51,528 nucleotides of DNA from positions 1-51,528 of the forward strand of contig CASFZN010000010.1 in NCBI GenBank assembly GCA_949299195.1, given 5' to 3'. Below are positions 1-51,528 of the stretch, piece after piece (position 1 is the stretch's first letter; every line of letters begins with the position of its first letter). The notes beneath the pieces were generated by a model. The model saw only the letters and a list, made by a program, of their open reading frames with translations. It did not search any database and was not told the origin of the DNA. The translations under genes were made by a program, and so were the position numbers. Source of the stretch: an uncultured bacterium (GTDB lineage: Bacteria > Bacillota_I > Bacilli_A > RFN20 > CAG-826).

Positions 1-1139
1 TCTGTTGCTTCACTAATTTTTGCGAAGTATTCGTTAGCAACTGCAGTTGGTAATTTTTCAACTGAAACATTCCAAACTTCTAAGCCAGCAACTAAAGCTT
101 CATATTCGTCTTCGTTTTCAGAATCTAAACCTTCTTCAGAAGCTAAAACGCTTTCTAAAGCACCTTCAACAGCAGCAAAGGCAGTACCCTTGTGCTCGTA
201 TAATTTATTATATGTGCCTTTTTCTAATTTATTTTCGACTTCTGTTTCGTTAACTAATTTAACGATTTCAGCAATTGTAGTAGCAGCATCGACAGCACCT
301 TTAGCAGCTGTTAATTGAGCAGTTTTGTCTTCTTCTTTATAGTTTGTAGAAGTGACACCAGCAGCTAAATCATCTAAAGCTTCTTTAGCGGTTGCTTTAG
401 CAGCGGTTACAGCAGCTGTATAAGCATCATCTAAAGTTTTTTTAGCTGTTTCTAAATACTTATCTGCACATGCAATCTTGTCTTGGACTGTTGCATCATC
501 TTCTAATTTGCCGAGTTCGGTAGTTAAGCCAGTTTTAGCTTTTGAGTAACCTTCAGCAAATAATTCGATTGCTTCTTCGTAGTCTTCGCTTAATTCAACT
601 TTTTCTTCATCTTCAGCATCGTGCTTATGACCGATTTGAGGATCTTTTTCAACAATTGAATCGTAGTAAGCATCAATTAAATCAGCGCCATATGTAGCAG
701 CGGTAGCAAATGTTGCTCTTCTTAATTGAGCACTGTTACCAACTTGTTCGTTTGTAAGTTCAAGTGTAGCAGTTGTGGTTCCGTCTTCTGCTGTTGAAGC
801 AAAAATAGGACCATAAGTTGTTTCGTTGATAACGACTGTAATGACATCAAATGGTTGACCTTCGTCAGCTGTGAAAGTGAAAGTAACGGATTCATCACTA
901 CCAACTTCGACTGCGAAAACGTCTTGAGTTACATGGTAACCTTCTTCGACTGAATCGTTTAAAACGATAACGTCAGCATAAGTTTTACCATCAGCACCTG
1001 GAGTACCTGGTTCACCTTGAGGACCTTGAGGACCTGTCTCACCAGTTTCACCTTTTTGTCCTGGAGTACTACAACCAGAAACGACTAAGCCTAAGCTAAG
1101 TGCTAAAGCGCCTAAGCTTAATAAATTTTTCTTTTTCAT
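1..1139 (-). CDS. Collagen-like surface lipoprotein, N-terminal part (runs off the window)
   Basis: Reading leftward from an ATG at 1139, the protein starts with a lysine-rich n-region, a Leu/Ala-rich core and the lipobox VVSGC, so Cys23 should be lipidated and the protein anchored outside the membrane. Directly after the Cys come about eight Gly-X-Y triplets (GQK GET GET GPQ GPQ GEP GTP GAD), a short collagen-like stalk. Then follow roughly 325 residues rich in Ala, Glu, Asp and Lys, probably helical (for example a stretch near residues 200-300 with Ala every three to four residues). I see no enzymatic motif. A Shine-Dalgarno AAGGAG lies about 13 bases before the ATG, rather far. The gene continues past base 1. 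Its codons are richer in G and C than those of the neighbours, which suits a highly expressed surface protein. Function unknown; adhesion or cell-surface scaffolding is a guess. Confidence 0.85.
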   Translation of the reverse strand, partial: MKKKNLLSLGALALSLGLVVSGCSTPGQKGETGETGPQGPQGEPGTPGADGKTYADVIVLNDSVEEGYHVTQDVFAVEVGSDESVTFTFTADEGQPFDVITVVINETTYGPIFASTAEDGTTTATLELTNEQVGNSAQLRRATFATAATYGADLIDAYYDSIVEKDPQIGHKHDAEDEEKVELSEDYEEAIELFAEGYSKAKTGLTTELGKLEDDATVQDKIACADKYLETAKKTLDDAYTAAVTAAKATAKEALDDLAAGVTSTNYKEEDKTAQLTAAKGAVDAATTIAEIVKLVNETEVENKLEKGTYNKLYEHKGTAFAAVEGALESVLASEEGLDSENEDEYEALVAGLEVWNVSVEKLPTAVANEYFAKISEAT

Positions 1140-1270
1140 AATCTAATTTTGTCTCCTTATAAAAAGAAAAAACTTCAAAACTTTAATTCATAAGATCTAA
1201 AAGTTTTGAGTAATAATAAATGGACATTAATCAATCTTAAAATGTCTTTATTGTTAATTAAATATGACTA

Positions 1271-1296
1271 TAAATCACGATAATTATCGTGATTTA
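1271..1296. repeat. 26-base perfect palindrome containing CGATAATTATCG
   Basis: Perfectly self-complementary over 26 bases, centred on the 12-mer CGATAATTATCG (1278-1289). The same 12-mer recurs exactly at 10360, 13342, 15693 and 48137, inside and outside genes. The variant CGATAAATATCG (either strand) occurs at 11930 and 14564. Confidence 0.75.
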
Positions 1297-1458
1297 AAAG
1301 AATTTAATTACTTTAAAGATTCTAAAATAACTAATGTTATAGCCATAACGACAACTATATGATAGTCCAAAACTAACAACTTGTCTAGAATAAATTTAAA
1401 GAAAATTAAGGAAAAATCTAAGTTTTAGGAGTTTTCTAGTAGTTTTGACTTTAAAAAT

Positions 1459-1500
1459 ATTTTACCCCTTTCTATGAGTTTTATTAGAAAGGGGTAAAAT
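1459..1500 (-). terminator. Intrinsic terminator hairpin
   Basis: ATTTTACCCCTTTCT (1459-1473) and AGAAAGGGGTAAAAT (1486-1500) form a perfect 15-bp stem with a 12-base loop. On the minus strand it is followed by ATTTTT. It would end transcription coming from the miaA side before the lipoprotein gene. Confidence 0.75.
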
Positions 1501-1965
1501 GAATTAAGAATAATTTATTAAATGTTTAATAAAGAAAAATTTAATTTTTTAAAGGCAAAATGGTTACCTTTAGTTTCTTAGAAAATAAATCAATAAATCA
1601 AAGAACTACAATTTCCGGCTATCCCCTCTACATATAATATAAGGATAATAATCGGATAGCCAAACTCCTTTGAGTTAATCTGCCCCTTTAACATTTAGCT
1701 TTCTTCTAACTTCTTCTATTGGGTAGTTATTAAAATCTTAATTTGTTAAACACAATAACTTTAGATCCTAGGGTTATTTCCGATTACAATTAGCCATCCC
1801 ATAAGTTAGGCCTAATTCATAAGTAGCTCAAAATAAAAATATCTTTAAAATCATCAAGACTTTTTTTCTTTGATGGTTACCATATTCTTAATATTTAATT
1901 AAAATTTAAGTGAATATTTTTTTAAATTAATACGTTCCTATATATAAGGAGATAAAAGATAAACG
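1459..1965 (-). ncRNA. Candidate structured RNA of unknown family
   Basis: No protein is encoded here, yet the segment is less AT-rich than its flanks and carries conserved-looking stems: GGCTATCC (1618-1625) with GGATAGCC (1655-1662), AACTC/GAGTT just after it, AATAAC/GTTATT around 1758-1785, and the palindrome TTAGGCCTAA near 1807. The 9-mer ATGGTTACC occurs twice, at 1560 and 1873. On the minus strand the segment ends in a 15-bp hairpin followed by ATTTTT, a good intrinsic terminator, so a leftward RNA of up to about 500 nt is plausible. I compared it from memory with tmRNA, SRP RNA, T-box and RNase P and found no match. The 5' end is not defined; this could also be a long leader of the lipoprotein gene. 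Confidence 0.4.
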
Positions 1966-1992
1966 AAGTAACTAAAGGTTAGGAAAAATAAA

Positions 1993-3054
1993 TTATTTTA
2001 TTTTTCCATCTTCTATTAAAGAGATTGCTTCTTTAATAGAAGATACTTCGTTTAGATACACACTATTAAATTGATGTTTAAAGAAGGTTACTTGTCTTTT
2101 AGCATAGTTCCTAGTATTCTTTTTAATCCTTTCTTTAATAATATTATCTACTTCTTCTACATTATTACTATTATTAGTATCTTTAAGTAAAGAATAATAA
2201 TCTTTAAACTCTTTATACCCAATAGCCTCTAAACTTCTTAGGGGTTTAAAGGTAGTATTATTAGTATTATTAGTAGTTGATGAAGAACAAGACACCTCTT
2301 GTTCTTCATCAAAATAATGATATTTAGTTAATATAGATAAAGCTTCATCTTTAAGATGATAAGTATCATACATTAAATCTACTCTTTCATTTATATCCTT
2401 ATAGAGAGTTTCTCTATAAGGATTAATAAAGATAAACCTTATAGGTATATCTTTATAATATAGTTCATCTTTTTTAGATTCATTCAAACTAGATTTAGTA
2501 GAATCATAATAAAGATTAATAAATAAACACCTTAATAATCTCTTCCTATTATTAATAGATATCTTTTTAGACTCTTCATAATCTAATTTTATAAGTAAAT
2601 CATATAACTCTTTATTAGTTAAAGAGTTTAAATAAGATTCAATCTCTTCTTTTTTAACATTATCTTCTTCCTCTAAGAAGATGTAGTTAAAAAGAAGAGA
2701 TTTAATATAAAGTCCACTTCCTCCAATAAAAATTAGATTATGAGAGTCTTTATACTTTTTAATTACTTCTCTTCCTAAACTTTGATATTCTTTAATATCA
2801 AAGTTATCTTCAATACTCTTAATGTTATAAAGCAGATATTTAGTATTAATGGTATCACTATTTAAATCACTTGGTTTAGCAACTCCAACATTAAGTTCTT
2901 TATAAACTTGGAAGGCATCAAAATTAACTATCTTTATACTTTTTGATGAATCTTCATCAAAAAGAATATCTTTAATACTTTCATAGTTATTATAGATATA
3001 ATCTCCTAAATCGCTCTTATGAGATGCAGTTGGTCCAAGTATTACTAGTATCAT
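1993..3054 (-). CDS. miaA: tRNA dimethylallyltransferase
   Basis: Transfers a dimethylallyl group to N6 of A37 in tRNAs that read UNN codons, giving i6A37, which MiaB (encoded just upstream) then methylthiolates. Family motifs are present: P-loop region GPTASHKS (residues 7-14), DAFQVY near residue 48 corresponding to the D-S-x-Q-x-Y motif, GGSGLYIKSL near residue 110, RKRLLRCL in the middle, and the C-terminal IGYKEF. Length (353 aa) is slightly above the usual 300-320 because of an Asn/Ser/Thr-rich insert near residues 260-270. Oddity: the P-loop glycine before the catalytic Lys is His12 (normally ASGK), encoded CAT. The other motifs are intact, so I still expect an enzyme of this family. 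It follows miaB in the same direction, 127 bases away, with a 15-bp hairpin in between. Confidence 0.93.
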   Translation of the reverse strand: MILVILGPTASHKSDLGDYIYNNYESIKDILFDEDSSKSIKIVNFDAFQVYKELNVGVAKPSDLNSDTINTKYLLYNIKSIEDNFDIKEYQSLGREVIKKYKDSHNLIFIGGSGLYIKSLLFNYIFLEEEDNVKKEEIESYLNSLTNKELYDLLIKLDYEESKKISINNRKRLLRCLFINLYYDSTKSSLNESKKDELYYKDIPIRFIFINPYRETLYKDINERVDLMYDTYHLKDEALSILTKYHYFDEEQEVSCSSSTTNNTNNTTFKPLRSLEAIGYKEFKDYYSLLKDTNNSNNVEEVDNIIKERIKKNTRNYAKRQVTFFKHQFNSVYLNEVSSIKEAISLIEDGKIK

Positions 3055-3100
3055 ATTTATCTCTTTTATTTCTTATTAACTATTTATTTAATTTATTTTA

Positions 3101-3173
3101 ATTATCCCTGACCCCAATTTATTTTAATATATCTAATATATATATAAAATAAGGATAAGGGGTCAGGGATAAT
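3101..3173. repeat. 15-bp inverted repeat between miaB and miaA
   Basis: ATTATCCCTGACCCC at 3101-3115 is perfectly complementary to GGGGTCAGGGATAAT at 3159-3173. The 43-base spacer is AT-only apart from a few bases and can partly pair with itself. No T-tract follows on either strand, so this is not a classic terminator. A REP-like or MITE-like element, or an RNA processing hairpin in the miaB-miaA transcript, are both possible. Confidence 0.65.
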
Positions 3174-3181
3174 AGCTCATA

Positions 3182-4771
3182 TTATTCTTTTATTAATTCT
3201 CCTATAAATGAATATAGTTTATCTTCAGTTATCTTTACTTTTACAATATTACCAATTAAAGAAGGATCTCCTAAAAAGTTAACAGTTTTATTATTTTCTA
3301 AAATACCTGCTAAATAATTCTTATTAGTTTTAGAAACTGAAGTTACTAAAACTTCTTTAACTTTATTTAGATATTTAGCATTATCTTTTTTAATTCCTTC
3401 TTCCATCCGACTAGTTAAACGTTTAAATCTTTCTACCTTTTCTTTTTCCGTTACTTTATCTTCCATTTTACTAGCGAGTGTATTTGCACGTGGTGAATAA
3501 ATAAAGTTAAAGCTTGAAGCGTATTCCACTTTTTTTACTAAATCTAAAGTTTCTTCAAACTCTTCATTAGTTTCATTAGGGAATCCAACAATGATATCGG
3601 TAGAAAGTGCTATATCTGGGATCTTAGTTTTAATTTTGTCTACTAATTCTAAATATTCTTCACGGGTATATCTTCGATTCATTCTTTTTAAAACTGTATT
3701 AGAACCGGATTGAACTGGAAGATGGATATATTTCATGATGTTAGGATAGCGAGCAATTACATCAATTACATTATCTTTAAAATCACTTGGATAAGAGGTT
3801 AAAAATCTAACTCTTGGGATACCAAGTTTAGCTACACTTTCTAAAAGGTATGCAAAATTAATTTGAGATTTATGATTATCACTATTAATAAAGTCTTTGC
3901 CATAACTATCAACATTTTGACCTAAAAGAGTTATTTCTTTATATCCTAATTTTTTAAGTAATTTTACTTCTTTTAAGATATCTTCAATATCTCTACTTCT
4001 TTCTTTTCCTCTTGTTTGAGGAACAATACAATAAGAACAGAATTTATCACATCCAAAAGAGATATTGATATAGGCTTGGAAGGAGTTATTTCTTAAGGTG
4101 GGTGTATTTTCAATAACATCTCCTTCATAACTCATTACATCTACGATTCTTTTTTCTTTTTTATATTTAATTAAATAATCATTTAGTAATAACGATAATT
4201 TAGGAATATTATGAGTACCAAAGATGATATCTACTTGAGGGTATTTATTTAATACTATATTAAGTGAATCTTCTACCTCTACCATACATCCACATAATAT
4301 TATTATTAAATTAGGATTCTTTTCTTTTATTCTTTTTAAGTTTCCTAATTCTGCATATACCTTATTATTAGCATTTTCTCTAACACTACAGGTATTAATT
4401 ACTATAATAGATAATTCCTTATAAAATAAGGAATTAGTATCTTTATATAATTTAGAAAGATAGGTATCATCATCTACTATTACCCTATCCATATTTAATT
4501 CATTAGATAAAATACCAGAGATAGATTCTTCATCTCGAATATTAGCCTGACATCCATGAGTATGGATAAAGTAAGATTTAGAAGAAAGTATTGATGCTAA
4601 AACATCAATACTATTATCTAATACATTACTATAATTAGTAATATTACCATTATTACTATTATCATTATTATTAAAGAAAGAAGAATATTCAATTCTTTCA
4701 CTTCTTTTACTTCTTTTTAAGGAGTCTCTAAATACTGGTTTTGATAAATATATAATCTCTTTCTTCTTCAT
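3182..4771 (-). CDS. miaB: tRNA-2-methylthio-N6-dimethylallyladenosine synthase
   Basis: Radical-SAM methylthiotransferase that converts i6A37 to ms2i6A37 in tRNA. The N-terminal UPF0004 domain has its three cluster cysteines: Cys74 (HTHGCQAN), Cys128 (NTCSVREN) and Cys162 (LCGCMVE). The radical SAM motif CxxxCxxC is at 241-248 (CDKFCSYC), and a TRAM domain ends the protein. At 529 aa it is longer than most MiaB proteins because of a poorly conserved Asn/Ser-rich N-terminal extension of about 60 residues. The start is supported by an AAGGAAGAGG ribosome binding site. It carries one CGG codon (3407-3409, residue 455), at a position where I cannot tell Arg from Trp. It probably shares a transcript with miaA. 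Confidence 0.95.
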   Translation of the reverse strand: MKKKEIIYLSKPVFRDSLKRSKRSERIEYSSFFNNNDNSNNGNITNYSNVLDNSIDVLASILSSKSYFIHTHGCQANIRDEESISGILSNELNMDRVIVDDDTYLSKLYKDTNSLFYKELSIIVINTCSVRENANNKVYAELGNLKRIKEKNPNLIIILCGCMVEVEDSLNIVLNKYPQVDIIFGTHNIPKLSLLLNDYLIKYKKEKRIVDVMSYEGDVIENTPTLRNNSFQAYINISFGCDKFCSYCIVPQTRGKERSRDIEDILKEVKLLKKLGYKEITLLGQNVDSYGKDFINSDNHKSQINFAYLLESVAKLGIPRVRFLTSYPSDFKDNVIDVIARYPNIMKYIHLPVQSGSNTVLKRMNRRYTREEYLELVDKIKTKIPDIALSTDIIVGFPNETNEEFEETLDLVKKVEYASSFNFIYSPRANTLASKMEDKVTEKEKVERFKRLTSRMEEGIKKDNAKYLNKVKEVLVTSVSKTNKNYLAGILENNKTVNFLGDPSLIGNIVKVKITEDKLYSFIGELIKE

Positions 4772-4849
4772 TTCTTTTTTATCCTCTTCCTTTTAATACA
4801 TTAATAGATTAACTAGTTAAAATTAAAAAACTACTATATTTTAAATAAA

Positions 4850-5428
4850 GTAATGGTGAAATTAAATAAATATGTTTATTTTCTAAAGAAATGATTAATC
4901 TTTTTAAGGAAGTTATTGGAACTAGTATTACTCCATCACTTCTTTTATATATCGCATTAGAAAGACCTACGATTACACATAATGCTTTAGCGCCTTTCCA
5001 TAGTCCATATTTTTAGTTTCATAAAACTCCTTAAAAGATAAAAGGATAAATGTGTATTTGATCGCCTCTTTCATCTAAATTCTATGATTATATCAGTGGA
5101 TAAAAATTTGAAATTACTCCTAGTAATAAAACGTCTAAGTTTTCAATTTTTCTTAATCCATTTAAAAGAGGCACAAAATTTCTTACCTTCTTCACTTCAT
5201 CTAAAAATAAATAGTAGTTTTCTTTATCTTTAATTAAACTCTTTATATATTAATTTAAAACGAGTGGGCCATAAAATTAATCAGTTTCGGTTTCATCCAA
5301 ATTATCATAATAATATGGTCGTTTTTGATTCCTTTAGAAATTAAATAATCATGAAAAATATTATTTAAAAGATAGGATTTAGCACATCTTCTTATCTTTG
5401 TTATAATCTTAACTAATGAATTGTTCAT
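4850..5428 (-). pseudogene. Decayed AAA/DUF4143-type ATPase gene
   Basis: Translation of the minus strand from an ATG at 5428 gives VKIITKIRRCAKSYLL, a degraded version of the family P-loop (I-T-G-L/I-R-R-S/C-G-K-S-Y-L-L). Further pieces in other frames match the family: YYLFLDEV (Walker B), LNGLRKIENLDV, RGDQIHIYPF and, at the far end, KRSDGVILVPIT, which resembles the C-terminus of the intact paralogue at 40967-42229 (RNDGIYVVPIT). Several stops and frameshifts separate them, and the middle (most of DUF4143) is missing. Ends are approximate. Three TTGCAA hexamers spaced 9-10 bases apart lie upstream at about 5509-5531. Confidence 0.75.
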
Positions 5429-5595
5429 TCTTAAAATTAATTGGTTTAATAATAATCTCTTTTAATTATAATCAATCACTTCTTTTTATTTACCTTTTTT
5501 GCAAGTTCTTGCAAAAATTGCAAAAAATTATATTCATTATTTAAAAAGCATAATTCTTTGATATAAGTAAAAAAATAATTAACAAAAATTAATTA

Positions 5596-6456
5596 CTATT
5601 CTTTTTCATAATAACCTTTAATAGATAAAGGTTCGATTTTAGTGGGGATAAATGTAGAATCATCAAAAGAAAGGATTACGGCATTAATAACGTATTCTCC
5701 TTCTTCAATGAGTTTTAACTTGATGTTTTTATTATAGATTTGTCTATCAATAATCGATTCTTTGGTATATCCGAATATTCCTTCATTTGATCCTGACATT
5801 CCTACATCTGAAATATATAATGTTTTATCTTCGATTAAGCGATAATCACTAGTTTGAGAATGGGTATGGGTTCCAATTAAAGCTTGGATTTCTCCTAAAA
5901 AAGCATAGGTTATTGCTAACTTTTCACCATTTAATTCTGCATGATAATCAACAATATGAATATCGCTATCTAAATCATCGATTTCAATGAGTTTAGATAA
6001 AGTTAAATATGGATCTTCTACTTCTTCATTCATATAGGATTTACCTAGTAAAGAAGTAACTCTTACTTTAATAATCGAATTATCATAGATTTTATTAGAT
6101 TTATTTTTAACTAGATATTGTTTACTTCTTTCTTCTAAGGAATAAGAATCTAAATAGATGTTTTTAGAGTTAAGTGGTAAAACGATTCTTTCTTTTTCTT
6201 TTTCACTATTAGAAGAAAGAAGTGTTAATAAGTCTTCTCTTTTATCTAAATAGTGATTCCCTAAAGTCATTGAATCAATACCTAATCCACTTAAATAATT
6301 ATAATCGCTAATAGAGATGCCTCTGCCATTAGAAACATTTTCTACATTAGCGATTATAAAAGAAATATTATAGTTTTTCTTAATTCCTACTAATTCTTTT
6401 TTTAAGGCGACTTTACCAATATTGCCTACAATGTCACCTATAAAAAGTATATTCAT
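5596..6456 (-). CDS. ymdB: YmdB-family metallophosphoesterase
   Basis: Homologue of the TIGR00282/YmdB family, a calcineurin-like phosphodiesterase reported to cleave 2',3'-cyclic nucleotides or cAMP and, in Bacillus, to affect RNase Y activity. Metal-binding motifs are visible: GDIVGNIG at residues 7-14, NVENVSNG near 40, GNHYLDKRE near 68, HIVDYHAE near 150, GTHTHSQTSD near 195 and ISDVGMSG near 213. Length 286 aa against about 265 in the family. In Bacillus it lies directly downstream of rny; here the same order holds, but a broken ATPase gene (6683-7218) sits between them. It ends in TAG. Confidence 0.9.
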   Translation of the reverse strand: MNILFIGDIVGNIGKVALKKELVGIKKNYNISFIIANVENVSNGRGISISDYNYLSGLGIDSMTLGNHYLDKREDLLTLLSSNSEKEKERIVLPLNSKNIYLDSYSLEERSKQYLVKNKSNKIYDNSIIKVRVTSLLGKSYMNEEVEDPYLTLSKLIEIDDLDSDIHIVDYHAELNGEKLAITYAFLGEIQALIGTHTHSQTSDYRLIEDKTLYISDVGMSGSNEGIFGYTKESIIDRQIYNKNIKLKLIEEGEYVINAVILSFDDSTFIPTKIEPLSIKGYYEKE

Positions 6457-6682
6457 AAACCTTACCTTTTATCTTTCAATTTACTTTTAAAATTATAATT
6501 AAAATTTATAAAGATAAAAATAGTTATTCGATAGAAATTAATATTGTTTTTAACTTTTTATTCACAATATTAACTTAGGAGTGACTTAATTGTTGCATTA
6601 AAAATATATGAATAAAATAATATGAAAAAGTTAATCAATATAAATATAAAAATTTATATAATATTTAATTTAAATTAAATAT

Positions 6683-7218
6683 TTATTCATCAAACATCTT
6701 TTTAAGATCGATTAAATGTAATCTAATATCTTCTATTTCTTGATAACGACTCTTAAAACCTCGATCACTAAAGAAATAGATTTCAATATCTTTAAAACTT
6801 GTAAAAGCTTCGCCTTCTAAATCAGAAAGAATGCCTTTATAGTCTCTAATATGTCTTTTGTTTTTTTAAGAATTTTACTTCCCCAATTAATATATTAGTA
6901 AACTCATCAAAACAAATTACGCACTTATCATTACCTACATATTTATCAATTCCTTTAAAAAATCGTCCCAATAAGTAAAAACATCATATTTATCATTAGA
7001 AAAAAGATTTAATGTATATGTAAATGACTCCAAAATATCTACATCAGTAGAATCAAAACAATCAAAAATTATAGGCTTCTTCCCGTCAGTATTAAGTTTT
7101 AAAAAGAAGATTTTCTGATGTTTTTATCCCCATAAACATAGCCGAATTCAAAATTATCGGATTCATATATTTGATTGAATAATTTTAGTAGATTCTTTCT
7201 ACCATATAATTTTTTCAC
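6683..7218 (-). pseudogene. Decayed AAA-family ATPase gene between rny and ymdB
   Basis: From a GTG at 7218 the minus strand reads VKKLYGRKNLLKLF, then FEFGYVYGDKNIRKSS (a degraded P-loop; family GDKRxGKSSLL), LNTDGKKPIIFDC, DVFTYWDDFLKE, VCFDEFTNIL-like Walker B remains, and a C-terminal piece LSDLEGEAFTSFKDIEIYFFS ending at a TAA at 6683. At least four frameshifts or stops separate the pieces, so no intact protein can be made. A ribosome binding site-like AAGAGG precedes the start. It appears to have been inserted between the normally adjacent rny and ymdB genes and then decayed. Confidence 0.75.
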
Positions 7219-7310
7219 AAATTACCTCTTATAAACTCTATCATCAACGTAGCTCTCGATAACGTTTTCGATATATTCATATTATAAGATTTAAAGATTT
7301 TACTTAATAT

Positions 7311-7343
7311 AAAAACTGCTAGGAATAATAATTCCTAGCAGTT
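7311..7343 (-). terminator. Intrinsic terminator of rny
   Basis: AACTGCTAGGAAT (7314-7326) pairs perfectly with ATTCCTAGCAGTT (7331-7343) around a 4-base loop. On the minus strand it is followed by TTTTTATATT, 20 bases after the rny stop. Confidence 0.9.
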
Positions 7344-7361
7344 AATAAGTGATAAATTTAA

Positions 7362-8930
7362 TTATTTAGCAGTTTCAATAGCGCGATATTCTCTAATAAC
7401 ATTGACTTTAATTGAACCTGGATATTGCATCTCGTTTTCAATTCTTTCTTTAATTTGTTTTGCCATCTTGAAGGCTTCTAAATCATCAATTTTATCTGGA
7501 ATAACGTTGACTCTAACTTCTCTACCAGATTGAATAGCATAAGAATTCATAACTCCATCAAAGCTATTACAAATGGTTTCAAGTTGTTCAAGTCTTCTAA
7601 TATAAGTTTCTAATGTTTCGCTTCTTGATCCAGGTCTTGCTGCAGATAAAGTATCAGCGGCAATAACTAAACTTGAAATAACAAACTTAATTGGTTTATC
7701 GCCATGATGAGCTTCGATTGCATTAAGAACAATTTCATTTTCACCACATTTTTTAGCAAGTCTGGCACCGATTTCTACGTGACTTCCTTCAACTTCAAAG
7801 TCGAGTGCTTTACCAATATCGTGAAGAAGTCCAGCTCTTTTAGCAACTTGTTCATTAAGTCCAAGTTCTGCAGCCATAACGCCACATAAATGAGCCGTTT
7901 CTACTGAATGTTCAAGTTGGTTTTGGCCATATGAAGTACGATATTTAAGTTTACCAATATTATAAACTAATTCTTTATCCATCTTACCAATTCCAAGTTT
8001 GAAAATGGCTTCTTCACCAGCCTTTTTAATAGATTCATCAACTTCTTTTTGACATTTAGCGACTACTTCTTCAATTCTTCCTGGTTGAATTCTTCCATCT
8101 TTAATTAAAACTTGTAAGGCTTTAGAAGCGATTTCTCTTCTAATTGGGTTAAAACATGAAACACTGATTGCTTCAGGAGTATCATCGATTAAAATATCAA
8201 CTCCTAACATGCTTTCTAAAGATTTAATGTTTCTTCCTTCTCTACCAATAATTCTTCCTTTCATTTCATCACTAGGAAGTTGAATAACAGAGATAGTTTT
8301 TTCGGTAGTAACTTCTTGAGCGTGTCTAGCCATAGCATTGGCTAAGATATTTTTAGAGATTTCATCGGCTTTTTCTTCCATTTCTTCTTCTCTTTCTTTT
8401 AAATACTTAGTAATGTTACGGTCTTCTTTTTCTTCAACTCTTTTAAATATTTCTTCTCTAGCTTCTTTTTCGGTTAAATTCGCAACCTTTTCTAATTCTT
8501 TAACAATAGAATTAATCTTTAAATCAAGAGTAGATTGTCTTTTCTTATTTTCTTCGATTTGACGATCACATAATTTCTCTTTCTCTTCTAAAGCAGCCTC
8601 TTTTTTTAAGAGTTGGGCATCACGATTATCAATAGATTGTTCTCTTTGAAGGAGTCTATTTTCTTGATTGATAACCTCAGCCTTTCTTTCTTTAATGTCT
8701 TTTTCAGCTTGATTTTTAAGTTCATAAACTTCTTGTTTAGCATCTAAAGTTGCGTTTTTCTTAATATGTTCAGCTTTAGTTTCAGCATTTTTAATAATCT
8801 TTTGGGCGTTAGATTCGGCTCTTTTTTTCGCAAAAACTGGTAAAAAGAAACAAACAAAGAATCCAACTATAAGGCCTAAAACTAATGAACATATTATAGA
8901 AATAACTAAAATAATTGTTTGTTCATCCAT
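7362..8930 (-). CDS. rny: Ribonuclease Y
   Basis: Membrane-anchored endoribonuclease that starts mRNA decay in Firmicutes. Residues 5-30 form one membrane helix (IILVISIICSLVLGLIVGFF). Residues 35-195 form a long charged coiled coil. A KH RNA-binding domain follows (LPSDEMKGRIIGREGRNIK near 220), then the HD catalytic domain with AGLLHDIGKA near 365 and HHGDKP near 400. Length 522 aa is standard. A ribosome binding site GAGGAAAGGG precedes the ATG. It lies in the recA-rny-ymdB order, but separated from recA by an esterase and a broken ATPase gene. Confidence 0.97.
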   Translation of the reverse strand: MDEQTIILVISIICSLVLGLIVGFFVCFFLPVFAKKRAESNAQKIIKNAETKAEHIKKNATLDAKQEVYELKNQAEKDIKERKAEVINQENRLLQREQSIDNRDAQLLKKEAALEEKEKLCDRQIEENKKRQSTLDLKINSIVKELEKVANLTEKEAREEIFKRVEEKEDRNITKYLKEREEEMEEKADEISKNILANAMARHAQEVTTEKTISVIQLPSDEMKGRIIGREGRNIKSLESMLGVDILIDDTPEAISVSCFNPIRREIASKALQVLIKDGRIQPGRIEEVVAKCQKEVDESIKKAGEEAIFKLGIGKMDKELVYNIGKLKYRTSYGQNQLEHSVETAHLCGVMAAELGLNEQVAKRAGLLHDIGKALDFEVEGSHVEIGARLAKKCGENEIVLNAIEAHHGDKPIKFVISSLVIAADTLSAARPGSRSETLETYIRRLEQLETICNSFDGVMNSYAIQSGREVRVNVIPDKIDDLEAFKMAKQIKERIENEMQYPGSIKVNVIREYRAIETAK

Positions 8931-9343
8931 AATATTATTTCCCTTTCCTCAACAAAAATATTGTTTTTAATATAAAAATTAAAAATAATTTTTTTAGTAT
9001 CTAAAATTAATTACTTTTTATATAAAACGTTTATCTAATATTTTAATATAACAAATTAAATTATTTAAACACCTAAAATAATTGATATTTATAATACTTT
9101 TTAAGGTTTTTAATTTGTTATTTATATATAACTTATTAATATTAATTAATTAATTAATAAGAAATAAAGATTAAGTATTTATATATATTTACTTAAATTT
9201 ATTTTTTTATAAATTATTTATTAACCACTAACTAAATAATTTTAAATAAATTTAAGAATCATATTTTTATAGATACCGATAATAATTTTAGCATTAAACT
9301 TTGATAAAAAATAGAAAAAAGAATAATAGAATTAGATTTCTTT
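8931..9343. other. AT-rich intergenic region, nothing recognised
   Basis: 413 bases, almost entirely A and T, between rny and the downstream end of the esterase gene. I see no coding frame, RNA gene or clear hairpin beyond simple TTAATTAA-type runs. It presumably contains the rny promoter. Confidence 0.5.
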
Positions 9344-10405
9344 TTATTCATTTAAAAAGAAATCTCTTTGTAACTTATTAAATTCTTTACTTTTTTCTAA
9401 ATCTGGATGTCTAACATTAAAGACATGGATATGAGAATCATCATGACTTATATAAGAAACATGATTTAGATTATATTTTTCAAAATCTTTAATTAGTCTT
9501 TCACTTTGATAATAGTATGAATGATCTCCAATAGAGGCAAGAATAATGGTTTTAGGATAATTCGAGAGTGTTCCTTCTTCTTTTAATAGATCAAATATTT
9601 CATTAGGTTCAGAATAATTATATATATTATTTTTTTCAAAGTTTTTACCTAATAACATTCTTTTCATGGAATATAATCCGATTTTAGTAAATCTTTCATT
9701 ATTTTTGATATATCCTAAATCTTTAATATATGGAGTAGCATGATTTAAACATATTCCATGTATTGGATAATATTTAATAGTATCATCGTTTAAATCATAG
9801 ATATCTTTTAATCTATTAGAAGTAAGGATAGCACTATAAAGGAATGTAAGTTCTCCTCCAGCACTATCACCATTTAAATAAAGATGGTCCATATCTAAAA
9901 GATATTTATCTTTATTTAAATATAAGTGTTCAATCATTTTATTAATATCAAATAATTGGTTAATTAGTTTTGCTTTAAAGGCGAGAGTATAGTTAAAAGA
10001 GATGACATTAAAACCAAGTTTAGCCATATAATGACAAAAAGTATTATTTAATTCTTTATTTCCATAAGCCCAACCTCCTCCATGGACTTCAAGTAAGGTT
10101 GGTCTTATTTTCTTTTCTTTATCATAATAAATATTAAATGATATCTTTTTAGATTTACGGAATTTATGAAAAGGCACTTCAAAAGTATGGGTTTCTTTAA
10201 TAATTCCATCAGGAAGAGTTTGGCTTTTAGCGATAGCCTTATCCTTTTTATCAACGTCTCTCCATAATTTTCGATATACTTGTTTAAATAAAAAATACTT
10301 CATATTTAAGAATATAGATAATTTTTTAATAAAATTAAAGTCTTTTTTATTAATTTTATCGATAATTATCGCGTATTTAATACCTACGATTTTTATAAAT
10401 GACAT
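9344..10405 (-). CDS. Alpha/beta-hydrolase, HSL-type esterase/lipase
   Basis: Predicted serine esterase of the hormone-sensitive-lipase group. The oxyanion motif HGGGWAYG is near residue 109, the nucleophile elbow GDSAGG near 180, an acid region ASIGDHSYYY near 294, and a candidate catalytic His in SHDDSHIHVF near 327. No signal peptide. The first ATG has no convincing ribosome binding site; a second ATG 34 codons in (residue MKYFLFKQ) is an alternative start that would give about 319 aa and keep the whole hydrolase fold. The palindrome CGATAATTATCG lies inside the doubtful N-terminal part. Substrate unknown. The gene sits alone between recA and rny, where Bacillus has none, so it is an insertion in an otherwise conserved block. 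Confidence 0.8.
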   Translation of the reverse strand: MSFIKIVGIKYAIIIDKINKKDFNFIKKLSIFLNMKYFLFKQVYRKLWRDVDKKDKAIAKSQTLPDGIIKETHTFEVPFHKFRKSKKISFNIYYDKEKKIRPTLLEVHGGGWAYGNKELNNTFCHYMAKLGFNVISFNYTLAFKAKLINQLFDINKMIEHLYLNKDKYLLDMDHLYLNGDSAGGELTFLYSAILTSNRLKDIYDLNDDTIKYYPIHGICLNHATPYIKDLGYIKNNERFTKIGLYSMKRMLLGKNFEKNNIYNYSEPNEIFDLLKEEGTLSNYPKTIILASIGDHSYYYQSERLIKDFEKYNLNHVSYISHDDSHIHVFNVRHPDLEKSKEFNKLQRDFFLNE

Positions 10406-10493
10406 TACACTAGATTATCCCGTTTTAAATAAAATAACGAATAATTCATTAAAATAGTAGGTATTAAAAATATTGATTGATAATTAGTCAACT

Positions 10494-11830
10494 TTACCAA
10501 TCAATGTAATTTGTTTCATTAAAGAATCTTCTTAATAAGAAAGATAAAGAATAAGGGAAAGTAAAGATTTTACCATCAAAACCAATGTTATTTTGTGATA
10601 ACTTAACTCCATATTTTATATTTTCCTTCTCTAATACCTTATTTAACGATTTGGTTCTTCCATTTTTTACTTTAACTTCAATTGGAACTATTTCATTTTT
10701 AACTCTAATAACAAAATCTAATTCAATAGTTGCATCATTTGAAGCATAGAAAAACAAATCTTTATATCCTGATTTAATTAAAGCTTCGCTAACTACATTT
10801 TCAAATAAAACTCCGTTATAAATATTAAAGTTATTATTAACTAGATAGTCTTTTTTTTGTTTCTTCATCAAGTGAAGCTAAAAGTAATGATGTATCTTCA
10901 TAATAAACCCTAAAATTATTATTAATTTCATTTCCTTTTAAAGGCAAAGTTAAATCTTTTATGTTGTAGGCAACATTAATGACGCCAGCTTCTTTTACCA
11001 ACCTTCGCACCCTCGATATTCACGATATCTTGCTCTGTATGGTAATTTTTCTAAATTGGAACTTGTGATTTTCTTTAGCAAGTTGAGGGGTAATATGTAT
11101 AAAAAAATTTTAATTCTTGAAATATTCAACCCTACTACATATTTAGTAATATCTTCTTCATAATCTCGATATAGTTGTTCTTGTTTTTTAAATATATTTA
11201 TAAAATTTCCTTGTTTTATATAAGTGTTAACTTGATCTATCATGCCATCACAATAAATATATCCAGTTAATAAATCATTCAATTTAATTAAAATAGAGTT
11301 TGGAAGCGGTTTTAATTTCTTCGTAAAACTGAAAAAATATTCAATATCTTCATCTTTATAACCTTTTACCCATAGAAATTCTTCAAAATCTAAAGAATAC
11401 ATGATGTAATCAGTTTTAAATCCCACTGAAACACTTGTTATATTTTGATAATTAATACCAAGTAATGATCCTGAACAAATGACATCATAGTCTTCTTGCT
11501 CTTTAAAGAATTTTAAATATGTTAAAACTTTCGGAAAAGCTTGAACCTCATCAAAAAAGATTAGTGTTTTTTTAGGCACAAATTTGCAGTTTTTATTTAA
11601 AATAGAATTTCTCTTAAAATATTGTTAACGTTTTTGCTTTCGATAACTATCTTATATTTTGCACCAAAAATAAAATTAATTTCGACTAAATTTTTGTAAT
11701 TTTTCTTTCCCAAAATTTCTAATTGAAGTCGTTTTTTCCAATTTGCCTACTTTCTCTTATAATAAGAGGTAATTTTTCCTTACTTTCTTTCCAATCACAT
11801 AAAAATTTATCAATTTTTCCTTTTTAACAA
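10494..11830 (-). pseudogene. Frameshifted AAA_14/DUF4143 ATPase gene
   Basis: Three pieces of one gene in different frames. The 5' piece (about 11830-11600) reads FLCDWKESKEKLPLIIRESRQIGK, the family N-terminus up to a damaged P-loop (normally G-x-R-Q-V-G-K-T). The middle piece (11579-10995) carries Walker B TLIFFDEVQ, CSGSLLGI and the linker. After a frameshift near 11000 the sequence continues as RLVKEAGVINVAYN and then FRVYYEDTSLLLASL, and a third piece (10871-10494) carries LFENVVSEALIKSGY and VEIKVKNGRTKSL, the DUF4143 nuclease-like end. I see no intact start. Recent decay is likely, because each piece is still well conserved. Confidence 0.8.
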
Positions 11831-12017
11831 GGGCGAAAAACTCACATTTTTGTAATTAATTTATTGTAAATTTACACATTTTTCGTAAAAATTCAGAGAA
11901 ATAATTTCATTTCAAAAATTATAAAAATGCGATAAATATCGTTATTTTTATGATTAATGTGGTTTAAAACTACCATTTGAGCATAATTTAAAAGCCCAAA
12001 GGGTAATAGTTTTATTT

Positions 12018-13172
12018 TTATGAGGTTATTTTATCGTTTGGTAAAGGTAAATCATCGACATTATCAATCTCAATATAATCAGGAGATGGGGTTAATTTAT
12101 TTTCATAATTGATCTTGCCTTCTTTTTTAAGTCTCATTCTTTCTTCTTTTCTAAGTCTTATGACTTCAGCTTTGATTTCTTCATAAATATTTGGGTTTTC
12201 CATTAAGAATTTTTTAGCAGTTTCTCTACCTTGCCCCATTCTTTCGCCCTTATAGTCATACCATGCACCAGATTTAGTAATTAAATTATGTTTAATTCCT
12301 AAATCTAATAATTCACCTTCTTTAGAGATTCCTTTTCCATAAATAATATCGAGTTTAATAGATTTAAATGGAGGTGCTACTTTGTTTTTAACAATCTTGA
12401 TATTAACAGTATTACCAATAACATTAATACCTTCTTTGATAGCTTCGCTTCTTCTAATATCCATTCTTATAGATGCATAGAATTTTAAAGCTCTTCCTCC
12501 AGTAGTTGTTTCATTGTTTCCATAAATTACTCCAACCTTATCTCTAAGTTGGTTGATAAAAATAATGGTAGTATTGGTTTTAGATAATACACCTGTAATT
12601 TTTCTTAAAGCTTTTGACATCATTCTTGCTTGAAGTCCAACTGAAGCATCAACCATATTTCCTACTAATTCAGATTGAGGAACAAGTGCAGCAACCGAAT
12701 CAACTACAATTAAGTCAAAACAGGCACTTTTGGTTAAATGTTCTACAATTTCTAAGGCTTCTTCGCCACTATCTGGTTGTGATAAGACGAGTTTATCGAT
12801 TTGAATACCAATATTTTCGCTATATTCCGGATCGATGGTATTCTCAACATCAATAAACGCACATAATCCACCGTTTTTTTGAACTGCTGCGATAGCTTCT
12901 AAGGCTAAAGTAGTCTTACCACTACTTTCAGGACCATAGATTTCTATAATCCTTCCTTTTGGATAACCTCCTACTCCTAAAGCCTCATCTAAAAGAATCG
13001 AACCACTAGGAATAGTGTCGGTTTCAATGTAGCTTTTTTCCCCTAAAATCATAATCGAACCATTTCCATAGTTTGATTTAATGTCTTTTAAGACATCGGC
13101 TACTTTACTTTCTTTGCTAACTACTTCGTTAGGATTTACTTTTTTAGTTTTAGTTTCTTTATTAGATCCCAT
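12018..13172 (-). CDS. recA: Recombinase RecA
   Basis: Strand-exchange ATPase for homologous recombination and SOS induction. Walker A GPESSGKT is at residues 80-87, Walker B is [10 protein letters not shown], then loops with NQLRDKVGV and [10 protein letters not shown]. 384 aa is slightly long because of an N-terminal extension of about 20 residues rich in Lys and Thr. The AGG codon in KGRIIEIYG encodes the conserved Arg, evidence that AGG is still Arg in this organism. The best Shine-Dalgarno (GGAGG at 13206-13210) is about 33 bases from the ATG, unusually far, and a stop codon blocks an upstream start in frame. The promoter region is nearly duplicated at 43790. Downstream, toward 12000, a weak hairpin with AAAACTA/TAGTTTT may terminate transcription. 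Confidence 0.98.
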
Positions 13173-13210
13173 AATTTTTATTTTTTATTTTTAGATCTTT
13201 TATTTCCTCC

Positions 13211-13230
13211 TTATATACAAGAACGTTTTA
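13211..13230 (-). promoter_or_regulatory. recA promoter element shared with gene at 42578-43774
   Basis: The 20-mer here is identical to that at 43790-43809. On the minus strand it reads TAAAACGTTCTTGTATATAA and is followed by GGAGG. It contains AAAACGTTCTT, a near-palindrome (AARAACGTTYTT), and a -10-like TATATAA. Similarity between the two loci extends about 40 bases further upstream, through the cinA 3' end. Confidence 0.6.
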
Positions 13231-13240
13231 AAGAGGAAAA

Positions 13241-13741
13241 TTATTCACTTTTTTTAAAAATTTTTAAAATTTTTTCAAAAACTTGTTCAACTGCGTATTC
13301 TCTTAACTCGTTTCTTTCCATCATTGGTTTATAAATTTCATCGATAATTATCGTGTTTTTATATTTTATTCCAATATAGACAAGTCCTACTTTTGAATTT
13401 TCTTGACTTAAAGAATTTTTATCTACTAAAGGTCCAGCATTACCAGTAAAGGCAATAACGATATCAGTTTTAAACTTTTCATACCCTTTATTTAATAAAG
13501 TTTCGCAGCACTTTTTAGATACAACATCAACATTATCAAAATAATTAATATCAATACCTAATAATAACGATTTAGTTTCTTTATTATAAACTACTACTCC
13601 TCCTTTATAGATATTAGAAGCATGAGGAATAGATACAATAGAAGATGCTGCTAAGCCACCAGTAAAAGATTCAACCGTAGAAATAGTTAAATTATTTTTA
13701 ATAAGAGTATTTACAAATTCTTTAATTAGTTCGTTATTCAT
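13241..13741 (-). CDS. pncC: CinA C-terminal domain / nicotinamide-nucleotide amidohydrolase
   Basis: Single-domain protein of 166 aa matching the CinA C-terminal (PncC) family, which deamidates nicotinamide mononucleotide to nicotinate mononucleotide. Family motifs are TVESFTGGLAASSI near residue 20, YKGGVVVYN near 45, and AFTGNAGP near 105. Full-length CinA also has an N-terminal MoCF-like domain; that is absent here, so this is the stand-alone form in the place where Bacillus has cinA, between pgsA and recA. It is 31 bases after pgsA and 68 before recA. The palindrome CGATAATTATCG lies in its coding sequence (13342-13353). Confidence 0.88.
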   Translation of the reverse strand: MNNELIKEFVNTLIKNNLTISTVESFTGGLAASSIVSIPHASNIYKGGVVVYNKETKSLLLGIDINYFDNVDVVSKKCCETLLNKGYEKFKTDIVIAFTGNAGPLVDKNSLSQENSKVGLVYIGIKYKNTIIIDEIYKPMMERNELREYAVEQVFEKILKIFKKSE

Positions 13742-13772
13742 AAACTTAATTAAATTATATTATAAATATAAA

Positions 13773-14471
13773 TTAATTATTCTCATTATTATCATCTAAA
13801 AAGACTTTATAGTTATCTTTTAAATAAACAAACATTGATAATAGTGAGAAGAATGTTGTGATATATGCGAATATATCTGCGATATGTAAAAGGCGAGGGA
13901 AATTATAATCAAATAATGAGAATGGGAAACCATTTAATAAATATAATGAAATAGTAATCATTTGAGTAACGGTTTTAATTTTTCCATAGTAATTAGCTGC
14001 AATAACCATTTGTTTTTTAGCGCCAACTAATCTTAAAGCATCAATTACTAAATCTCTAATAATCATTATAATTACGAGGAAAAATGGAAAAGTTAAGTGG
14101 TTATTAGTTTCACTAGTTAAACTAGAGAAATTAATAATTGTAAAAATCATCATTCCATTAACTAACATCTTATCTGCTAGTGGATCTAAGAATTTTCCTA
14201 AATCTGTAACTAAATTTAATTTTCTAGCTAAATGACCATCTAAAAAGTCAGTTAATGAAGCTACTAAAAATACTACTAAAATGATTAAGTTGATTAAATT
14301 TACATAGATATTTTTATCTTTATCAATATAAAGATTATATTGAGAGATATCGATTACTTTATAACTATCTAAATAGTAAAGAATAAAGACCGAAATCAAT
14401 AATAAGATTGCAAGAATTATTCTAGAAATAGTAATTTTAGTAGGTAGATTTACTTTTAATTTTTTGCCCAT
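13773..14471 (-). CDS. pgsA: CDP-diacylglycerol--glycerol-3-phosphate 3-phosphatidyltransferase
   Basis: Integral membrane enzyme that makes phosphatidylglycerol phosphate. The CDP-alcohol phosphotransferase motif is present: DFLDGHLARKLNLVTDLG continuing FLDPLADK (D-G-x2-A-R-x8-G-x3-D-x3-D), near residues 80-105. At least four hydrophobic helices are visible. I chose the ATG at 14471 because AAGGGG lies 8 bases upstream; a GTG three codons earlier lies on that ribosome binding site. It heads the pgsA-cinA-recA run. The perfect 20-base palindrome with core CACGTG at 14538-14557 is upstream and may be an operator. Confidence 0.93.
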   Translation of the reverse strand: MGKKLKVNLPTKITISRIILAILLLISVFILYYLDSYKVIDISQYNLYIDKDKNIYVNLINLIILVVFLVASLTDFLDGHLARKLNLVTDLGKFLDPLADKMLVNGMMIFTIINFSSLTSETNNHLTFPFFLVIIMIIRDLVIDALRLVGAKKQMVIAANYYGKIKTVTQMITISLYLLNGFPFSLFDYNFPRLLHIADIFAYITTFFSLLSMFVYLKDNYKVFLDDNNENN

Positions 14472-14537
14472 ATGTAACACCCCTTTTAATTTAATGCTTA
14501 TTAATTATTTTAGTAAAATGTCATATTTTTTATTATA

Positions 14538-14557
14538 AAGTTTCCACGTGGAAACTT
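14538..14557. promoter_or_regulatory. Perfect 20-bp palindrome with CACGTG core
   Basis: AAGTTTCCACGTGGAAACTT is perfectly self-complementary, about 67 bases before pgsA. A related dyad, GTTTACACGTGAAAAC, lies at 50244-50259. Both are close to copies of the TTTATTTCTTACTAAG repeat. It may be a binding site for a dimeric regulator. Confidence 0.6.
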
Positions 14558-14634
14558 ATTTTATCGATATTTATCGTATTCTTTTTTATAAATTAAAAAT
14601 TTTTAATACCGGTAATTTTAATGCTTACTTTAAT

Positions 14635-14678
14635 GCTTAGTAAGAAATAAACTATCTAAATTTTATTTCTTACTAAGC
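14635..14678. repeat. 17-bp perfect inverted repeat downstream of RNase P RNA
   Basis: GCTTAGTAAGAAATAAA (14635-14651) and its exact complement (14662-14678) are separated by 10 bases, ending 7 bases from the 3' end of the RNase P RNA. It could form its terminator, although no good T-tract follows. The right arm plus neighbouring TTTTAATGCTTACT recurs downstream of pgi (50226-50300). Confidence 0.65.
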
Positions 14679-14684
14679 AATAAA

Positions 14685-15081
14685 CTTTTAGTCTATAAGC
14701 CATGTTCTGTTATTTCATACAATCATTTATCTAACTATATAAATAGCTACAAATAAGTCTTATATAAATGTTACTTTATCAATGCGACTCATTTATCTCC
14801 CCTACCAATATTTGGGTTTCTCGCTTATGGGGTTTACCAACGTTTCATAATATATATTTCTATATATCTCGTCTCTGTGGCACTTTATCCATCTTTAATC
14901 ATATTAACTTAATAACTTAGATCATCGACAGGCCGTTACCTATTTTAAATAAGTACCTAGATTTATCTTTTATCTTCTAGCATAAACACTATATTCATCT
15001 TTAGAATATGCGAGCATGGACTTTCCTCTATTATTAATATTAATTAAATAATATTAATAACAGCGATTGCACGACTAAAAG
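14685..15081 (-). ncRNA. rnpB: RNase P RNA, class B
   Basis: Catalytic RNA that matures tRNA 5' ends. On the minus strand I see the universally conserved pieces in order: AATCGCTG, GAGGAAAGTCCATGCTCGCA, AGTGTTTATGCTAG, GTGCCACAGAGACGA, GGTAAACCCCATAAGCGAG, AAACCCAAATATTGGTAGGGGA, then AGATAAATGATTG and ACAGAACATGGCTTATAGAC. The layout matches the Bacillus type B RNA. The ends are set by the P1 helix: CTTTTAGTC at the 5' end (15073-15081) pairs with GACTAAAAG at the 3' end (14685-14693). The gene lies directly after a GpsB-like gene, as in Bacillus. Confidence 0.96.
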
Positions 15082-15100
15082 CATATAATTTTATCATTTA

Positions 15101-15472
15101 CTACTTAATTTTAGAAGGGTCTTCCTTTAACTCATAAAGTCTTTTTTCATATAATGCGCATCTTCTTAAAAGTTCCAAATTATTTAAGTTTCTTGATGCA
15201 CTAGAAAGATGAATATCTTCGTTATTTTCATGATTTTTAGAAGAATTAATCATTCCGTGTTTACTTTTATATTCTTCTTTAGGAGATGCTTTAATTCCTT
15301 TTTTAAGTTTTTCATTTTCTCCCCTTAAAGTATTAATTTCGTTATTAAAATATTCATAATCTTTGATGATTAAATCTAAAAACTCATCAACTTCTTTAGA
15401 GTCATAACCTTTAGAAGAAGGCAAAAAAACCTTATTTAAGATATCTTCTTTTGTAAAATTATTTTTCTTCAT
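15101..15472 (-). CDS. gpsB: GpsB/DivIVA-domain cell-division protein
   Basis: 123 aa. Residues 5-60 match the DivIVA/GpsB membrane-binding coiled coil: FTKEDILNKVF, then GYDSKEVDEFLDLIIKDYE, the family pattern in which a GYdxxeVDeFLD motif precedes a coiled coil. The rest is charged and probably disordered, with a short helical end. GpsB-type proteins link septal peptidoglycan synthesis to division in Firmicutes. Position next to rnpB agrees with Bacillus gpsB. The C-terminal half is not like Bacillus GpsB, so a general DivIVA-domain label is the safer reading. Confidence 0.82.
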   Translation of the reverse strand: MKKNNFTKEDILNKVFLPSSKGYDSKEVDEFLDLIIKDYEYFNNEINTLRGENEKLKKGIKASPKEEYKSKHGMINSSKNHENNEDIHLSSASRNLNNLELLRRCALYEKRLYELKEDPSKIK

Positions 15473-15863
15473 ATCCTTTATTTACCATCCTTAAAAATCA
15501 ATTATTATTTTTAAATCCTTAATATTATATTTTATTAATTTTAATTAATCTATATAGGTTGTGGGTAAAAGTAACTACTATTTGTTATAAGTTCCCAAAA
15601 ACTTCATAGTAAAGTTCATGGAGTAGATTATACTAGTCTCCAATTAATAAAAATATTTTAAAAACAAAGGTTTATAAAATATTTAATATTTACGATAATT
15701 ATCGACTATTTTAGATATTGAAAATATAAAATAATTTAAAATATAATTATTAAGAAAGAAGTTAATTAATATTTTTTATCTTTATTTACATTTCCTTGAT
15801 AGATTAATTAAAAAATATTTATTAACTTACTTTATTAATATAAATAATAGGAGGTTTTTAAAT
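15473..15863. other. Divergent intergenic region between gpsB and mgtE
   Basis: 390 bases serving as the shared upstream region of two divergent genes. It holds the palindrome CGATAATTATCG at 15693-15704 and a small hairpin of GGAG and CTCC near 15620-15641. I looked for the magnesium-sensing M-box riboswitch expected before some mgtE genes and did not recognise it. Confidence 0.5.
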
Positions 15864-17306
15864 ATGGAAAAAATTAATATTAATGAATTATTATCATTAT
15901 TAAAAGAAAAGAAATTCAAAGAAGTAAAAGAGATATTTGAAAACACCCCGATTATTGATATTAGTGATGAAGTTAATACTCTTGATGAAAATGAATTAAA
16001 CGAAAATATCACCTACTTACTCTATATTTTTAAAATAGTAAAACCTGAAATTAGTGCCGAATTTTTCTCTAATTTAAATAGTGAAATTCAATCAAAACTT
16101 ATCAATAGTCTTAATGATGAAGAAATTCAAAAGTTAGTAGAAATCTCTTCTAACGATGATTTAACCGACTTTATTTCTTATTGGCCAGCAAATGTAGTTA
16201 CTAAAATATTTAAAAATACATCTAAAAGTGACCGAGAAATCATCAACAAATTATTAGGTTATAAAGAAGATAGTGCCGGAAGCATCATGACTAGTGAATA
16301 TCTTACTTTACTTGATGATATGAAGGTAAAAGACGCAATTTCTTTAATTAGAAAGGAAGGCAGAAAAGCTGAAACTATCTATACTTTATTTGTTAAAAAC
16401 AATAGTTTTGATTTAGTAGGAGTTTTAGAGCTTGATGATTTAATTTTTGCTAATGAAGATTCTTTACTTAAAGACATTATTTCTAAAAACTACTTAACTT
16501 GTAATGTTGATGATGACCAAGAAGATGTCGCTAAAATCTTTAAGCGATACGATCTAAACGCTTTAGCAGTTTTAAATGAAGATAATAAACTTACAGGTAT
16601 TATCACAATTGATGATATTATGGACGTTATAGAAAAAGAAAAGAATGAAGATATTGAAGCTATGAATAAAGTTACTCCATTAGAACATTCTTATACTGAA
16701 ACTGGGGTATTTAAACTAGCTTTTAAGTGCATTCCTTGGCTTATTATCCTTATTGTATTTAATATAGGAAGTATGGTCTTACAAAACGAGTTCCAAGATA
16801 TCATCTCTTCTTTAGCGGTTGTATCAATATTTTTAACAATGGTTTGTGATTGTGCTGGAAATAGTGGCTCCCAAGCTTCTACTTTAATGATTAGAGGATT
16901 ATCAACCGGAGACTTTAAAACTGGCGATTTCTTTAAAATATTATGGAAGGAATTTAGAGTTGCTTTTATAACTGGAATTGTTGTTGCTATCTTTAACTTT
17001 TTATGGGTTTTATTCATGTTTAGTGTGCAAATTATCGATATTCAACCTGGAAATAGTGCTGGAGTTAATGACGATTTATTAACTTGGGTTGCTTTAAGTG
17101 GAATTGTTTCTTTAACACTATTTTTAAATATTATTCTTTCTAAAACTTTAGGACTTGTTTTAGTATTTGGTTTATCCAAATTTAAACTTGATCCTGCAGT
17201 TATAGCAGGACCAGCAATCACTACTGTTATGGATATCGTTTCTTTAGGAATTTATTTTGGAACATTATCGTGGGTATTAAGTAGTGGTTTATTAAGTGGA
17301 TTATAA
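15864..17306 (+). CDS. mgtE: Magnesium transporter MgtE
   Basis: Gated Mg2+ channel of the inner membrane. The N-terminal 130 residues are the MgtE_N superhelical domain. Two CBS domains follow (about 138-260, including GSIMTSEYLTL and DLNALAVLNEDNKLTGIITIDD). Five membrane helices follow from about residue 285, with the family signature CDCAGNSGSQASTLMIRGL near 330 lining the pore. Length 480 aa is slightly above the usual 450. A strong ribosome binding site AGGAGG precedes the ATG. Followed by a terminator at 17316-17360. Confidence 0.96.
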   Translation: MEKININELLSLLKEKKFKEVKEIFENTPIIDISDEVNTLDENELNENITYLLYIFKIVKPEISAEFFSNLNSEIQSKLINSLNDEEIQKLVEISSNDDLTDFISYWPANVVTKIFKNTSKSDREIINKLLGYKEDSAGSIMTSEYLTLLDDMKVKDAISLIRKEGRKAETIYTLFVKNNSFDLVGVLELDDLIFANEDSLLKDIISKNYLTCNVDDDQEDVAKIFKRYDLNALAVLNEDNKLTGIITIDDIMDVIEKEKNEDIEAMNKVTPLEHSYTETGVFKLAFKCIPWLIILIVFNIGSMVLQNEFQDIISSLAVVSIFLTMVCDCAGNSGSQASTLMIRGLSTGDFKTGDFFKILWKEFRVAFITGIVVAIFNFLWVLFMFSVQIIDIQPGNSAGVNDDLLTWVALSGIVSLTLFLNIILSKTLGLVLVFGLSKFKLDPAVIAGPAITTVMDIVSLGIYFGTLSWVLSSGLLSGL

Positions 17307-17315
17307 ATAAATATA

Positions 17316-17360
17316 TTTGATAGGGAATTAAATTGATAAAAATTTAAGGTCCCTATCAAA
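17316..17360 (+). terminator. Hairpin after mgtE
   Basis: TTTGATAGGGA (17316-17326) pairs with TCCCTATCAAA (17350-17360) around a 23-base loop. There is only a weak T-rich tail (TTAATTT). Confidence 0.55.
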
Positions 17361-17406
17361 TTAATTTGCTATAAAAGTTTCACTTTGCTATCATAATATA
17401 GCACTT

Positions 17407-17491
17407 GCGAGAATGGCGGAACTGGTAGACGCGTACGTTTGAGGGGCGTATAGGGCAACCTGTGTGAGTTCGATTCTCATTTCTCGCACCA
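17407..17491 (+). tRNA. tRNA-Leu(GAG)
   Basis: 85 nt including encoded CCA. The acceptor GCGAGAA pairs with TTCTCGC, the D-arm is GGTAGACG, the anticodon loop TTGAGGG has anticodon GAG, a long variable arm is present, and the T-loop is GTTCGATTC. It is a single gene with its own terminator. Confidence 0.95.
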
Positions 17492-17509
17492 AGTTTCAAG
17501 AAAAATAAG

Positions 17510-17532
17510 TACGACTGTTGTCGTATTTTTTT
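17510..17532 (+). terminator. Terminator of tRNA-Leu(GAG)
   Basis: TACGAC (17510-17515), TGTT loop, GTCGTA (17520-17525), then seven T residues, 18 bases after the tRNA. Confidence 0.9.
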
Positions 17533-17620
17533 AATATTTGTAACTATTTTTTATGGCGTAATTTATCGGAATTGAACTCTAATTATAATTTACACAAAAA
17601 ATAGGTAATAAAAATAAAAA

Positions 17621-17656
17621 AATCGCAAAAAAAGTGGGAATATTAGAAAATTGCGA
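17621..17656. repeat. 36-bp direct repeat, copy 1
   Basis: Identical over 36 bases to 17765-17800. Each copy begins AATCGCAA and ends TTGCGA, so it carries its own terminal inverted repeat and an AAGTGGGAATATTAG centre. The copies are 144 bases apart, start to start. Confidence 0.9.
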
Positions 17657-17733
17657 TTTTTAAATTTGATATAAAAAATAAATTTATAATTCAAAATAAT
17701 ACGGATATTTATCGACATTTTTATATTATTCTG

Positions 17734-17762
17734 TTGAACGATATTTTTTATAATGTTATAAT
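17734..17762 (+). promoter_or_regulatory. Sigma-A promoter of DUF4143 ATPase gene
   Basis: TTGAAC at 17734-17739, a 17-base spacer, then TATAAT at 17757-17762. The predicted transcription start (about 17769) falls inside the second 36-bp repeat, so a protein bound there would block initiation. Confidence 0.75.
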
Positions 17763-17764
17763 GG

Positions 17765-17800
17765 AATCGCAAAAAAAGTGGGAATATTAGAAAATTGCGA
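17765..17800. repeat. 36-bp direct repeat, copy 2, at the transcription start
   Basis: Exact second copy of 17621-17656, placed 2 bases after the -10 box and ending 12 bases before the ATG at 17813. This is an operator-like position. Confidence 0.9.
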
Positions 17801-17812
17801 CAGATTAATAAT

Positions 17813-19066
17813 ATGATAAAGAGAGATTTTTATTTACAACAATTAATATCTAAAAGACATTCATCAAAAGTGAAAATTATTACTGGATTAAGAAGATCTG
17901 GCAAGTCTTATCTGCTTTCTAAAATCTATAAGCAATATTTATTAGAACAAGGAGTAAATGAAGAGCAAATAATCATAGTTGAACTTGATGATGAAGCAAA
18001 TGATAAATTATTAAGAAAGGGAAATTTAAGGGAATATATTGAAAAAATAGCTCCCGATAATGATAAACAATACTACATTTTTATCGACGAAATCCAATTA
18101 GCAGAAGATTTTGTTAGAGCCGTTAACTCCTTAAATAAACATGACAATTACGACATTTATATCACCGGAAGCAATTCAAAATTTTTATCAAAAGATATTA
18201 ATGACGAGTTTAAAGATAGAGGAAGCGAAATTAATGTAAGGCCATTATCTTTTTCTGAATTTTATGAAGCCTACCCAAAGGATAAAAAATATGCATTAAG
18301 TGAATATTTGCGATACGGAGGGATGCCTGGATTATTTGAAGAAGAAACAGATTTAGCAAAAGAAAGATACCTAGATAACTTAATGAACAAGGTTTATATC
18401 GATGACATCAGAAAAAATATTAACACCACTTTAGTTGATGAATTATCAGCTACAGTAGATGCTTTATGTTCAGTAACCGGAAGCTTAACAAATCCACTGA
18501 ATATGACAAATTATCTTAATTCAAACAGAAATATTAAAATAAACCATGAAACAATAAGCAAATTTTTTGAAGGAATTACCGACGCTTTCTTATTCGACAA
18601 AGTTAAAAGATATGACATTAAAAGAAAACAATATCTTAACACGCCAATGAAATTTTATTGCCAAGATATCGGCCTAAGAAACGTTCGCATCAATTTCCGT
18701 GAACCAAATCAGGGTTTTTTAATTGAAAATACTGTTTATAACGAATTAATTACAAGAGGCTATAGAGTTGATGTTGGATTATTAACTTTTCAAAAGAAAA
18801 ATAAAGATTGGAAATACGTTAATACTCAAAATGAAGTTGATTTTATTGCAAGAATGAGTAGCAAAGAATATTACATTCAAATAATGAACGATATTCCTTC
18901 TGAAAAACATCTAAATAACGAATACGAATCTTTACTTAAGGTACCTGGTTCATTTAAGAAAATAATGGTGATTAATAGACCAACCATGTATTTTACAAAT
19001 GATATGGGAATTTTAGTTATTTCGTTAGAGGATTTCTTACTTAAAAAAGATAGTTTAGATTTATAA
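17813..19066 (+). CDS. AAA_14 / DUF4143 family ATP-binding protein (group with GLRRSGKS P-loop)
   Basis: Predicted cytoplasmic ATPase of the COG1373 type: an AAA_14 domain followed by DUF4143. The P-loop IITGLRRSGKSYLLSKI is near residue 23, Walker B YYIFIDEIQ near 89, and the sensor-like TGSNSKFLS near 121. DUF4143 runs from about 200, with FLIENTVYNELITRGYRVDVG near 305 and NEVDFIAR near 345, a reduced PD-(D/E)xK-like motif without its Lys. Molecular function of the family is not established. I start it at the ATG 17813 because the frame upstream lies inside the 36-bp repeat. There is no clear Shine-Dalgarno. It stands alone between tRNA-Leu and a second DUF4143 gene. Confidence 0.85.
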   Translation: MIKRDFYLQQLISKRHSSKVKIITGLRRSGKSYLLSKIYKQYLLEQGVNEEQIIIVELDDEANDKLLRKGNLREYIEKIAPDNDKQYYIFIDEIQLAEDFVRAVNSLNKHDNYDIYITGSNSKFLSKDINDEFKDRGSEINVRPLSFSEFYEAYPKDKKYALSEYLRYGGMPGLFEEETDLAKERYLDNLMNKVYIDDIRKNINTTLVDELSATVDALCSVTGSLTNPLNMTNYLNSNRNIKINHETISKFFEGITDAFLFDKVKRYDIKRKQYLNTPMKFYCQDIGLRNVRINFREPNQGFLIENTVYNELITRGYRVDVGLLTFQKKNKDWKYVNTQNEVDFIARMSSKEYYIQIMNDIPSEKHLNNEYESLLKVPGSFKKIMVINRPTMYFTNDMGILVISLEDFLLKKDSLDL

Positions 19067-19073
19067 TCAAAAT

Positions 19074-19165
19074 GCCAAATACCTCAAATTTTTTAAGCCA
19101 AATACTTCAAAAAAATTAAGCCAAATACCTCAAAAAAATGATGACATTTACCTCAATTTAGTATA
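19074..19165 (+). repeat. Four tandem 23-bp iterons upstream of ATPase gene
   Basis: Units start at 19074, 19097, 19120 and 19143, an exact 23-base period. The first three begin GCCAAATACCTCAAA or GCCAAATACTTCAAA; the fourth is diverged (GACATTTACCTCAATTT). The array ends at the promoter of the gene at 19203. An array of the same period but a different core precedes the paralogue at 40967-42229. Confidence 0.9.
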
Positions 19166-19202
19166 TTATATATAAAAATAAATCGATAAATTAGGTATTT
19201 TT

Positions 19203-20456
19203 ATGTATAAAAAAAGATTATTAGAAAAAACGTTAAATCAATATTTAAAAACTTTTAAAGCTATTTCTATTGTTGGTCCTAAGTTCTGCGGGAAAACAAC
19301 CCTTGCAGAGCAGTTTTCTAAATCGGCAATTTATTTAGATCCTTTAAATAAATCTGACTATAAAACAATGCTTCAATTAAATAAAAAGGAATTTTTATCA
19401 CCTCCTTATCCAAAATTAATCGATGAATGGCAACTCATTCCTGAAGTTTGGGACCAAATTAGACACGAAGTTGATCATATTGAAGATAGGGGCCTATTTC
19501 TTTTGACTGGTTCTTCAGCTGCGAATTTAGAAAAAACTGAACATTCTGGAGCTGGAAGGATCGCACGATTAATGTTAAGACCAATGAGTCTATATGAAAG
19601 CGGAGTTTCAAATGGAGAAATATCCTTATCTAAATTATTCGAAGGCGAAAAAATTGAATATACAAAAAGTCCATCAAAAGTTGAAGATTACGCAATAAAC
19701 ATTATTAAAGGTGGATGGCCAGAAAGTATTTATGACAGCGAACTACAAGCGAATAACAGAATGCGCTCATATATAGACGCTCTATTAAAAGAAGATATCA
19801 ATAAAGTAACATCCAAAAAATACAACGAAAATAAAGCTAGAAAAATTTTAGAATCTTTAGCAAGAGCTACCGGAAGTGAAGCTAGTAACAAAAAAATACT
19901 CAATGATTTAAGTTATTTTGACACTTCGATTTCTGAAAACACTTTAATTGATTATCTTGATGTTTTAAACAAACTTTACATTATAGAGGATTTAAAATCT
20001 TGGAATCCAAATTTAAGAAGCAAAACAATAATTAGAAGTACCCCAGCGAGATTTTTTGTTGACCCTTCAATAGGAGCATCTGTTTTAAATTTATCCAGTT
20101 CTAAATTGATGAAAGATTTTGAAACTTTTGGATTATTTTTTGAATCTTTAGTTATTAGAGATTTAAGAATATATGCAGAAAGTATAAACGGCGAAATATT
20201 CCGCTATAAAGACAAAACTGGTTTAGAAATTGATGCTATCGTACAGTTATATGATGGAAGATGGGGAGCAATCGAAATTAAAATGGGTTCACATTTATTT
20301 GATGAAGCTGCCAAAAAACTACAATCATTCGCTTCAAAAATAGACACTAAAAAAATGAGTGAGCCATCATTTTTAGGGATTATTTCAGCAACTGAATACG
20401 GATATCAAAGAGAAGACGGCGTTTATGTCATTCCTTTAGGGTTATTAAAAGACTAA
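19203..20456 (+). CDS. AAA / DUF4143 family ATP-binding protein (GPKFCGKTT P-loop)
   Basis: 417 aa. P-loop VGPKFCGKTTLAEQF near residue 25, Walker B PKLIDEWQLIPEVWD near 75, LTGSSAANL near 103, HSGAGRIARL near 118. The C-terminal DUF4143 has FESLVIRDLRIYAE near 310 and LEIDAIVQ followed by GAIEIKMG near 345, the D-x(n)-E-x-K arrangement of PD-(D/E)xK nucleases. It is clearly paralogous along its length to the protein at 40967-42229 (HSGAGR, LRSKT, FVDP, DGVYVIPLG against DGIYVVPIT). Biological role unknown; the tandem iterons immediately upstream suggest tight, probably self-directed, control. There is no strong Shine-Dalgarno, only TTAGGT about 8 bases before the ATG. Confidence 0.85.
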   Translation: MYKKRLLEKTLNQYLKTFKAISIVGPKFCGKTTLAEQFSKSAIYLDPLNKSDYKTMLQLNKKEFLSPPYPKLIDEWQLIPEVWDQIRHEVDHIEDRGLFLLTGSSAANLEKTEHSGAGRIARLMLRPMSLYESGVSNGEISLSKLFEGEKIEYTKSPSKVEDYAINIIKGGWPESIYDSELQANNRMRSYIDALLKEDINKVTSKKYNENKARKILESLARATGSEASNKKILNDLSYFDTSISENTLIDYLDVLNKLYIIEDLKSWNPNLRSKTIIRSTPARFFVDPSIGASVLNLSSSKLMKDFETFGLFFESLVIRDLRIYAESINGEIFRYKDKTGLEIDAIVQLYDGRWGAIEIKMGSHLFDEAAKKLQSFASKIDTKKMSEPSFLGIISATEYGYQREDGVYVIPLGLLKD

Positions 20457-20504
20457 AACCTCTAAGATGACCTTGATAATTTAATTTTAAAAATTTTAAT
20501 AAAC

Positions 20505-20538
20505 TTTCGTTTAAAACTATATTTATTTATAAACGAAA
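20505..20538. promoter_or_regulatory. Candidate DeoR-type operator upstream of fba
   Basis: TTTCGTTTA (20505-20513) and TAAACGAAA (20530-20538) are perfect inverted half-sites, 94 bases before the aldolase start. The same half-site pair lies upstream of the deoR gene (26084-26114). Confidence 0.55.
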
Positions 20539-20631
20539 TCAAAAGCGAATAAATATATAAAAACACCTTCTATTAATTAGAAAAAATACCATAAATTTGC
20601 AATAATTTTTTTAAATAAGGAGTCCAAATTT

Positions 20632-21738
20632 ATGGCTTATATACAATCAAAAACAATTTTAAAACACGCTAGAGATAATAAATATGCTCATGGCGCTTTT
20701 AATGTAAATTTATTAATCCAAGCTAAAGCTATCATTGAAGCTTGTGAAGAAAATCGCTGTGCAGCTATAATTCAGGTCGCAGAACCAGGTTTAGCATTTA
20801 TTGGTGGAAGAGCAGACTTTTTAAATGGAACTATCGAAGATAAAAAAAGAGGTGCCAAAAGAATTGCAAATTATGTCAAAAAATTAGCTAAGGAAGCAAC
20901 TATTCCTGTTTCTTTACATCTAGATCATGGAAGAAGCTATGAAACCTGTAAAATCTGTATTGAAGCTGGTTTTAATAGCGTCATGATTGATGGTAGTGCA
21001 CTCGAATATGAAGATAATTTAAAATTAACTAAAAAAGTCGTTAATTATGCGCATAAACATGGCGTTTCTGTTGAAGGCGAATTAGGAGTTTTAGCCGGTG
21101 TTGAAGACCATGTTTTCAGCGCAACCTCTACTTATACTAACCCACTTTTAGCTTTAGATTATGTTAAAAAAACCGGAGTAGATTTACTCGCCATTTCTTA
21201 TGGAACAAAACATGGTGCTGTTAAAGGAGATAATGTAAAACTTAGAAAAGAGATTGTTATTTCAACAATGGAATTATTTAACTATGAAAACGTTGACTGC
21301 GTCTTAGTTTCTCATGGATCAAGTTTAGTTCCTGAATATATTGTTAATGAAATTAACGAATTAGGTGGTAATGTTAAAGGAAAAGGCGTCCCAATTAGTG
21401 AACTTAATGAAGTTATCCCTTCAGGTATTGCTAAAATCAATATGGATACCGATATTCGTTTAGCTACAACTAGAAATTTATTAGAATTCTATGAAATTTA
21501 TCATCCAGAATATAAAGAAAATTCTAAAATCTATCCATTAATGGTCGAAAAAAGAGATTCTTTTGAATATCGCTATTATTTAAAAGAATATATCGATGAA
21601 TTAGTAACTGAACCTAAAAAATATAGTGATGAAGTTAAGGCAATTCTTCCTTATTTAGTTTTAGCAACAAAAGAAATTGTTTTAACTGCAAATGTTTTAT
21701 TTAAATCCTTTGGTGATAAAACTAAAATCAAAGAATAA
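20632..21738 (+). CDS. fba: Class II fructose-bisphosphate aldolase
   Basis: Zn-dependent aldolase that splits fructose 1,6-bisphosphate to DHAP and glyceraldehyde 3-phosphate. GAFNVNLLIQAKAIIEAC is near residue 22, SLHLDHGRSYET near 94 (catalytic Asp and zinc His), SVMIDGSALEYEDN near 115, GELGVLAGVEDHV near 148 and SYGTKHGAVKG near 187 (zinc His), and LVSHGSSLVPEY near 226 (zinc His). 368 aa places it with the longer class II aldolases. Ribosome binding site AAGGAG is well spaced. It is monocistronic with a terminator at 21807. Upstream TTTCG half-sites suggest control by the DeoR protein encoded at 25294. Confidence 0.92.
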   Translation: MAYIQSKTILKHARDNKYAHGAFNVNLLIQAKAIIEACEENRCAAIIQVAEPGLAFIGGRADFLNGTIEDKKRGAKRIANYVKKLAKEATIPVSLHLDHGRSYETCKICIEAGFNSVMIDGSALEYEDNLKLTKKVVNYAHKHGVSVEGELGVLAGVEDHVFSATSTYTNPLLALDYVKKTGVDLLAISYGTKHGAVKGDNVKLRKEIVISTMELFNYENVDCVLVSHGSSLVPEYIVNEINELGGNVKGKGVPISELNEVIPSGIAKINMDTDIRLATTRNLLEFYEIYHPEYKENSKIYPLMVEKRDSFEYRYYLKEYIDELVTEPKKYSDEVKAILPYLVLATKEIVLTANVLFKSFGDKTKIKE

Positions 21739-21806
21739 ATTATATTTAACTTCGTAATTATTTATATTTATATACCCATCAATAGATATAAATAATCCTC
21801 CTTCTT

Positions 21807-21842
21807 AAAAAAATAGTGGCTAATTTAATTACCACTATTTTT
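21807..21842. terminator. Bidirectional terminator between fba and pfk
   Basis: AAATAGTGG (21811-21819) and CCACTATTT (21832-21840), flanked by A- and T-runs, serve both convergent genes. Confidence 0.85.
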
Positions 21843-21878
21843 ATTTGTTTATCGAATATTTTTAAATACTACTATTTT

Positions 21879-23045
21879 CTATTTTTTATCGAGAAAATCT
21901 ACAAATTCCTTAGTTTCATTTACTAATGGTTTAAGCCATTTTATAAATTCATCAGAAATATCATTTCCATTAATTATATATTCTTTAGGGAATAACCTTT
22001 CTTCCATCATAACCTTTTCAATAGGTATTAAAATAGGTTCAATCTTATAAGGATTTGAAGAAATTCTTTTAATTCCGCTCATAACACCATTAATGTTTTT
22101 TAAAGCTGCATCAATAGCTACTTCTCCCATTAATATCGCTTCTTCTTGGTCAATTTTACTTACTAAAGAAGAGGAACATCTTTGAATAAGTCCAGGTTTT
22201 TCGCTTCTTGCTTTAATACCTAACTTTTCAATAACTAAGGTTGCTAAATGAGTTGAAACATCTCCAAAATAAGTGGCTCTTTCAGTTTTATAAATTGGTT
22301 TAACGATAGGATTTCCGTTCTTATCTTTTAATCCTTCACTTACTACCACTATTACTCCATGTTTTTCATCCCGTTTTTCTTTAACATCTTTTAAGAATTT
22401 TTCTTCATCAAATGGGGTTTCAGGAAGATAAATTAAGTGTGGAGCATCTCCTTTTTTAGTTCTTGCTAAAACACTTGAAGCAGTAAGCCATCCGGCATTT
22501 CTCCCCATAACTTCGATAATTGAAACATGAATAGGTAAGCCTTCAACATCTTTAGAGGCATCCTTAACTGTTTGAATAATATAGTTAGCATTAGAAGCAA
22601 ATCCAGGTGCATGATCTAAAATTCCAATGTCGTTATCGATAGTTTTTGGAATTCCAACACATATAACATCTACTCCTTTTGCTTTTGCGTGTTTATAAAT
22701 ATTACCAATGGTATCCATACTTCCATTACCACCAGTAAAAAGAACATACTTGATGTTATGTTTAACCAATATGTCTACTATTTTATTATATTCTTCTTCA
22801 TATAAAGGAAAGCGGGAAGATCCAATTGCACTTCCAGGAGTATCTTTTAATAATTCTAATTCTTTATCGCTGATATTAGTAAGATCGATAAAGTCTTCCT
22901 TTAATAAACCATCACTTCCAAATCTAGGAACTAAAATTTTACCTTTAAATCCTTCTTTTTTTAATTTTTTAATCGCTCCATAAAGTGACGCATTAATAAC
23001 TGCAGTAGGAGCTCCGCCATGAGCAATAATTAAATTTCCTTCCAT
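21879..23045 (-). CDS. pfkA: Phosphofructokinase of the PPi/group III type
   Basis: Phosphorylates fructose 6-phosphate to fructose 1,6-bisphosphate. HGGAPTAVINASL at residues 9-21 and GGNGSMDT at 105-112 form the nucleotide/PPi site, GIPKTIDNDI at 131-140 the catalytic site (Asp base), and MGRNAGWLTASS is near 180. In family terms, Gly at the 108 position is ATP-like while Lys134 is PPi-like, the combination known from group III enzymes. I therefore predict ATP or mixed phosphoryl-donor use but cannot settle it from sequence. It starts 2 bases after the nagA stop, with its ribosome binding site inside nagA, so the two are co-transcribed. One CGG codon (22371-22373, residue 225) lies at an unconserved position. 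Confidence 0.9.
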   Translation of the reverse strand: MEGNLIIAHGGAPTAVINASLYGAIKKLKKEGFKGKILVPRFGSDGLLKEDFIDLTNISDKELELLKDTPGSAIGSSRFPLYEEEYNKIVDILVKHNIKYVLFTGGNGSMDTIGNIYKHAKAKGVDVICVGIPKTIDNDIGILDHAPGFASNANYIIQTVKDASKDVEGLPIHVSIIEVMGRNAGWLTASSVLARTKKGDAPHLIYLPETPFDEEKFLKDVKEKRDEKHGVIVVVSEGLKDKNGNPIVKPIYKTERATYFGDVSTHLATLVIEKLGIKARSEKPGLIQRCSSSLVSKIDQEEAILMGEVAIDAALKNINGVMSGIKRISSNPYKIEPILIPIEKVMMEERLFPKEYIINGNDISDEFIKWLKPLVNETKEFVDFLDKK

Positions 23046-23047
23046 AA

Positions 23048-24172
23048 TTAATATTTCTTTTCTCCGTTTATATATACATTTTTAATGTTATAGTCTTTAT
23101 CTAAAATAATAAAATCAGCATTTTTATTTTCTTTTATACTTCCTACCCTATCATCTATTTTTAAAGATTTAGCACAGTTTAAACTAGTGAGTTTAGAAGC
23201 GATTAAATCATCAATATTTAAGAATTTTTTAGTATTTAAAAATGCTTCTTGCATATTTAAAGTTGAACCTGCTCTAACTCCAGTCTCTTTAATTACACAA
23301 TCATGATTTTTAACTAAAATTGGAGTTTCTCCAATTTTATATTCTCCATCAGCTAAACCTGCTGCCATTAAAGAGTCAGTTACAGCAATAACTTTATCTT
23401 CACCTTTAATTTTATAGATAAAATCGACCATTTCTGGATGTACATGGATTCCATCCATAATGACTTCACAATAGAATTCATCATAATATAATGCTGCAGT
23501 TGCTATAGAAGGATGATGTTGATGGATTCCTTTCATTGCGTTAAATAAGTGAGTAATGTTACTTGCTCCTGCTTTTAAAGCCATTGTACAATCATCAAAA
23601 CTTGCAGCAGAATGTCCTAATGAAACTACAATATTATTTTTAACTAAATATTCGATAACTTCTTTACTATTTCTATTTTCAGGAGCAAAGGTCATCAACT
23701 TAAATAAGCCATGACTTCTTTTTATATATTCATCTACTAATTCTATTGAAGGAGTTTGAAGACATTCTTCAAGTTGAGCGCCTTTATATTCTTTACATAA
23801 AAATGGTCCTTCAATATGAATACCTTTAATAATTTTATTTGTTTTACTAGCTTCATAAATAAGTTCAAGTTGTTTAAAAATTACTTCATTTTTTTCGGTT
23901 AAAAGAGTTGGATAAACACTAGTTACGCCGTTTTTAATATAAAAGTTTAATATCTTTTCTATTTCTTCTACATTTTTAACAGTAGAAAAATCATAGTGCA
24001 TTGCTCCATGAGTATGTTCATCTATAAAGCCTGGAATGATGATATCTATGATATCATCATTAACTACTTTTTCTTCTTTTATTTCTTTAATTAAAGAGTC
24101 TTCGATAACTAAAGATCCATAAATATAACCATTTTCAGTTAAAATTTTGTAATTTTTGAATTCTTGTTTCAT
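23048..24172 (-). CDS. nagA: N-acetylglucosamine-6-phosphate deacetylase
   Basis: Removes acetate from GlcNAc-6-P in amino-sugar use and cell-wall recycling. Amidohydrolase motifs are IDEHTHGAMHYDFS near residue 51 (HxH type), HIEGPFLCKEYKGAQ near 118 (metal Glu), SLGHSAA near 185, THLFNAMKGIHQHHP near 204, DGIHVHPEMV near 238, and the catalytic Asp in AVTDSLMAAG near 263. 374 aa is standard. It forms a two-gene operon with phosphofructokinase. A classical nagB is not adjacent; the NagB-like gene at 31941 lacks a key residue. TTTCGAATAAAAG about 100 bases upstream is a candidate operator. Confidence 0.95.
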   Translation of the reverse strand: MKQEFKNYKILTENGYIYGSLVIEDSLIKEIKEEKVVNDDIIDIIIPGFIDEHTHGAMHYDFSTVKNVEEIEKILNFYIKNGVTSVYPTLLTEKNEVIFKQLELIYEASKTNKIIKGIHIEGPFLCKEYKGAQLEECLQTPSIELVDEYIKRSHGLFKLMTFAPENRNSKEVIEYLVKNNIVVSLGHSAASFDDCTMALKAGASNITHLFNAMKGIHQHHPSIATAALYYDEFYCEVIMDGIHVHPEMVDFIYKIKGEDKVIAVTDSLMAAGLADGEYKIGETPILVKNHDCVIKETGVRAGSTLNMQEAFLNTKKFLNIDDLIASKLTSLNCAKSLKIDDRVGSIKENKNADFIILDKDYNIKNVYINGEKKY

Positions 24173-24270
24173 AAATTTTATGCTACTTTCTTAAATTTAA
24201 ATTAATTATACACTTTTTAAATATTTAAATTTTAATATCACTATTTAAAGAAATAATCTTTACTTTTCTT

Positions 24271-24284
24271 CTTTCGAATAAAAG
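24271..24284. promoter_or_regulatory. Candidate operator in the nagA-galM intergenic region
   Basis: CTTTCGAATAAAAG, an imperfect dyad with the TTTCG half-site. It resembles TTTCGAATGAAAG at 35115-35127, upstream of the TIM/LarA operon. It lies between divergent nagA and galM. Confidence 0.4.
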
Positions 24285-24398
24285 CAAAGTTATCTTTAAA
24301 TGAAATTATTTTTTTACTTATTTATTACTTAATATAATAATCTTTAAAAATTAACGATTAATTATTTAAAATAGTAGTATAAAAAAGAGGAAAAATAT

Positions 24399-25259
24399 AT
24401 GACAGAATCTCGTATTTATGAAATAAAAAATGAATATTTATCTTTAAAAGTAAATTCTTTTGGAGGAACAATAGATTCATTAACTCTATTAGATAAAAAT
24501 AAAGAATTAATCTATCAAATTGAAGAAGGTGGATGGCAAAATAAAGATGTTGTTATCTTTCCTTTTATATCTAAAGGTGATTTTATTCATAAAAATATTC
24601 ATTATTTAGTAAAAGCTAATCATGGACTTATTAGAAATGCTCTTCTTTCTATTTCAAAACACGACAAAGAAGAAATAATTTTTGAATATTCATCTAAAGA
24701 AATTGATCTAGAACAATATCCATTTAAATTTATATTTTTCCTTTCTTATAAACTTATAGATAAAAGAGTAGAAATTAGTGCAAAAATAGTAAACCAAAGT
24801 GATGAAACAATGTATTTTTCTTTTGGACACCATCCAGCATTCAAAATTGATTTAGATAATAGTTATTTAGAAGGTATTGATAATTATTTCCCTTTAACAG
24901 ATGAAGGATTACTAGATTGCGAAACAAAATTACAACTTAATAAAGAAAAATTACCTTTAAATAAAGAGAGTATTCTTCCTTTTAAAACATTAATCGTTGA
25001 TAATTACACAAAAAATAGTGGTATTAAAAATTACATTTTAGAAACCGGATTAGGTTATAAAGTTAATTATCAAATACCTTCGGCTTTTATCGCCGTTTGG
25101 TCATCTGATAAAGGTAATTTTATTTGCGTCGAACCACGGTTTGGAGTTACTAATATAGTTAATGAAGAAAGAGAATTAAAAAATAGAAAATTTTATAATT
25201 CTTTATCTCCCGAAGAAGAAACTTCTTTTACTTATTCTTTTGAAATTATCGAAGAATAA
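24399..25259 (+). CDS. galM: Aldose 1-epimerase family protein
   Basis: Mutarotase-like beta-sandwich protein (COG2017, LacX-like subgroup) that interconverts sugar anomers. Landmarks are NEYLSLKVNSFGG near residue 11, ANHGLIRNALLSI near 73, FGHHPAFKI near 141 (active-site His pair), and the C-terminal FICVEPRFGVTN near 242. In relatives that motif is C-[IV]-E-P-W-[FY]-G. Here the Trp position is encoded by CGG (25137-25139), one of the strongest single pieces of evidence that CGG means Trp. The catalytic Glu immediately precedes it. 286 aa is normal for the LacX subgroup. Divergent from nagA and convergent with deoR. Confidence 0.88.
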   Translation: MTESRIYEIKNEYLSLKVNSFGGTIDSLTLLDKNKELIYQIEEGGWQNKDVVIFPFISKGDFIHKNIHYLVKANHGLIRNALLSISKHDKEEIIFEYSSKEIDLEQYPFKFIFFLSYKLIDKRVEISAKIVNQSDETMYFSFGHHPAFKIDLDNSYLEGIDNYFPLTDEGLLDCETKLQLNKEKLPLNKESILPFKTLIVDNYTKNSGIKNYILETGLGYKVNYQIPSAFIAVWSSDKGNFICVEPRFGVTNIVNEERELKNRKFYNSLSPEEETSFTYSFEIIEE

Positions 25260-25261
25260 TT

Positions 25262-25289
25262 AAAAATAGTGGTATTTAAACCACCATTT
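25262..25289. terminator. Hairpin between convergent galM and deoR
   Basis: AAAATAGTGGT (from 25263) pairs with ACCACCATTT (to 25289), with one unpaired base on each side, and A- and T-runs at the ends. Confidence 0.65.
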
Positions 25290-25293
25290 CCAA

Positions 25294-26049
25294 TTAGTCG
25301 ACCATCTCAACATCAACACCAATCATTTTGAAATATCTCAAATAATCTTTCGAAATTTTAGAATCAGTTATGATTTTCGAAACAGATCTTGGAGGGAATT
25401 GTACCAACAATCCCTTTTTATTTAGTTTAGATGAATCGGTAATAATTATGATATTATTCGCACTTTCTGCCATTGATCTGACTGCGTCAGTACGGGTTGA
25501 ATCACTACCCATAAATCCAACATTTTCGACAAATCCATCAGTTCCTAGGAAAATTTTATCAACAAAGAATTGTCTAACACTGGTTCTAACTAAAGATCCT
25601 ACTAAAACTTGAGCGTCTCTTTGATATTCTCCACCCAAAAGAATAATTTTATTGGTTCCTAGTTTTGATGCATGTTCAACAATATATATAGAATGAGTAA
25701 TTATAGTTACTCCTGGCTTAGTTTTAACAATTTCTTCAGCAAATAGTGCGCAAGTTGAGCCGCTTCCTACTAAAACACTCTCATTAGCATCAACTAGTTC
25801 TGCTGCTTTTTTAGCAATTCTACACTTAATATCAAAGTTGATAGAAAGACGGTTTATGATATCGGCAGTATTCTTTTTAATAGCATAACCATGCTGTCTA
25901 ATTAAGATTCCATAATCATTAAGTAAGTCTAAATCTTTTCTAATCGTGACCTCACTTACACCTAGTTTATCAGCTAAATCTTTAACGTAAATTTTTCTTT
26001 CTTTATCAACAAGTTCTACAATTTGGCTTTGTCTTTTATTAATTTTCAT
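25294..26049 (-). CDS. DeoR/GlpR-family sugar-responsive repressor
   Basis: 251 aa, the classic DeoR layout. An N-terminal helix-turn-helix at about residues 16-55 (KDLADKLGVSEVTIRKDLDLL) precedes a sugar-phosphate-sensing C-terminal domain with VGSGSTCALFAEEI near 95, ITHS, LGGEYQRDAQVLVGS near 140 and FLGTDGFVENVGFMGSD near 170. Such proteins usually bind a phosphorylated sugar. An 11-bp inverted repeat (AAGTTTCGTTT / AAACGAAACTT) 35 bases upstream suggests autoregulation. The same half-sites precede fba, and TTTCGAAT variants precede nagA-pfk and the TIM/LarA operon. The effector cannot be told from sequence. Confidence 0.93.
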   Translation of the reverse strand: MKINKRQSQIVELVDKERKIYVKDLADKLGVSEVTIRKDLDLLNDYGILIRQHGYAIKKNTADIINRLSINFDIKCRIAKKAAELVDANESVLVGSGSTCALFAEEIVKTKPGVTIITHSIYIVEHASKLGTNKIILLGGEYQRDAQVLVGSLVRTSVRQFFVDKIFLGTDGFVENVGFMGSDSTRTDAVRSMAESANNIIIITDSSKLNKKGLLVQFPPRSVSKIITDSKISKDYLRYFKMIGVDVEMVD

Positions 26050-26083
26050 ACTTTCTACCTTCTTTTATAATTAATTTAACATA

Positions 26084-26114
26084 AAGTTTCGTTTATGTAA
26101 ATAAAACGAAACTT
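26084..26114. promoter_or_regulatory. Operator-like 11-bp inverted repeat upstream of deoR
   Basis: AAGTTTCGTTT (26084-26094) and AAACGAAACTT (26104-26114), 9 bases apart, are perfectly complementary. They lie between deoR and the gene starting at 26179, so either could be controlled. Confidence 0.65.
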
Positions 26115-26178
26115 AGTATTTAAAAAGTTGAAAAGGTTATTGCGTATCTATATAATATAAAGAATCAAAGGAGTTTTT

Positions 26179-26493
26179 ATGAAAAAATGAAAAATAATTT
26201 GCGTTTTGTTTAGTGCTCTTTTTTCGTTTAGCACTTTAACATCTTTTACTACATTAACAAAAGAAAATGACAATAATCTTTTGAAAATTTTCGAAAACGA
26301 AAGCATCGTTTTCAACAATGTAAGAGATGGCATAGATCCAGCAGATACAAACGATGTATATCAATTAACGGAACTCCAAGTCGTTGAAGACAACACATAT
26401 GTAAATATTTTTGGGCAAGTTGAAGGAACAATCGACTTAATTACTAACGTGTCAGCAAATAGATATCTTGGTGAATATCAAAGAGAAATTTAG
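26179..26493 (+). pseudogene. Small secreted protein gene with in-frame TGA at codon 4
   Basis: An excellent ribosome binding site (AAAGGAG, 5 bases before ATG 26179) starts a frame reading MKK-stop-KIICVLFSALFSFSTL, a textbook signal peptide apart from the TGA at 26188-26190. The frame then stays open for 100 codons to a TAG at 26491. The mature part is short and acidic (residues such as NDVYQLTELQVVED and GQVEGTIDLIT), with no family I recognise. Either the gene is freshly inactivated, or translation starts at TTG 26206 without the charged n-region, or TGA is read through. Other genes here show no in-frame TGA, so a nonsense mutation is most likely. The following gene, 16 bases on and in the same frame, has its own ribosome binding site. 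Confidence 0.55.
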
Positions 26494-26508
26494 TTAAAGG
26501 AGGGTCTT

Positions 26509-27624
26509 ATGTGTTTAACTGATATTTTAATGATAATCGGGATAATCCTTGGTGTAATTAGCATTATATTCTTATTACTTTTGTTCTTAAAAAAAGAAAT
26601 AAAGAATAAATGGCGTGTTGCTTCAATTTTATCTTTACTTGCTTCACTGCTTTTAATTTTTATCCCGTTATCAATAAATTATACTGATAAAAACTTCTCT
26701 ACTAGAAGTAATAGTAGTTTCGTTAATGACATTAAAAATAATGAGTTCGAAACTAATTTATATGAATTGAGCAAAAAAGAATTCGATAAAGATAAGGATC
26801 TATTAGAATACATTCCTTCTTCATTATTTAATGAAGAAGGTGAAAAATACTATTTAGGTAACAAATATGGATTTTATATTAATACCAACGATTCTTTCGA
26901 GAGCGATGTCTTAATATTTTCTATTAATGTTGAACTATTAGATGGATATTTGGAAGATAACTTTAATAGAGTTAGTATCTCTATTAATAAAGAAATCTCT
27001 AATAAATATAAATATATCGATGGTAATACTCTCGAATTTATAAAGGAAATCGATAATTATTATCTAGGAAATACAAACTATTATTTAGGGATTAAAAACA
27101 CTATTAACTTAAAGGATAAATATATACGGCTAGGAAATATCATAGAAAATGGTAGATATTCCAATATTTCTAATGCTCCACATAATAATGAATATCCTTA
27201 TTTAAATGCTATATCTACTAATGGAACTTTTAATATTGATAAAGAAAATAATACTGATAATATCGAAATTGCTTTTAATACTAATAAAAATGAAGATAAA
27301 TTAACTTCTTCTATTAGTAGTGAAGGCGAAAATAATTTAATCCTTTTTAGAAATAATGCAACTACTCAAAATACTACCTATGGAGGTTTGGTAAAAGAAT
27401 TCAGTTTTTCTTCCACTTATGAAGATGAATTATTAATAAATAAAAGCGACGTTAATTTCTATATCGAATATACAAATTTTTCTGATATTAAAGATATAGT
27501 AGTAGGCATTAATTTAGATGTTCTTTTCGATAATAGTGAAAAAGTTAACTTTAATACCTTTAATAAAGGAAAGGTGGAAACTCTAGCAAGTTTTTCTAGA
27601 TACTACACTTTAAATGAATTTTAA
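26509..27624 (+). CDS. Membrane-anchored protein of unknown function
   Basis: 371 aa. Residues 5-30 and 40-58 are hydrophobic helices (ILMIIGIILGVISIIFLLLL; VASILSLLASLLLIFIPLSI) separated by a short Lys-rich loop. The remaining 310 residues are hydrophilic, very rich in Asn, Asp, Glu, Ser and Tyr, and probably outside the cell. I see no catalytic motif; YYLGN/YYLGI recurs (near 115, 186 and 191). Strong ribosome binding site AAAGGAGGG. It contains one CGG codon (27127-27129, residue 207) in the sequence KYIRLGN. It follows the broken small secreted-protein gene and may belong with it. Lineage-specific. Confidence 0.75.
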   Translation: MCLTDILMIIGIILGVISIIFLLLLFLKKEIKNKWRVASILSLLASLLLIFIPLSINYTDKNFSTRSNSSFVNDIKNNEFETNLYELSKKEFDKDKDLLEYIPSSLFNEEGEKYYLGNKYGFYINTNDSFESDVLIFSINVELLDGYLEDNFNRVSISINKEISNKYKYIDGNTLEFIKEIDNYYLGNTNYYLGIKNTINLKDKYIRLGNIIENGRYSNISNAPHNNEYPYLNAISTNGTFNIDKENNTDNIEIAFNTNKNEDKLTSSISSEGENNLILFRNNATTQNTTYGGLVKEFSFSSTYEDELLINKSDVNFYIEYTNFSDIKDIVVGINLDVLFDNSEKVNFNTFNKGKVETLASFSRYYTLNEF

Positions 27625-27682
27625 ATATATATAGTAAGTAATTAATATTAATAATTTATTATTTATATTTAATATAAATAAT

Positions 27683-27709
27683 AAAAGGAGTGGAATATTC
27701 ACTCCTTTT
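27683..27709 (+). terminator. Terminator after 26509-27624
   Basis: AAAAGGAGTG (27683-27692), loop GAATATT, CACTCCTTTT (27700-27709). It lies between two rightward genes, so the TauE-like gene probably has its own promoter or reads through. Confidence 0.8.
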
Positions 27710-27727
27710 AATATATTATAAGGGAGT

Positions 27728-28573
27728 ATGCTTTATTATATTTTATTTCCACTTATAGTTTTAATTGCTTCAATTGTTGGAGCTATCGCAGGAATTGGAG
27801 GAGGAGTTATTATTCGACCGGTTTTAGATGCGTTTGGCTATTTTGAAACCGCAGATATAACGAATATGATCTCGACCTTCTGTGTCTTATTTGGAACTAC
27901 TACTTCAATTATTAGACATATAATTTCTAAAACTAAAATAGAGAATTATAAAACATCTATATTCTTAGGAATTGGAGCTGTAATCGGAGGAATAATCGGC
28001 CAATTCTTATTCCAAATGGTTAAAGATAATTCGAATCGAAATATATTAATTATTACCCAATCATCAATACTTATTCTTCTATTAATATTCGTAATAATTT
28101 ATATGCAAGTATTCCTTCCAAAAGGAAAACAGTTACACATTAAAAACTTTGTTCTTACTTCAATAATTGGTATCTTCTTAGGAATTTGTTCAACATTCTT
28201 AGGAATTGGAGGCGGACCAATTAATGTTGCAGTATTACTCTTATTCTTCGGAATGAATATGAAACAAGCATCAATTAATTCAATTATTACGATTGTTTTC
28301 TCTCAAATATCTAAAGTAGTTATGGCATTAATTGATGGAACACTAATTAGTTTATTCAACATTTCATCTCTTCCTACTGAAGCTGATCAATCTTGGCGGA
28401 TATTCTTAATTATCTTAGTTCCTATTTCAATTATTGGATCCTTAATTGGGACTTACTTTAATAAAAAACTTCCTAACAAGGGAATTGAAATTGTTTATAC
28501 AACAACTACTGTTGTTATTATCTTAATAAATGTATATTTAATCGTTGCTAATTCAATTCAATTAGTTGGTTAA
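27728..28573 (+). CDS. TauE/SafE-family membrane exporter
   Basis: 281 aa, eight or so hydrophobic helices in two homologous halves. Each half has the family glycine motif: AGIGGGVIIRPVLDAFG near residue 22 and LGIGGGPINVAVLLLFFGM near 156. The family (COG0730) moves sulfite, sulfonates or other organic anions; the substrate here is not evident. The ribosome binding site GGGAG is only about 1 base from the ATG, very tight, and just after a terminator. It has a CGG codon at 28397-28399 (residue 224, SWRIF). A long palindromic terminator follows. Confidence 0.87.
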   Translation: MLYYILFPLIVLIASIVGAIAGIGGGVIIRPVLDAFGYFETADITNMISTFCVLFGTTTSIIRHIISKTKIENYKTSIFLGIGAVIGGIIGQFLFQMVKDNSNRNILIITQSSILILLLIFVIIYMQVFLPKGKQLHIKNFVLTSIIGIFLGICSTFLGIGGGPINVAVLLLFFGMNMKQASINSIITIVFSQISKVVMALIDGTLISLFNISSLPTEADQSWRIFLIILVPISIIGSLIGTYFNKKLPNKGIEIVYTTTTVVIILINVYLIVANSIQLVG

Positions 28574-28593
28574 TATTAATACTCTATTTTCTT

Positions 28594-28623
28594 AAAAAAC
28601 CTGCATAATTATGCAGGTTTTTT
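28594..28623. terminator. Bidirectional terminator after TauE-like gene
   Basis: A perfect 30-base palindrome: a run of six A, CCTGCATAA, its complement and a run of six T. Confidence 0.92.
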
Positions 28624-28639
28624 AACTACTTAATATAAT

Positions 28640-28669
28640 AAAAGATCTCCCTACTATAGGAGACCTTTT
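28640..28669 (-). terminator. Terminator of the ABC-importer operon
   Basis: AAAAGATCTCC (28640-28650) and GGAGACCTTTT (28659-28669) pair with one A.C mismatch around an 8-base loop. On the minus strand TTTTATT follows, 55 bases after the end of the binding-protein gene. Confidence 0.75.
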
Positions 28670-28723
28670 ACTTTGTATCGGACACTCTCTTATAAAGAGA
28701 ACCAAATAGAATTACAAATTTAA

Positions 28724-29842
28724 TTAATTACTATTTGCTTCACAAGCTTCAAGTAAGTAAGAGAAGTCACAAGCTTCTGCTGCGGTAAGAGCAATTTTAT
28801 CTTTGTTATCGCCACCAAGTTGAGAATTTCTAATATTTTCAGCGTATTTAAGCATTTGTGCTTCGCCTAATTCTAATTGTTCTTCAGCACTTAACCAGTC
28901 AGCAATTGTAACGTCTAATGAATCAGCTGCAACTTGTCCTGCACTAACGACTTCAACATCTTCACAACATTCTTCTGGATTAGCATCTCTAAAGTTCATA
29001 CCTTTAACTAAACCATTCATGAATTTTTTGAAGGTTTCTTCGTTATTTTCTAACCATTTGGTATTAACTGCCCAAGTTGATGGGGTTTCACTACCTCTTG
29101 GTAAGTGGGTAGAAGTTTTAGCAACAACTGTGAAGTTTTCGGTATCTTCTTGTAAAGTTGTAGCAACTGGAGAGAAGGAAATACAGAAGTCGTAAGCACC
29201 AGTTTGCATTGTGGTTGTAAGGTTAGCATTTGTAACGTTATTAATTTTAACTTCGTTAGCTGCAACATAATTAGATTCATCTAAACCTTCTGGTAATTTT
29301 CCACCGGTATCGGTTGTGTACCAAATCTTGCCACCTTCTGGTAAGTTTTTATTAACTTCATTGACTAAGTTTGTCCAGAATGATGCTGGAGTTGCTGTAA
29401 AGTCATAAGCAATTGAAGCGCCTCTTAAAGCTTCACCGATTTCTGCTAAAGATGATTCGATTGTTAAGTGACCACCTTTACCGTTTTTAGTAGCGATTAA
29501 ACGATCATCATCAGTAATATTATCTAATGCGATTAATTTAATGTCCTCAGTTTCTGCAAAATAGTTCCAAGCAACACCATTACCCATAAATGAAACATCG
29601 ATTTGCCCTGCAACAACACTAGCTGCTAAAGCTGGACCAGCACCGATTGTTGGTTCAACGGTAAGACCTTCTGCTTCAAAGAATCCTTGGTTAATAGCAC
29701 TATAACCAGCACCTGCACCTAAGTTTGCGTGTAAACCAACTCTGACGACTCCACCTTCACCAGTTGTTTGGCCACATCCTGCAACTGCACTACCTACGAA
29801 TGCTGTTGCACATAAGACTGCTAATAATTTAATTTTTCTCAT
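28724..29842 (-). CDS. ABC importer substrate-binding lipoprotein (NMT1/SsuA-like)
   Basis: Signal peptide with lipobox AVAGC, giving a lipidated Cys near residue 23. Then VVRVGLHANLGAGAGYSAINQGFFEAEGL: the family start in which a small ligand is bound, followed by ...GPALAASVVAGQIDVSFMGNG, typical of nitrate/sulfonate/taurine/hydroxymethylpyrimidine binding proteins (COG0715). 372 aa. Last gene of the leftward permease-ATPase-binding protein set, with good ribosome binding site AGGAGA. The ligand is not evident; the co-transcribed LarA/NagB/TIM-like enzymes suggest a sugar acid or other hydroxy acid, but that substrate class would be unusual for this transporter family. Codons are richer in G and C than average here, fitting high expression. 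Confidence 0.88.
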   Translation of the reverse strand: MRKIKLLAVLCATAFVGSAVAGCGQTTGEGGVVRVGLHANLGAGAGYSAINQGFFEAEGLTVEPTIGAGPALAASVVAGQIDVSFMGNGVAWNYFAETEDIKLIALDNITDDDRLIATKNGKGGHLTIESSLAEIGEALRGASIAYDFTATPASFWTNLVNEVNKNLPEGGKIWYTTDTGGKLPEGLDESNYVAANEVKINNVTNANLTTTMQTGAYDFCISFSPVATTLQEDTENFTVVAKTSTHLPRGSETPSTWAVNTKWLENNEETFKKFMNGLVKGMNFRDANPEECCEDVEVVSAGQVAADSLDVTIADWLSAEEQLELGEAQMLKYAENIRNSQLGGDNKDKIALTAAEACDFSYLLEACEANSN

Positions 29843-29922
29843 AAATTTCTCCTAAAAAATTATTATGTTTTTTTTAAATTTTATTTAAACAAATTTCCAA
29901 TTTGTTTGAACCAAGTTAATTA

Positions 29923-30825
29923 TTAATGATCTCCGTGTTCGAGATACATTTTATAAACAACATCCCAGATATGATTACGATATTCTTGGAACTTTGCATC
30001 TAATTTTGTAGCTTGAGTTCTAGGATAAGGTAAATCAATATCGATAACTTCTTTAATTTGTCCAGGTCTTGCAGACATGATGATTACTCTTGAAGCAAGA
30101 AGGACACATTCATCAACGTCGTGAGTAATAAAGAAGCAAGTTTTTCTTTCTTTTTCCCAAGTTCTAAGTAAATCTTCTTGTAATTGAGAACGAGTTTGAG
30201 CATCAAGAGCTCCAAATGGTTCATCAAGTAATAAAACTTCACTATTTAAGGCATATCCCCTAGCAATAGCGACTCTTTGTTTCATACCGCCTGATAGTTC
30301 TTTTGGATACTTGTTTTCAAATCCATTAAGTTGAACCATGTCGATATATTTTTGAGCGATTGCTTCTCTTTCAAGTTTTGTATATTTAACTCTTTTCATT
30401 TGAGGAACTTTTTCACCTTTTTCATTAGTTATGAATACTTGTTCCATTTCGCCAGTTTCTTTATTCTTTTGGAATACTGGAACTTCATGCTTAATGAATT
30501 TTGTAGCATACATAACGTTCTTTTTAACAGTTGACCAAGGGAATAAAGCATATTGTTGGAAGATGACTCCTCTATCAGGTCCTGGACCTAAGATAGGTCT
30601 TCCATGGATTGTAGCTGTTCCTGCTGTAGGTTGCTCTAATCCAGCGATAATATTAAGTAAGGTTGTTTTTCCACATCCTGATGGACCAACAACGCAGATA
30701 AATTCATTTTTTCTAATTTCCAAATCAACGCCATTAAGTGCGACAACATCATCACCATTTTCAACAGGATAGATCTTTTTAACGCCATCGATTTTAATAA
30801 CAACATTATTTTCTCCTTTTGCCAT
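29923..30825 (-). CDS. ABC importer ATPase (SsuB/TauB-like) with a central insertion
   Basis: Energises the importer. Walker [10 protein letters not shown] at residues 48-56, Q-loop [11 protein letters not shown] near 88, signature LSGGMKQR at 178-185, Walker [13 protein letters not shown] near 198, and switch His in FFITHD. Compared with SsuB/TauB proteins there is an extra segment of about 40 residues between Q-loop and signature (about 111-150; [19 protein letters not shown] and on), charged and hairpin-like. Its role is unknown; a contact with the permease's unusual N-terminal coiled coil is conceivable. Ribosome binding site AGGAGG. It lies 12 bases after the permease gene. Confidence 0.92.
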
Positions 30826-30837
30826 TATTGTTACCTC

Positions 30838-31920
30838 CTATTTCCATCTGGTGAGTCTTTTTTCTGTATATAATAAGACTTTATCTAATATGATACCGAA
30901 GATACCAAGTAAGATGATTCCCATCATTGCATAATCCATTCTAAGGTTAGATGCTTGGTTATTAATGAAGGAACCTAATCCATAGGTTGCACCGGTAAGT
31001 TCTGCAGCAATTAAGGTTGTCATTGCGGCACCAACACCAAGCCTCATAGCTGTAAGAATAAATGGGAAGGCACTTGGAACAATAACACCAGTAAATAAGT
31101 TTCTATCTCTTGCACCAAATGTATATGCAGCTTTTACTAAGGTTAAATCAACATTTTTAACACCTTGATAAATAGTAACTGTCATTGTTAAGAAGACTGC
31201 GAGCCAAATAATGAAATATTTTGGAGCTTCAAGTGGTCCCATAATAGCAACGACGATAGGAACATAAGCAATTGGTGGAATACATCTTAAGAATTGGATA
31301 AATGGATCAAAGAATGCTCTAACTGGTTTATACCAAGCCATTAAGAATCCGACTGGAATTGAAGTACAAACTGCAATTAAATATCCAACTAAGATACGGG
31401 AGAATGAGGCACCCATATGTTTCCATAAAATACCATTACTAGCTGTTTCAATGAATCTTTCAACAACGGATACTGGATCGGAGATAAAACTTGTGTCACC
31501 TCTTGATTCAGCAACAAGTGCATAAATAAACCAGATAATAATTACAGCAACGATACCGATGATTCCAACTGTTGTTGATTTCCATTTAGCCCAAGGAGAG
31601 AAATCTTTCATCTTTTTTGGACCTGAAGTAGCAACATCGTTAACTGGTTTAGATAAGGTGTTAAGATCAACTTGTGCTAATCTTTCATAGTATTTTGCTT
31701 TCTTTTCGTCAGCATATTCTTTCTTAGTAAGTTCTATATAAGCATCTTTTTTCTTATTTAATTCTTCTTCGAACTTCTTTTTCTCTTCGAGGAGGGCAAG
31801 TTTAGCTTCTTTAGTTTCGGCGTTATGATACTTTTCTTTCCATTCGGTGAAGAAGGTATCTTTTTCTTGATTTAACGCTTCTTTTCTTTCCTCCGTTATT
31901 CTCTTTTTAAAGACATCCAT
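30838..31920 (-). CDS. ABC importer permease (SsuC/TauC-like) with N-terminal coiled-coil extension
   Basis: Residues about 115-360 form the BPD_transp_1 permease with six helices and the EAA-loop region KNVDLTLVKAAYTFGARDRNLFTGVIVPSAFP near 255. The family is normally about 250 aa; this one has an additional N-terminus of about 110 residues made of charged heptad-like helix (EERKEALNQEKDTFFTEWK, EEKKKFEEELNKKKDAY) before the first membrane segment, so it should project into the cytoplasm. Ends in TAG. Good ribosome binding site TAGGAG. It lies between the NagB-like gene and the ATPase gene in one operon. Confidence 0.9.
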   Translation of the reverse strand: MDVFKKRITEERKEALNQEKDTFFTEWKEKYHNAETKEAKLALLEEKKKFEEELNKKKDAYIELTKKEYADEKKAKYYERLAQVDLNTLSKPVNDVATSGPKKMKDFSPWAKWKSTTVGIIGIVAVIIIWFIYALVAESRGDTSFISDPVSVVERFIETASNGILWKHMGASFSRILVGYLIAVCTSIPVGFLMAWYKPVRAFFDPFIQFLRCIPPIAYVPIVVAIMGPLEAPKYFIIWLAVFLTMTVTIYQGVKNVDLTLVKAAYTFGARDRNLFTGVIVPSAFPFILTAMRLGVGAAMTTLIAAELTGATYGLGSFINNQASNLRMDYAMMGIILLGIFGIILDKVLLYTEKRLTRWK

Positions 31921-31940
31921 ACAATTTTTCTCCTAAATTA

Positions 31941-32756
31941 TTATTCTGCTAATTCTTCGCTAATTCCGATTCGAGTATCTTCATGATCTTGAAGAAGTGA
32001 AACTGGGAAATTAACGTCTTTAGGTAAGAAACTAGCTCTTTTAACAACTGATTTATGCCAGTTACGGAAGCAATATAATCTAATTTTTTTACTAGATAAT
32101 ATTTCTTTAAATCCGATAGTTATGGCATATTTTGGTACAAGTTCATAACAGCCATCGAAGTCATCCATTGAGTTAACTACTAAAGTTTCTTTTGCTATTT
32201 TTAAGACTCTAGTAGATAGATTTTTGAATTCACTTTCACTTATTCCTTCAATTGGTTCGTTGAAGGCTACGTGACCTGTTATTCCGATACCTCCAAAACA
32301 GATATCAACTCCATTATGTTCTTCAATAACTTTAGTAATTAAGTCTTTATTTTCTAAGTTAGGGAAGATTCTTTGGGATTTATCCATTAAGAGTTCCTTA
32401 TCTATTTTGTTATAACAAAGTTCATACATTTGCCTTTCAAATGATAATGGATGAGTGATGTCTACAACAGTGTTTTCATCTTCCATATATTCATCCATAT
32501 TTATGAAAGTAACGTTTTTGAGTGAAACTTTTTCTTCGTTTACTCTTTTTGCGAAATATTTATATTGACCTACAGGTCCTAAAGGAACGATGAATAAGGT
32601 CTTTTTATTGTTTTTATTATTTTCGATAATGGTATCTACCATTAAGTTAGCCATTTCTTCAAATGTCTTTTCCTTATCTTTATAGATATCGATTTTGATC
32701 TTTCCTTTAGTTAAATCGTTTCCTTTTATTTTTAAGAATTCATTACTTACAATCAT
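31941..32756 (-). CDS. NagB/6-phosphogluconolactonase-fold sugar-phosphate isomerase-like protein
   Basis: 271 aa, related to glucosamine-6-phosphate deaminase: FINMDEYM near residue 85 (Asp88 equals the NagB catalytic Asp72), LSFERQM near 104, and GGIGITGHVAFNEPIEG at 155-171. In NagB the last motif is GxGxDGHIAFNEP, whose Asp141 belongs to the Asp-His-Glu relay that opens the sugar ring. Here that Asp is Thr160, while His162 and Glu167 remain. This argues against ordinary GlcN6P deamination and for another sugar-phosphate isomerase or lactone reaction. Its ATG overlaps the LarA-like gene's TGA stop (ATGA), so the two are translationally coupled. Confidence 0.82.
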   Translation of the reverse strand: MIVSNEFLKIKGNDLTKGKIKIDIYKDKEKTFEEMANLMVDTIIENNKNNKKTLFIVPLGPVGQYKYFAKRVNEEKVSLKNVTFINMDEYMEDENTVVDITHPLSFERQMYELCYNKIDKELLMDKSQRIFPNLENKDLITKVIEEHNGVDICFGGIGITGHVAFNEPIEGISESEFKNLSTRVLKIAKETLVVNSMDDFDGCYELVPKYAITIGFKEILSSKKIRLYCFRNWHKSVVKRASFLPKDVNFPVSLLQDHEDTRIGISEELAE

Positions 32757-34192
32757 TTACTTTCACCCTCCTCCATACATAAATGTACTGATGGTCTTTT
32801 GAAAGTCATTGGTAAGACTAAGACATTTGGATTAGGACCGACATATTTTTTACAATCTTCATATGCCTCCATAACCGTATTTCTAGTTTTCATTCCCATT
32901 CCTCTTGCTGAACCTGGTTTTTTACTATTTACGATATAAACAGCTTTGCAATCTCTTTCAGCAATATGAGCACAACTAATCATTGAGAATGCGTGGAATG
33001 GATGGAATGCATAATTATGTCGATATAATTCGATATATTCCTCTTTATTAGGCATATTATCGTAATAATGTTCGATATCTGGGAGAGTATTTCCATGATC
33101 TATGAAATAATCATAAACTTGTTTCATAGCTGGGAATTCTTCATCTCCAAAGTCTCCATCACATTGAGCAAGAGCAATAATAACAGGATTTTCACTCATT
33201 ACTCTTTTAAGTCTAATAATTTGAGCGGCAATTGCTTGTTCTACTAATATTGGATTGGTACCTTGTTTAGTTCCATATTGGAAGTCGTTAGGTAAACCAA
33301 AGATAATTACATCATATTTTTTCTTTGCCCACTTAACATAGGTTCTTTTATCTGCGATTTCCCAAGTTAATGGTTGGATAGCTTTAGCATCACCCGCAAA
33401 GACTGCGATTTGATGGGAGAAACTATCAAGTACTGCATCAATTGCAAAGAATTTTTTACCCATTTTTTCTTCCATCCATTGACCAATTGCATCAAATTTT
33501 TGTCTCATTAATGAAGTTGATGTAACTGGAACGAAATCTTTAATATGCATTACAGCTGGACAGTGATGAGAAGAAATTGATTCCCAGTTAGAGATACCAG
33601 TGGCACAGTGTTTATATCCACCACTATATCCGCCATATGGATTTCCTTGAGTATGTCCAATCAAGAAACAAATATCAGAATCATAAACATATTTATTTAT
33701 AACTACTTTTGCCCCAAATTTTGGTTCATATCCTAAATCAACTATATGTTCTTTATCTTCACTATCATGATTAATAATTTGTCCCTTAGGATAGAATCTT
33801 TCGAATATTTCATCTCCTAAAATTCTTCTAATTTCTTCAGGTTTATTCTTTCTATGTAAACCATTAGAACAAATTAAAAGAATATCTTCTTCTAAGACAC
33901 CGCATTTTAAACATTCTTCTATTAATAAAGGAATTGTGGTTTTACGATGAGAATCATCTTGGAAGCCACCCTTAACTTTATCAGGGAAAACAATTGTAAC
34001 TTTACTTCCTTTATGGACTTGTTCACTGATTGGCTTTAATCCAATTGGATTTAAAATGGCGTTTAAAGTTGCTTCCTTAACGTCTTTTATTCCTTCAGGA
34101 TCTTTAACGGTCACGCCTGTTTCAAAAATATCACTATTATCCGGGACTTCTACTAAAAGTTGTCCATCACCATACTCTAATTTAATTTCCAT
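32753..34192 (-). CDS. LarA-family (DUF2088) racemase/epimerase
   Basis: 479 aa. LarA enzymes use a nickel-pincer nucleotide cofactor bound to a Lys to racemise or epimerise 2-hydroxy acids. Matching motifs are NGLHRKNKPEEIRRILG near residue 110 (family G-x-H-R-x-x-x-x-E-x...LG), IINHDSED near 139, and GHTQGNPYGGYSGGYK near 179, whose Lys194 corresponds to the cofactor-attachment Lys in PHYxAGYSGGxK. It then has SSHH, and C-terminal NSKKPGSARGMGMK. It is longer than LarA (about 425 aa), so it is probably a different-substrate subgroup. It begins inside the last codons of the TIM-like gene (11-base overlap). Cofactor genes larB/C/E are not in the window. Confidence 0.82.
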   Translation of the reverse strand: MEIKLEYGDGQLLVEVPDNSDIFETGVTVKDPEGIKDVKEATLNAILNPIGLKPISEQVHKGSKVTIVFPDKVKGGFQDDSHRKTTIPLLIEECLKCGVLEEDILLICSNGLHRKNKPEEIRRILGDEIFERFYPKGQIINHDSEDKEHIVDLGYEPKFGAKVVINKYVYDSDICFLIGHTQGNPYGGYSGGYKHCATGISNWESISSHHCPAVMHIKDFVPVTSTSLMRQKFDAIGQWMEEKMGKKFFAIDAVLDSFSHQIAVFAGDAKAIQPLTWEIADKRTYVKWAKKKYDVIIFGLPNDFQYGTKQGTNPILVEQAIAAQIIRLKRVMSENPVIIALAQCDGDFGDEEFPAMKQVYDYFIDHGNTLPDIEHYYDNMPNKEEYIELYRHNYAFHPFHAFSMISCAHIAERDCKAVYIVNSKKPGSARGMGMKTRNTVMEAYEDCKKYVGPNPNVLVLPMTFKRPSVHLCMEEGESK

Positions 34193-35000
34193 TCTTTAAT
34201 CCTCTTTTATAAGTAGTTACAATTTCTTCGAAATCATTTAAATAGAAGCCAAAGTCACTTCCAAATCTAGTTAATGCAATTAATCCGCCATCTAACTCTT
34301 CAATAGATGCGAGCATTTCAGCATTATCTTTTTTAAGACCGCCACCATAAACGACTTCAACGTTATATAAGGATTTAATATATTTAACGATATCTAAAAT
34401 ATAATCCCTATCTGGTGGAGTTTTGCCTGGTCCAATTGCCCATACAGGTTCATAGGCAATAGTGACTTTTGATAAATCTACGTCTTTTAAACCAATATCT
34501 AATTGTCTTTTTAAAACGTTATATTTATCACTTTGTTCTTCCATTTTTTCGCCGATACAATATAAGACGTTCATGTCAGCTTCGATAGCACACTTAATTT
34601 CTTTATTTAATATAAGGTTAATATCGTAAGTAGAGCCACTTAATGAAGTTAAATAATTAAGATGATTTCTTTCTTCGCAGTGTCCAATAAGAGTGTCTTT
34701 AACTCCGATTGATTCCATACTTTTAGCAGTTCTAAATGTAGTGAATGCTCCGAAATTTTTTCCCGTTTTTACATCATCATAGTGAACGCCTTGAGAGCCA
34801 ATATGAATTTTATCTTTTGCTTTTAAAGCGCTTAAAAGATTCGATTCTTGGAAAAAGATAGTAATTGGAATATCAAGATTCATCTTTTCAATTCCTTCTA
34901 CTATTATTTTAGAATAATTTTCCATACTTCCGATTTTGTTAATACCTTCGAAAGTTGGAAGAATGTCGAATCGTTTAAGGTTTAAATAGATTTTTTTCAT
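34182..35000 (-). CDS. Triose-phosphate-isomerase homologue
   Basis: 272 aa TIM barrel. All four catalytic positions of TIM are kept: Asn7 and Lys9 (NLK in place of NWK), His107 (IGHCEERN), Glu184 (AYEPVWAIGPGKTP). The rest diverges from housekeeping TIM (the flexible loop reads GPGKTPPDRD, against GTGKxA). Such paralogues act on other short sugar phosphates in some operons, for example erythrulose 1-phosphate in erythritol catabolism. As first gene of an operon with LarA- and NagB-like enzymes and an importer, it is more likely a pathway enzyme than glycolytic TIM, although no other tpi is visible here. A cre site covers the region before its start. Confidence 0.85.
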   Translation of the reverse strand: MKKIYLNLKRFDILPTFEGINKIGSMENYSKIIVEGIEKMNLDIPITIFFQESNLLSALKAKDKIHIGSQGVHYDDVKTGKNFGAFTTFRTAKSMESIGVKDTLIGHCEERNHLNYLTSLSGSTYDINLILNKEIKCAIEADMNVLYCIGEKMEEQSDKYNVLKRQLDIGLKDVDLSKVTIAYEPVWAIGPGKTPPDRDYILDIVKYIKSLYNVEVVYGGGLKKDNAEMLASIEELDGGLIALTRFGSDFGFYLNDFEEIVTTYKRGLKNGN

Positions 35001-35337
35001 AATGTAAGCCCTTACATTTTTCTTTATTATTACAAACTAGAATCGAATTACAATTAAATAAAACAACTTTTTTTAAAAATAATTTCTAAAATGTTTCGTA
35101 TGGTTAAGTTTTAGTTTCGAATGAAAGAAATTAACATAATAAATAGATAACCATCATATTTTTTTAATAAGTAATTTTCTTTTATTTATAAGATTTCGAA
35201 GCTTTTATTGCTCACTACTAGTCTAGTAAGTTTTAAATTAATGCCTACTATTGTGTTAGTAAGGAATAAAAAAATTACAAAAATATAAGTCTCTACCTTA
35301 TTAATAGGAACCCATAAATTATCTATATTCTTATATA
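35001..35337. other. Regulatory region upstream of the TIM/LarA operon
   Basis: 337 bases without a gene. From left: the cre site; GTTTCGTA at 35093-35100; AGTTTCGAATGAAAGA at 35113-35128, nearly identical to AGTTTTGAATGAAAGT at 36731-36746 before the ECF gene; then a dispersed repeat (TAGTAAGTTTTAAATTAATGC from 35224, and GTTAGTAAGGAATAAA from about 35255) related to those at 14635 and 50226. Confidence 0.5.
35003..35016 (-). promoter_or_regulatory. cre-like palindrome over the ribosome binding site of the TIM/LarA operon
   Basis: On the minus strand TGTAAGGGCTTACA matches the CcpA consensus TGWAARCGYTWWCA at 13 of 14 positions. It is part of AATGTAAG-CC-CTTACATT, directly before the ATG. 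The AAGGG inside it is the only Shine-Dalgarno candidate, so DNA binding by CcpA or folding of the RNA would both shut expression. Confidence 0.65.
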
Positions 35338-35916
35338 TTATGCACTTTCAATAACGATATCTGCTATTTCTTCTATTTTATAATGATCAAAATAAAGATC
35401 TTCATATTTAAACCATTTATTAATAAAGTCCATATAATTATCTTTATTTCTAATCATATTTAGTTTTAGTTGTAATTCCTTAACTATTTTAATAAATATC
35501 GATAAATCGTAATATTTATTAAAATAGTTAGGATTAAGAGAAAAGCTACCTTCAATAACTAAGATTCTTTTTTTATTAATAGTGTTTGTTTCTACTATTT
35601 CTTGAGTTTTGCAGTCAAACTTAGAATAAATGAAAGTATCTTCATTTATTTTATCAATTACTTCTTCTTTTAATCTTTTATAATCAATGTTCCCATCATA
35701 TTCATTTTTATTTTTATTATTACTATCTTTAGGCAAATAATAATCATCAACATGAACAATATTAGTAATACTTTTATATTTATTAAAGATTAAACTTGAT
35801 AAATAGCTCTTCCCTGAACATGAAGATCCATCAATTGCAATAACAACATATTCTTTATTACTTAATAAAGAATCTATCTTATTATAAATATTTAAAACGT
35901 CTAGATTATTTAACAT
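35338..35916 (-). CDS. Uridine-kinase-like P-loop kinase
   Basis: About 192 aa. P-loop AIDGSSCSGKSYLSS near residue 27, substrate region HVDDYYLP near 58, and SKFDCKTQEI near 97, which corresponds to the Y-x-x-Y-D motif of uridine kinases. VIEGSFSLNP (Walker B-like) is near 122 and a lid with Arg lies near 150. The class phosphorylates nucleosides or vitamin precursors; the substrate is open. I start at the ATG 35916 since the longer frame begins with TTG on top of the terminator of the ECF gene. It lies directly downstream of an ECF transporter S component, so it may trap the imported compound by phosphorylation. Confidence 0.75.
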   Translation of the reverse strand: MLNNLDVLNIYNKIDSLLSNKEYVVIAIDGSSCSGKSYLSSLIFNKYKSITNIVHVDDYYLPKDSNNKNKNEYDGNIDYKRLKEEVIDKINEDTFIYSKFDCKTQEIVETNTINKKRILVIEGSFSLNPNYFNKYYDLSIFIKIVKELQLKLNMIRNKDNYMDFINKWFKYEDLYFDHYKIEEIADIVIESA

Positions 35917-35953
35917 ATATTTATTATAAATCTTATTTAAGTATTTATACAAA

Positions 35954-35980
35954 AAAATTCTAACTACCAGTTAGAATTTT
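35954..35980 (-). terminator. Terminator overlapping the end of the ECF gene
   Basis: AAAATTCTAACT (35954-35965), loop ACC, AGTTAGAATTTT (35969-35980). On the minus strand seven T follow. The ECF stop codon (TAG, 35964-35966) lies within the hairpin. Confidence 0.85.
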
Positions 35981-36632
35981 CTTCATTATTATCATTATTT
36001 TTATTATTTTCTAGATTACTACATTCTTCTTTAAACTTACGGTTTCTAAAGTCATATTTAGGCATAAACTTCTGAATTAAATTAAGTTCATATAGTAATC
36101 TAATTAAAGCAGGAATCAATACTATTTGAATAATTAATCCAGGCCAAGGAGTAACAAAGTAAGAAGTTATAAACATCGAGAAGGTAAAATTATCTCCCAT
36201 TCCTCCTAAAACACATAAATATTTAACAAGTCCTCCAACACCTCTTCCTAAAATCATTGCAATAATTAAAGCAACATAGATAAAGATAACGCTATCTAAC
36301 TTATTACTCTTATTCTTTTTAATAAATAATAAGTATATAAGTCCACTAATAAGTCCATAAGTTAAAAGTTCAAATGCCATAGGAAGAGCCGCAATTAAAG
36401 GTGGAGCTCCAAACATAAGCATTCTAGTTAAAGGAGCAATAAATCCAATAAAAGCGCCATAAATTGGTCCTAAAACAAAACCACTAATAAATACTGGAAT
36501 ATGCATTAAAGAAAGCATATTACCTAAAGCTTGATCGTTTAAAGTTAAAAATGGCATTAACCAACATAATGCTAAAAGCATAGCGGCAATACACATTTTA
36601 TTAACCTGTAAAGCAACATTTTGTTTATTCAT
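35964..36632 (-). CDS. ECF transporter S component
   Basis: 222 aa with about six hydrophobic helices: MCIAAMLLALCWLMPFL near residue 13, MLSLMHIPVFISGFVLGPIYG near 40, APPLIAALPMAFELLTYGLISG near 75, then helices near 115, 150 and 168. The pattern of a loop with HIP between helix 1 and 2, and GPIYGAFIGFIAPL, is typical of substrate-binding S components of energy-coupling-factor vitamin importers. The shared EcfA/EcfT parts are not in this window. The ligand is not evident. It is followed by a kinase that may act on it. AGTTTTGAATGAAAGT about 100 bases upstream repeats a motif before the TIM/LarA operon. No TPP or FMN riboswitch is visible. Confidence 0.82.
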   Translation of the reverse strand: MNKQNVALQVNKMCIAAMLLALCWLMPFLTLNDQALGNMLSLMHIPVFISGFVLGPIYGAFIGFIAPLTRMLMFGAPPLIAALPMAFELLTYGLISGLIYLLFIKKNKSNKLDSVIFIYVALIIAMILGRGVGGLVKYLCVLGGMGDNFTFSMFITSYFVTPWPGLIIQIVLIPALIRLLYELNLIQKFMPKYDFRNRKFKEECSNLENNKNNDNNEENSNW

Positions 36633-36730
36633 ATCTTTTATTAACTCCTTTTCTAACTAATTGAAAGTATATATTTAATTCTTTAGAAATGAATCAAAAC
36701 TTTGTTAATATCGCATAAATTTTAAATTTA

Positions 36731-36746
36731 AGTTTTGAATGAAAGT
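36731..36746 (-). promoter_or_regulatory. Shared 16-bp upstream motif
   Basis: AGTTTTGAATGAAAGT, 14 of 16 identical to 35113-35128. Distances to the downstream starts are similar, 99 and 113 bases. Confidence 0.45.
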
Positions 36747-36774
36747 AAAATCCCTTTTATTTTAATAAAGTTAT

Positions 36775-37542
36775 TTATCTTTTTTTATAGCGACATTTTG
36801 GATAATTCGAACATCCATAAAAAGGACCATATTTACCATTTCTTAAAATTATTTTTCCTCCACAAAAAGGACATATTCCATCTTTAACTGCCTACTTTTT
36901 GGTTTGAATGTTTTTTATATGTTCTTCTTCTGTTAACATCCCATGTTCTTTTAAATCCATCAAAGCACGATAACATCTTTTAAATTCTTCATCGCTAAAT
37001 ACATGTTCTCTGGTATTTAAAAGATGATTTAATAGTATAGAAAACTGTCTGGTATTTGGACAAACTAAAGCAGCGCCAGAATTGATTTCTAATTCACAAT
37101 CAATGAAAACAACAATTGATATGAAATTAGAAGTCTTTACATTTAATAACCTGCTTAAGGCATAAATATGGGAATAATTTTGTTTTATTGGGTTATATAA
37201 TCTACTTTTTGAATTTCCATAAGCCAAGACTTGTGTCCAGTACTTTTGTTTATAATTGCCATAAATTCTTCCTGAATAATTTTTAGTCTCAATAACATAA
37301 ATACCAGTTTGAGAAATAAAAATATGATCGATTTGATGTGAACCGCTTTTATCTGAAAAGATAATATTAGAAATATTAATTCCATAGTCTGAATATATAT
37401 CTAAATACTTGCTCACAAGCAATTCTCCGTCTTTGCCCTTTTCTTCTGGAGTTCTTTTATCATAAGTAAATAATGCGGTACTTAGAGCAACTATAAATAT
37501 TACAACTAACGCTACTCCTAAAATAATAAGAAAAATATTCAT
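36775..37542 (-). pseudogene. NERD-domain protein with topoisomerase-type zinc ribbon, split by in-frame TAG
   Basis: Residues 1-22 are a membrane helix (FLIILGVALVVIFIVALSTAL). A NERD nuclease-related domain follows (GELLVSKYL, SGSHQIDHIFISQTGIYVIETKNYSGRIYG, with the D-x(n)-E-T-K core of restriction-like nucleases). A TAG at 36892-36894 ends the frame after 216 residues, but the same frame continues for 38 codons as a zinc ribbon: CPFCGGKIILRNGKYG and FYGCSNYPKCRY, to a TAA at 36775. Intact relatives carry NERD plus this ribbon in one protein, so the TAG is most simply a recent nonsense mutation or assembly error. The 216-aa form may still be functional. Divergent from the Nudix-helicase pair. 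Confidence 0.8.
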
Positions 37543-37655
37543 GAATTAGGTTTTAACCAAAAATATGATAATTTACATTAAAATTGTCACTATTTTTATA
37601 AGAAAAGACATTTTTTAGCGGCAATTTAAAAAGCAATGATTTATAATTTTTAAAT

Positions 37656-38066
37656 ATGAAGAAACAAATTACAGTAAGCGGAGCAATAATCATTAAAAAT
37701 GGCTTAATATTATGTGCTCAAAGAAACGTAAATAAACACGATTACATCTCTTATAAATTTGAATTTCCTGGCGGAAAAATTGAAGAACACGAAACACCAA
37801 AAGAAGCTTTGCATAGAGAATTAATCGAAGAAATGAATGTTGATATAAATATCAACGATATGACTGATTTTATTGTTGTTAACCATGAATATCCTGATTT
37901 TAATTTAACAATGCATACATTTTTATGCCCTATAAAATCTGATGAAACTTTAACTTTAAAAGAACACGTTTCAATGAAACGGTCAAAAGTTGAGGATCTA
38001 GATAAAATCGATTGGGCTGGAGCCGACATTCCTGTTGCCAAAGCTTTAAAAGAAAGAGGAATTTAA
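37656..38066 (+). CDS. Nudix (deoxy)nucleoside triphosphate pyrophosphohydrolase, MutT-like
   Basis: 136 aa. Nudix box FEFPGGKIEEHETPKEAL continuing HRELIEEM at residues 35-60 (G-x5-E-x7-R-E-x2-E-E). The C-terminus ends DLDKIDWAGADIPVAKAL. In relatives that end is preceded by a Trp (kW-x3-eLd-x-LDWA-x-ADipi); here the position is CGG (37980-37982, residue 109), supporting CGG=Trp. Related proteins hydrolyse damaged or modified dNTPs. Its stop is 1 base before the helicase gene's ATG, so the two form one operon, an arrangement I know from other bacteria and often close to defence genes. Confidence 0.88.
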   Translation: MKKQITVSGAIIIKNGLILCAQRNVNKHDYISYKFEFPGGKIEEHETPKEALHRELIEEMNVDININDMTDFIVVNHEYPDFNLTMHTFLCPIKSDETLTLKEHVSMKRSKVEDLDKIDWAGADIPVAKALKERGI

Positions 38067-38067
38067 A

Positions 38068-40965
38068 ATGAGCAACCAAGATTTTAAGGATGGTTTAATA
38101 AAAGGTTTTATTGATAGAAATCAGGAATATGTTGGGGATTTTTTACCTGAACTAATTGTTAATAACCCTGAAAAAAACGAAAAAACTATATCTTTTTTAA
38201 CTAAATCCTTAGAATCTTGCGATGAATTCTATTTATCCGTAGCTTTTTTAACAAAAGGCGGATTAACTTGTATTACCGAAGCATTAGATAAAGCAAAGAA
38301 TAAAAAAGGTAAAATTCTATGCTCTAAATACCAAGATTTTACTGAACCAAACGCACTTTGGACTCTTTTGAAATACGATAATATTGATCTTAAAATTGAA
38401 ACCGAGAAAAACCATCATTCTAAAGGTTATATTTTTAAAAAAGGTGATGATTACACAATAATGGTAGAATCATCCAATCTTACACAAAACGCTCTAACCG
38501 TAAATAAAGAACGGAATCTTAAAATTTGTTCAAAGGAAAATGGAAAAATTTCTGATGATATAATCAAACAATTTAATGAAGACTTTGAAAATGCTTCTTC
38601 GGTCAACGAAATATTTATAAAAGAATACGAAGAGGATTATAAAAATAAAGAAAAAGCTAAGCGTGAAGTTAATAAAGCTTTAAAAAGAGATCAACAAGAA
38701 AAACCAAAAATAGAACCTAACAATATGCAGGTTCAAGCATTAGAAGGATTAGAAGCTACAAGAAATCAAGGGAAAACAAAAGGTCTTATCATTTCTTCTA
38801 CTGCTACTGGTAAAACTTATCTAGCAGCCTTTGATGTTAAAGAATTCCAGCCAAAAAGATTCCTTTATGTTGTCCACAACAATACAGTCTTAACAAAAGC
38901 AGAGCAAAGTTTTAGAGATGTTTTAGGAAATAATATCGTTACAGGCTTTATAAACGGCGAAAGAAAAAATTACGATGCAAAATATATTTTTGCATCAAAA
39001 CAAACTTTAACTAAAGATGAAGTTTTAAATCATTTTAAACCTGATGATTTTGACTATATTTTAATTGATGAAGCTCATCATTTAGCTACTGAGAATTACT
39101 TAAAAATTACTGATTACTTTAAACCTAAATTTCTTCTTGGTATGACCGCTACTCCAGAAAGAATGGATAACTTCAACATTTTACGAGTTTTCGATTTTAA
39201 TATTGTCTATGAAAATAGACTTTCGGATGCACTTAGAAAAAATTATCTAGTACCATTCCATTATCATGGAATTTCCGATATTTTTGTTGATAACCAACTT
39301 ATTGATTACGACAAATTTAATTACTTAACTTCCGATGAAAGAGTAAGGCATTTAATTTCAAAATCTGAATTTTTCTCATTCCAAGATCAAAGAATAAAAT
39401 GTTTAGTATTTGTTAATAAAATTGAAGTTGGGAAAATACTTGCAGAAAAATTCCGAGAAGCTGGCAAAAAAGCGGTCTTTGCAAGCGGAGAAACATCCAT
39501 TAAAGAAAGAGAAGAAATTATAAAACAACTTCAAAATGATGATTTAACAAAACCTTATTTAGAGTATGTTTTTACTGTTGATATTTTCAATGAAGGTGTT
39601 GATATTCCTCAAGTTAATCAAATCATGATGTGCCGCCCAACTGAGTCACCTATTGTATTTACTCAACAATTAGGAAGAGGCTTAAGAAAGGCGCCTAATA
39701 AGGATTATGTTGAAATTATCGATTTTATTGCTAATTACGACAAAAACTACCTCATACCAATCGCTTTATTCGGAGATAAATCATATAACAAAGATAATAT
39801 AAGAAGAAAACTTTATTCTAGAAACGATGAAGTTCCAGGAGCTTCAACAATAGCTTTTGATGATATTTCTGAAAACATTATCTTTAATAAGCTAAATTCA
39901 GCAAATTTATCAATTTTAGAATACCTAAAAGAATCATATAACCAAAGAAAAAATCAATTAGGAAGAATTCCGTTAATGTCAGATTTTATCGATGAATCTG
40001 CCGATTTTAGAGATCCTTTAGATTTCTGTTTATATCAAAGCGGTAGCTATTATAAGTTTTTAAAAAGAATAGATCATGAATCTATAAAAAGCGAAAACTT
40101 AACACCTAAAGAAATTAAAATTTTAGATCATCTCACATTGCATGCTTTTAGAGGTATTAAACTTGTATCATCCTATGTATTAATTTCATTATTAAAACGT
40201 GAAGCAAAATATAAAGACGTCTATGACGAGATTTTAAGAGATCTTAACATAAAAATAACAAAAGAAGATTTCATAAACTGTATAAGAATTTTGAATGGTG
40301 AATTTGACCAACTTAAAGAACCTATTTTAAATATCATTGTTTCTGAAGATGCTGAAACAGCAAAATTATCAGACGATGACAAAGAAATTTTAAATAAAGA
40401 TCCTTTATTTAAATATGTTTTAGATTTAATCAACTACAATACTTTAAAATTTAGAAAAGATTATAGTAATGGCGAACAATATAGAGATGGATTTATCCTA
40501 TACAAAAAATATTCAAAGGATGATATTAGTCAAATTTTTAATTACCCAATTACATACAAAAGTAGCATGTATGGCTATGTTTTTCCAAAAGAATCGAACA
40601 ATATTCCAATTTTAGTTACCTATCATAAAGACGCCTCTGATCCTGAAACTATTCTTTATGATGATAATTTTGTTAATACGTCCCTCTTCTCATGGACAAG
40701 TAAAACCAAAAGAACTCTAGAAAGTAAGGATGCTATTAGAATCAAAAACTATAAGGAATTAAACTTAAGATTCTGGTTGTTCGTTAAAAAGAGCGATGAT
40801 GAAGGAGAACCATATTTTTTAGGAGAAATTATTCCTGATGTAAGTTCAATGAAAGAAACTATCGTTAAGAATGAAAAAGCTTTTACTATACTTTTTAAAA
40901 TTGTCGATCCAGTTGAAGAAAAACTATATAAATATCTAATTAGCGAAGTCAAAAAGGTTGATTGA
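38068..40965 (+). CDS. PLD-nuclease / DEAD-like helicase / DUF3427 protein
   Basis: 965 aa. Residues 40-190 form a phospholipase D-type domain with HHSKGYIF near 116 and the following ESSNLTQNAL. A superfamily 2 helicase follows, with motif I SSTATGKTYLAAF near 242, motif II IDEAHH near 334, GMTATPERMD near 360, and C-terminal helicase motifs VDIFNEGVDIPQVNQ and QQLGRGLRK (motif VI) near 530. The last 350 residues match DUF3427. The class is thought to cut or remodel DNA and is often found in phage-defence neighbourhoods. The sequence VNKERNLKI at 145-153 is normally ...EWN[LV]K; here Trp is CGG (38512-38514). It ends in TGA, the only other clear TGA stop besides the LarA-like gene. Confidence 0.88.
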   Translation: MSNQDFKDGLIKGFIDRNQEYVGDFLPELIVNNPEKNEKTISFLTKSLESCDEFYLSVAFLTKGGLTCITEALDKAKNKKGKILCSKYQDFTEPNALWTLLKYDNIDLKIETEKNHHSKGYIFKKGDDYTIMVESSNLTQNALTVNKERNLKICSKENGKISDDIIKQFNEDFENASSVNEIFIKEYEEDYKNKEKAKREVNKALKRDQQEKPKIEPNNMQVQALEGLEATRNQGKTKGLIISSTATGKTYLAAFDVKEFQPKRFLYVVHNNTVLTKAEQSFRDVLGNNIVTGFINGERKNYDAKYIFASKQTLTKDEVLNHFKPDDFDYILIDEAHHLATENYLKITDYFKPKFLLGMTATPERMDNFNILRVFDFNIVYENRLSDALRKNYLVPFHYHGISDIFVDNQLIDYDKFNYLTSDERVRHLISKSEFFSFQDQRIKCLVFVNKIEVGKILAEKFREAGKKAVFASGETSIKEREEIIKQLQNDDLTKPYLEYVFTVDIFNEGVDIPQVNQIMMCRPTESPIVFTQQLGRGLRKAPNKDYVEIIDFIANYDKNYLIPIALFGDKSYNKDNIRRKLYSRNDEVPGASTIAFDDISENIIFNKLNSANLSILEYLKESYNQRKNQLGRIPLMSDFIDESADFRDPLDFCLYQSGSYYKFLKRIDHESIKSENLTPKEIKILDHLTLHAFRGIKLVSSYVLISLLKREAKYKDVYDEILRDLNIKITKEDFINCIRILNGEFDQLKEPILNIIVSEDAETAKLSDDDKEILNKDPLFKYVLDLINYNTLKFRKDYSNGEQYRDGFILYKKYSKDDISQIFNYPITYKSSMYGYVFPKESNNIPILVTYHKDASDPETILYDDNFVNTSLFSWTSKTKRTLESKDAIRIKNYKELNLRFWLFVKKSDDEGEPYFLGEIIPDVSSMKETIVKNEKAFTILFKIVDPVEEKLYKYLISEVKKVD

Positions 40966-40966
40966 G

Positions 40967-42229
40967 TTAATTTTTTAAACACGTAATTGGTACAACATAA
41001 ATCCCATCATTTCTACGATAAGCGAATTCTGTAGTTCCGGTAATTATCATCATAAAAGATGGTTTATTCATCGTATCGGTGTCAATTTTATAAAATAAAG
41101 TTTTTAAGTTTTTTGCTGCTTCTTCTATTTGTTCTTTTCCACCTAATTTAATTTCAACTAATGCGTATTTGCCTTGTTTCATGTGCAAAATAGCATCACA
41201 TTCAAGGTCATCTTTATCTCTATAAGTAAAAACACTTCCTTTTAATGATTCGGTATAAACTCTTAAATCTCTTATTACCATACTTTCAAATAATAAACCA
41301 AAAGTATTAAAGTCTTCTAATAAGTCGTTAGGTCCAATCATTAGAGCGCTAGTAGCAATGCATGGATCAACAAAGAGTCTTATTTTTGATGTTCTAATAG
41401 CTGTTTTACTTCTTAATTTAGGTGACCAGGCGCTCAATTCTTCTATTAAAAATATATTTCTAAAAGAATTTAATAAACTGCATATAGAAACACCGCTTAA
41501 AGACATGTTTTCATGCTTAATCATATCTTCTTTTATCGTATCTTTAGTTGCTCTTTGACTTTGAAACCTAGAATAACTTTTTAAAAAAGCCATAATCAAG
41601 CTTTCGTTTTTTACGGTTGAATCAATTCTCGAAATATCAGATTTTACTATTGCTTGTAAATATGAGGAATTATATTCAATTGCATCATCAATATTCATAT
41701 CTGTAGTTTCAGGAAATCCACCTCTACATATCAATTCAGCAAGGCGTTGTATTTTTGTATCGTTTTTACCAAAAATATCAATATTTTCATTATCAAATAA
41801 CTCTTTTAACGATACCTCTCCACTTGAATCCTCAGATTCAAATAAAGACATCGGTCTCATTAATAAGAAAGAAAATCTACCAGCTCCAGAATGAATAATT
41901 TCTTCTTCATTTATTGGAGTGGATGATCCAGTTAGAATAAATTGTCCTTTTAATCCTCTTTCGTCAACCTCATATCTAATAGCATCCCAAATTTTTGGGG
42001 TTAACTGCCATTCATCTATTAATCTAGGAGTTTCTCCATTTAAAAGAAAATCAATAACATTACGATTAATATCAACAAATTTTTCTTGGAATTGATAAAA
42101 AGACTTTGATAATTTTTTTGCAGTAGTAGTTTTGCCACATGCTTTTGGTCCTTCTATCAAAGTTGCACCAGTTATAATTAATGAGTTTTTAATTTGCTCT
42201 TCTATTATGCGTTTACGATACTTTTTCAT
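40967..42229 (-). CDS. AAA / DUF4143 family ATP-binding protein, iteron-controlled
   Basis: 420 aa, paralogue of 19203-20456 along its whole length. P-loop EGPKACGKTTTAKKL near residue 23, Walker B PRLIDEWQLTPKIWD near 70, ILTGSSTPIN near 98, HSGAGRFSFLLMRPMSLFE near 115. DUF4143 has FESMVIRDLRVYTE near 310 and DLECDAILHM followed by ALVEIKLGG near 345 (PD-(D/E)xK-like). Convergent with the helicase gene, ends overlapping by a base or two. The -10 box (TATATT) lies only about 7 bases before the ATG, so the mRNA is predicted to be leaderless, and there is no Shine-Dalgarno. Three 23-bp iterons precede the -35 box. Role unknown. Confidence 0.86.
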   Translation of the reverse strand: MKKYRKRIIEEQIKNSLIITGATLIEGPKACGKTTTAKKLSKSFYQFQEKFVDINRNVIDFLLNGETPRLIDEWQLTPKIWDAIRYEVDERGLKGQFILTGSSTPINEEEIIHSGAGRFSFLLMRPMSLFESEDSSGEVSLKELFDNENIDIFGKNDTKIQRLAELICRGGFPETTDMNIDDAIEYNSSYLQAIVKSDISRIDSTVKNESLIMAFLKSYSRFQSQRATKDTIKEDMIKHENMSLSGVSICSLLNSFRNIFLIEELSAWSPKLRSKTAIRTSKIRLFVDPCIATSALMIGPNDLLEDFNTFGLLFESMVIRDLRVYTESLKGSVFTYRDKDDLECDAILHMKQGKYALVEIKLGGKEQIEEAAKNLKTLFYKIDTDTMNKPSFMMIITGTTEFAYRRNDGIYVVPITCLKN

Positions 42230-42235
42230 AATTAA

Positions 42236-42264
42236 AATATATACGACAAAATTCGTATTTTCAA
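42236..42264 (-). promoter_or_regulatory. Sigma-A promoter of the iteron-controlled ATPase
   Basis: On the minus strand TTGAAA (42259-42264), 17-base spacer, TATATT (42236-42241). The expected start point coincides with the ATG at 42229, implying a leaderless transcript. The iterons end 7 bases before the -35 box. Confidence 0.7.
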
Positions 42265-42270
42265 TATTTA

Positions 42271-42339
42271 GTTAACGAGTTGGCGAAGTTTTAGTTAACA
42301 TTTTGGCGTTGTTTTACTTTACGAGTTGGCGAAATTTTA
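42271..42339 (-). repeat. Three tandem 23-bp iterons
   Basis: Units at 42271, 42294 and 42317, exact 23-base period. On the minus strand each has the core CGCCAACTCGT (unit 2: CGCCAAAATGT) followed by TAA and preceded by TAAAA. The GCCAA core and the period are shared with the array at 19074-19165, but the flanking bases differ. Confidence 0.9.
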
Positions 42340-42451
42340 AAACCTACTATTTAATCTAAAACTTTTGAATAGGAAATTGGGACTCAAAATTGCACTTTTA
42401 CAAACGAATTTTTGTTATTAAATAATACTTTTACAAACAAAATTTTGTATT

Positions 42452-42574
42452 TTATAGGGTATTATAATAGGATTTGATATCATCATTTTCTTGATTATTA
42501 CCATATTTTTTATAATCTCTTAGTAACTTTTTTACATATTTAGATTTATATTTTTTCTTGCTTCGATGTTTCAT
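42452..42574 (-). CDS. Small basic protein, 40 aa
   Basis: ATG at 42574, 3 bases after the stop of the AlbA_2 gene, with a GGAGG ribosome binding site inside that gene's last codons. The first half is strongly basic (MKHRSKKKYKSKYVKKLL), the second acidic and polar (NNQENDDIKSYYNTL), ending in TAA. Too short to assign to a family. Spacing and ribosome binding site argue that it is translated together with the upstream gene; a chance frame remains possible. Confidence 0.45.
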   Translation of the reverse strand: MKHRSKKKYKSKYVKKLLRDYKKYGNNQENDDIKSYYNTL

Positions 42575-42577
42575 AAC

Positions 42578-43774
42578 TTAAATTACCTCCCTCCAGCCAC
42601 CGGTTTTCTTACTTTCAACTCTTGCTAAATAGCCCTTATCTTTTAAGAATTTTATGTTTCTTTCAACCCAACTTTTAGATTTATTGGTTTTAAACATTAA
42701 CTCTTTAATTGTGACATCATTATTATTTCTAATTTCATCTAAAATCACTTTTTCTAAAGGTGATAAATTTTGATTTACATCACTCTTTTTAGAATTAAAT
42801 TGATTAAAAGGTATTGTAATAACTAAGTTATTAGCTATAGTTTTAAAAGAATTTATTCCATATTTATCATTTATTTTACTTAATAAAGAGATATTAGGAT
42901 CAATATAACCAAGTTCTACTAATATTAAATATAATTCCTTATTTAAGATATTAAATTCCCCATTAATTAAATCTTTAATAGATAAAGAATCTACATAACA
43001 AAAGTTAATACTATCGATATAATCAATTGTTCTATTTAATAAATAAAGAAGATTATTATGTTTAAACTCTTTATTAATGATTAATTGAGAAGTTTTACTT
43101 CTTCCTTTATATAAAGAAATGTCGATATAAATTTTAGGAGTATCCGATAATAATTCTCCTAAATAGTTATATTCTTTCTTTCCGGTTAATAGATTTAAAT
43201 CTTTTAAAAAAGTATTCTTATTAAGTTCAATATTATAAAAAGAATAAATATAGAATAACTTATTAAAAGTTAAGTCCTTTTGAGTACTTTTTTTAGTTAC
43301 TAAAGTCTCTTCCTTATTATTTAATAAACGATATAAATCATTTAACTTTTTAGGATAAAACTTGAGTTCAGTTTTGATTTTCCCTACCATTAGATATTTC
43401 TTGTTTTTAAAAGATGTAGGTATTTCTTTAGCGCTACTAATATATAGAATTACTACTCTTCGATTATTTTCTTCATAAAACATATCGAATCTAACATTTA
43501 TCTTAGGTTTTAAATATTTTTCGATAGTCTTTTTATAGGTTTTTGTTAAATATCTTTTTGAGGGATTAAAATCAGTTCCTACTGCTTTAAAAGTTAAAGG
43601 GTCTATTCCTAAAATTAAATAACCATATTCCTTCTTATTTAAAGCTGCACTATTAGAAAGAGCAGAAATCATCTCTCCTAATGAGAGTGAATCAATTCCT
43701 TTATAACAGATATAGACCCATTCCTTATCATGATCATAAAGAATTAAACTATTAATGATTTTGTTAATTGTCAT
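42578..43774 (-). CDS. AlbA_2 (Schlafen-like) domain protein with C-terminal winged helix
   Basis: 398 aa. The N-terminal 150 residues match the AlbA_2/AAA_4 domain: EMISALSNSAALNKKEYGYLILGIDP near residue 33, NVRFDMFYEENNRRVVILYISSAKEIPTSFKNKKYLMVGK near 95. The C-terminal 65 residues form a winged helix: LSPLEKVILDEIRNNNDVTIKELM and SKSWVERNIKFLKDKGYLARV. Proteins of this build are annotated as ATP-binding or putative transcription regulators, and Schlafen-like domains can cut RNA. Its promoter region is nearly the same as that of recA, so it may be co-induced with recA. A 40-codon gene follows closely. Confidence 0.82.
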   Translation of the reverse strand: MTINKIINSLILYDHDKEWVYICYKGIDSLSLGEMISALSNSAALNKKEYGYLILGIDPLTFKAVGTDFNPSKRYLTKTYKKTIEKYLKPKINVRFDMFYEENNRRVVILYISSAKEIPTSFKNKKYLMVGKIKTELKFYPKKLNDLYRLLNNKEETLVTKKSTQKDLTFNKLFYIYSFYNIELNKNTFLKDLNLLTGKKEYNYLGELLSDTPKIYIDISLYKGRSKTSQLIINKEFKHNNLLYLLNRTIDYIDSINFCYVDSLSIKDLINGEFNILNKELYLILVELGYIDPNISLLSKINDKYGINSFKTIANNLVITIPFNQFNSKKSDVNQNLSPLEKVILDEIRNNNDVTIKELMFKTNKSKSWVERNIKFLKDKGYLARVESKKTGGWREVI

Positions 43775-43788
43775 AAGGTTTTTACCTC

Positions 43789-43816
43789 ATTATATACAAG
43801 AACGTTTTAATTTCAA
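43789..43816 (-). promoter_or_regulatory. Promoter resembling the recA promoter
   Basis: On the minus strand TTGAAA (43811-43816), 16-base spacer, TATAAT (43789-43794). The 20 bases 43790-43809 are identical to 13211-13230 at recA, and the match continues to about 43840 with few changes. A GAGG ribosome binding site follows immediately. Confidence 0.75.
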
Positions 43817-43969
43817 AAATTCTTCACTTTTTTAAAAATTTTTTGTTTAAATTTAAAACTATATATAAAAAGGTAAGTAAATATCATGTTTTTAAATCTA
43901 TTATTTTTTATAAAAAATTCCTTATCTATTTTATATAAATAAGGAAAGATTTATTTTATTAATATTTAA

Positions 43970-44180
43970 TTATTCATATTCAATGGTTGAAGGTGGTTTT
44001 GAAGTGACATCATATAACGCCTTATTAACACCTTTAACTTCATTAACGATTCTAGAAGATATTTTAGATAAAAAATTATAATCTAGATGATAAAAATCAG
44101 CGGTCATTCCATCAATACTTGTGACACATCTAATCATTAAAGCATAATCATAACTTCTTTCATCTCCCTTAACTCAACGC
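43970..44180 (-). pseudogene. guaA: Remnant of guaA (GMP synthase, C-terminus)
   Basis: The frame ending at TAA 43970 reads [64 protein letters not shown]. This is the dimerisation-domain end of GMP synthase (family ...SSRIxNEVxGVNRVxYDITSKPPxTIEWE). Everything upstream of about 44180, including the catalytic domains, is absent, and a TGA precedes it. Only about 65 of some 510 residues remain. The final residue before Glu is Tyr where Trp is usual. Confidence 0.85.
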
Positions 44181-44302
44181 TTTTAAAGTTGCTAAGGGCT
44201 GTAAAATATTGCCAAATATCGTTATTTAAATGATTTTTATCACTATTTATTTTTTATAATTATATAACTTTTATATTAATGAAAGCATTATTAACTAATA
44301 AA

Positions 44303-44343
44303 AATGCCTGAATTATCTTACTATATTTGATCATCCAGGCATT
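44303..44343 (-). terminator. Terminator of the oligopeptidase gene
   Basis: AATGCCTG (44303-44310) and CAGGCATT (44336-44343), 25-base loop. On the minus strand TTTTATTAG follows, 29 bases after the stop. Confidence 0.8.
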
Positions 44344-44371
44344 ATTTAATATTAGAAGAATAAATTAATTA

Positions 44372-46075
44372 TTAGAATTTAGTATCATCGATAGAAAGTA
44401 AAATTTTCATTTGAGGTTTAATAACCTTTTTAACATTACCTTCTTCAAATGGGTTTCTTAATTTTGCATTTTTAATTAAAGTAACAAATGGATATTTTCC
44501 GCCCATCTTTAATAATTTAATATACTTTTTCCATGCTTTTTCTCTATTTTTATCCATTTCACATTTGAATTGGAGAGCTAAAACTTGTGCTAAAGTATAG
44601 TCAATATAATAGAATGGAGCGACAAAAATATGAGATTGTTTCATCCAGAATTTACCTTTATTTAAATAAGGAATGCAGTCAAAATTAAGATGTGGACGAT
44701 ATTTTTTCTCTAATTCAGCCCATTTAGCACATCTTTCTTCATGAGTTGCATCAACATTATCATAAACCCAGTGTTGGAATTCATCGACCTCAACTCCATA
44801 AGGAAGGAATGAAATAGCTTCATCTAAATGGGTATATCTATATTTATCAGCTTCTTCACCGAAGAAAGATTCCATATATGGATAAGCAAAAAACTCCATA
44901 CTCATCGAATCAATTTCACAAGCTTCAAGTGTTGGCATTCTAAATGCAGGTACACTAATTTTACTTCCTAAATAACCTTGGAAAGCATGACCAACTTCAT
45001 GAGTTAAGGTATCAACATCTTGAGCAGTTCCATTACTATTAGCAAAGATAAATGGAGATTTATATTTAGGGATATAAGTCATATATCCGCCACCCCTTTT
45101 ACCTTTTTTAGCATCTAAATCCATTAAGTGGTTAATAACCATAAAGTTAAAGAATTCACCACTTTCTTTAGACATATCGTTATACATTTCTTTAGCTTTT
45201 TCGACTAAATATTCGCTATTTCCAATAGGTTTAGGGTTTCCGCTTTTAAATTTTAAAGAATAATCTAAGAAGTCAGGTTTTTTAATTCCAAGTCTTTTTG
45301 CTTGTCTTTTTCTTAATTTAGTAACTTCTGGAACTACTACTTCATGGATTTGTTCGCGATATTTTATAACATCACTAGGAGTATAATCTAATCTAGAAAG
45401 ATTTAAATAAGCGAGTTCAGTAAAGCGTTCAAATCCTAAAGTTTTAGCCATTTTATCTCTTAAATGAACGAGTTTATCGTAGATTTCTCCGATTTCTTTA
45501 TCATGTTCTTCAATATATCCATAATAAAGTTTTGCAGCTTCTTCTCTGACACTTCTATCATTATCAGAAAGATATTTTGCAAGTTGAGTTAAAGATAGCG
45601 ATTCACCTTCAAATTCAACAACTCCAGTTGCAAAAATCTTTTCATATTCATTTGAAAGTTTGGCATCTTCTACCATAAAAGGAACAAGTCGATCGTCAAA
45701 ACTCTTTAAAAATGCCTCTAATAATTCAAAATAGTATGGAGTAAACTTATCTTCTAAATCTTTTCTATATTTAGAAGATACTAAGTCTTTAATAAATAAT
45801 GCTTCATAAGAAGCAACAACTGGAAGAACTTCATCACATTTATTATTAGCTTTATCATATTCTTTATTAGTTGTATCGATAGTATGTCTAATAGAAATAA
45901 TAGTAGAATCGCTTGTTAAATTATCTTTTAATTTATGATACTTTTTAACTACTTTTATAGCATCTTCTTTACTAGTTGCTTCACTTAATTCTTTTCGTAA
46001 TTCTTCATACTTTTTCTTATATACCTTTTCAGAAGGTACATGTTTTTTCATTTCTTCAAATTTCATTTTTTTCAC
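44372..46075 (-). CDS. pepF: M3-family oligoendopeptidase
   Basis: Cytoplasmic zinc metallopeptidase that cuts oligopeptides. Zinc motif DTLTHEVGHAFQGYL (HExxH with His-Glu-His) is near residue 353, with the third ligand Glu in TLEACEIDSMSMEFF near 382. Helical throughout, 567 aa, typical of the pepF/M3 clade. No signal peptide. It lies 66 bases downstream of the LemA-like gene, with a terminator between, so it probably has its own promoter. Known relatives supply amino acids from peptides. Confidence 0.93.
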   Translation of the reverse strand: MKKMKFEEMKKHVPSEKVYKKKYEELRKELSEATSKEDAIKVVKKYHKLKDNLTSDSTIISIRHTIDTTNKEYDKANNKCDEVLPVVASYEALFIKDLVSSKYRKDLEDKFTPYYFELLEAFLKSFDDRLVPFMVEDAKLSNEYEKIFATGVVEFEGESLSLTQLAKYLSDNDRSVREEAAKLYYGYIEEHDKEIGEIYDKLVHLRDKMAKTLGFERFTELAYLNLSRLDYTPSDVIKYREQIHEVVVPEVTKLRKRQAKRLGIKKPDFLDYSLKFKSGNPKPIGNSEYLVEKAKEMYNDMSKESGEFFNFMVINHLMDLDAKKGKRGGGYMTYIPKYKSPFIFANSNGTAQDVDTLTHEVGHAFQGYLGSKISVPAFRMPTLEACEIDSMSMEFFAYPYMESFFGEEADKYRYTHLDEAISFLPYGVEVDEFQHWVYDNVDATHEERCAKWAELEKKYRPHLNFDCIPYLNKGKFWMKQSHIFVAPFYYIDYTLAQVLALQFKCEMDKNREKAWKKYIKLLKMGGKYPFVTLIKNAKLRNPFEEGNVKKVIKPQMKILLSIDDTKF

Positions 46076-46118
46076 TCTCCTTTTTATTTTAGATATTTAA
46101 AGTTAATGTATATAAATA

Positions 46119-46144
46119 AAATCCATAATTTTTATGGATTTTTA
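46119..46144 (-). terminator. Terminator of the LemA-like gene
   Basis: AAAATCCATAA and TTATGGATTTT around a short T-loop, overlapping the stop of the gene at 46142. T-rich on the minus strand. Confidence 0.7.
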
Positions 46145-46684
46145 TTCAATCCTTTCTTTTTCTTTTATTTTAAAAATCTTCTTTATAAATTTAGTACCAA
46201 AAAGATTATGGTAATAGTTAAATGCTACAACATTAGAATTATAAAGTTGAGTAGAGATTGTAAAACGAGTATTAATATCATCAATATTATTTACAATTCT
46301 TCTTAATTCATCTTCATTATTAATTCTTTTATTGATGATTAAATATTCAAGTTCTTTATAGATATTTTCTAAATATTGGAATTTAATAAAAAAGTCTTTT
46401 GAATCTTTGATTAATTCATATTCTTCTTCTTTTTCTATTTTTTTATTTAAATAATCTTCGATTAAATCGATCTTTACTTCGTTTTCTTCACGTTTATAGG
46501 TAAGATTAATAAGTTCATGAGTTAACCCATTTTTTTGATAAAGTAGAACCGAGATTGATTGAGTTAAAGTAATTATTTTCTTTTTAAAAGAGTTCATAAA
46601 AATAAATGAAGCGATGACATAGATTATATAAACTCCAATAATTATGATAAATGCGATTAAAATACTTAATTCAGTTTGATTCAT
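46142..46684 (-). CDS. LemA-like membrane protein
   Basis: 180 aa. Residues 6-30 form one membrane helix (LSILIAFIIIIGVYIIYVIAS), then a long helical, charged region, and YNSNVVAFNYYHNLFGTKFIKKIF near 148-171, matching the LemA signature (YN-x2-V-x2-[FY]N-x5-FP-x3-I). The FP of the family is replaced by FG, and it is shorter than LemA between helix and signature. The role of LemA proteins is unclear; some are membrane scaffolds. Divergent from the HAD gene. Confidence 0.65.
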   Translation of the reverse strand: MNQTELSILIAFIIIIGVYIIYVIASFIFMNSFKKKIITLTQSISVLLYQKNGLTHELINLTYKREENEVKIDLIEDYLNKKIEKEEEYELIKDSKDFFIKFQYLENIYKELEYLIINKRINNEDELRRIVNNIDDINTRFTISTQLYNSNVVAFNYYHNLFGTKFIKKIFKIKEKERIE

Positions 46685-46861
46685 ATCTAACTTTTTATTT
46701 TTCTTATATTTTTTAAATGGGTTTAAACTTTTTAATTTTTTAAAATAATTATTTTTTAAATTTTAAATACTACTTTTTTTACTTTTACCCACGAGATAAA
46801 TTATTGATTATATTTCGAATATTTTCAAGATTTTTACTACTATATATGATATATTTTACTT

Positions 46862-47719
46862 ATGAAAAAGAAACAAAAACCATTATTAGCACTCATCTAC
46901 GATTTTGATTCAACTCTTGCCGTTACTGACATGCAAGCTTTTAAGTTTATTCCAAGTATGGGAATGTCAACTGAAGAATTCTGGGAAAAGACAAACGAAG
47001 AATTCCATTCTAAAGATATGGACCGTGTTTTATGTTATTTATATATGATGGTTCGTATTGCAAAAGAAAAAAATATCCCATTAACTAGAAAATTTTTAAA
47101 TAATTGTGGCGATAATATTGAATATTTTAATGGAGTTACTGATTGGTTTGATAGAATCAACGAAATGGGAAAAATTTATGGAGTTCAAATTGAACACTAT
47201 ATTATTTCATGTGGAAACTTAGAAATTATTGAAAAATGTTCAATCGCAAAATATTTTAAAAATATGTTTGCCTGCGAATTTATTTATGATGATGACGGAG
47301 TCGCTATTTGGCCTAAAACTGCGATAAATTATACCGGAAAAACTCAATATATTTATCGAATTAACAAGGGATTAACAGAAGATAATAGCGATCAAGAGAT
47401 AAATGAAAAAACTCATCATAAAAGAATTCCAATGGATAATATGATCTATATTGGAGATGGATTAACTGATGTTCCGGCAATGATTACTGTTAAAGAAAGT
47501 GGTGGTACTTCTATTGCAGTTTATAAAAAAGGCAAACGTGATAAGGTTAATTCATATTATGAAGATAACCGCGTTAATTATATCTGTGAAGCTGATTATT
47601 CTAAGGGTTCAAACTTAGAAAAAATTGTAAAACTTATCATTAAATCAACTGCGATTAAAGAAACATTAAAAGAAGAGTCTTTAAAAGCGGTTGTTCATGA
47701 AGAAAATGAAACAAAATAG
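46862..47719 (+). CDS. HAD-family phosphatase
   Basis: 285 aa. Motif I YDFDSTLAV (nucleophile Asp14, acid Asp16) lies at residues 13-21, a helical cap covers about 25-100, motif II is ISCGNLEII near 119, and motif III-IV is YIGDGLTDVPAM near 199. Looks like the phosphoserine phosphatase-like HAD-IB group, of unknown substrate; the long cap (KFIPSMGMSTEEFWEKT) is shared with uncharacterised Firmicute proteins. First gene of a rightward operon: it overlaps ispD, which overlaps the S1 gene, which overlaps pgi. Confidence 0.83.
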   Translation: MKKKQKPLLALIYDFDSTLAVTDMQAFKFIPSMGMSTEEFWEKTNEEFHSKDMDRVLCYLYMMVRIAKEKNIPLTRKFLNNCGDNIEYFNGVTDWFDRINEMGKIYGVQIEHYIISCGNLEIIEKCSIAKYFKNMFACEFIYDDDGVAIWPKTAINYTGKTQYIYRINKGLTEDNSDQEINEKTHHKRIPMDNMIYIGDGLTDVPAMITVKESGGTSIAVYKKGKRDKVNSYYEDNRVNYICEADYSKGSNLEKIVKLIIKSTAIKETLKEESLKAVVHEENETK

Positions 47720-48488
47720 TAATAAAAATATTGGTGCTATTCTTCTTTTAGGTGGAGAATCATCAAGATTTAAAAAAACTACTAAAGGAAATATTAAAAA
47801 ACAATATATCGAAATCAATAATAAACCTTTGTTTATATATACTCTTACTACTTTTTTAAATCTTGATGATATATCACATCTTTTTTTAGTTATACCTAAA
47901 AGCGACTTTAATTATGTTTTAAAAGAATTAAAAAATCATAATCTCGAAAAATATATAGAAAATAGTAAGCTTTATTTAGTTAATGGAGGAAAGATTAGAC
48001 AAGATAGTGTTTATAATGCTCTTTCTTCTATTAATGAATTAAAAATTGAATTAGATTATATATTAATCCATGATGCAGTTAGACCATTAATAGATGAAAA
48101 TATTATTAATGAACATATAAATAATATTAAAAATAACGATAATTATCGTGCTTATATCACAATTAATGATATTAGTGATTCTTTAATTTATTTAAATAAT
48201 GAAGAAATAAATTATATCGATAGAGAAAAGATTAAAATAGTTCAAACCCCTCAATCTTTTAATTATTTTGATCTATATGAAGCTTATAAAAGTGTTAAAA
48301 ATAATCAATTAAATATATATCAAACATTTAAAGATGATTACTCATTATTTAAATATTTTTTTCAAAATAGTGATAAAAAGAATGTTCTTTTTATCAAAGG
48401 AGATATCTTAAACTTTAAACTAACTAGCAATGAAGAGTTAAAACTTTTAGAATATATATTTGGTAATAAAACTTATGGGAAAAAGTAA
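47697..48488 (+). CDS. ispD: 2-C-methyl-D-erythritol 4-phosphate cytidylyltransferase
   Basis: Third step of the MEP isoprenoid pathway, adding CMP to MEP. IGAILLLGGESSRFKKTTKGNIKKQY near residue 12 is the nucleotide loop (family A-AG-G-R-x...KQ), HDAVRPLID near 124 binds metal and substrate, and IVQTPQSFNY near 181 is the family QTPQxF. Slightly divergent (LLGG for AAGxG) and longer than usual. Start uncertain: ATG 47697 or 47706, both inside the HAD gene. It ends overlapping the S1 gene by 14 bases. The palindrome CGATAATTATCG lies in the coding sequence at 48137-48148. Confidence 0.87.
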   Translation: MKKMKQNSNKNIGAILLLGGESSRFKKTTKGNIKKQYIEINNKPLFIYTLTTFLNLDDISHLFLVIPKSDFNYVLKELKNHNLEKYIENSKLYLVNGGKIRQDSVYNALSSINELKIELDYILIHDAVRPLIDENIINEHINNIKNNDNYRAYITINDISDSLIYLNNEEINYIDREKIKIVQTPQSFNYFDLYEAYKSVKNNQLNIYQTFKDDYSLFKYFFQNSDKKNVLFIKGDILNFKLTSNEELKLLEYIFGNKTYGKK

Positions 48489-48876
48489 CGTCATTTTTAA
48501 GGAAAAAGATATCATTGAAGGAATAGTTATCTCCATTAAAAAGTATGGAGTTTTCCTCTCTTTTGATGATAACTATGTAGGATTACTTCATATCTCGGAA
48601 ATCTCTCATAATTATGTTAATAATATTGAGAAATATTTTTCTATTGGAGATAAAGTAAAAGTAATGATTAAAAAGATAGATACTTCTACCAAATTCCTTG
48701 AAGTTTCGTTAAAATTATTACCGAGTGATTTAAATCCTTATAATAAGATATTACCTTCTAAGAAGGTATTATCTTATATTAAAGATATAGATTTCACTAA
48801 ATTAGAAAAGGCATTACCTAATCTAATTAAGGAAGAATTAAAGAGGGAGAAAGAAGAAGATGAGTCTAAAGGTTAA
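48475..48876 (+). CDS. S1 RNA-binding domain protein (YugI-like)
   Basis: 133 aa. One S1 domain at residues 8-80: GIVISIKKYGVFLSFDDNYVGLLHISEIS and GDKVKVMIKKIDTSTKFLEVSLKL. The tail is lysine-rich and helical. Resembles the general stress protein 13/YugI group, which binds ribosomes or RNA; in Bacillus yugI also lies near pgi. I start at ATG 48475 (MGKSNVIF); an upstream TTG is unlikely. The stop lies 16 bases inside pgi, so the two are translationally coupled. Confidence 0.85.
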   Translation: MGKSNVIFKEKDIIEGIVISIKKYGVFLSFDDNYVGLLHISEISHNYVNNIEKYFSIGDKVKVMIKKIDTSTKFLEVSLKLLPSDLNPYNKILPSKKVLSYIKDIDFTKLEKALPNLIKEELKREKEEDESKG

Positions 48877-50155
48877 TTTCGATTACATTCCAGAACATTG
48901 TATGGTTGATTTCGAAGAAAATGCATTAAGAGTAAAATCAATCGATAAAATGATTCAACTTAAAACTGGTAAAGGAAATGATTTCCTTGGATGGGTAGAT
49001 TATCCAGTTAATTATAATAAGGAAGAAGTCGAAAGAATTATTGCTAAAGCTGAAAGCTTTAAGAAAAATTATGAAATTTTAGTTGTTTGCGGAATTGGTG
49101 GAAGCTATTTAGGTGCTAGAGCTGCAATTGAAGCATTAAATGGTTTATTACCACATAATAAAAAGGGAATGGAAGTATTATATTTAGGTAATACTCTTGA
49201 TCCTAACTACACCCACGATATCTTAGAATATATCAAAGATAAGAAATTCGCTGTTTGTGTTATTTCTAAAAGTGGCACTACTACTGAAACTAGTGTTTCA
49301 TTTAGAATCTTAAAAGAAATGTTAGAAACAAAAATTGGTAAAGAAGGTGCAAAAGATGCAATCGTTGCTGTTACCGATAAAGAAAATGGAGCCTTAAGAA
49401 AATTAGCTAACGATGAAGGATATGAAACTTTCGAACTTCCTAGAGATATCGGTGGAAGATTCTCAGTCATTACTCCAGTTGGTTTATTCCCAATCGCTTG
49501 TGCAGGAATTAATATCAATGAACTTATTGAAGGATTAAAACAAGCAAGAGAAGATTTCTCAAGTAATGATATTTTCCAAAATCAATGCTATCAATACGCA
49601 TTAGTTAGAAACTATCTCCATAATATTGGCTATAAAATCGAAATGTTCTCATCATATGAAATGAGATTCAGAATGTTAGCTGAATGGTGGAAACAATTAT
49701 TCGACGAAAGTGAAGGAAAAGATGGAAAAGCTGTCTTTACTACTGCTGCTACTTTCACTACCGACTTACACTCATTAGGTCAATTCATCCAAGAAGGTAC
49801 TAAAGTCTTATATGAAACAATTCTTCATATTGAAGAACCAGAATATGATGTTGAAGTTCCTTTCGATAAAGATGATTTAGATGGATTAAACTATTTAGCA
49901 GGTAAGAAATTATCTTATATTAATAAGAAAGCATATGAAGGAACTTTAGAAGCTCATTCAGAAACTGGCGGAGTTCCAAATATCACAATTACACTCGATA
50001 AAATGAATACATTTAACTTAGGTTACTTATTCTATTTCTTTATGAAAGCTTGTGCAATGAGTGCTTACCTTTTAGGTGTTAACCCATTTAATCAACCAGG
50101 TGTTGAAGTTTATAAAAAGAATATGTTCCATTTACTTGGAAAACCTGGATTCTAA
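48860..50155 (+). CDS. pgi: Glucose-6-phosphate isomerase
   Basis: Interconverts glucose 6-phosphate and fructose 6-phosphate. VCGIGGSYLGARAAIEAL near residue 75, VISKSGTTTETSVSFRIL near 134 (phosphate-binding SGT), the catalytic Glu in FTTDLHSLGQFIQEG near 303, and NPFNQPGVEVYKK near 412 (active-site Lys). Length 431 aa is the short Firmicute form. Ribosome binding site GAGGGAGAAAG lies inside the S1 gene. A strong terminator follows. Confidence 0.97.
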   Translation: MSLKVNFDYIPEHCMVDFEENALRVKSIDKMIQLKTGKGNDFLGWVDYPVNYNKEEVERIIAKAESFKKNYEILVVCGIGGSYLGARAAIEALNGLLPHNKKGMEVLYLGNTLDPNYTHDILEYIKDKKFAVCVISKSGTTTETSVSFRILKEMLETKIGKEGAKDAIVAVTDKENGALRKLANDEGYETFELPRDIGGRFSVITPVGLFPIACAGININELIEGLKQAREDFSSNDIFQNQCYQYALVRNYLHNIGYKIEMFSSYEMRFRMLAEWWKQLFDESEGKDGKAVFTTAATFTTDLHSLGQFIQEGTKVLYETILHIEEPEYDVEVPFDKDDLDGLNYLAGKKLSYINKKAYEGTLEAHSETGGVPNITITLDKMNTFNLGYLFYFFMKACAMSAYLLGVNPFNQPGVEVYKKNMFHLLGKPGF

Positions 50156-50175
50156 TATCTTAATATTATAAAACT

Positions 50176-50210
50176 AAGCCCTTTACTTAATGATAGAGGG
50201 CTTTTTCTTT
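50176..50210 (+). terminator. Terminator of the HAD-ispD-S1-pgi operon
   Basis: AAGCCCT (50176-50182) and AGGGCTT (50197-50203), then a T-run with one C, 21 bases after the stop. Confidence 0.9.
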
Positions 50211-50225
50211 TAGTACGTTTTACTT

Positions 50226-50300
50226 CTTAGTAAGTTATAAATGGTTTACACGTGAAAACTTTTTATTTCTTACTAAGTTTTAAATTTTAATGCTTACTAA
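50226..50300. repeat. Dispersed repeat with CACGTG dyad
   Basis: CTTAGTAAG at 50226, dyad GTTTACACGTGAAAAC at 50244-50259, then TTTTATTTCTTACTAAG (50261-50277) and TTTTAATGCTTACT. The last two strings occur exactly near 14617-14677 after RNase P RNA, and a diverged copy lies at 35224-35270. Confidence 0.7.
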
Positions 50301-50316
50301 CAAGTAAGGATTAAAT

Positions 50317-50757
50317 TTAATACTTCATTTTTATATCGTCATTATTACTTTCTGTTAGATCGTTATCTGTGTATTTAGAAATAACTACTATTCCTACTAA
50401 TAATAAATATGCAAAAATCAAAAGTATTTGAACTCCGATAAATAAATTTTGGCTAATTAAAATTGTTAATGAAAAAATGATTAAACTAATTAAAACTAAA
50501 CTTAAACTTATTTTATATAACCGGGTTCTTCTTATAAATAAGTTAACAGTGTAATTAATAAGTAACAAACATAAAAAAATAATGTCGATATTATAATAAA
50601 AAGGAAGATTAAAATAGGTTAGATTATCACTATCTTTAACATAAAAAAGAAGACTAAATCTTAAAAATATTAATCCTAAAACAATAATATAAAATAAAAC
50701 TGTTAATATAATTTGATATATTTTGAACTTCTTTTTTGTTATATTTTTTTCCATCAA
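50317..50757 (-). CDS. Small four-helix membrane protein of unknown function
   Basis: 146 aa. Hydrophobic helices at about residues 14-38, 54-75, 83-102 and 105-126, joined by short loops, with a basic start and an acidic Asn/Asp-rich tail. No family recognised. One CGG codon at 50521-50523 (residue 79, RTRLYK), at the membrane interface between helices 2 and 3, where Trp would be as plausible as Arg. Ribosome binding site AAGGAG. Confidence 0.7.
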   Translation of the reverse strand: MMEKNITKKKFKIYQIILTVLFYIIVLGLIFLRFSLLFYVKDSDNLTYFNLPFYYNIDIIFLCLLLINYTVNLFIRRTRLYKISLSLVLISLIIFSLTILISQNLFIGVQILLIFAYLLLVGIVVISKYTDNDLTESNNDDIKMKY

Positions 50758-50904
50758 ATTCTCCTTTTAAATCGTATTAAATAATATTATAATACTTTTG
50801 CGTATCAATCCTACGAAAAGTCGGAAATATTAAAGAAATATTATTGACTTTAATCCTTAGTATTTGATATATTTAATAAGCACGCTTTAAGGTGTAAATA
50901 GGAT

Positions 50905-50980
50905 GGATGTTTAGCTCAGCTGGGAGAGCATCGCCTTTACACGGCGGAGGTCAGAGGTTCGAGCCCTCTAACATCCACCA
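50905..50980 (+). tRNA. tRNA-Val(TAC)
   Basis: 76 nt with encoded CCA. Acceptor GGATGTT/AACATCC, D-loop AGCTCAGCTGGGAGAGCA, anticodon TAC in CTTTACAC, T-loop GTTCGAGCC. First of five tRNA genes in one direction. Confidence 0.96.
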
Positions 50981-51011
50981 AATATTAAAGCAAAGTCTAG
51001 TGCAATAAACT

Positions 51012-51095
51012 GGAGGGGTAGCGAAGAGGCTAAACGCGGTTGACTGTAAATCAATTCCTTCGGGTTCGGCAGTTCGAATCTGCCCCCCTCCACCA
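51012..51095 (+). tRNA. tRNA-Tyr(GTA)
   Basis: 84 nt with encoded CCA. Acceptor GGAGGGG/CCCCTCC, anticodon GTA in CTGTAAA, long class II variable arm (ATTCCTTCGGGTT), T-loop GTTCGAATC. Confidence 0.95.
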
Positions 51096-51120
51096 CTACA
51101 ACTATTAAACAAATAGTTAT

Positions 51121-51196
51121 TGGGGTGTAGCCAAGAGGTAAGGCAACAGACTTTGACTCTGTCATTCCGCTGGTTCGAGTCCAGCCACCCCAGCCA
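51121..51196 (+). tRNA. tRNA-Gln(TTG)
   Basis: 76 nt with encoded CCA. Acceptor TGGGGTG/CACCCCA, D-arm AGCCAAGAGGTAAGGCA, anticodon TTG in CTTTGAC, T-loop GTTCGAGTC. The U1-A72 pair is typical of tRNA-Gln. Confidence 0.96.
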
Positions 51197-51217
51197 GTAG
51201 TTAGACCTACTAAATAT

Positions 51218-51293
51218 GATTCACTAGCTCAGTTGGTAGAGCACTTGACTTTTAATCAAGGGGTCTGGAGTTCGAATCTCCAGTGAGTCACCA
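51218..51293 (+). tRNA. tRNA-Lys(TTT)
   Basis: 76 nt with encoded CCA. Acceptor GATTCAC/GTGAGTC (one G.T), AGCTCAGTTGGTAGAGCA D-arm, anticodon TTT in CTTTTAA, T-loop GTTCGAATC. Confidence 0.96.
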
Positions 51294-51299
51294 AAAAGT

Positions 51300-51386
51300 G
51301 CCCAGATGGCGGAATAGGTAGACGCGCAGGACTTAAAATCCTGTGGTAGCGATACCGTACCGGTTCGATTCCGGTTCCGGGCACCA
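51300..51386 (+). tRNA. tRNA-Leu(TAA)
   Basis: 87 nt with encoded CCA. Acceptor GCCCAGA/TCCGGGC with an A.C mismatch at the fifth pair, anticodon TAA in CTTAAAA, long variable arm, T-loop GTTCGATTC. Its 3' end is only 8 bases from the IS element's left end. Confidence 0.94.
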
Positions 51387-51394
51387 ATTTAAGA

Positions 51395-51528
51395 TGTACC
51401 CCCTTTACTGGACAAAATTGTCTAATGTAAGGGGGTTTTTAAATGGCAAAATATTCATTAGAATTTAAACTTGAGGTTGTTAAAAAATTTATAGCAGGGG
51501 AATCTTTACCCAAACTAAAAGGTGTTCA
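51395..51528 (+). mobile_element. Left end of an IS3-family (IS150-like) insertion sequence
   Basis: Probable terminal repeat begins TGTACCCCCTTTACTGGAC at 51395, typical of IS150-type ends, followed by the start of an OrfA-like transposase gene. Only 134 bases are in the window. The tip folds into a terminator-like hairpin: CCCCCTTTAC, GACAA, TTGTC, GTAAGGGGG and TTTTT (about 51399-51440), which would stop transcription entering from the tRNA genes. Confidence 0.75.
51443..51528 (+). CDS. IS3-family transposase OrfA, N-terminal fragment
   Basis: ATG at 51443 begins MAKYSLEFKLEVVKKFIAGE, the usual OrfA start (KYSxEFKxxVVxxYLxGExS), which leads into the helix-turn-helix that recognises the IS ends. 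The gene runs off the window after 28 codons. The usual partner OrfB, with the DDE domain reached by frameshifting, would lie beyond the edge. GGGGG just upstream may act as its ribosome binding site. Confidence 0.8.
   Translation, partial: MAKYSLEFKLEVVKKFIAGESLPKLKGV

What the first reader, a model, noticed from the sequence alone, without database searches (positions are those of the whole stretch)
42236..42339. A paralogous ATPase has its own 23-bp iterons and a probably leaderless promoter
The paralogue at 40967-42229 has three units with the same 23-base period and the same GCCAA core but otherwise different sequence (CGCCAACTCGT). They end 7 bases before a TTGAAA-N17-TATATT promoter whose start point falls on the ATG. 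Two paralogues sharing period, core and geometry but not full sequence suggest each protein and its iterons co-evolve: a private autoregulatory or self-recognition system for this ill-understood family.
Basis: partly seen in the sequence, partly recalled or inferred. Interest (0 to 1): 0.82.

Follow-up and report, generated by a model that had tools for sequence, protein, structure and literature searches.

The report
Self-reading repeat arrays of defence ATPases
A very common but untested bacterial phage-defence candidate, an ATPase fused to a nuclease-like domain, almost always has its own set of 23-base repeats at its promoter, and three amino acids of the protein predict the repeat's variable letters, so each protein apparently reads and controls its own switch.

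Summary
Three 23-bp units (42267-42339) sit upstream of a TTGAAA-N17-TATATT promoter whose expected start falls on the ATG. The paralogue at 19203-20456 has its own, different 23-bp array.

This is a family trait, not a local oddity. Of 212 unique AAA_14+DUF4143 homologues from several phyla, 204 carry a 23-bp array at the promoter; in a later held-out set it is 87 of 88. The -35 box keeps a fixed phase to the array.

The array's variable letters covary with residues 245-247, at the start of the winged-helix recognition helix. Trained only on proteins under 50% identical, those three residues predict held-out bases at 48%, against 28% for other residue triples. Residue 247 acts as a one-letter code: Asp/Glu with C, Lys with G, Pro with A, Asn with T. 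In the window's genome the units occur nowhere but in their own arrays.

The proteins match PADLOC's PDC-S01, a widespread unvalidated defence candidate. I found no report of these arrays in open papers. Direct self-binding is well supported; autorepression is likely but inferred; what the nuclease does is unknown.

The parts
40967..42229 (-). AAA_14 + winged helix + DUF4143 (PD-(D/E)XK-like) protein, 420 aa; PADLOC PDC-S01
   Evidence: Pfam; PADLOC PDLC04790 E 5e-57; AlphaFold2 mean pLDDT 90
42267..42339 (-). array of three 23-bp units (u0 at 42330, 42307, 42284)
   Evidence: TRF; direct repeats; unit positions; shuffles
42236..42264 (-). sigma70-type promoter TTGAAA-N17-TATATT; -35 begins at unit phase 20; 6 nt from the -10 to the ATG (probably leaderless)
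42239..42261 (-). place of a fourth, degenerate unit that would cover most of the -35 and the spacer (inferred)
   Evidence: register only; in many homologues a recognisable unit lies here
41435..41605 (-). codons of the winged helix (residues 209-265)
   Evidence: helices 209-221, 229-240, 249-258 and strand 262-265 in the model
41489..41497 (-). codons of residues 245-247 (S-G-V), the specificity positions
   Evidence: best-scoring residue window for covariation with the unit core
40988..41311 (-). codons of the PD-(D/E)XK-like domain (residues 307-414), with D345 and E359-x-K361
   Evidence: these residues in 203/203 homologues; strand order
19074..19156 (+). the paralogue's own 23-bp array (GCCAAATACCTCAAAAAAATTAA, 3.5 copies)
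19141..19169 (+). paralogue promoter ATGACA-N17-TATTAT, overlapping the last unit; 33 nt leader
19203..20456 (+). paralogous ATPase, 417 aa, 43% identical

Best explanation
The array is a private operator of the protein it precedes. Each unit is bound by one subunit of the ATPase; the first turn of its winged-helix recognition helix (residues 245-247) reads the variable bases u7-u11, next to the common GCCAAA core and an A-rich part. Bound subunits stack along the array in a fixed register that ends on the -35 box, so occupancy blocks RNA polymerase and the gene holds its own product low (autorepression). Because repeats and reader travel together and change together, several paralogues can share a cell, each with its own switch. 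Shown by computation: array, period, phase to the promoter, covariation and out-of-sample prediction, absence of other sites in three genomes searched, intact ATPase and nuclease-like motifs. Inferred: direct binding, one subunit per unit, stacking by the ATPase domain, repression rather than activation, and a link to phage defence.
For: 204/212 unique homologues have a 23-bp array above the 99% null of other periods; mean best lag-23 identity 0.83 against about 0.43 background; 87/88 in a held-out set. The -35 falls at unit phase 18-21 in 111 of 146. In 99 disjoint sister pairs, change in u6-u11 goes best with residue 247 (p=2.6e-6, first of 326 columns) and change in u7-8 with residue 246. 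Among pairs under 50% identical, a shared 245-247 triple adds 1.04 of 5 core matches, first of 379 windows, about 6 sd. Held-out prediction with training under 50% identical: 48% per base, against a mean of 28% (best 39%) for 60 control triples and 27% for the nearest neighbour. Cluster-weighted code at u10: D/E-C, K-G, P-A, N-T. The equivalents of 245-247 lie at the N-cap and first turn of the recognition helix. Units occur only in their own arrays in the window's genome. In 59 of 76 loci no ORF of 100 aa or more starts within 80 bp downstream on the same strand.
Against: No binding or expression data. Repression is inferred from position; where the array stops just upstream of the -35, activation would also fit. 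8 of 203 unit phases change when the variable bases are left out of phasing, and some held-out misses look like phase errors. The -35 search can be drawn to the unit's own TTGCCA, which inflates the phase lock in part. 8 of 212 members show no significant array. Paralogue units are not unusually distinct.
Confidence: 0.78

Rival explanations
1. The protein binds its array but activates its own promoter (positive feedback), the array acting as upstream activator sites next to the -35.
For: In a large class the last recognisable unit lies just upstream of the -35 (u0 18-21 bp away).
Against: In another large class a unit overlaps the -35 and spacer, as expected for occlusion. Positive feedback on a nuclease-bearing ATPase looks costly (inference).
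Confidence: 0.13
2. The array is mainly a docking or storage site: it holds the STAND-like ATPase-nuclease inactive or poised, and release or disassembly on phage attack frees it to act. Control of transcription is secondary.
For: STAND/NB-ARC-like fold over residues 1-298 (2qen Z 15.7, RPP1 12.4, CED-4 11.9); intact PD-(D/E)XK residues in 203/203; PDC-S01 match and defence neighbours. Three to seven tandem sites are more than a simple operator needs.
Against: No direct evidence. Strict tie to the promoter and its phase points to transcription.
Confidence: 0.2
3. The array is the target of the protein's own nuclease and serves spread or retention of an array-plus-gene cassette.
For: In several divergent pairs shared DNA runs from about the first unit to the stop codon (L293/L294, L295/L296, L048/L113). 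In 3 of 70 loci a second array of the same unit lies downstream in direct orientation, in L097 within a 300-bp direct repeat flanking the gene. Patchy, multi-copy, often decayed genes.
Against: No unit sites away from the locus in three genomes. Most loci have one array. Intergenic divergence alone could set such boundaries (L291/L292 are syntenic).
Confidence: 0.12
4. Another regulator binds the arrays; their link to the ATPase is indirect.
For: None found.
Against: The variable bases track three residues in the ATPase's own recognition helix, also across distant homologues and in held-out data. The gene is found in other phyla with its array.
Confidence: 0.03

Closest known systems
PADLOC PDC-S01 (phage defence candidate S01; DUF4143 ATPases)
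   Same: Same protein family: PDLC04790 matches both window proteins. Described as an ATPase fused to a PD-(D/E)XK superfamily domain, fourth most common defence across prokaryotes, validation pending (PMC12988326).
   Different: I found no description of promoter arrays, winged-helix specificity or autoregulation for it.
Iteron plasmids with Rep initiators
   Same: Tandem direct repeats of about two helical turns bound by a winged-helix protein, often with control of the rep gene (general knowledge; review PMC4980987 located, not read).
   Different: No Rep domain, no replicon; an AAA/STAND ATPase with a nuclease-like domain; on chromosomes, in one to many copies, each with its own unit sequence.
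RptR, repressor of an E. coli defence island (PMC12255303)
   Same: A defence locus repressed through three direct repeats in its promoter (abstract).
   Different: RptR is a small separate regulator with one conserved site. Here the effector-like protein appears to be its own regulator and the site differs from member to member.
Archaeal ATPases SSO1545 (2fna) and PABY2304 (2qen); STAND/NLR proteins
   Same: Nearest folds over residues 1-298.
   Different: No tandem-site binding is known to me for 2fna or 2qen; NLR winged helices are not known to me to read DNA in this way.
Orc1/Cdc6 initiators (2qby)
   Same: AAA+ plus winged helix that binds repeated origin sites (general knowledge); Foldseek match.
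   Different: No nuclease-like domain there; no own-promoter arrays with member-specific sequence known to me.

Membership tests
PDC-S01 / AAA_14-DUF4143 | profile match over the whole protein | tested here: met
   PDLC04790 E 5e-57 and 2.3e-66; PF13173 and PF13635 above cut-off
PDC-S01 / AAA_14-DUF4143 | anti-phage activity | not testable with these tools
   needs a phage assay; reported as unvalidated
P-loop ATPase (AAA/STAND) | Walker A and B residues | tested here: met
   K33 203/203, D72 203/203, E73 202/203
STAND NTPase | NBD-HD-WHD fold | tested here: met
   residues 1-298 align to 2qen Z 15.7, RPP1 12.4, CED-4 11.9
STAND NTPase | C-terminal sensor repeats and ligand-driven assembly | not tested
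   residues 307-414 form the PD-(D/E)XK-like domain; assembly needs experiment
PD-(D/E)XK nuclease | catalytic D and E-x-K | tested here: met
   D345, E359, K361 in 203/203; alpha-beta-beta-beta-alpha-beta order in the model
PD-(D/E)XK nuclease | DNA cleavage | not testable with these tools
   needs biochemistry
Iteron-autoregulated protein (what it works like) | tandem units in the protein's own promoter | tested here: met
   204/212 and 87/88
Iteron-autoregulated protein (what it works like) | specific binding by the encoded protein | tested here: inconclusive
   strong covariation and prediction, no binding assay
Iteron plasmid Rep | Rep initiator domain | tested here: not met
   Pfam finds AAA_14 and DUF4143 only

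The most novel reading that the evidence does not exclude
A STAND-like ATPase with a nuclease-like domain uses its winged helix to assemble on a private, self-matched DNA array, so the array is at once operator, assembly platform and self-tag: it keeps the protein scarce and parked, and loss of the array complex during phage takeover releases it. Protein and array re-specify together by a simple residue-to-base code, and other DUF4143 branches do the same with a different period (32-33 bp).
Probability: 0.25. Interest if true: 0.94.

Novelty: new variant of a known kind. Interest (0 to 1): 0.87.

Why it matters
PDC-S01 is reported as the fourth most common defence across prokaryotes, with tens of thousands of copies, and its function is untested (PMC12988326). 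The arrays give a first mechanistic handle: a DNA partner, a predicted DNA-reading helix and a testable code. About 300 natural protein-operator pairs form a ready data set on how a winged helix and a multi-copy site change specificity together, an old puzzle because several repeats must change with one protein.

Tried and rejected
Chance repeat: rejected by shuffles and by the family-wide survey. A regulon: no unit sites elsewhere in the window's genome or in two Bacteroidales genomes except a local solo array. Extra selection for distinct units among paralogues: not seen (41 pairs, difference 0.13 +/- 0.19 of 7). Clean mobile ends: shared blocks often run from array to stop codon, but one pair is syntenic and the intergenic DNA has simply diverged; target duplications not shown. 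Covariation of u0-u2 with many columns was discounted as clade signal. Phages and viral contigs: few members (4 phage records, 8 viral contigs); PHROGs gives nothing. No solved structure by sequence (best E 0.0095, P-loop only). Papers: DUF4143 occurs in one held paper; searches linking iterons, autoregulation and ATPases found nothing relevant; only open papers are covered.

Full report
What is there. The gene at 40967-42229 (minus strand) encodes a 420-residue protein with AAA_14 and DUF4143 domains. Upstream lie three tandem 23-bp units and a TTGAAA-N17-TATATT promoter that ends 6 nt before the ATG. The repeat is not chance: 34 of 46 matches at lag 23, against at most 30 in 1000 shuffles. 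The paralogue at 19203-20456 (43% identical) has its own array of the same period and core but other sequence.

Family survey. Homologues were collected from the same order, from genome contigs of Bacillota, Bacteroidota, Spirochaetes, Gardnerella and others, and from whole genomes. Among 212 unique members with upstream DNA, 204 have a 23-bp array scoring above the 99th percentile of the same score at six other periods. The mean best identity at lag 23 is 0.83, other lags about 0.43, with the expected echoes at 46 and 69. Plasmid homologues from Bacteroides, Collinsella and, at 28% identity, Prosthecochloris also have it. Eighty-eight further members fetched later, mostly from other families of the class, with a few from viral contigs and plasmids, served as a held-out set: 87 have the array. 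Other DUF4143 branches differ. In a sample of loci all 22 proteins of this branch have period 23 (20) or 24 (2); a second branch with a KR...W start and a G-x-RQ-x-GKT P-loop often has 32-33 bp; a third branch has none. That last division was made by eye and by motif and is a lead.

Unit and promoter. Aligned in a circle, the unit reads G-C-C-A-A-A-T-n-n-n-n-n-A-A-T-A-A-A-A-T-n-n-n; u6-u11 vary most, besides the ends. Where a good sigma70 promoter is found (146 members), the -35 falls at phase 18-21 of the unit in 111, against about 17% by chance. Part of this may come from the unit's own TTGCCA, which resembles a -35. Two classes are seen: the array ends at the -35, or one more unit overlaps it. 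The gap from -10 to ATG is 5-6 nt in 13 of 146 with a sharp peak at 6, so leaderless starts recur but are a minority.

Who reads the array. Protein columns were tested against unit positions in four ways. Mutual information with background correction puts residues 245-247 at the top for u7-u11; the many columns linked to u2 look like clade signal. In 99 disjoint sister pairs, with identity regressed out, change in u6-u11 goes best with residue 247 (p=2.6e-6) of 326 columns, and u7-8 with residue 246. Among 13,927 pairs under 50% identical, a shared 245-247 triple raises core matches from 1.36 to 2.4 of 5, first of 379 windows. On 78 held-out members, training only on proteins under 50% identical, 245-247 predict u9-u11 at 48% per base; 60 control triples average 28% (best 39%), the nearest neighbour 27%, the majority base 32%. 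Weighted by 60% and 55% clusters, residue 247 sets u10: D/E with C, K with G, P with A, N with T; five Arg cases mostly give A. Lys-guanine and acid-cytosine are chemically plausible contacts. The window protein has Val247 and T-T-A at u9-u11, within the pattern seen for Val.

Structure. AlphaFold2 models of the window protein and of a homologue are confident (mean pLDDT 90 and 92). Residues 209-265 form a winged helix; in the homologue the equivalents of 245-247 are the N-cap and first turn of the recognition helix (250-262). In the window protein they lie just before the helix (249-258) at lower confidence. Residues 1-298 align with archaeal ATPases 2qen and 2fna and with NLR and apoptosome NB-ARC parts. 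Residues 307-414 have the strand order of PD-(D/E)XK enzymes; D345, E359 and K361 occur in all 203 aligned members, as do the Walker lysine and aspartate.

Privacy and mobility. With up to 3 mismatches, each unit occurs in the window's genome only in its own array. Forty-one within-genome paralogue pairs share no identical unit, but their units are no more different than those of matched pairs. Shared DNA between divergent homologues often runs from the array to the stop codon, and 3 of 70 loci carry a second array downstream, once as part of a 300-bp direct repeat around the gene. This hints at duplication or movement; it is not shown.

Reading. PADLOC calls both proteins PDC-S01; the literature describes that family as very common, ATPase plus PD-(D/E)XK, validation pending. 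In the window a type IV restriction enzyme and a PDC-S07 NUDIX gene lie next to it. The simplest account is that each protein binds its own array and represses its own promoter. Binding is well supported by covariation; repression rests on position; the purpose of the nuclease-like domain and any phage link are open. In the open papers searched I found no report of these arrays, which is weak evidence of novelty because subscription papers and preprints are not held.

Noticed in passing
L241, L271, L282, L256, L249, L276, L278, L281, L287 (upstream of the gene): A second DUF4143 branch (KR...W start, G-x-RQ-x-GKT P-loop) has promoter arrays of period 32-33 bp in about half or more of a small sample; a third branch has none.
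   Followed up: partly
L083 4291-4379; L097 4286-4585; L115 5400-5452: Solo arrays of the same unit downstream of the gene, direct orientation, no obvious gene behind them; in L097 a 300-bp direct repeat flanks the gene.
   Followed up: partly
window 10494-11700: A broken copy of a DUF4143 gene, apparently of the 32-33 bp branch, with several stops and frame shifts.
   Followed up: partly
window 17795-19066: A third DUF4143 ATPase of another branch sits directly upstream of the paralogue's array and has no array of its own.
   Followed up: no
window 37656-43774: Defence-like neighbourhood: PDC-S07 NUDIX, type IV restriction enzyme (mREase_IV, E 6e-197), the ATPase, and a Schlafen AlbA_2 plus HTH protein.
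   Followed up: no
window 42241-42258: The spacer between -35 and -10 holds an imperfect palindrome ATACGAATTTTGTCGTAT; not tested in homologues.
   Followed up: no
G309, G334, G337 (class-level genomes): Homologues with 2-5 in-frame TGA codons, as expected in genomes that read TGA as tryptophan.
   Followed up: no
L067/L068, L160/L162, L033/L181: Near-identical proteins differ in the number of units (3 and 4, 5 and 4, 4 and 3), so unit number changes fast.
   Followed up: no
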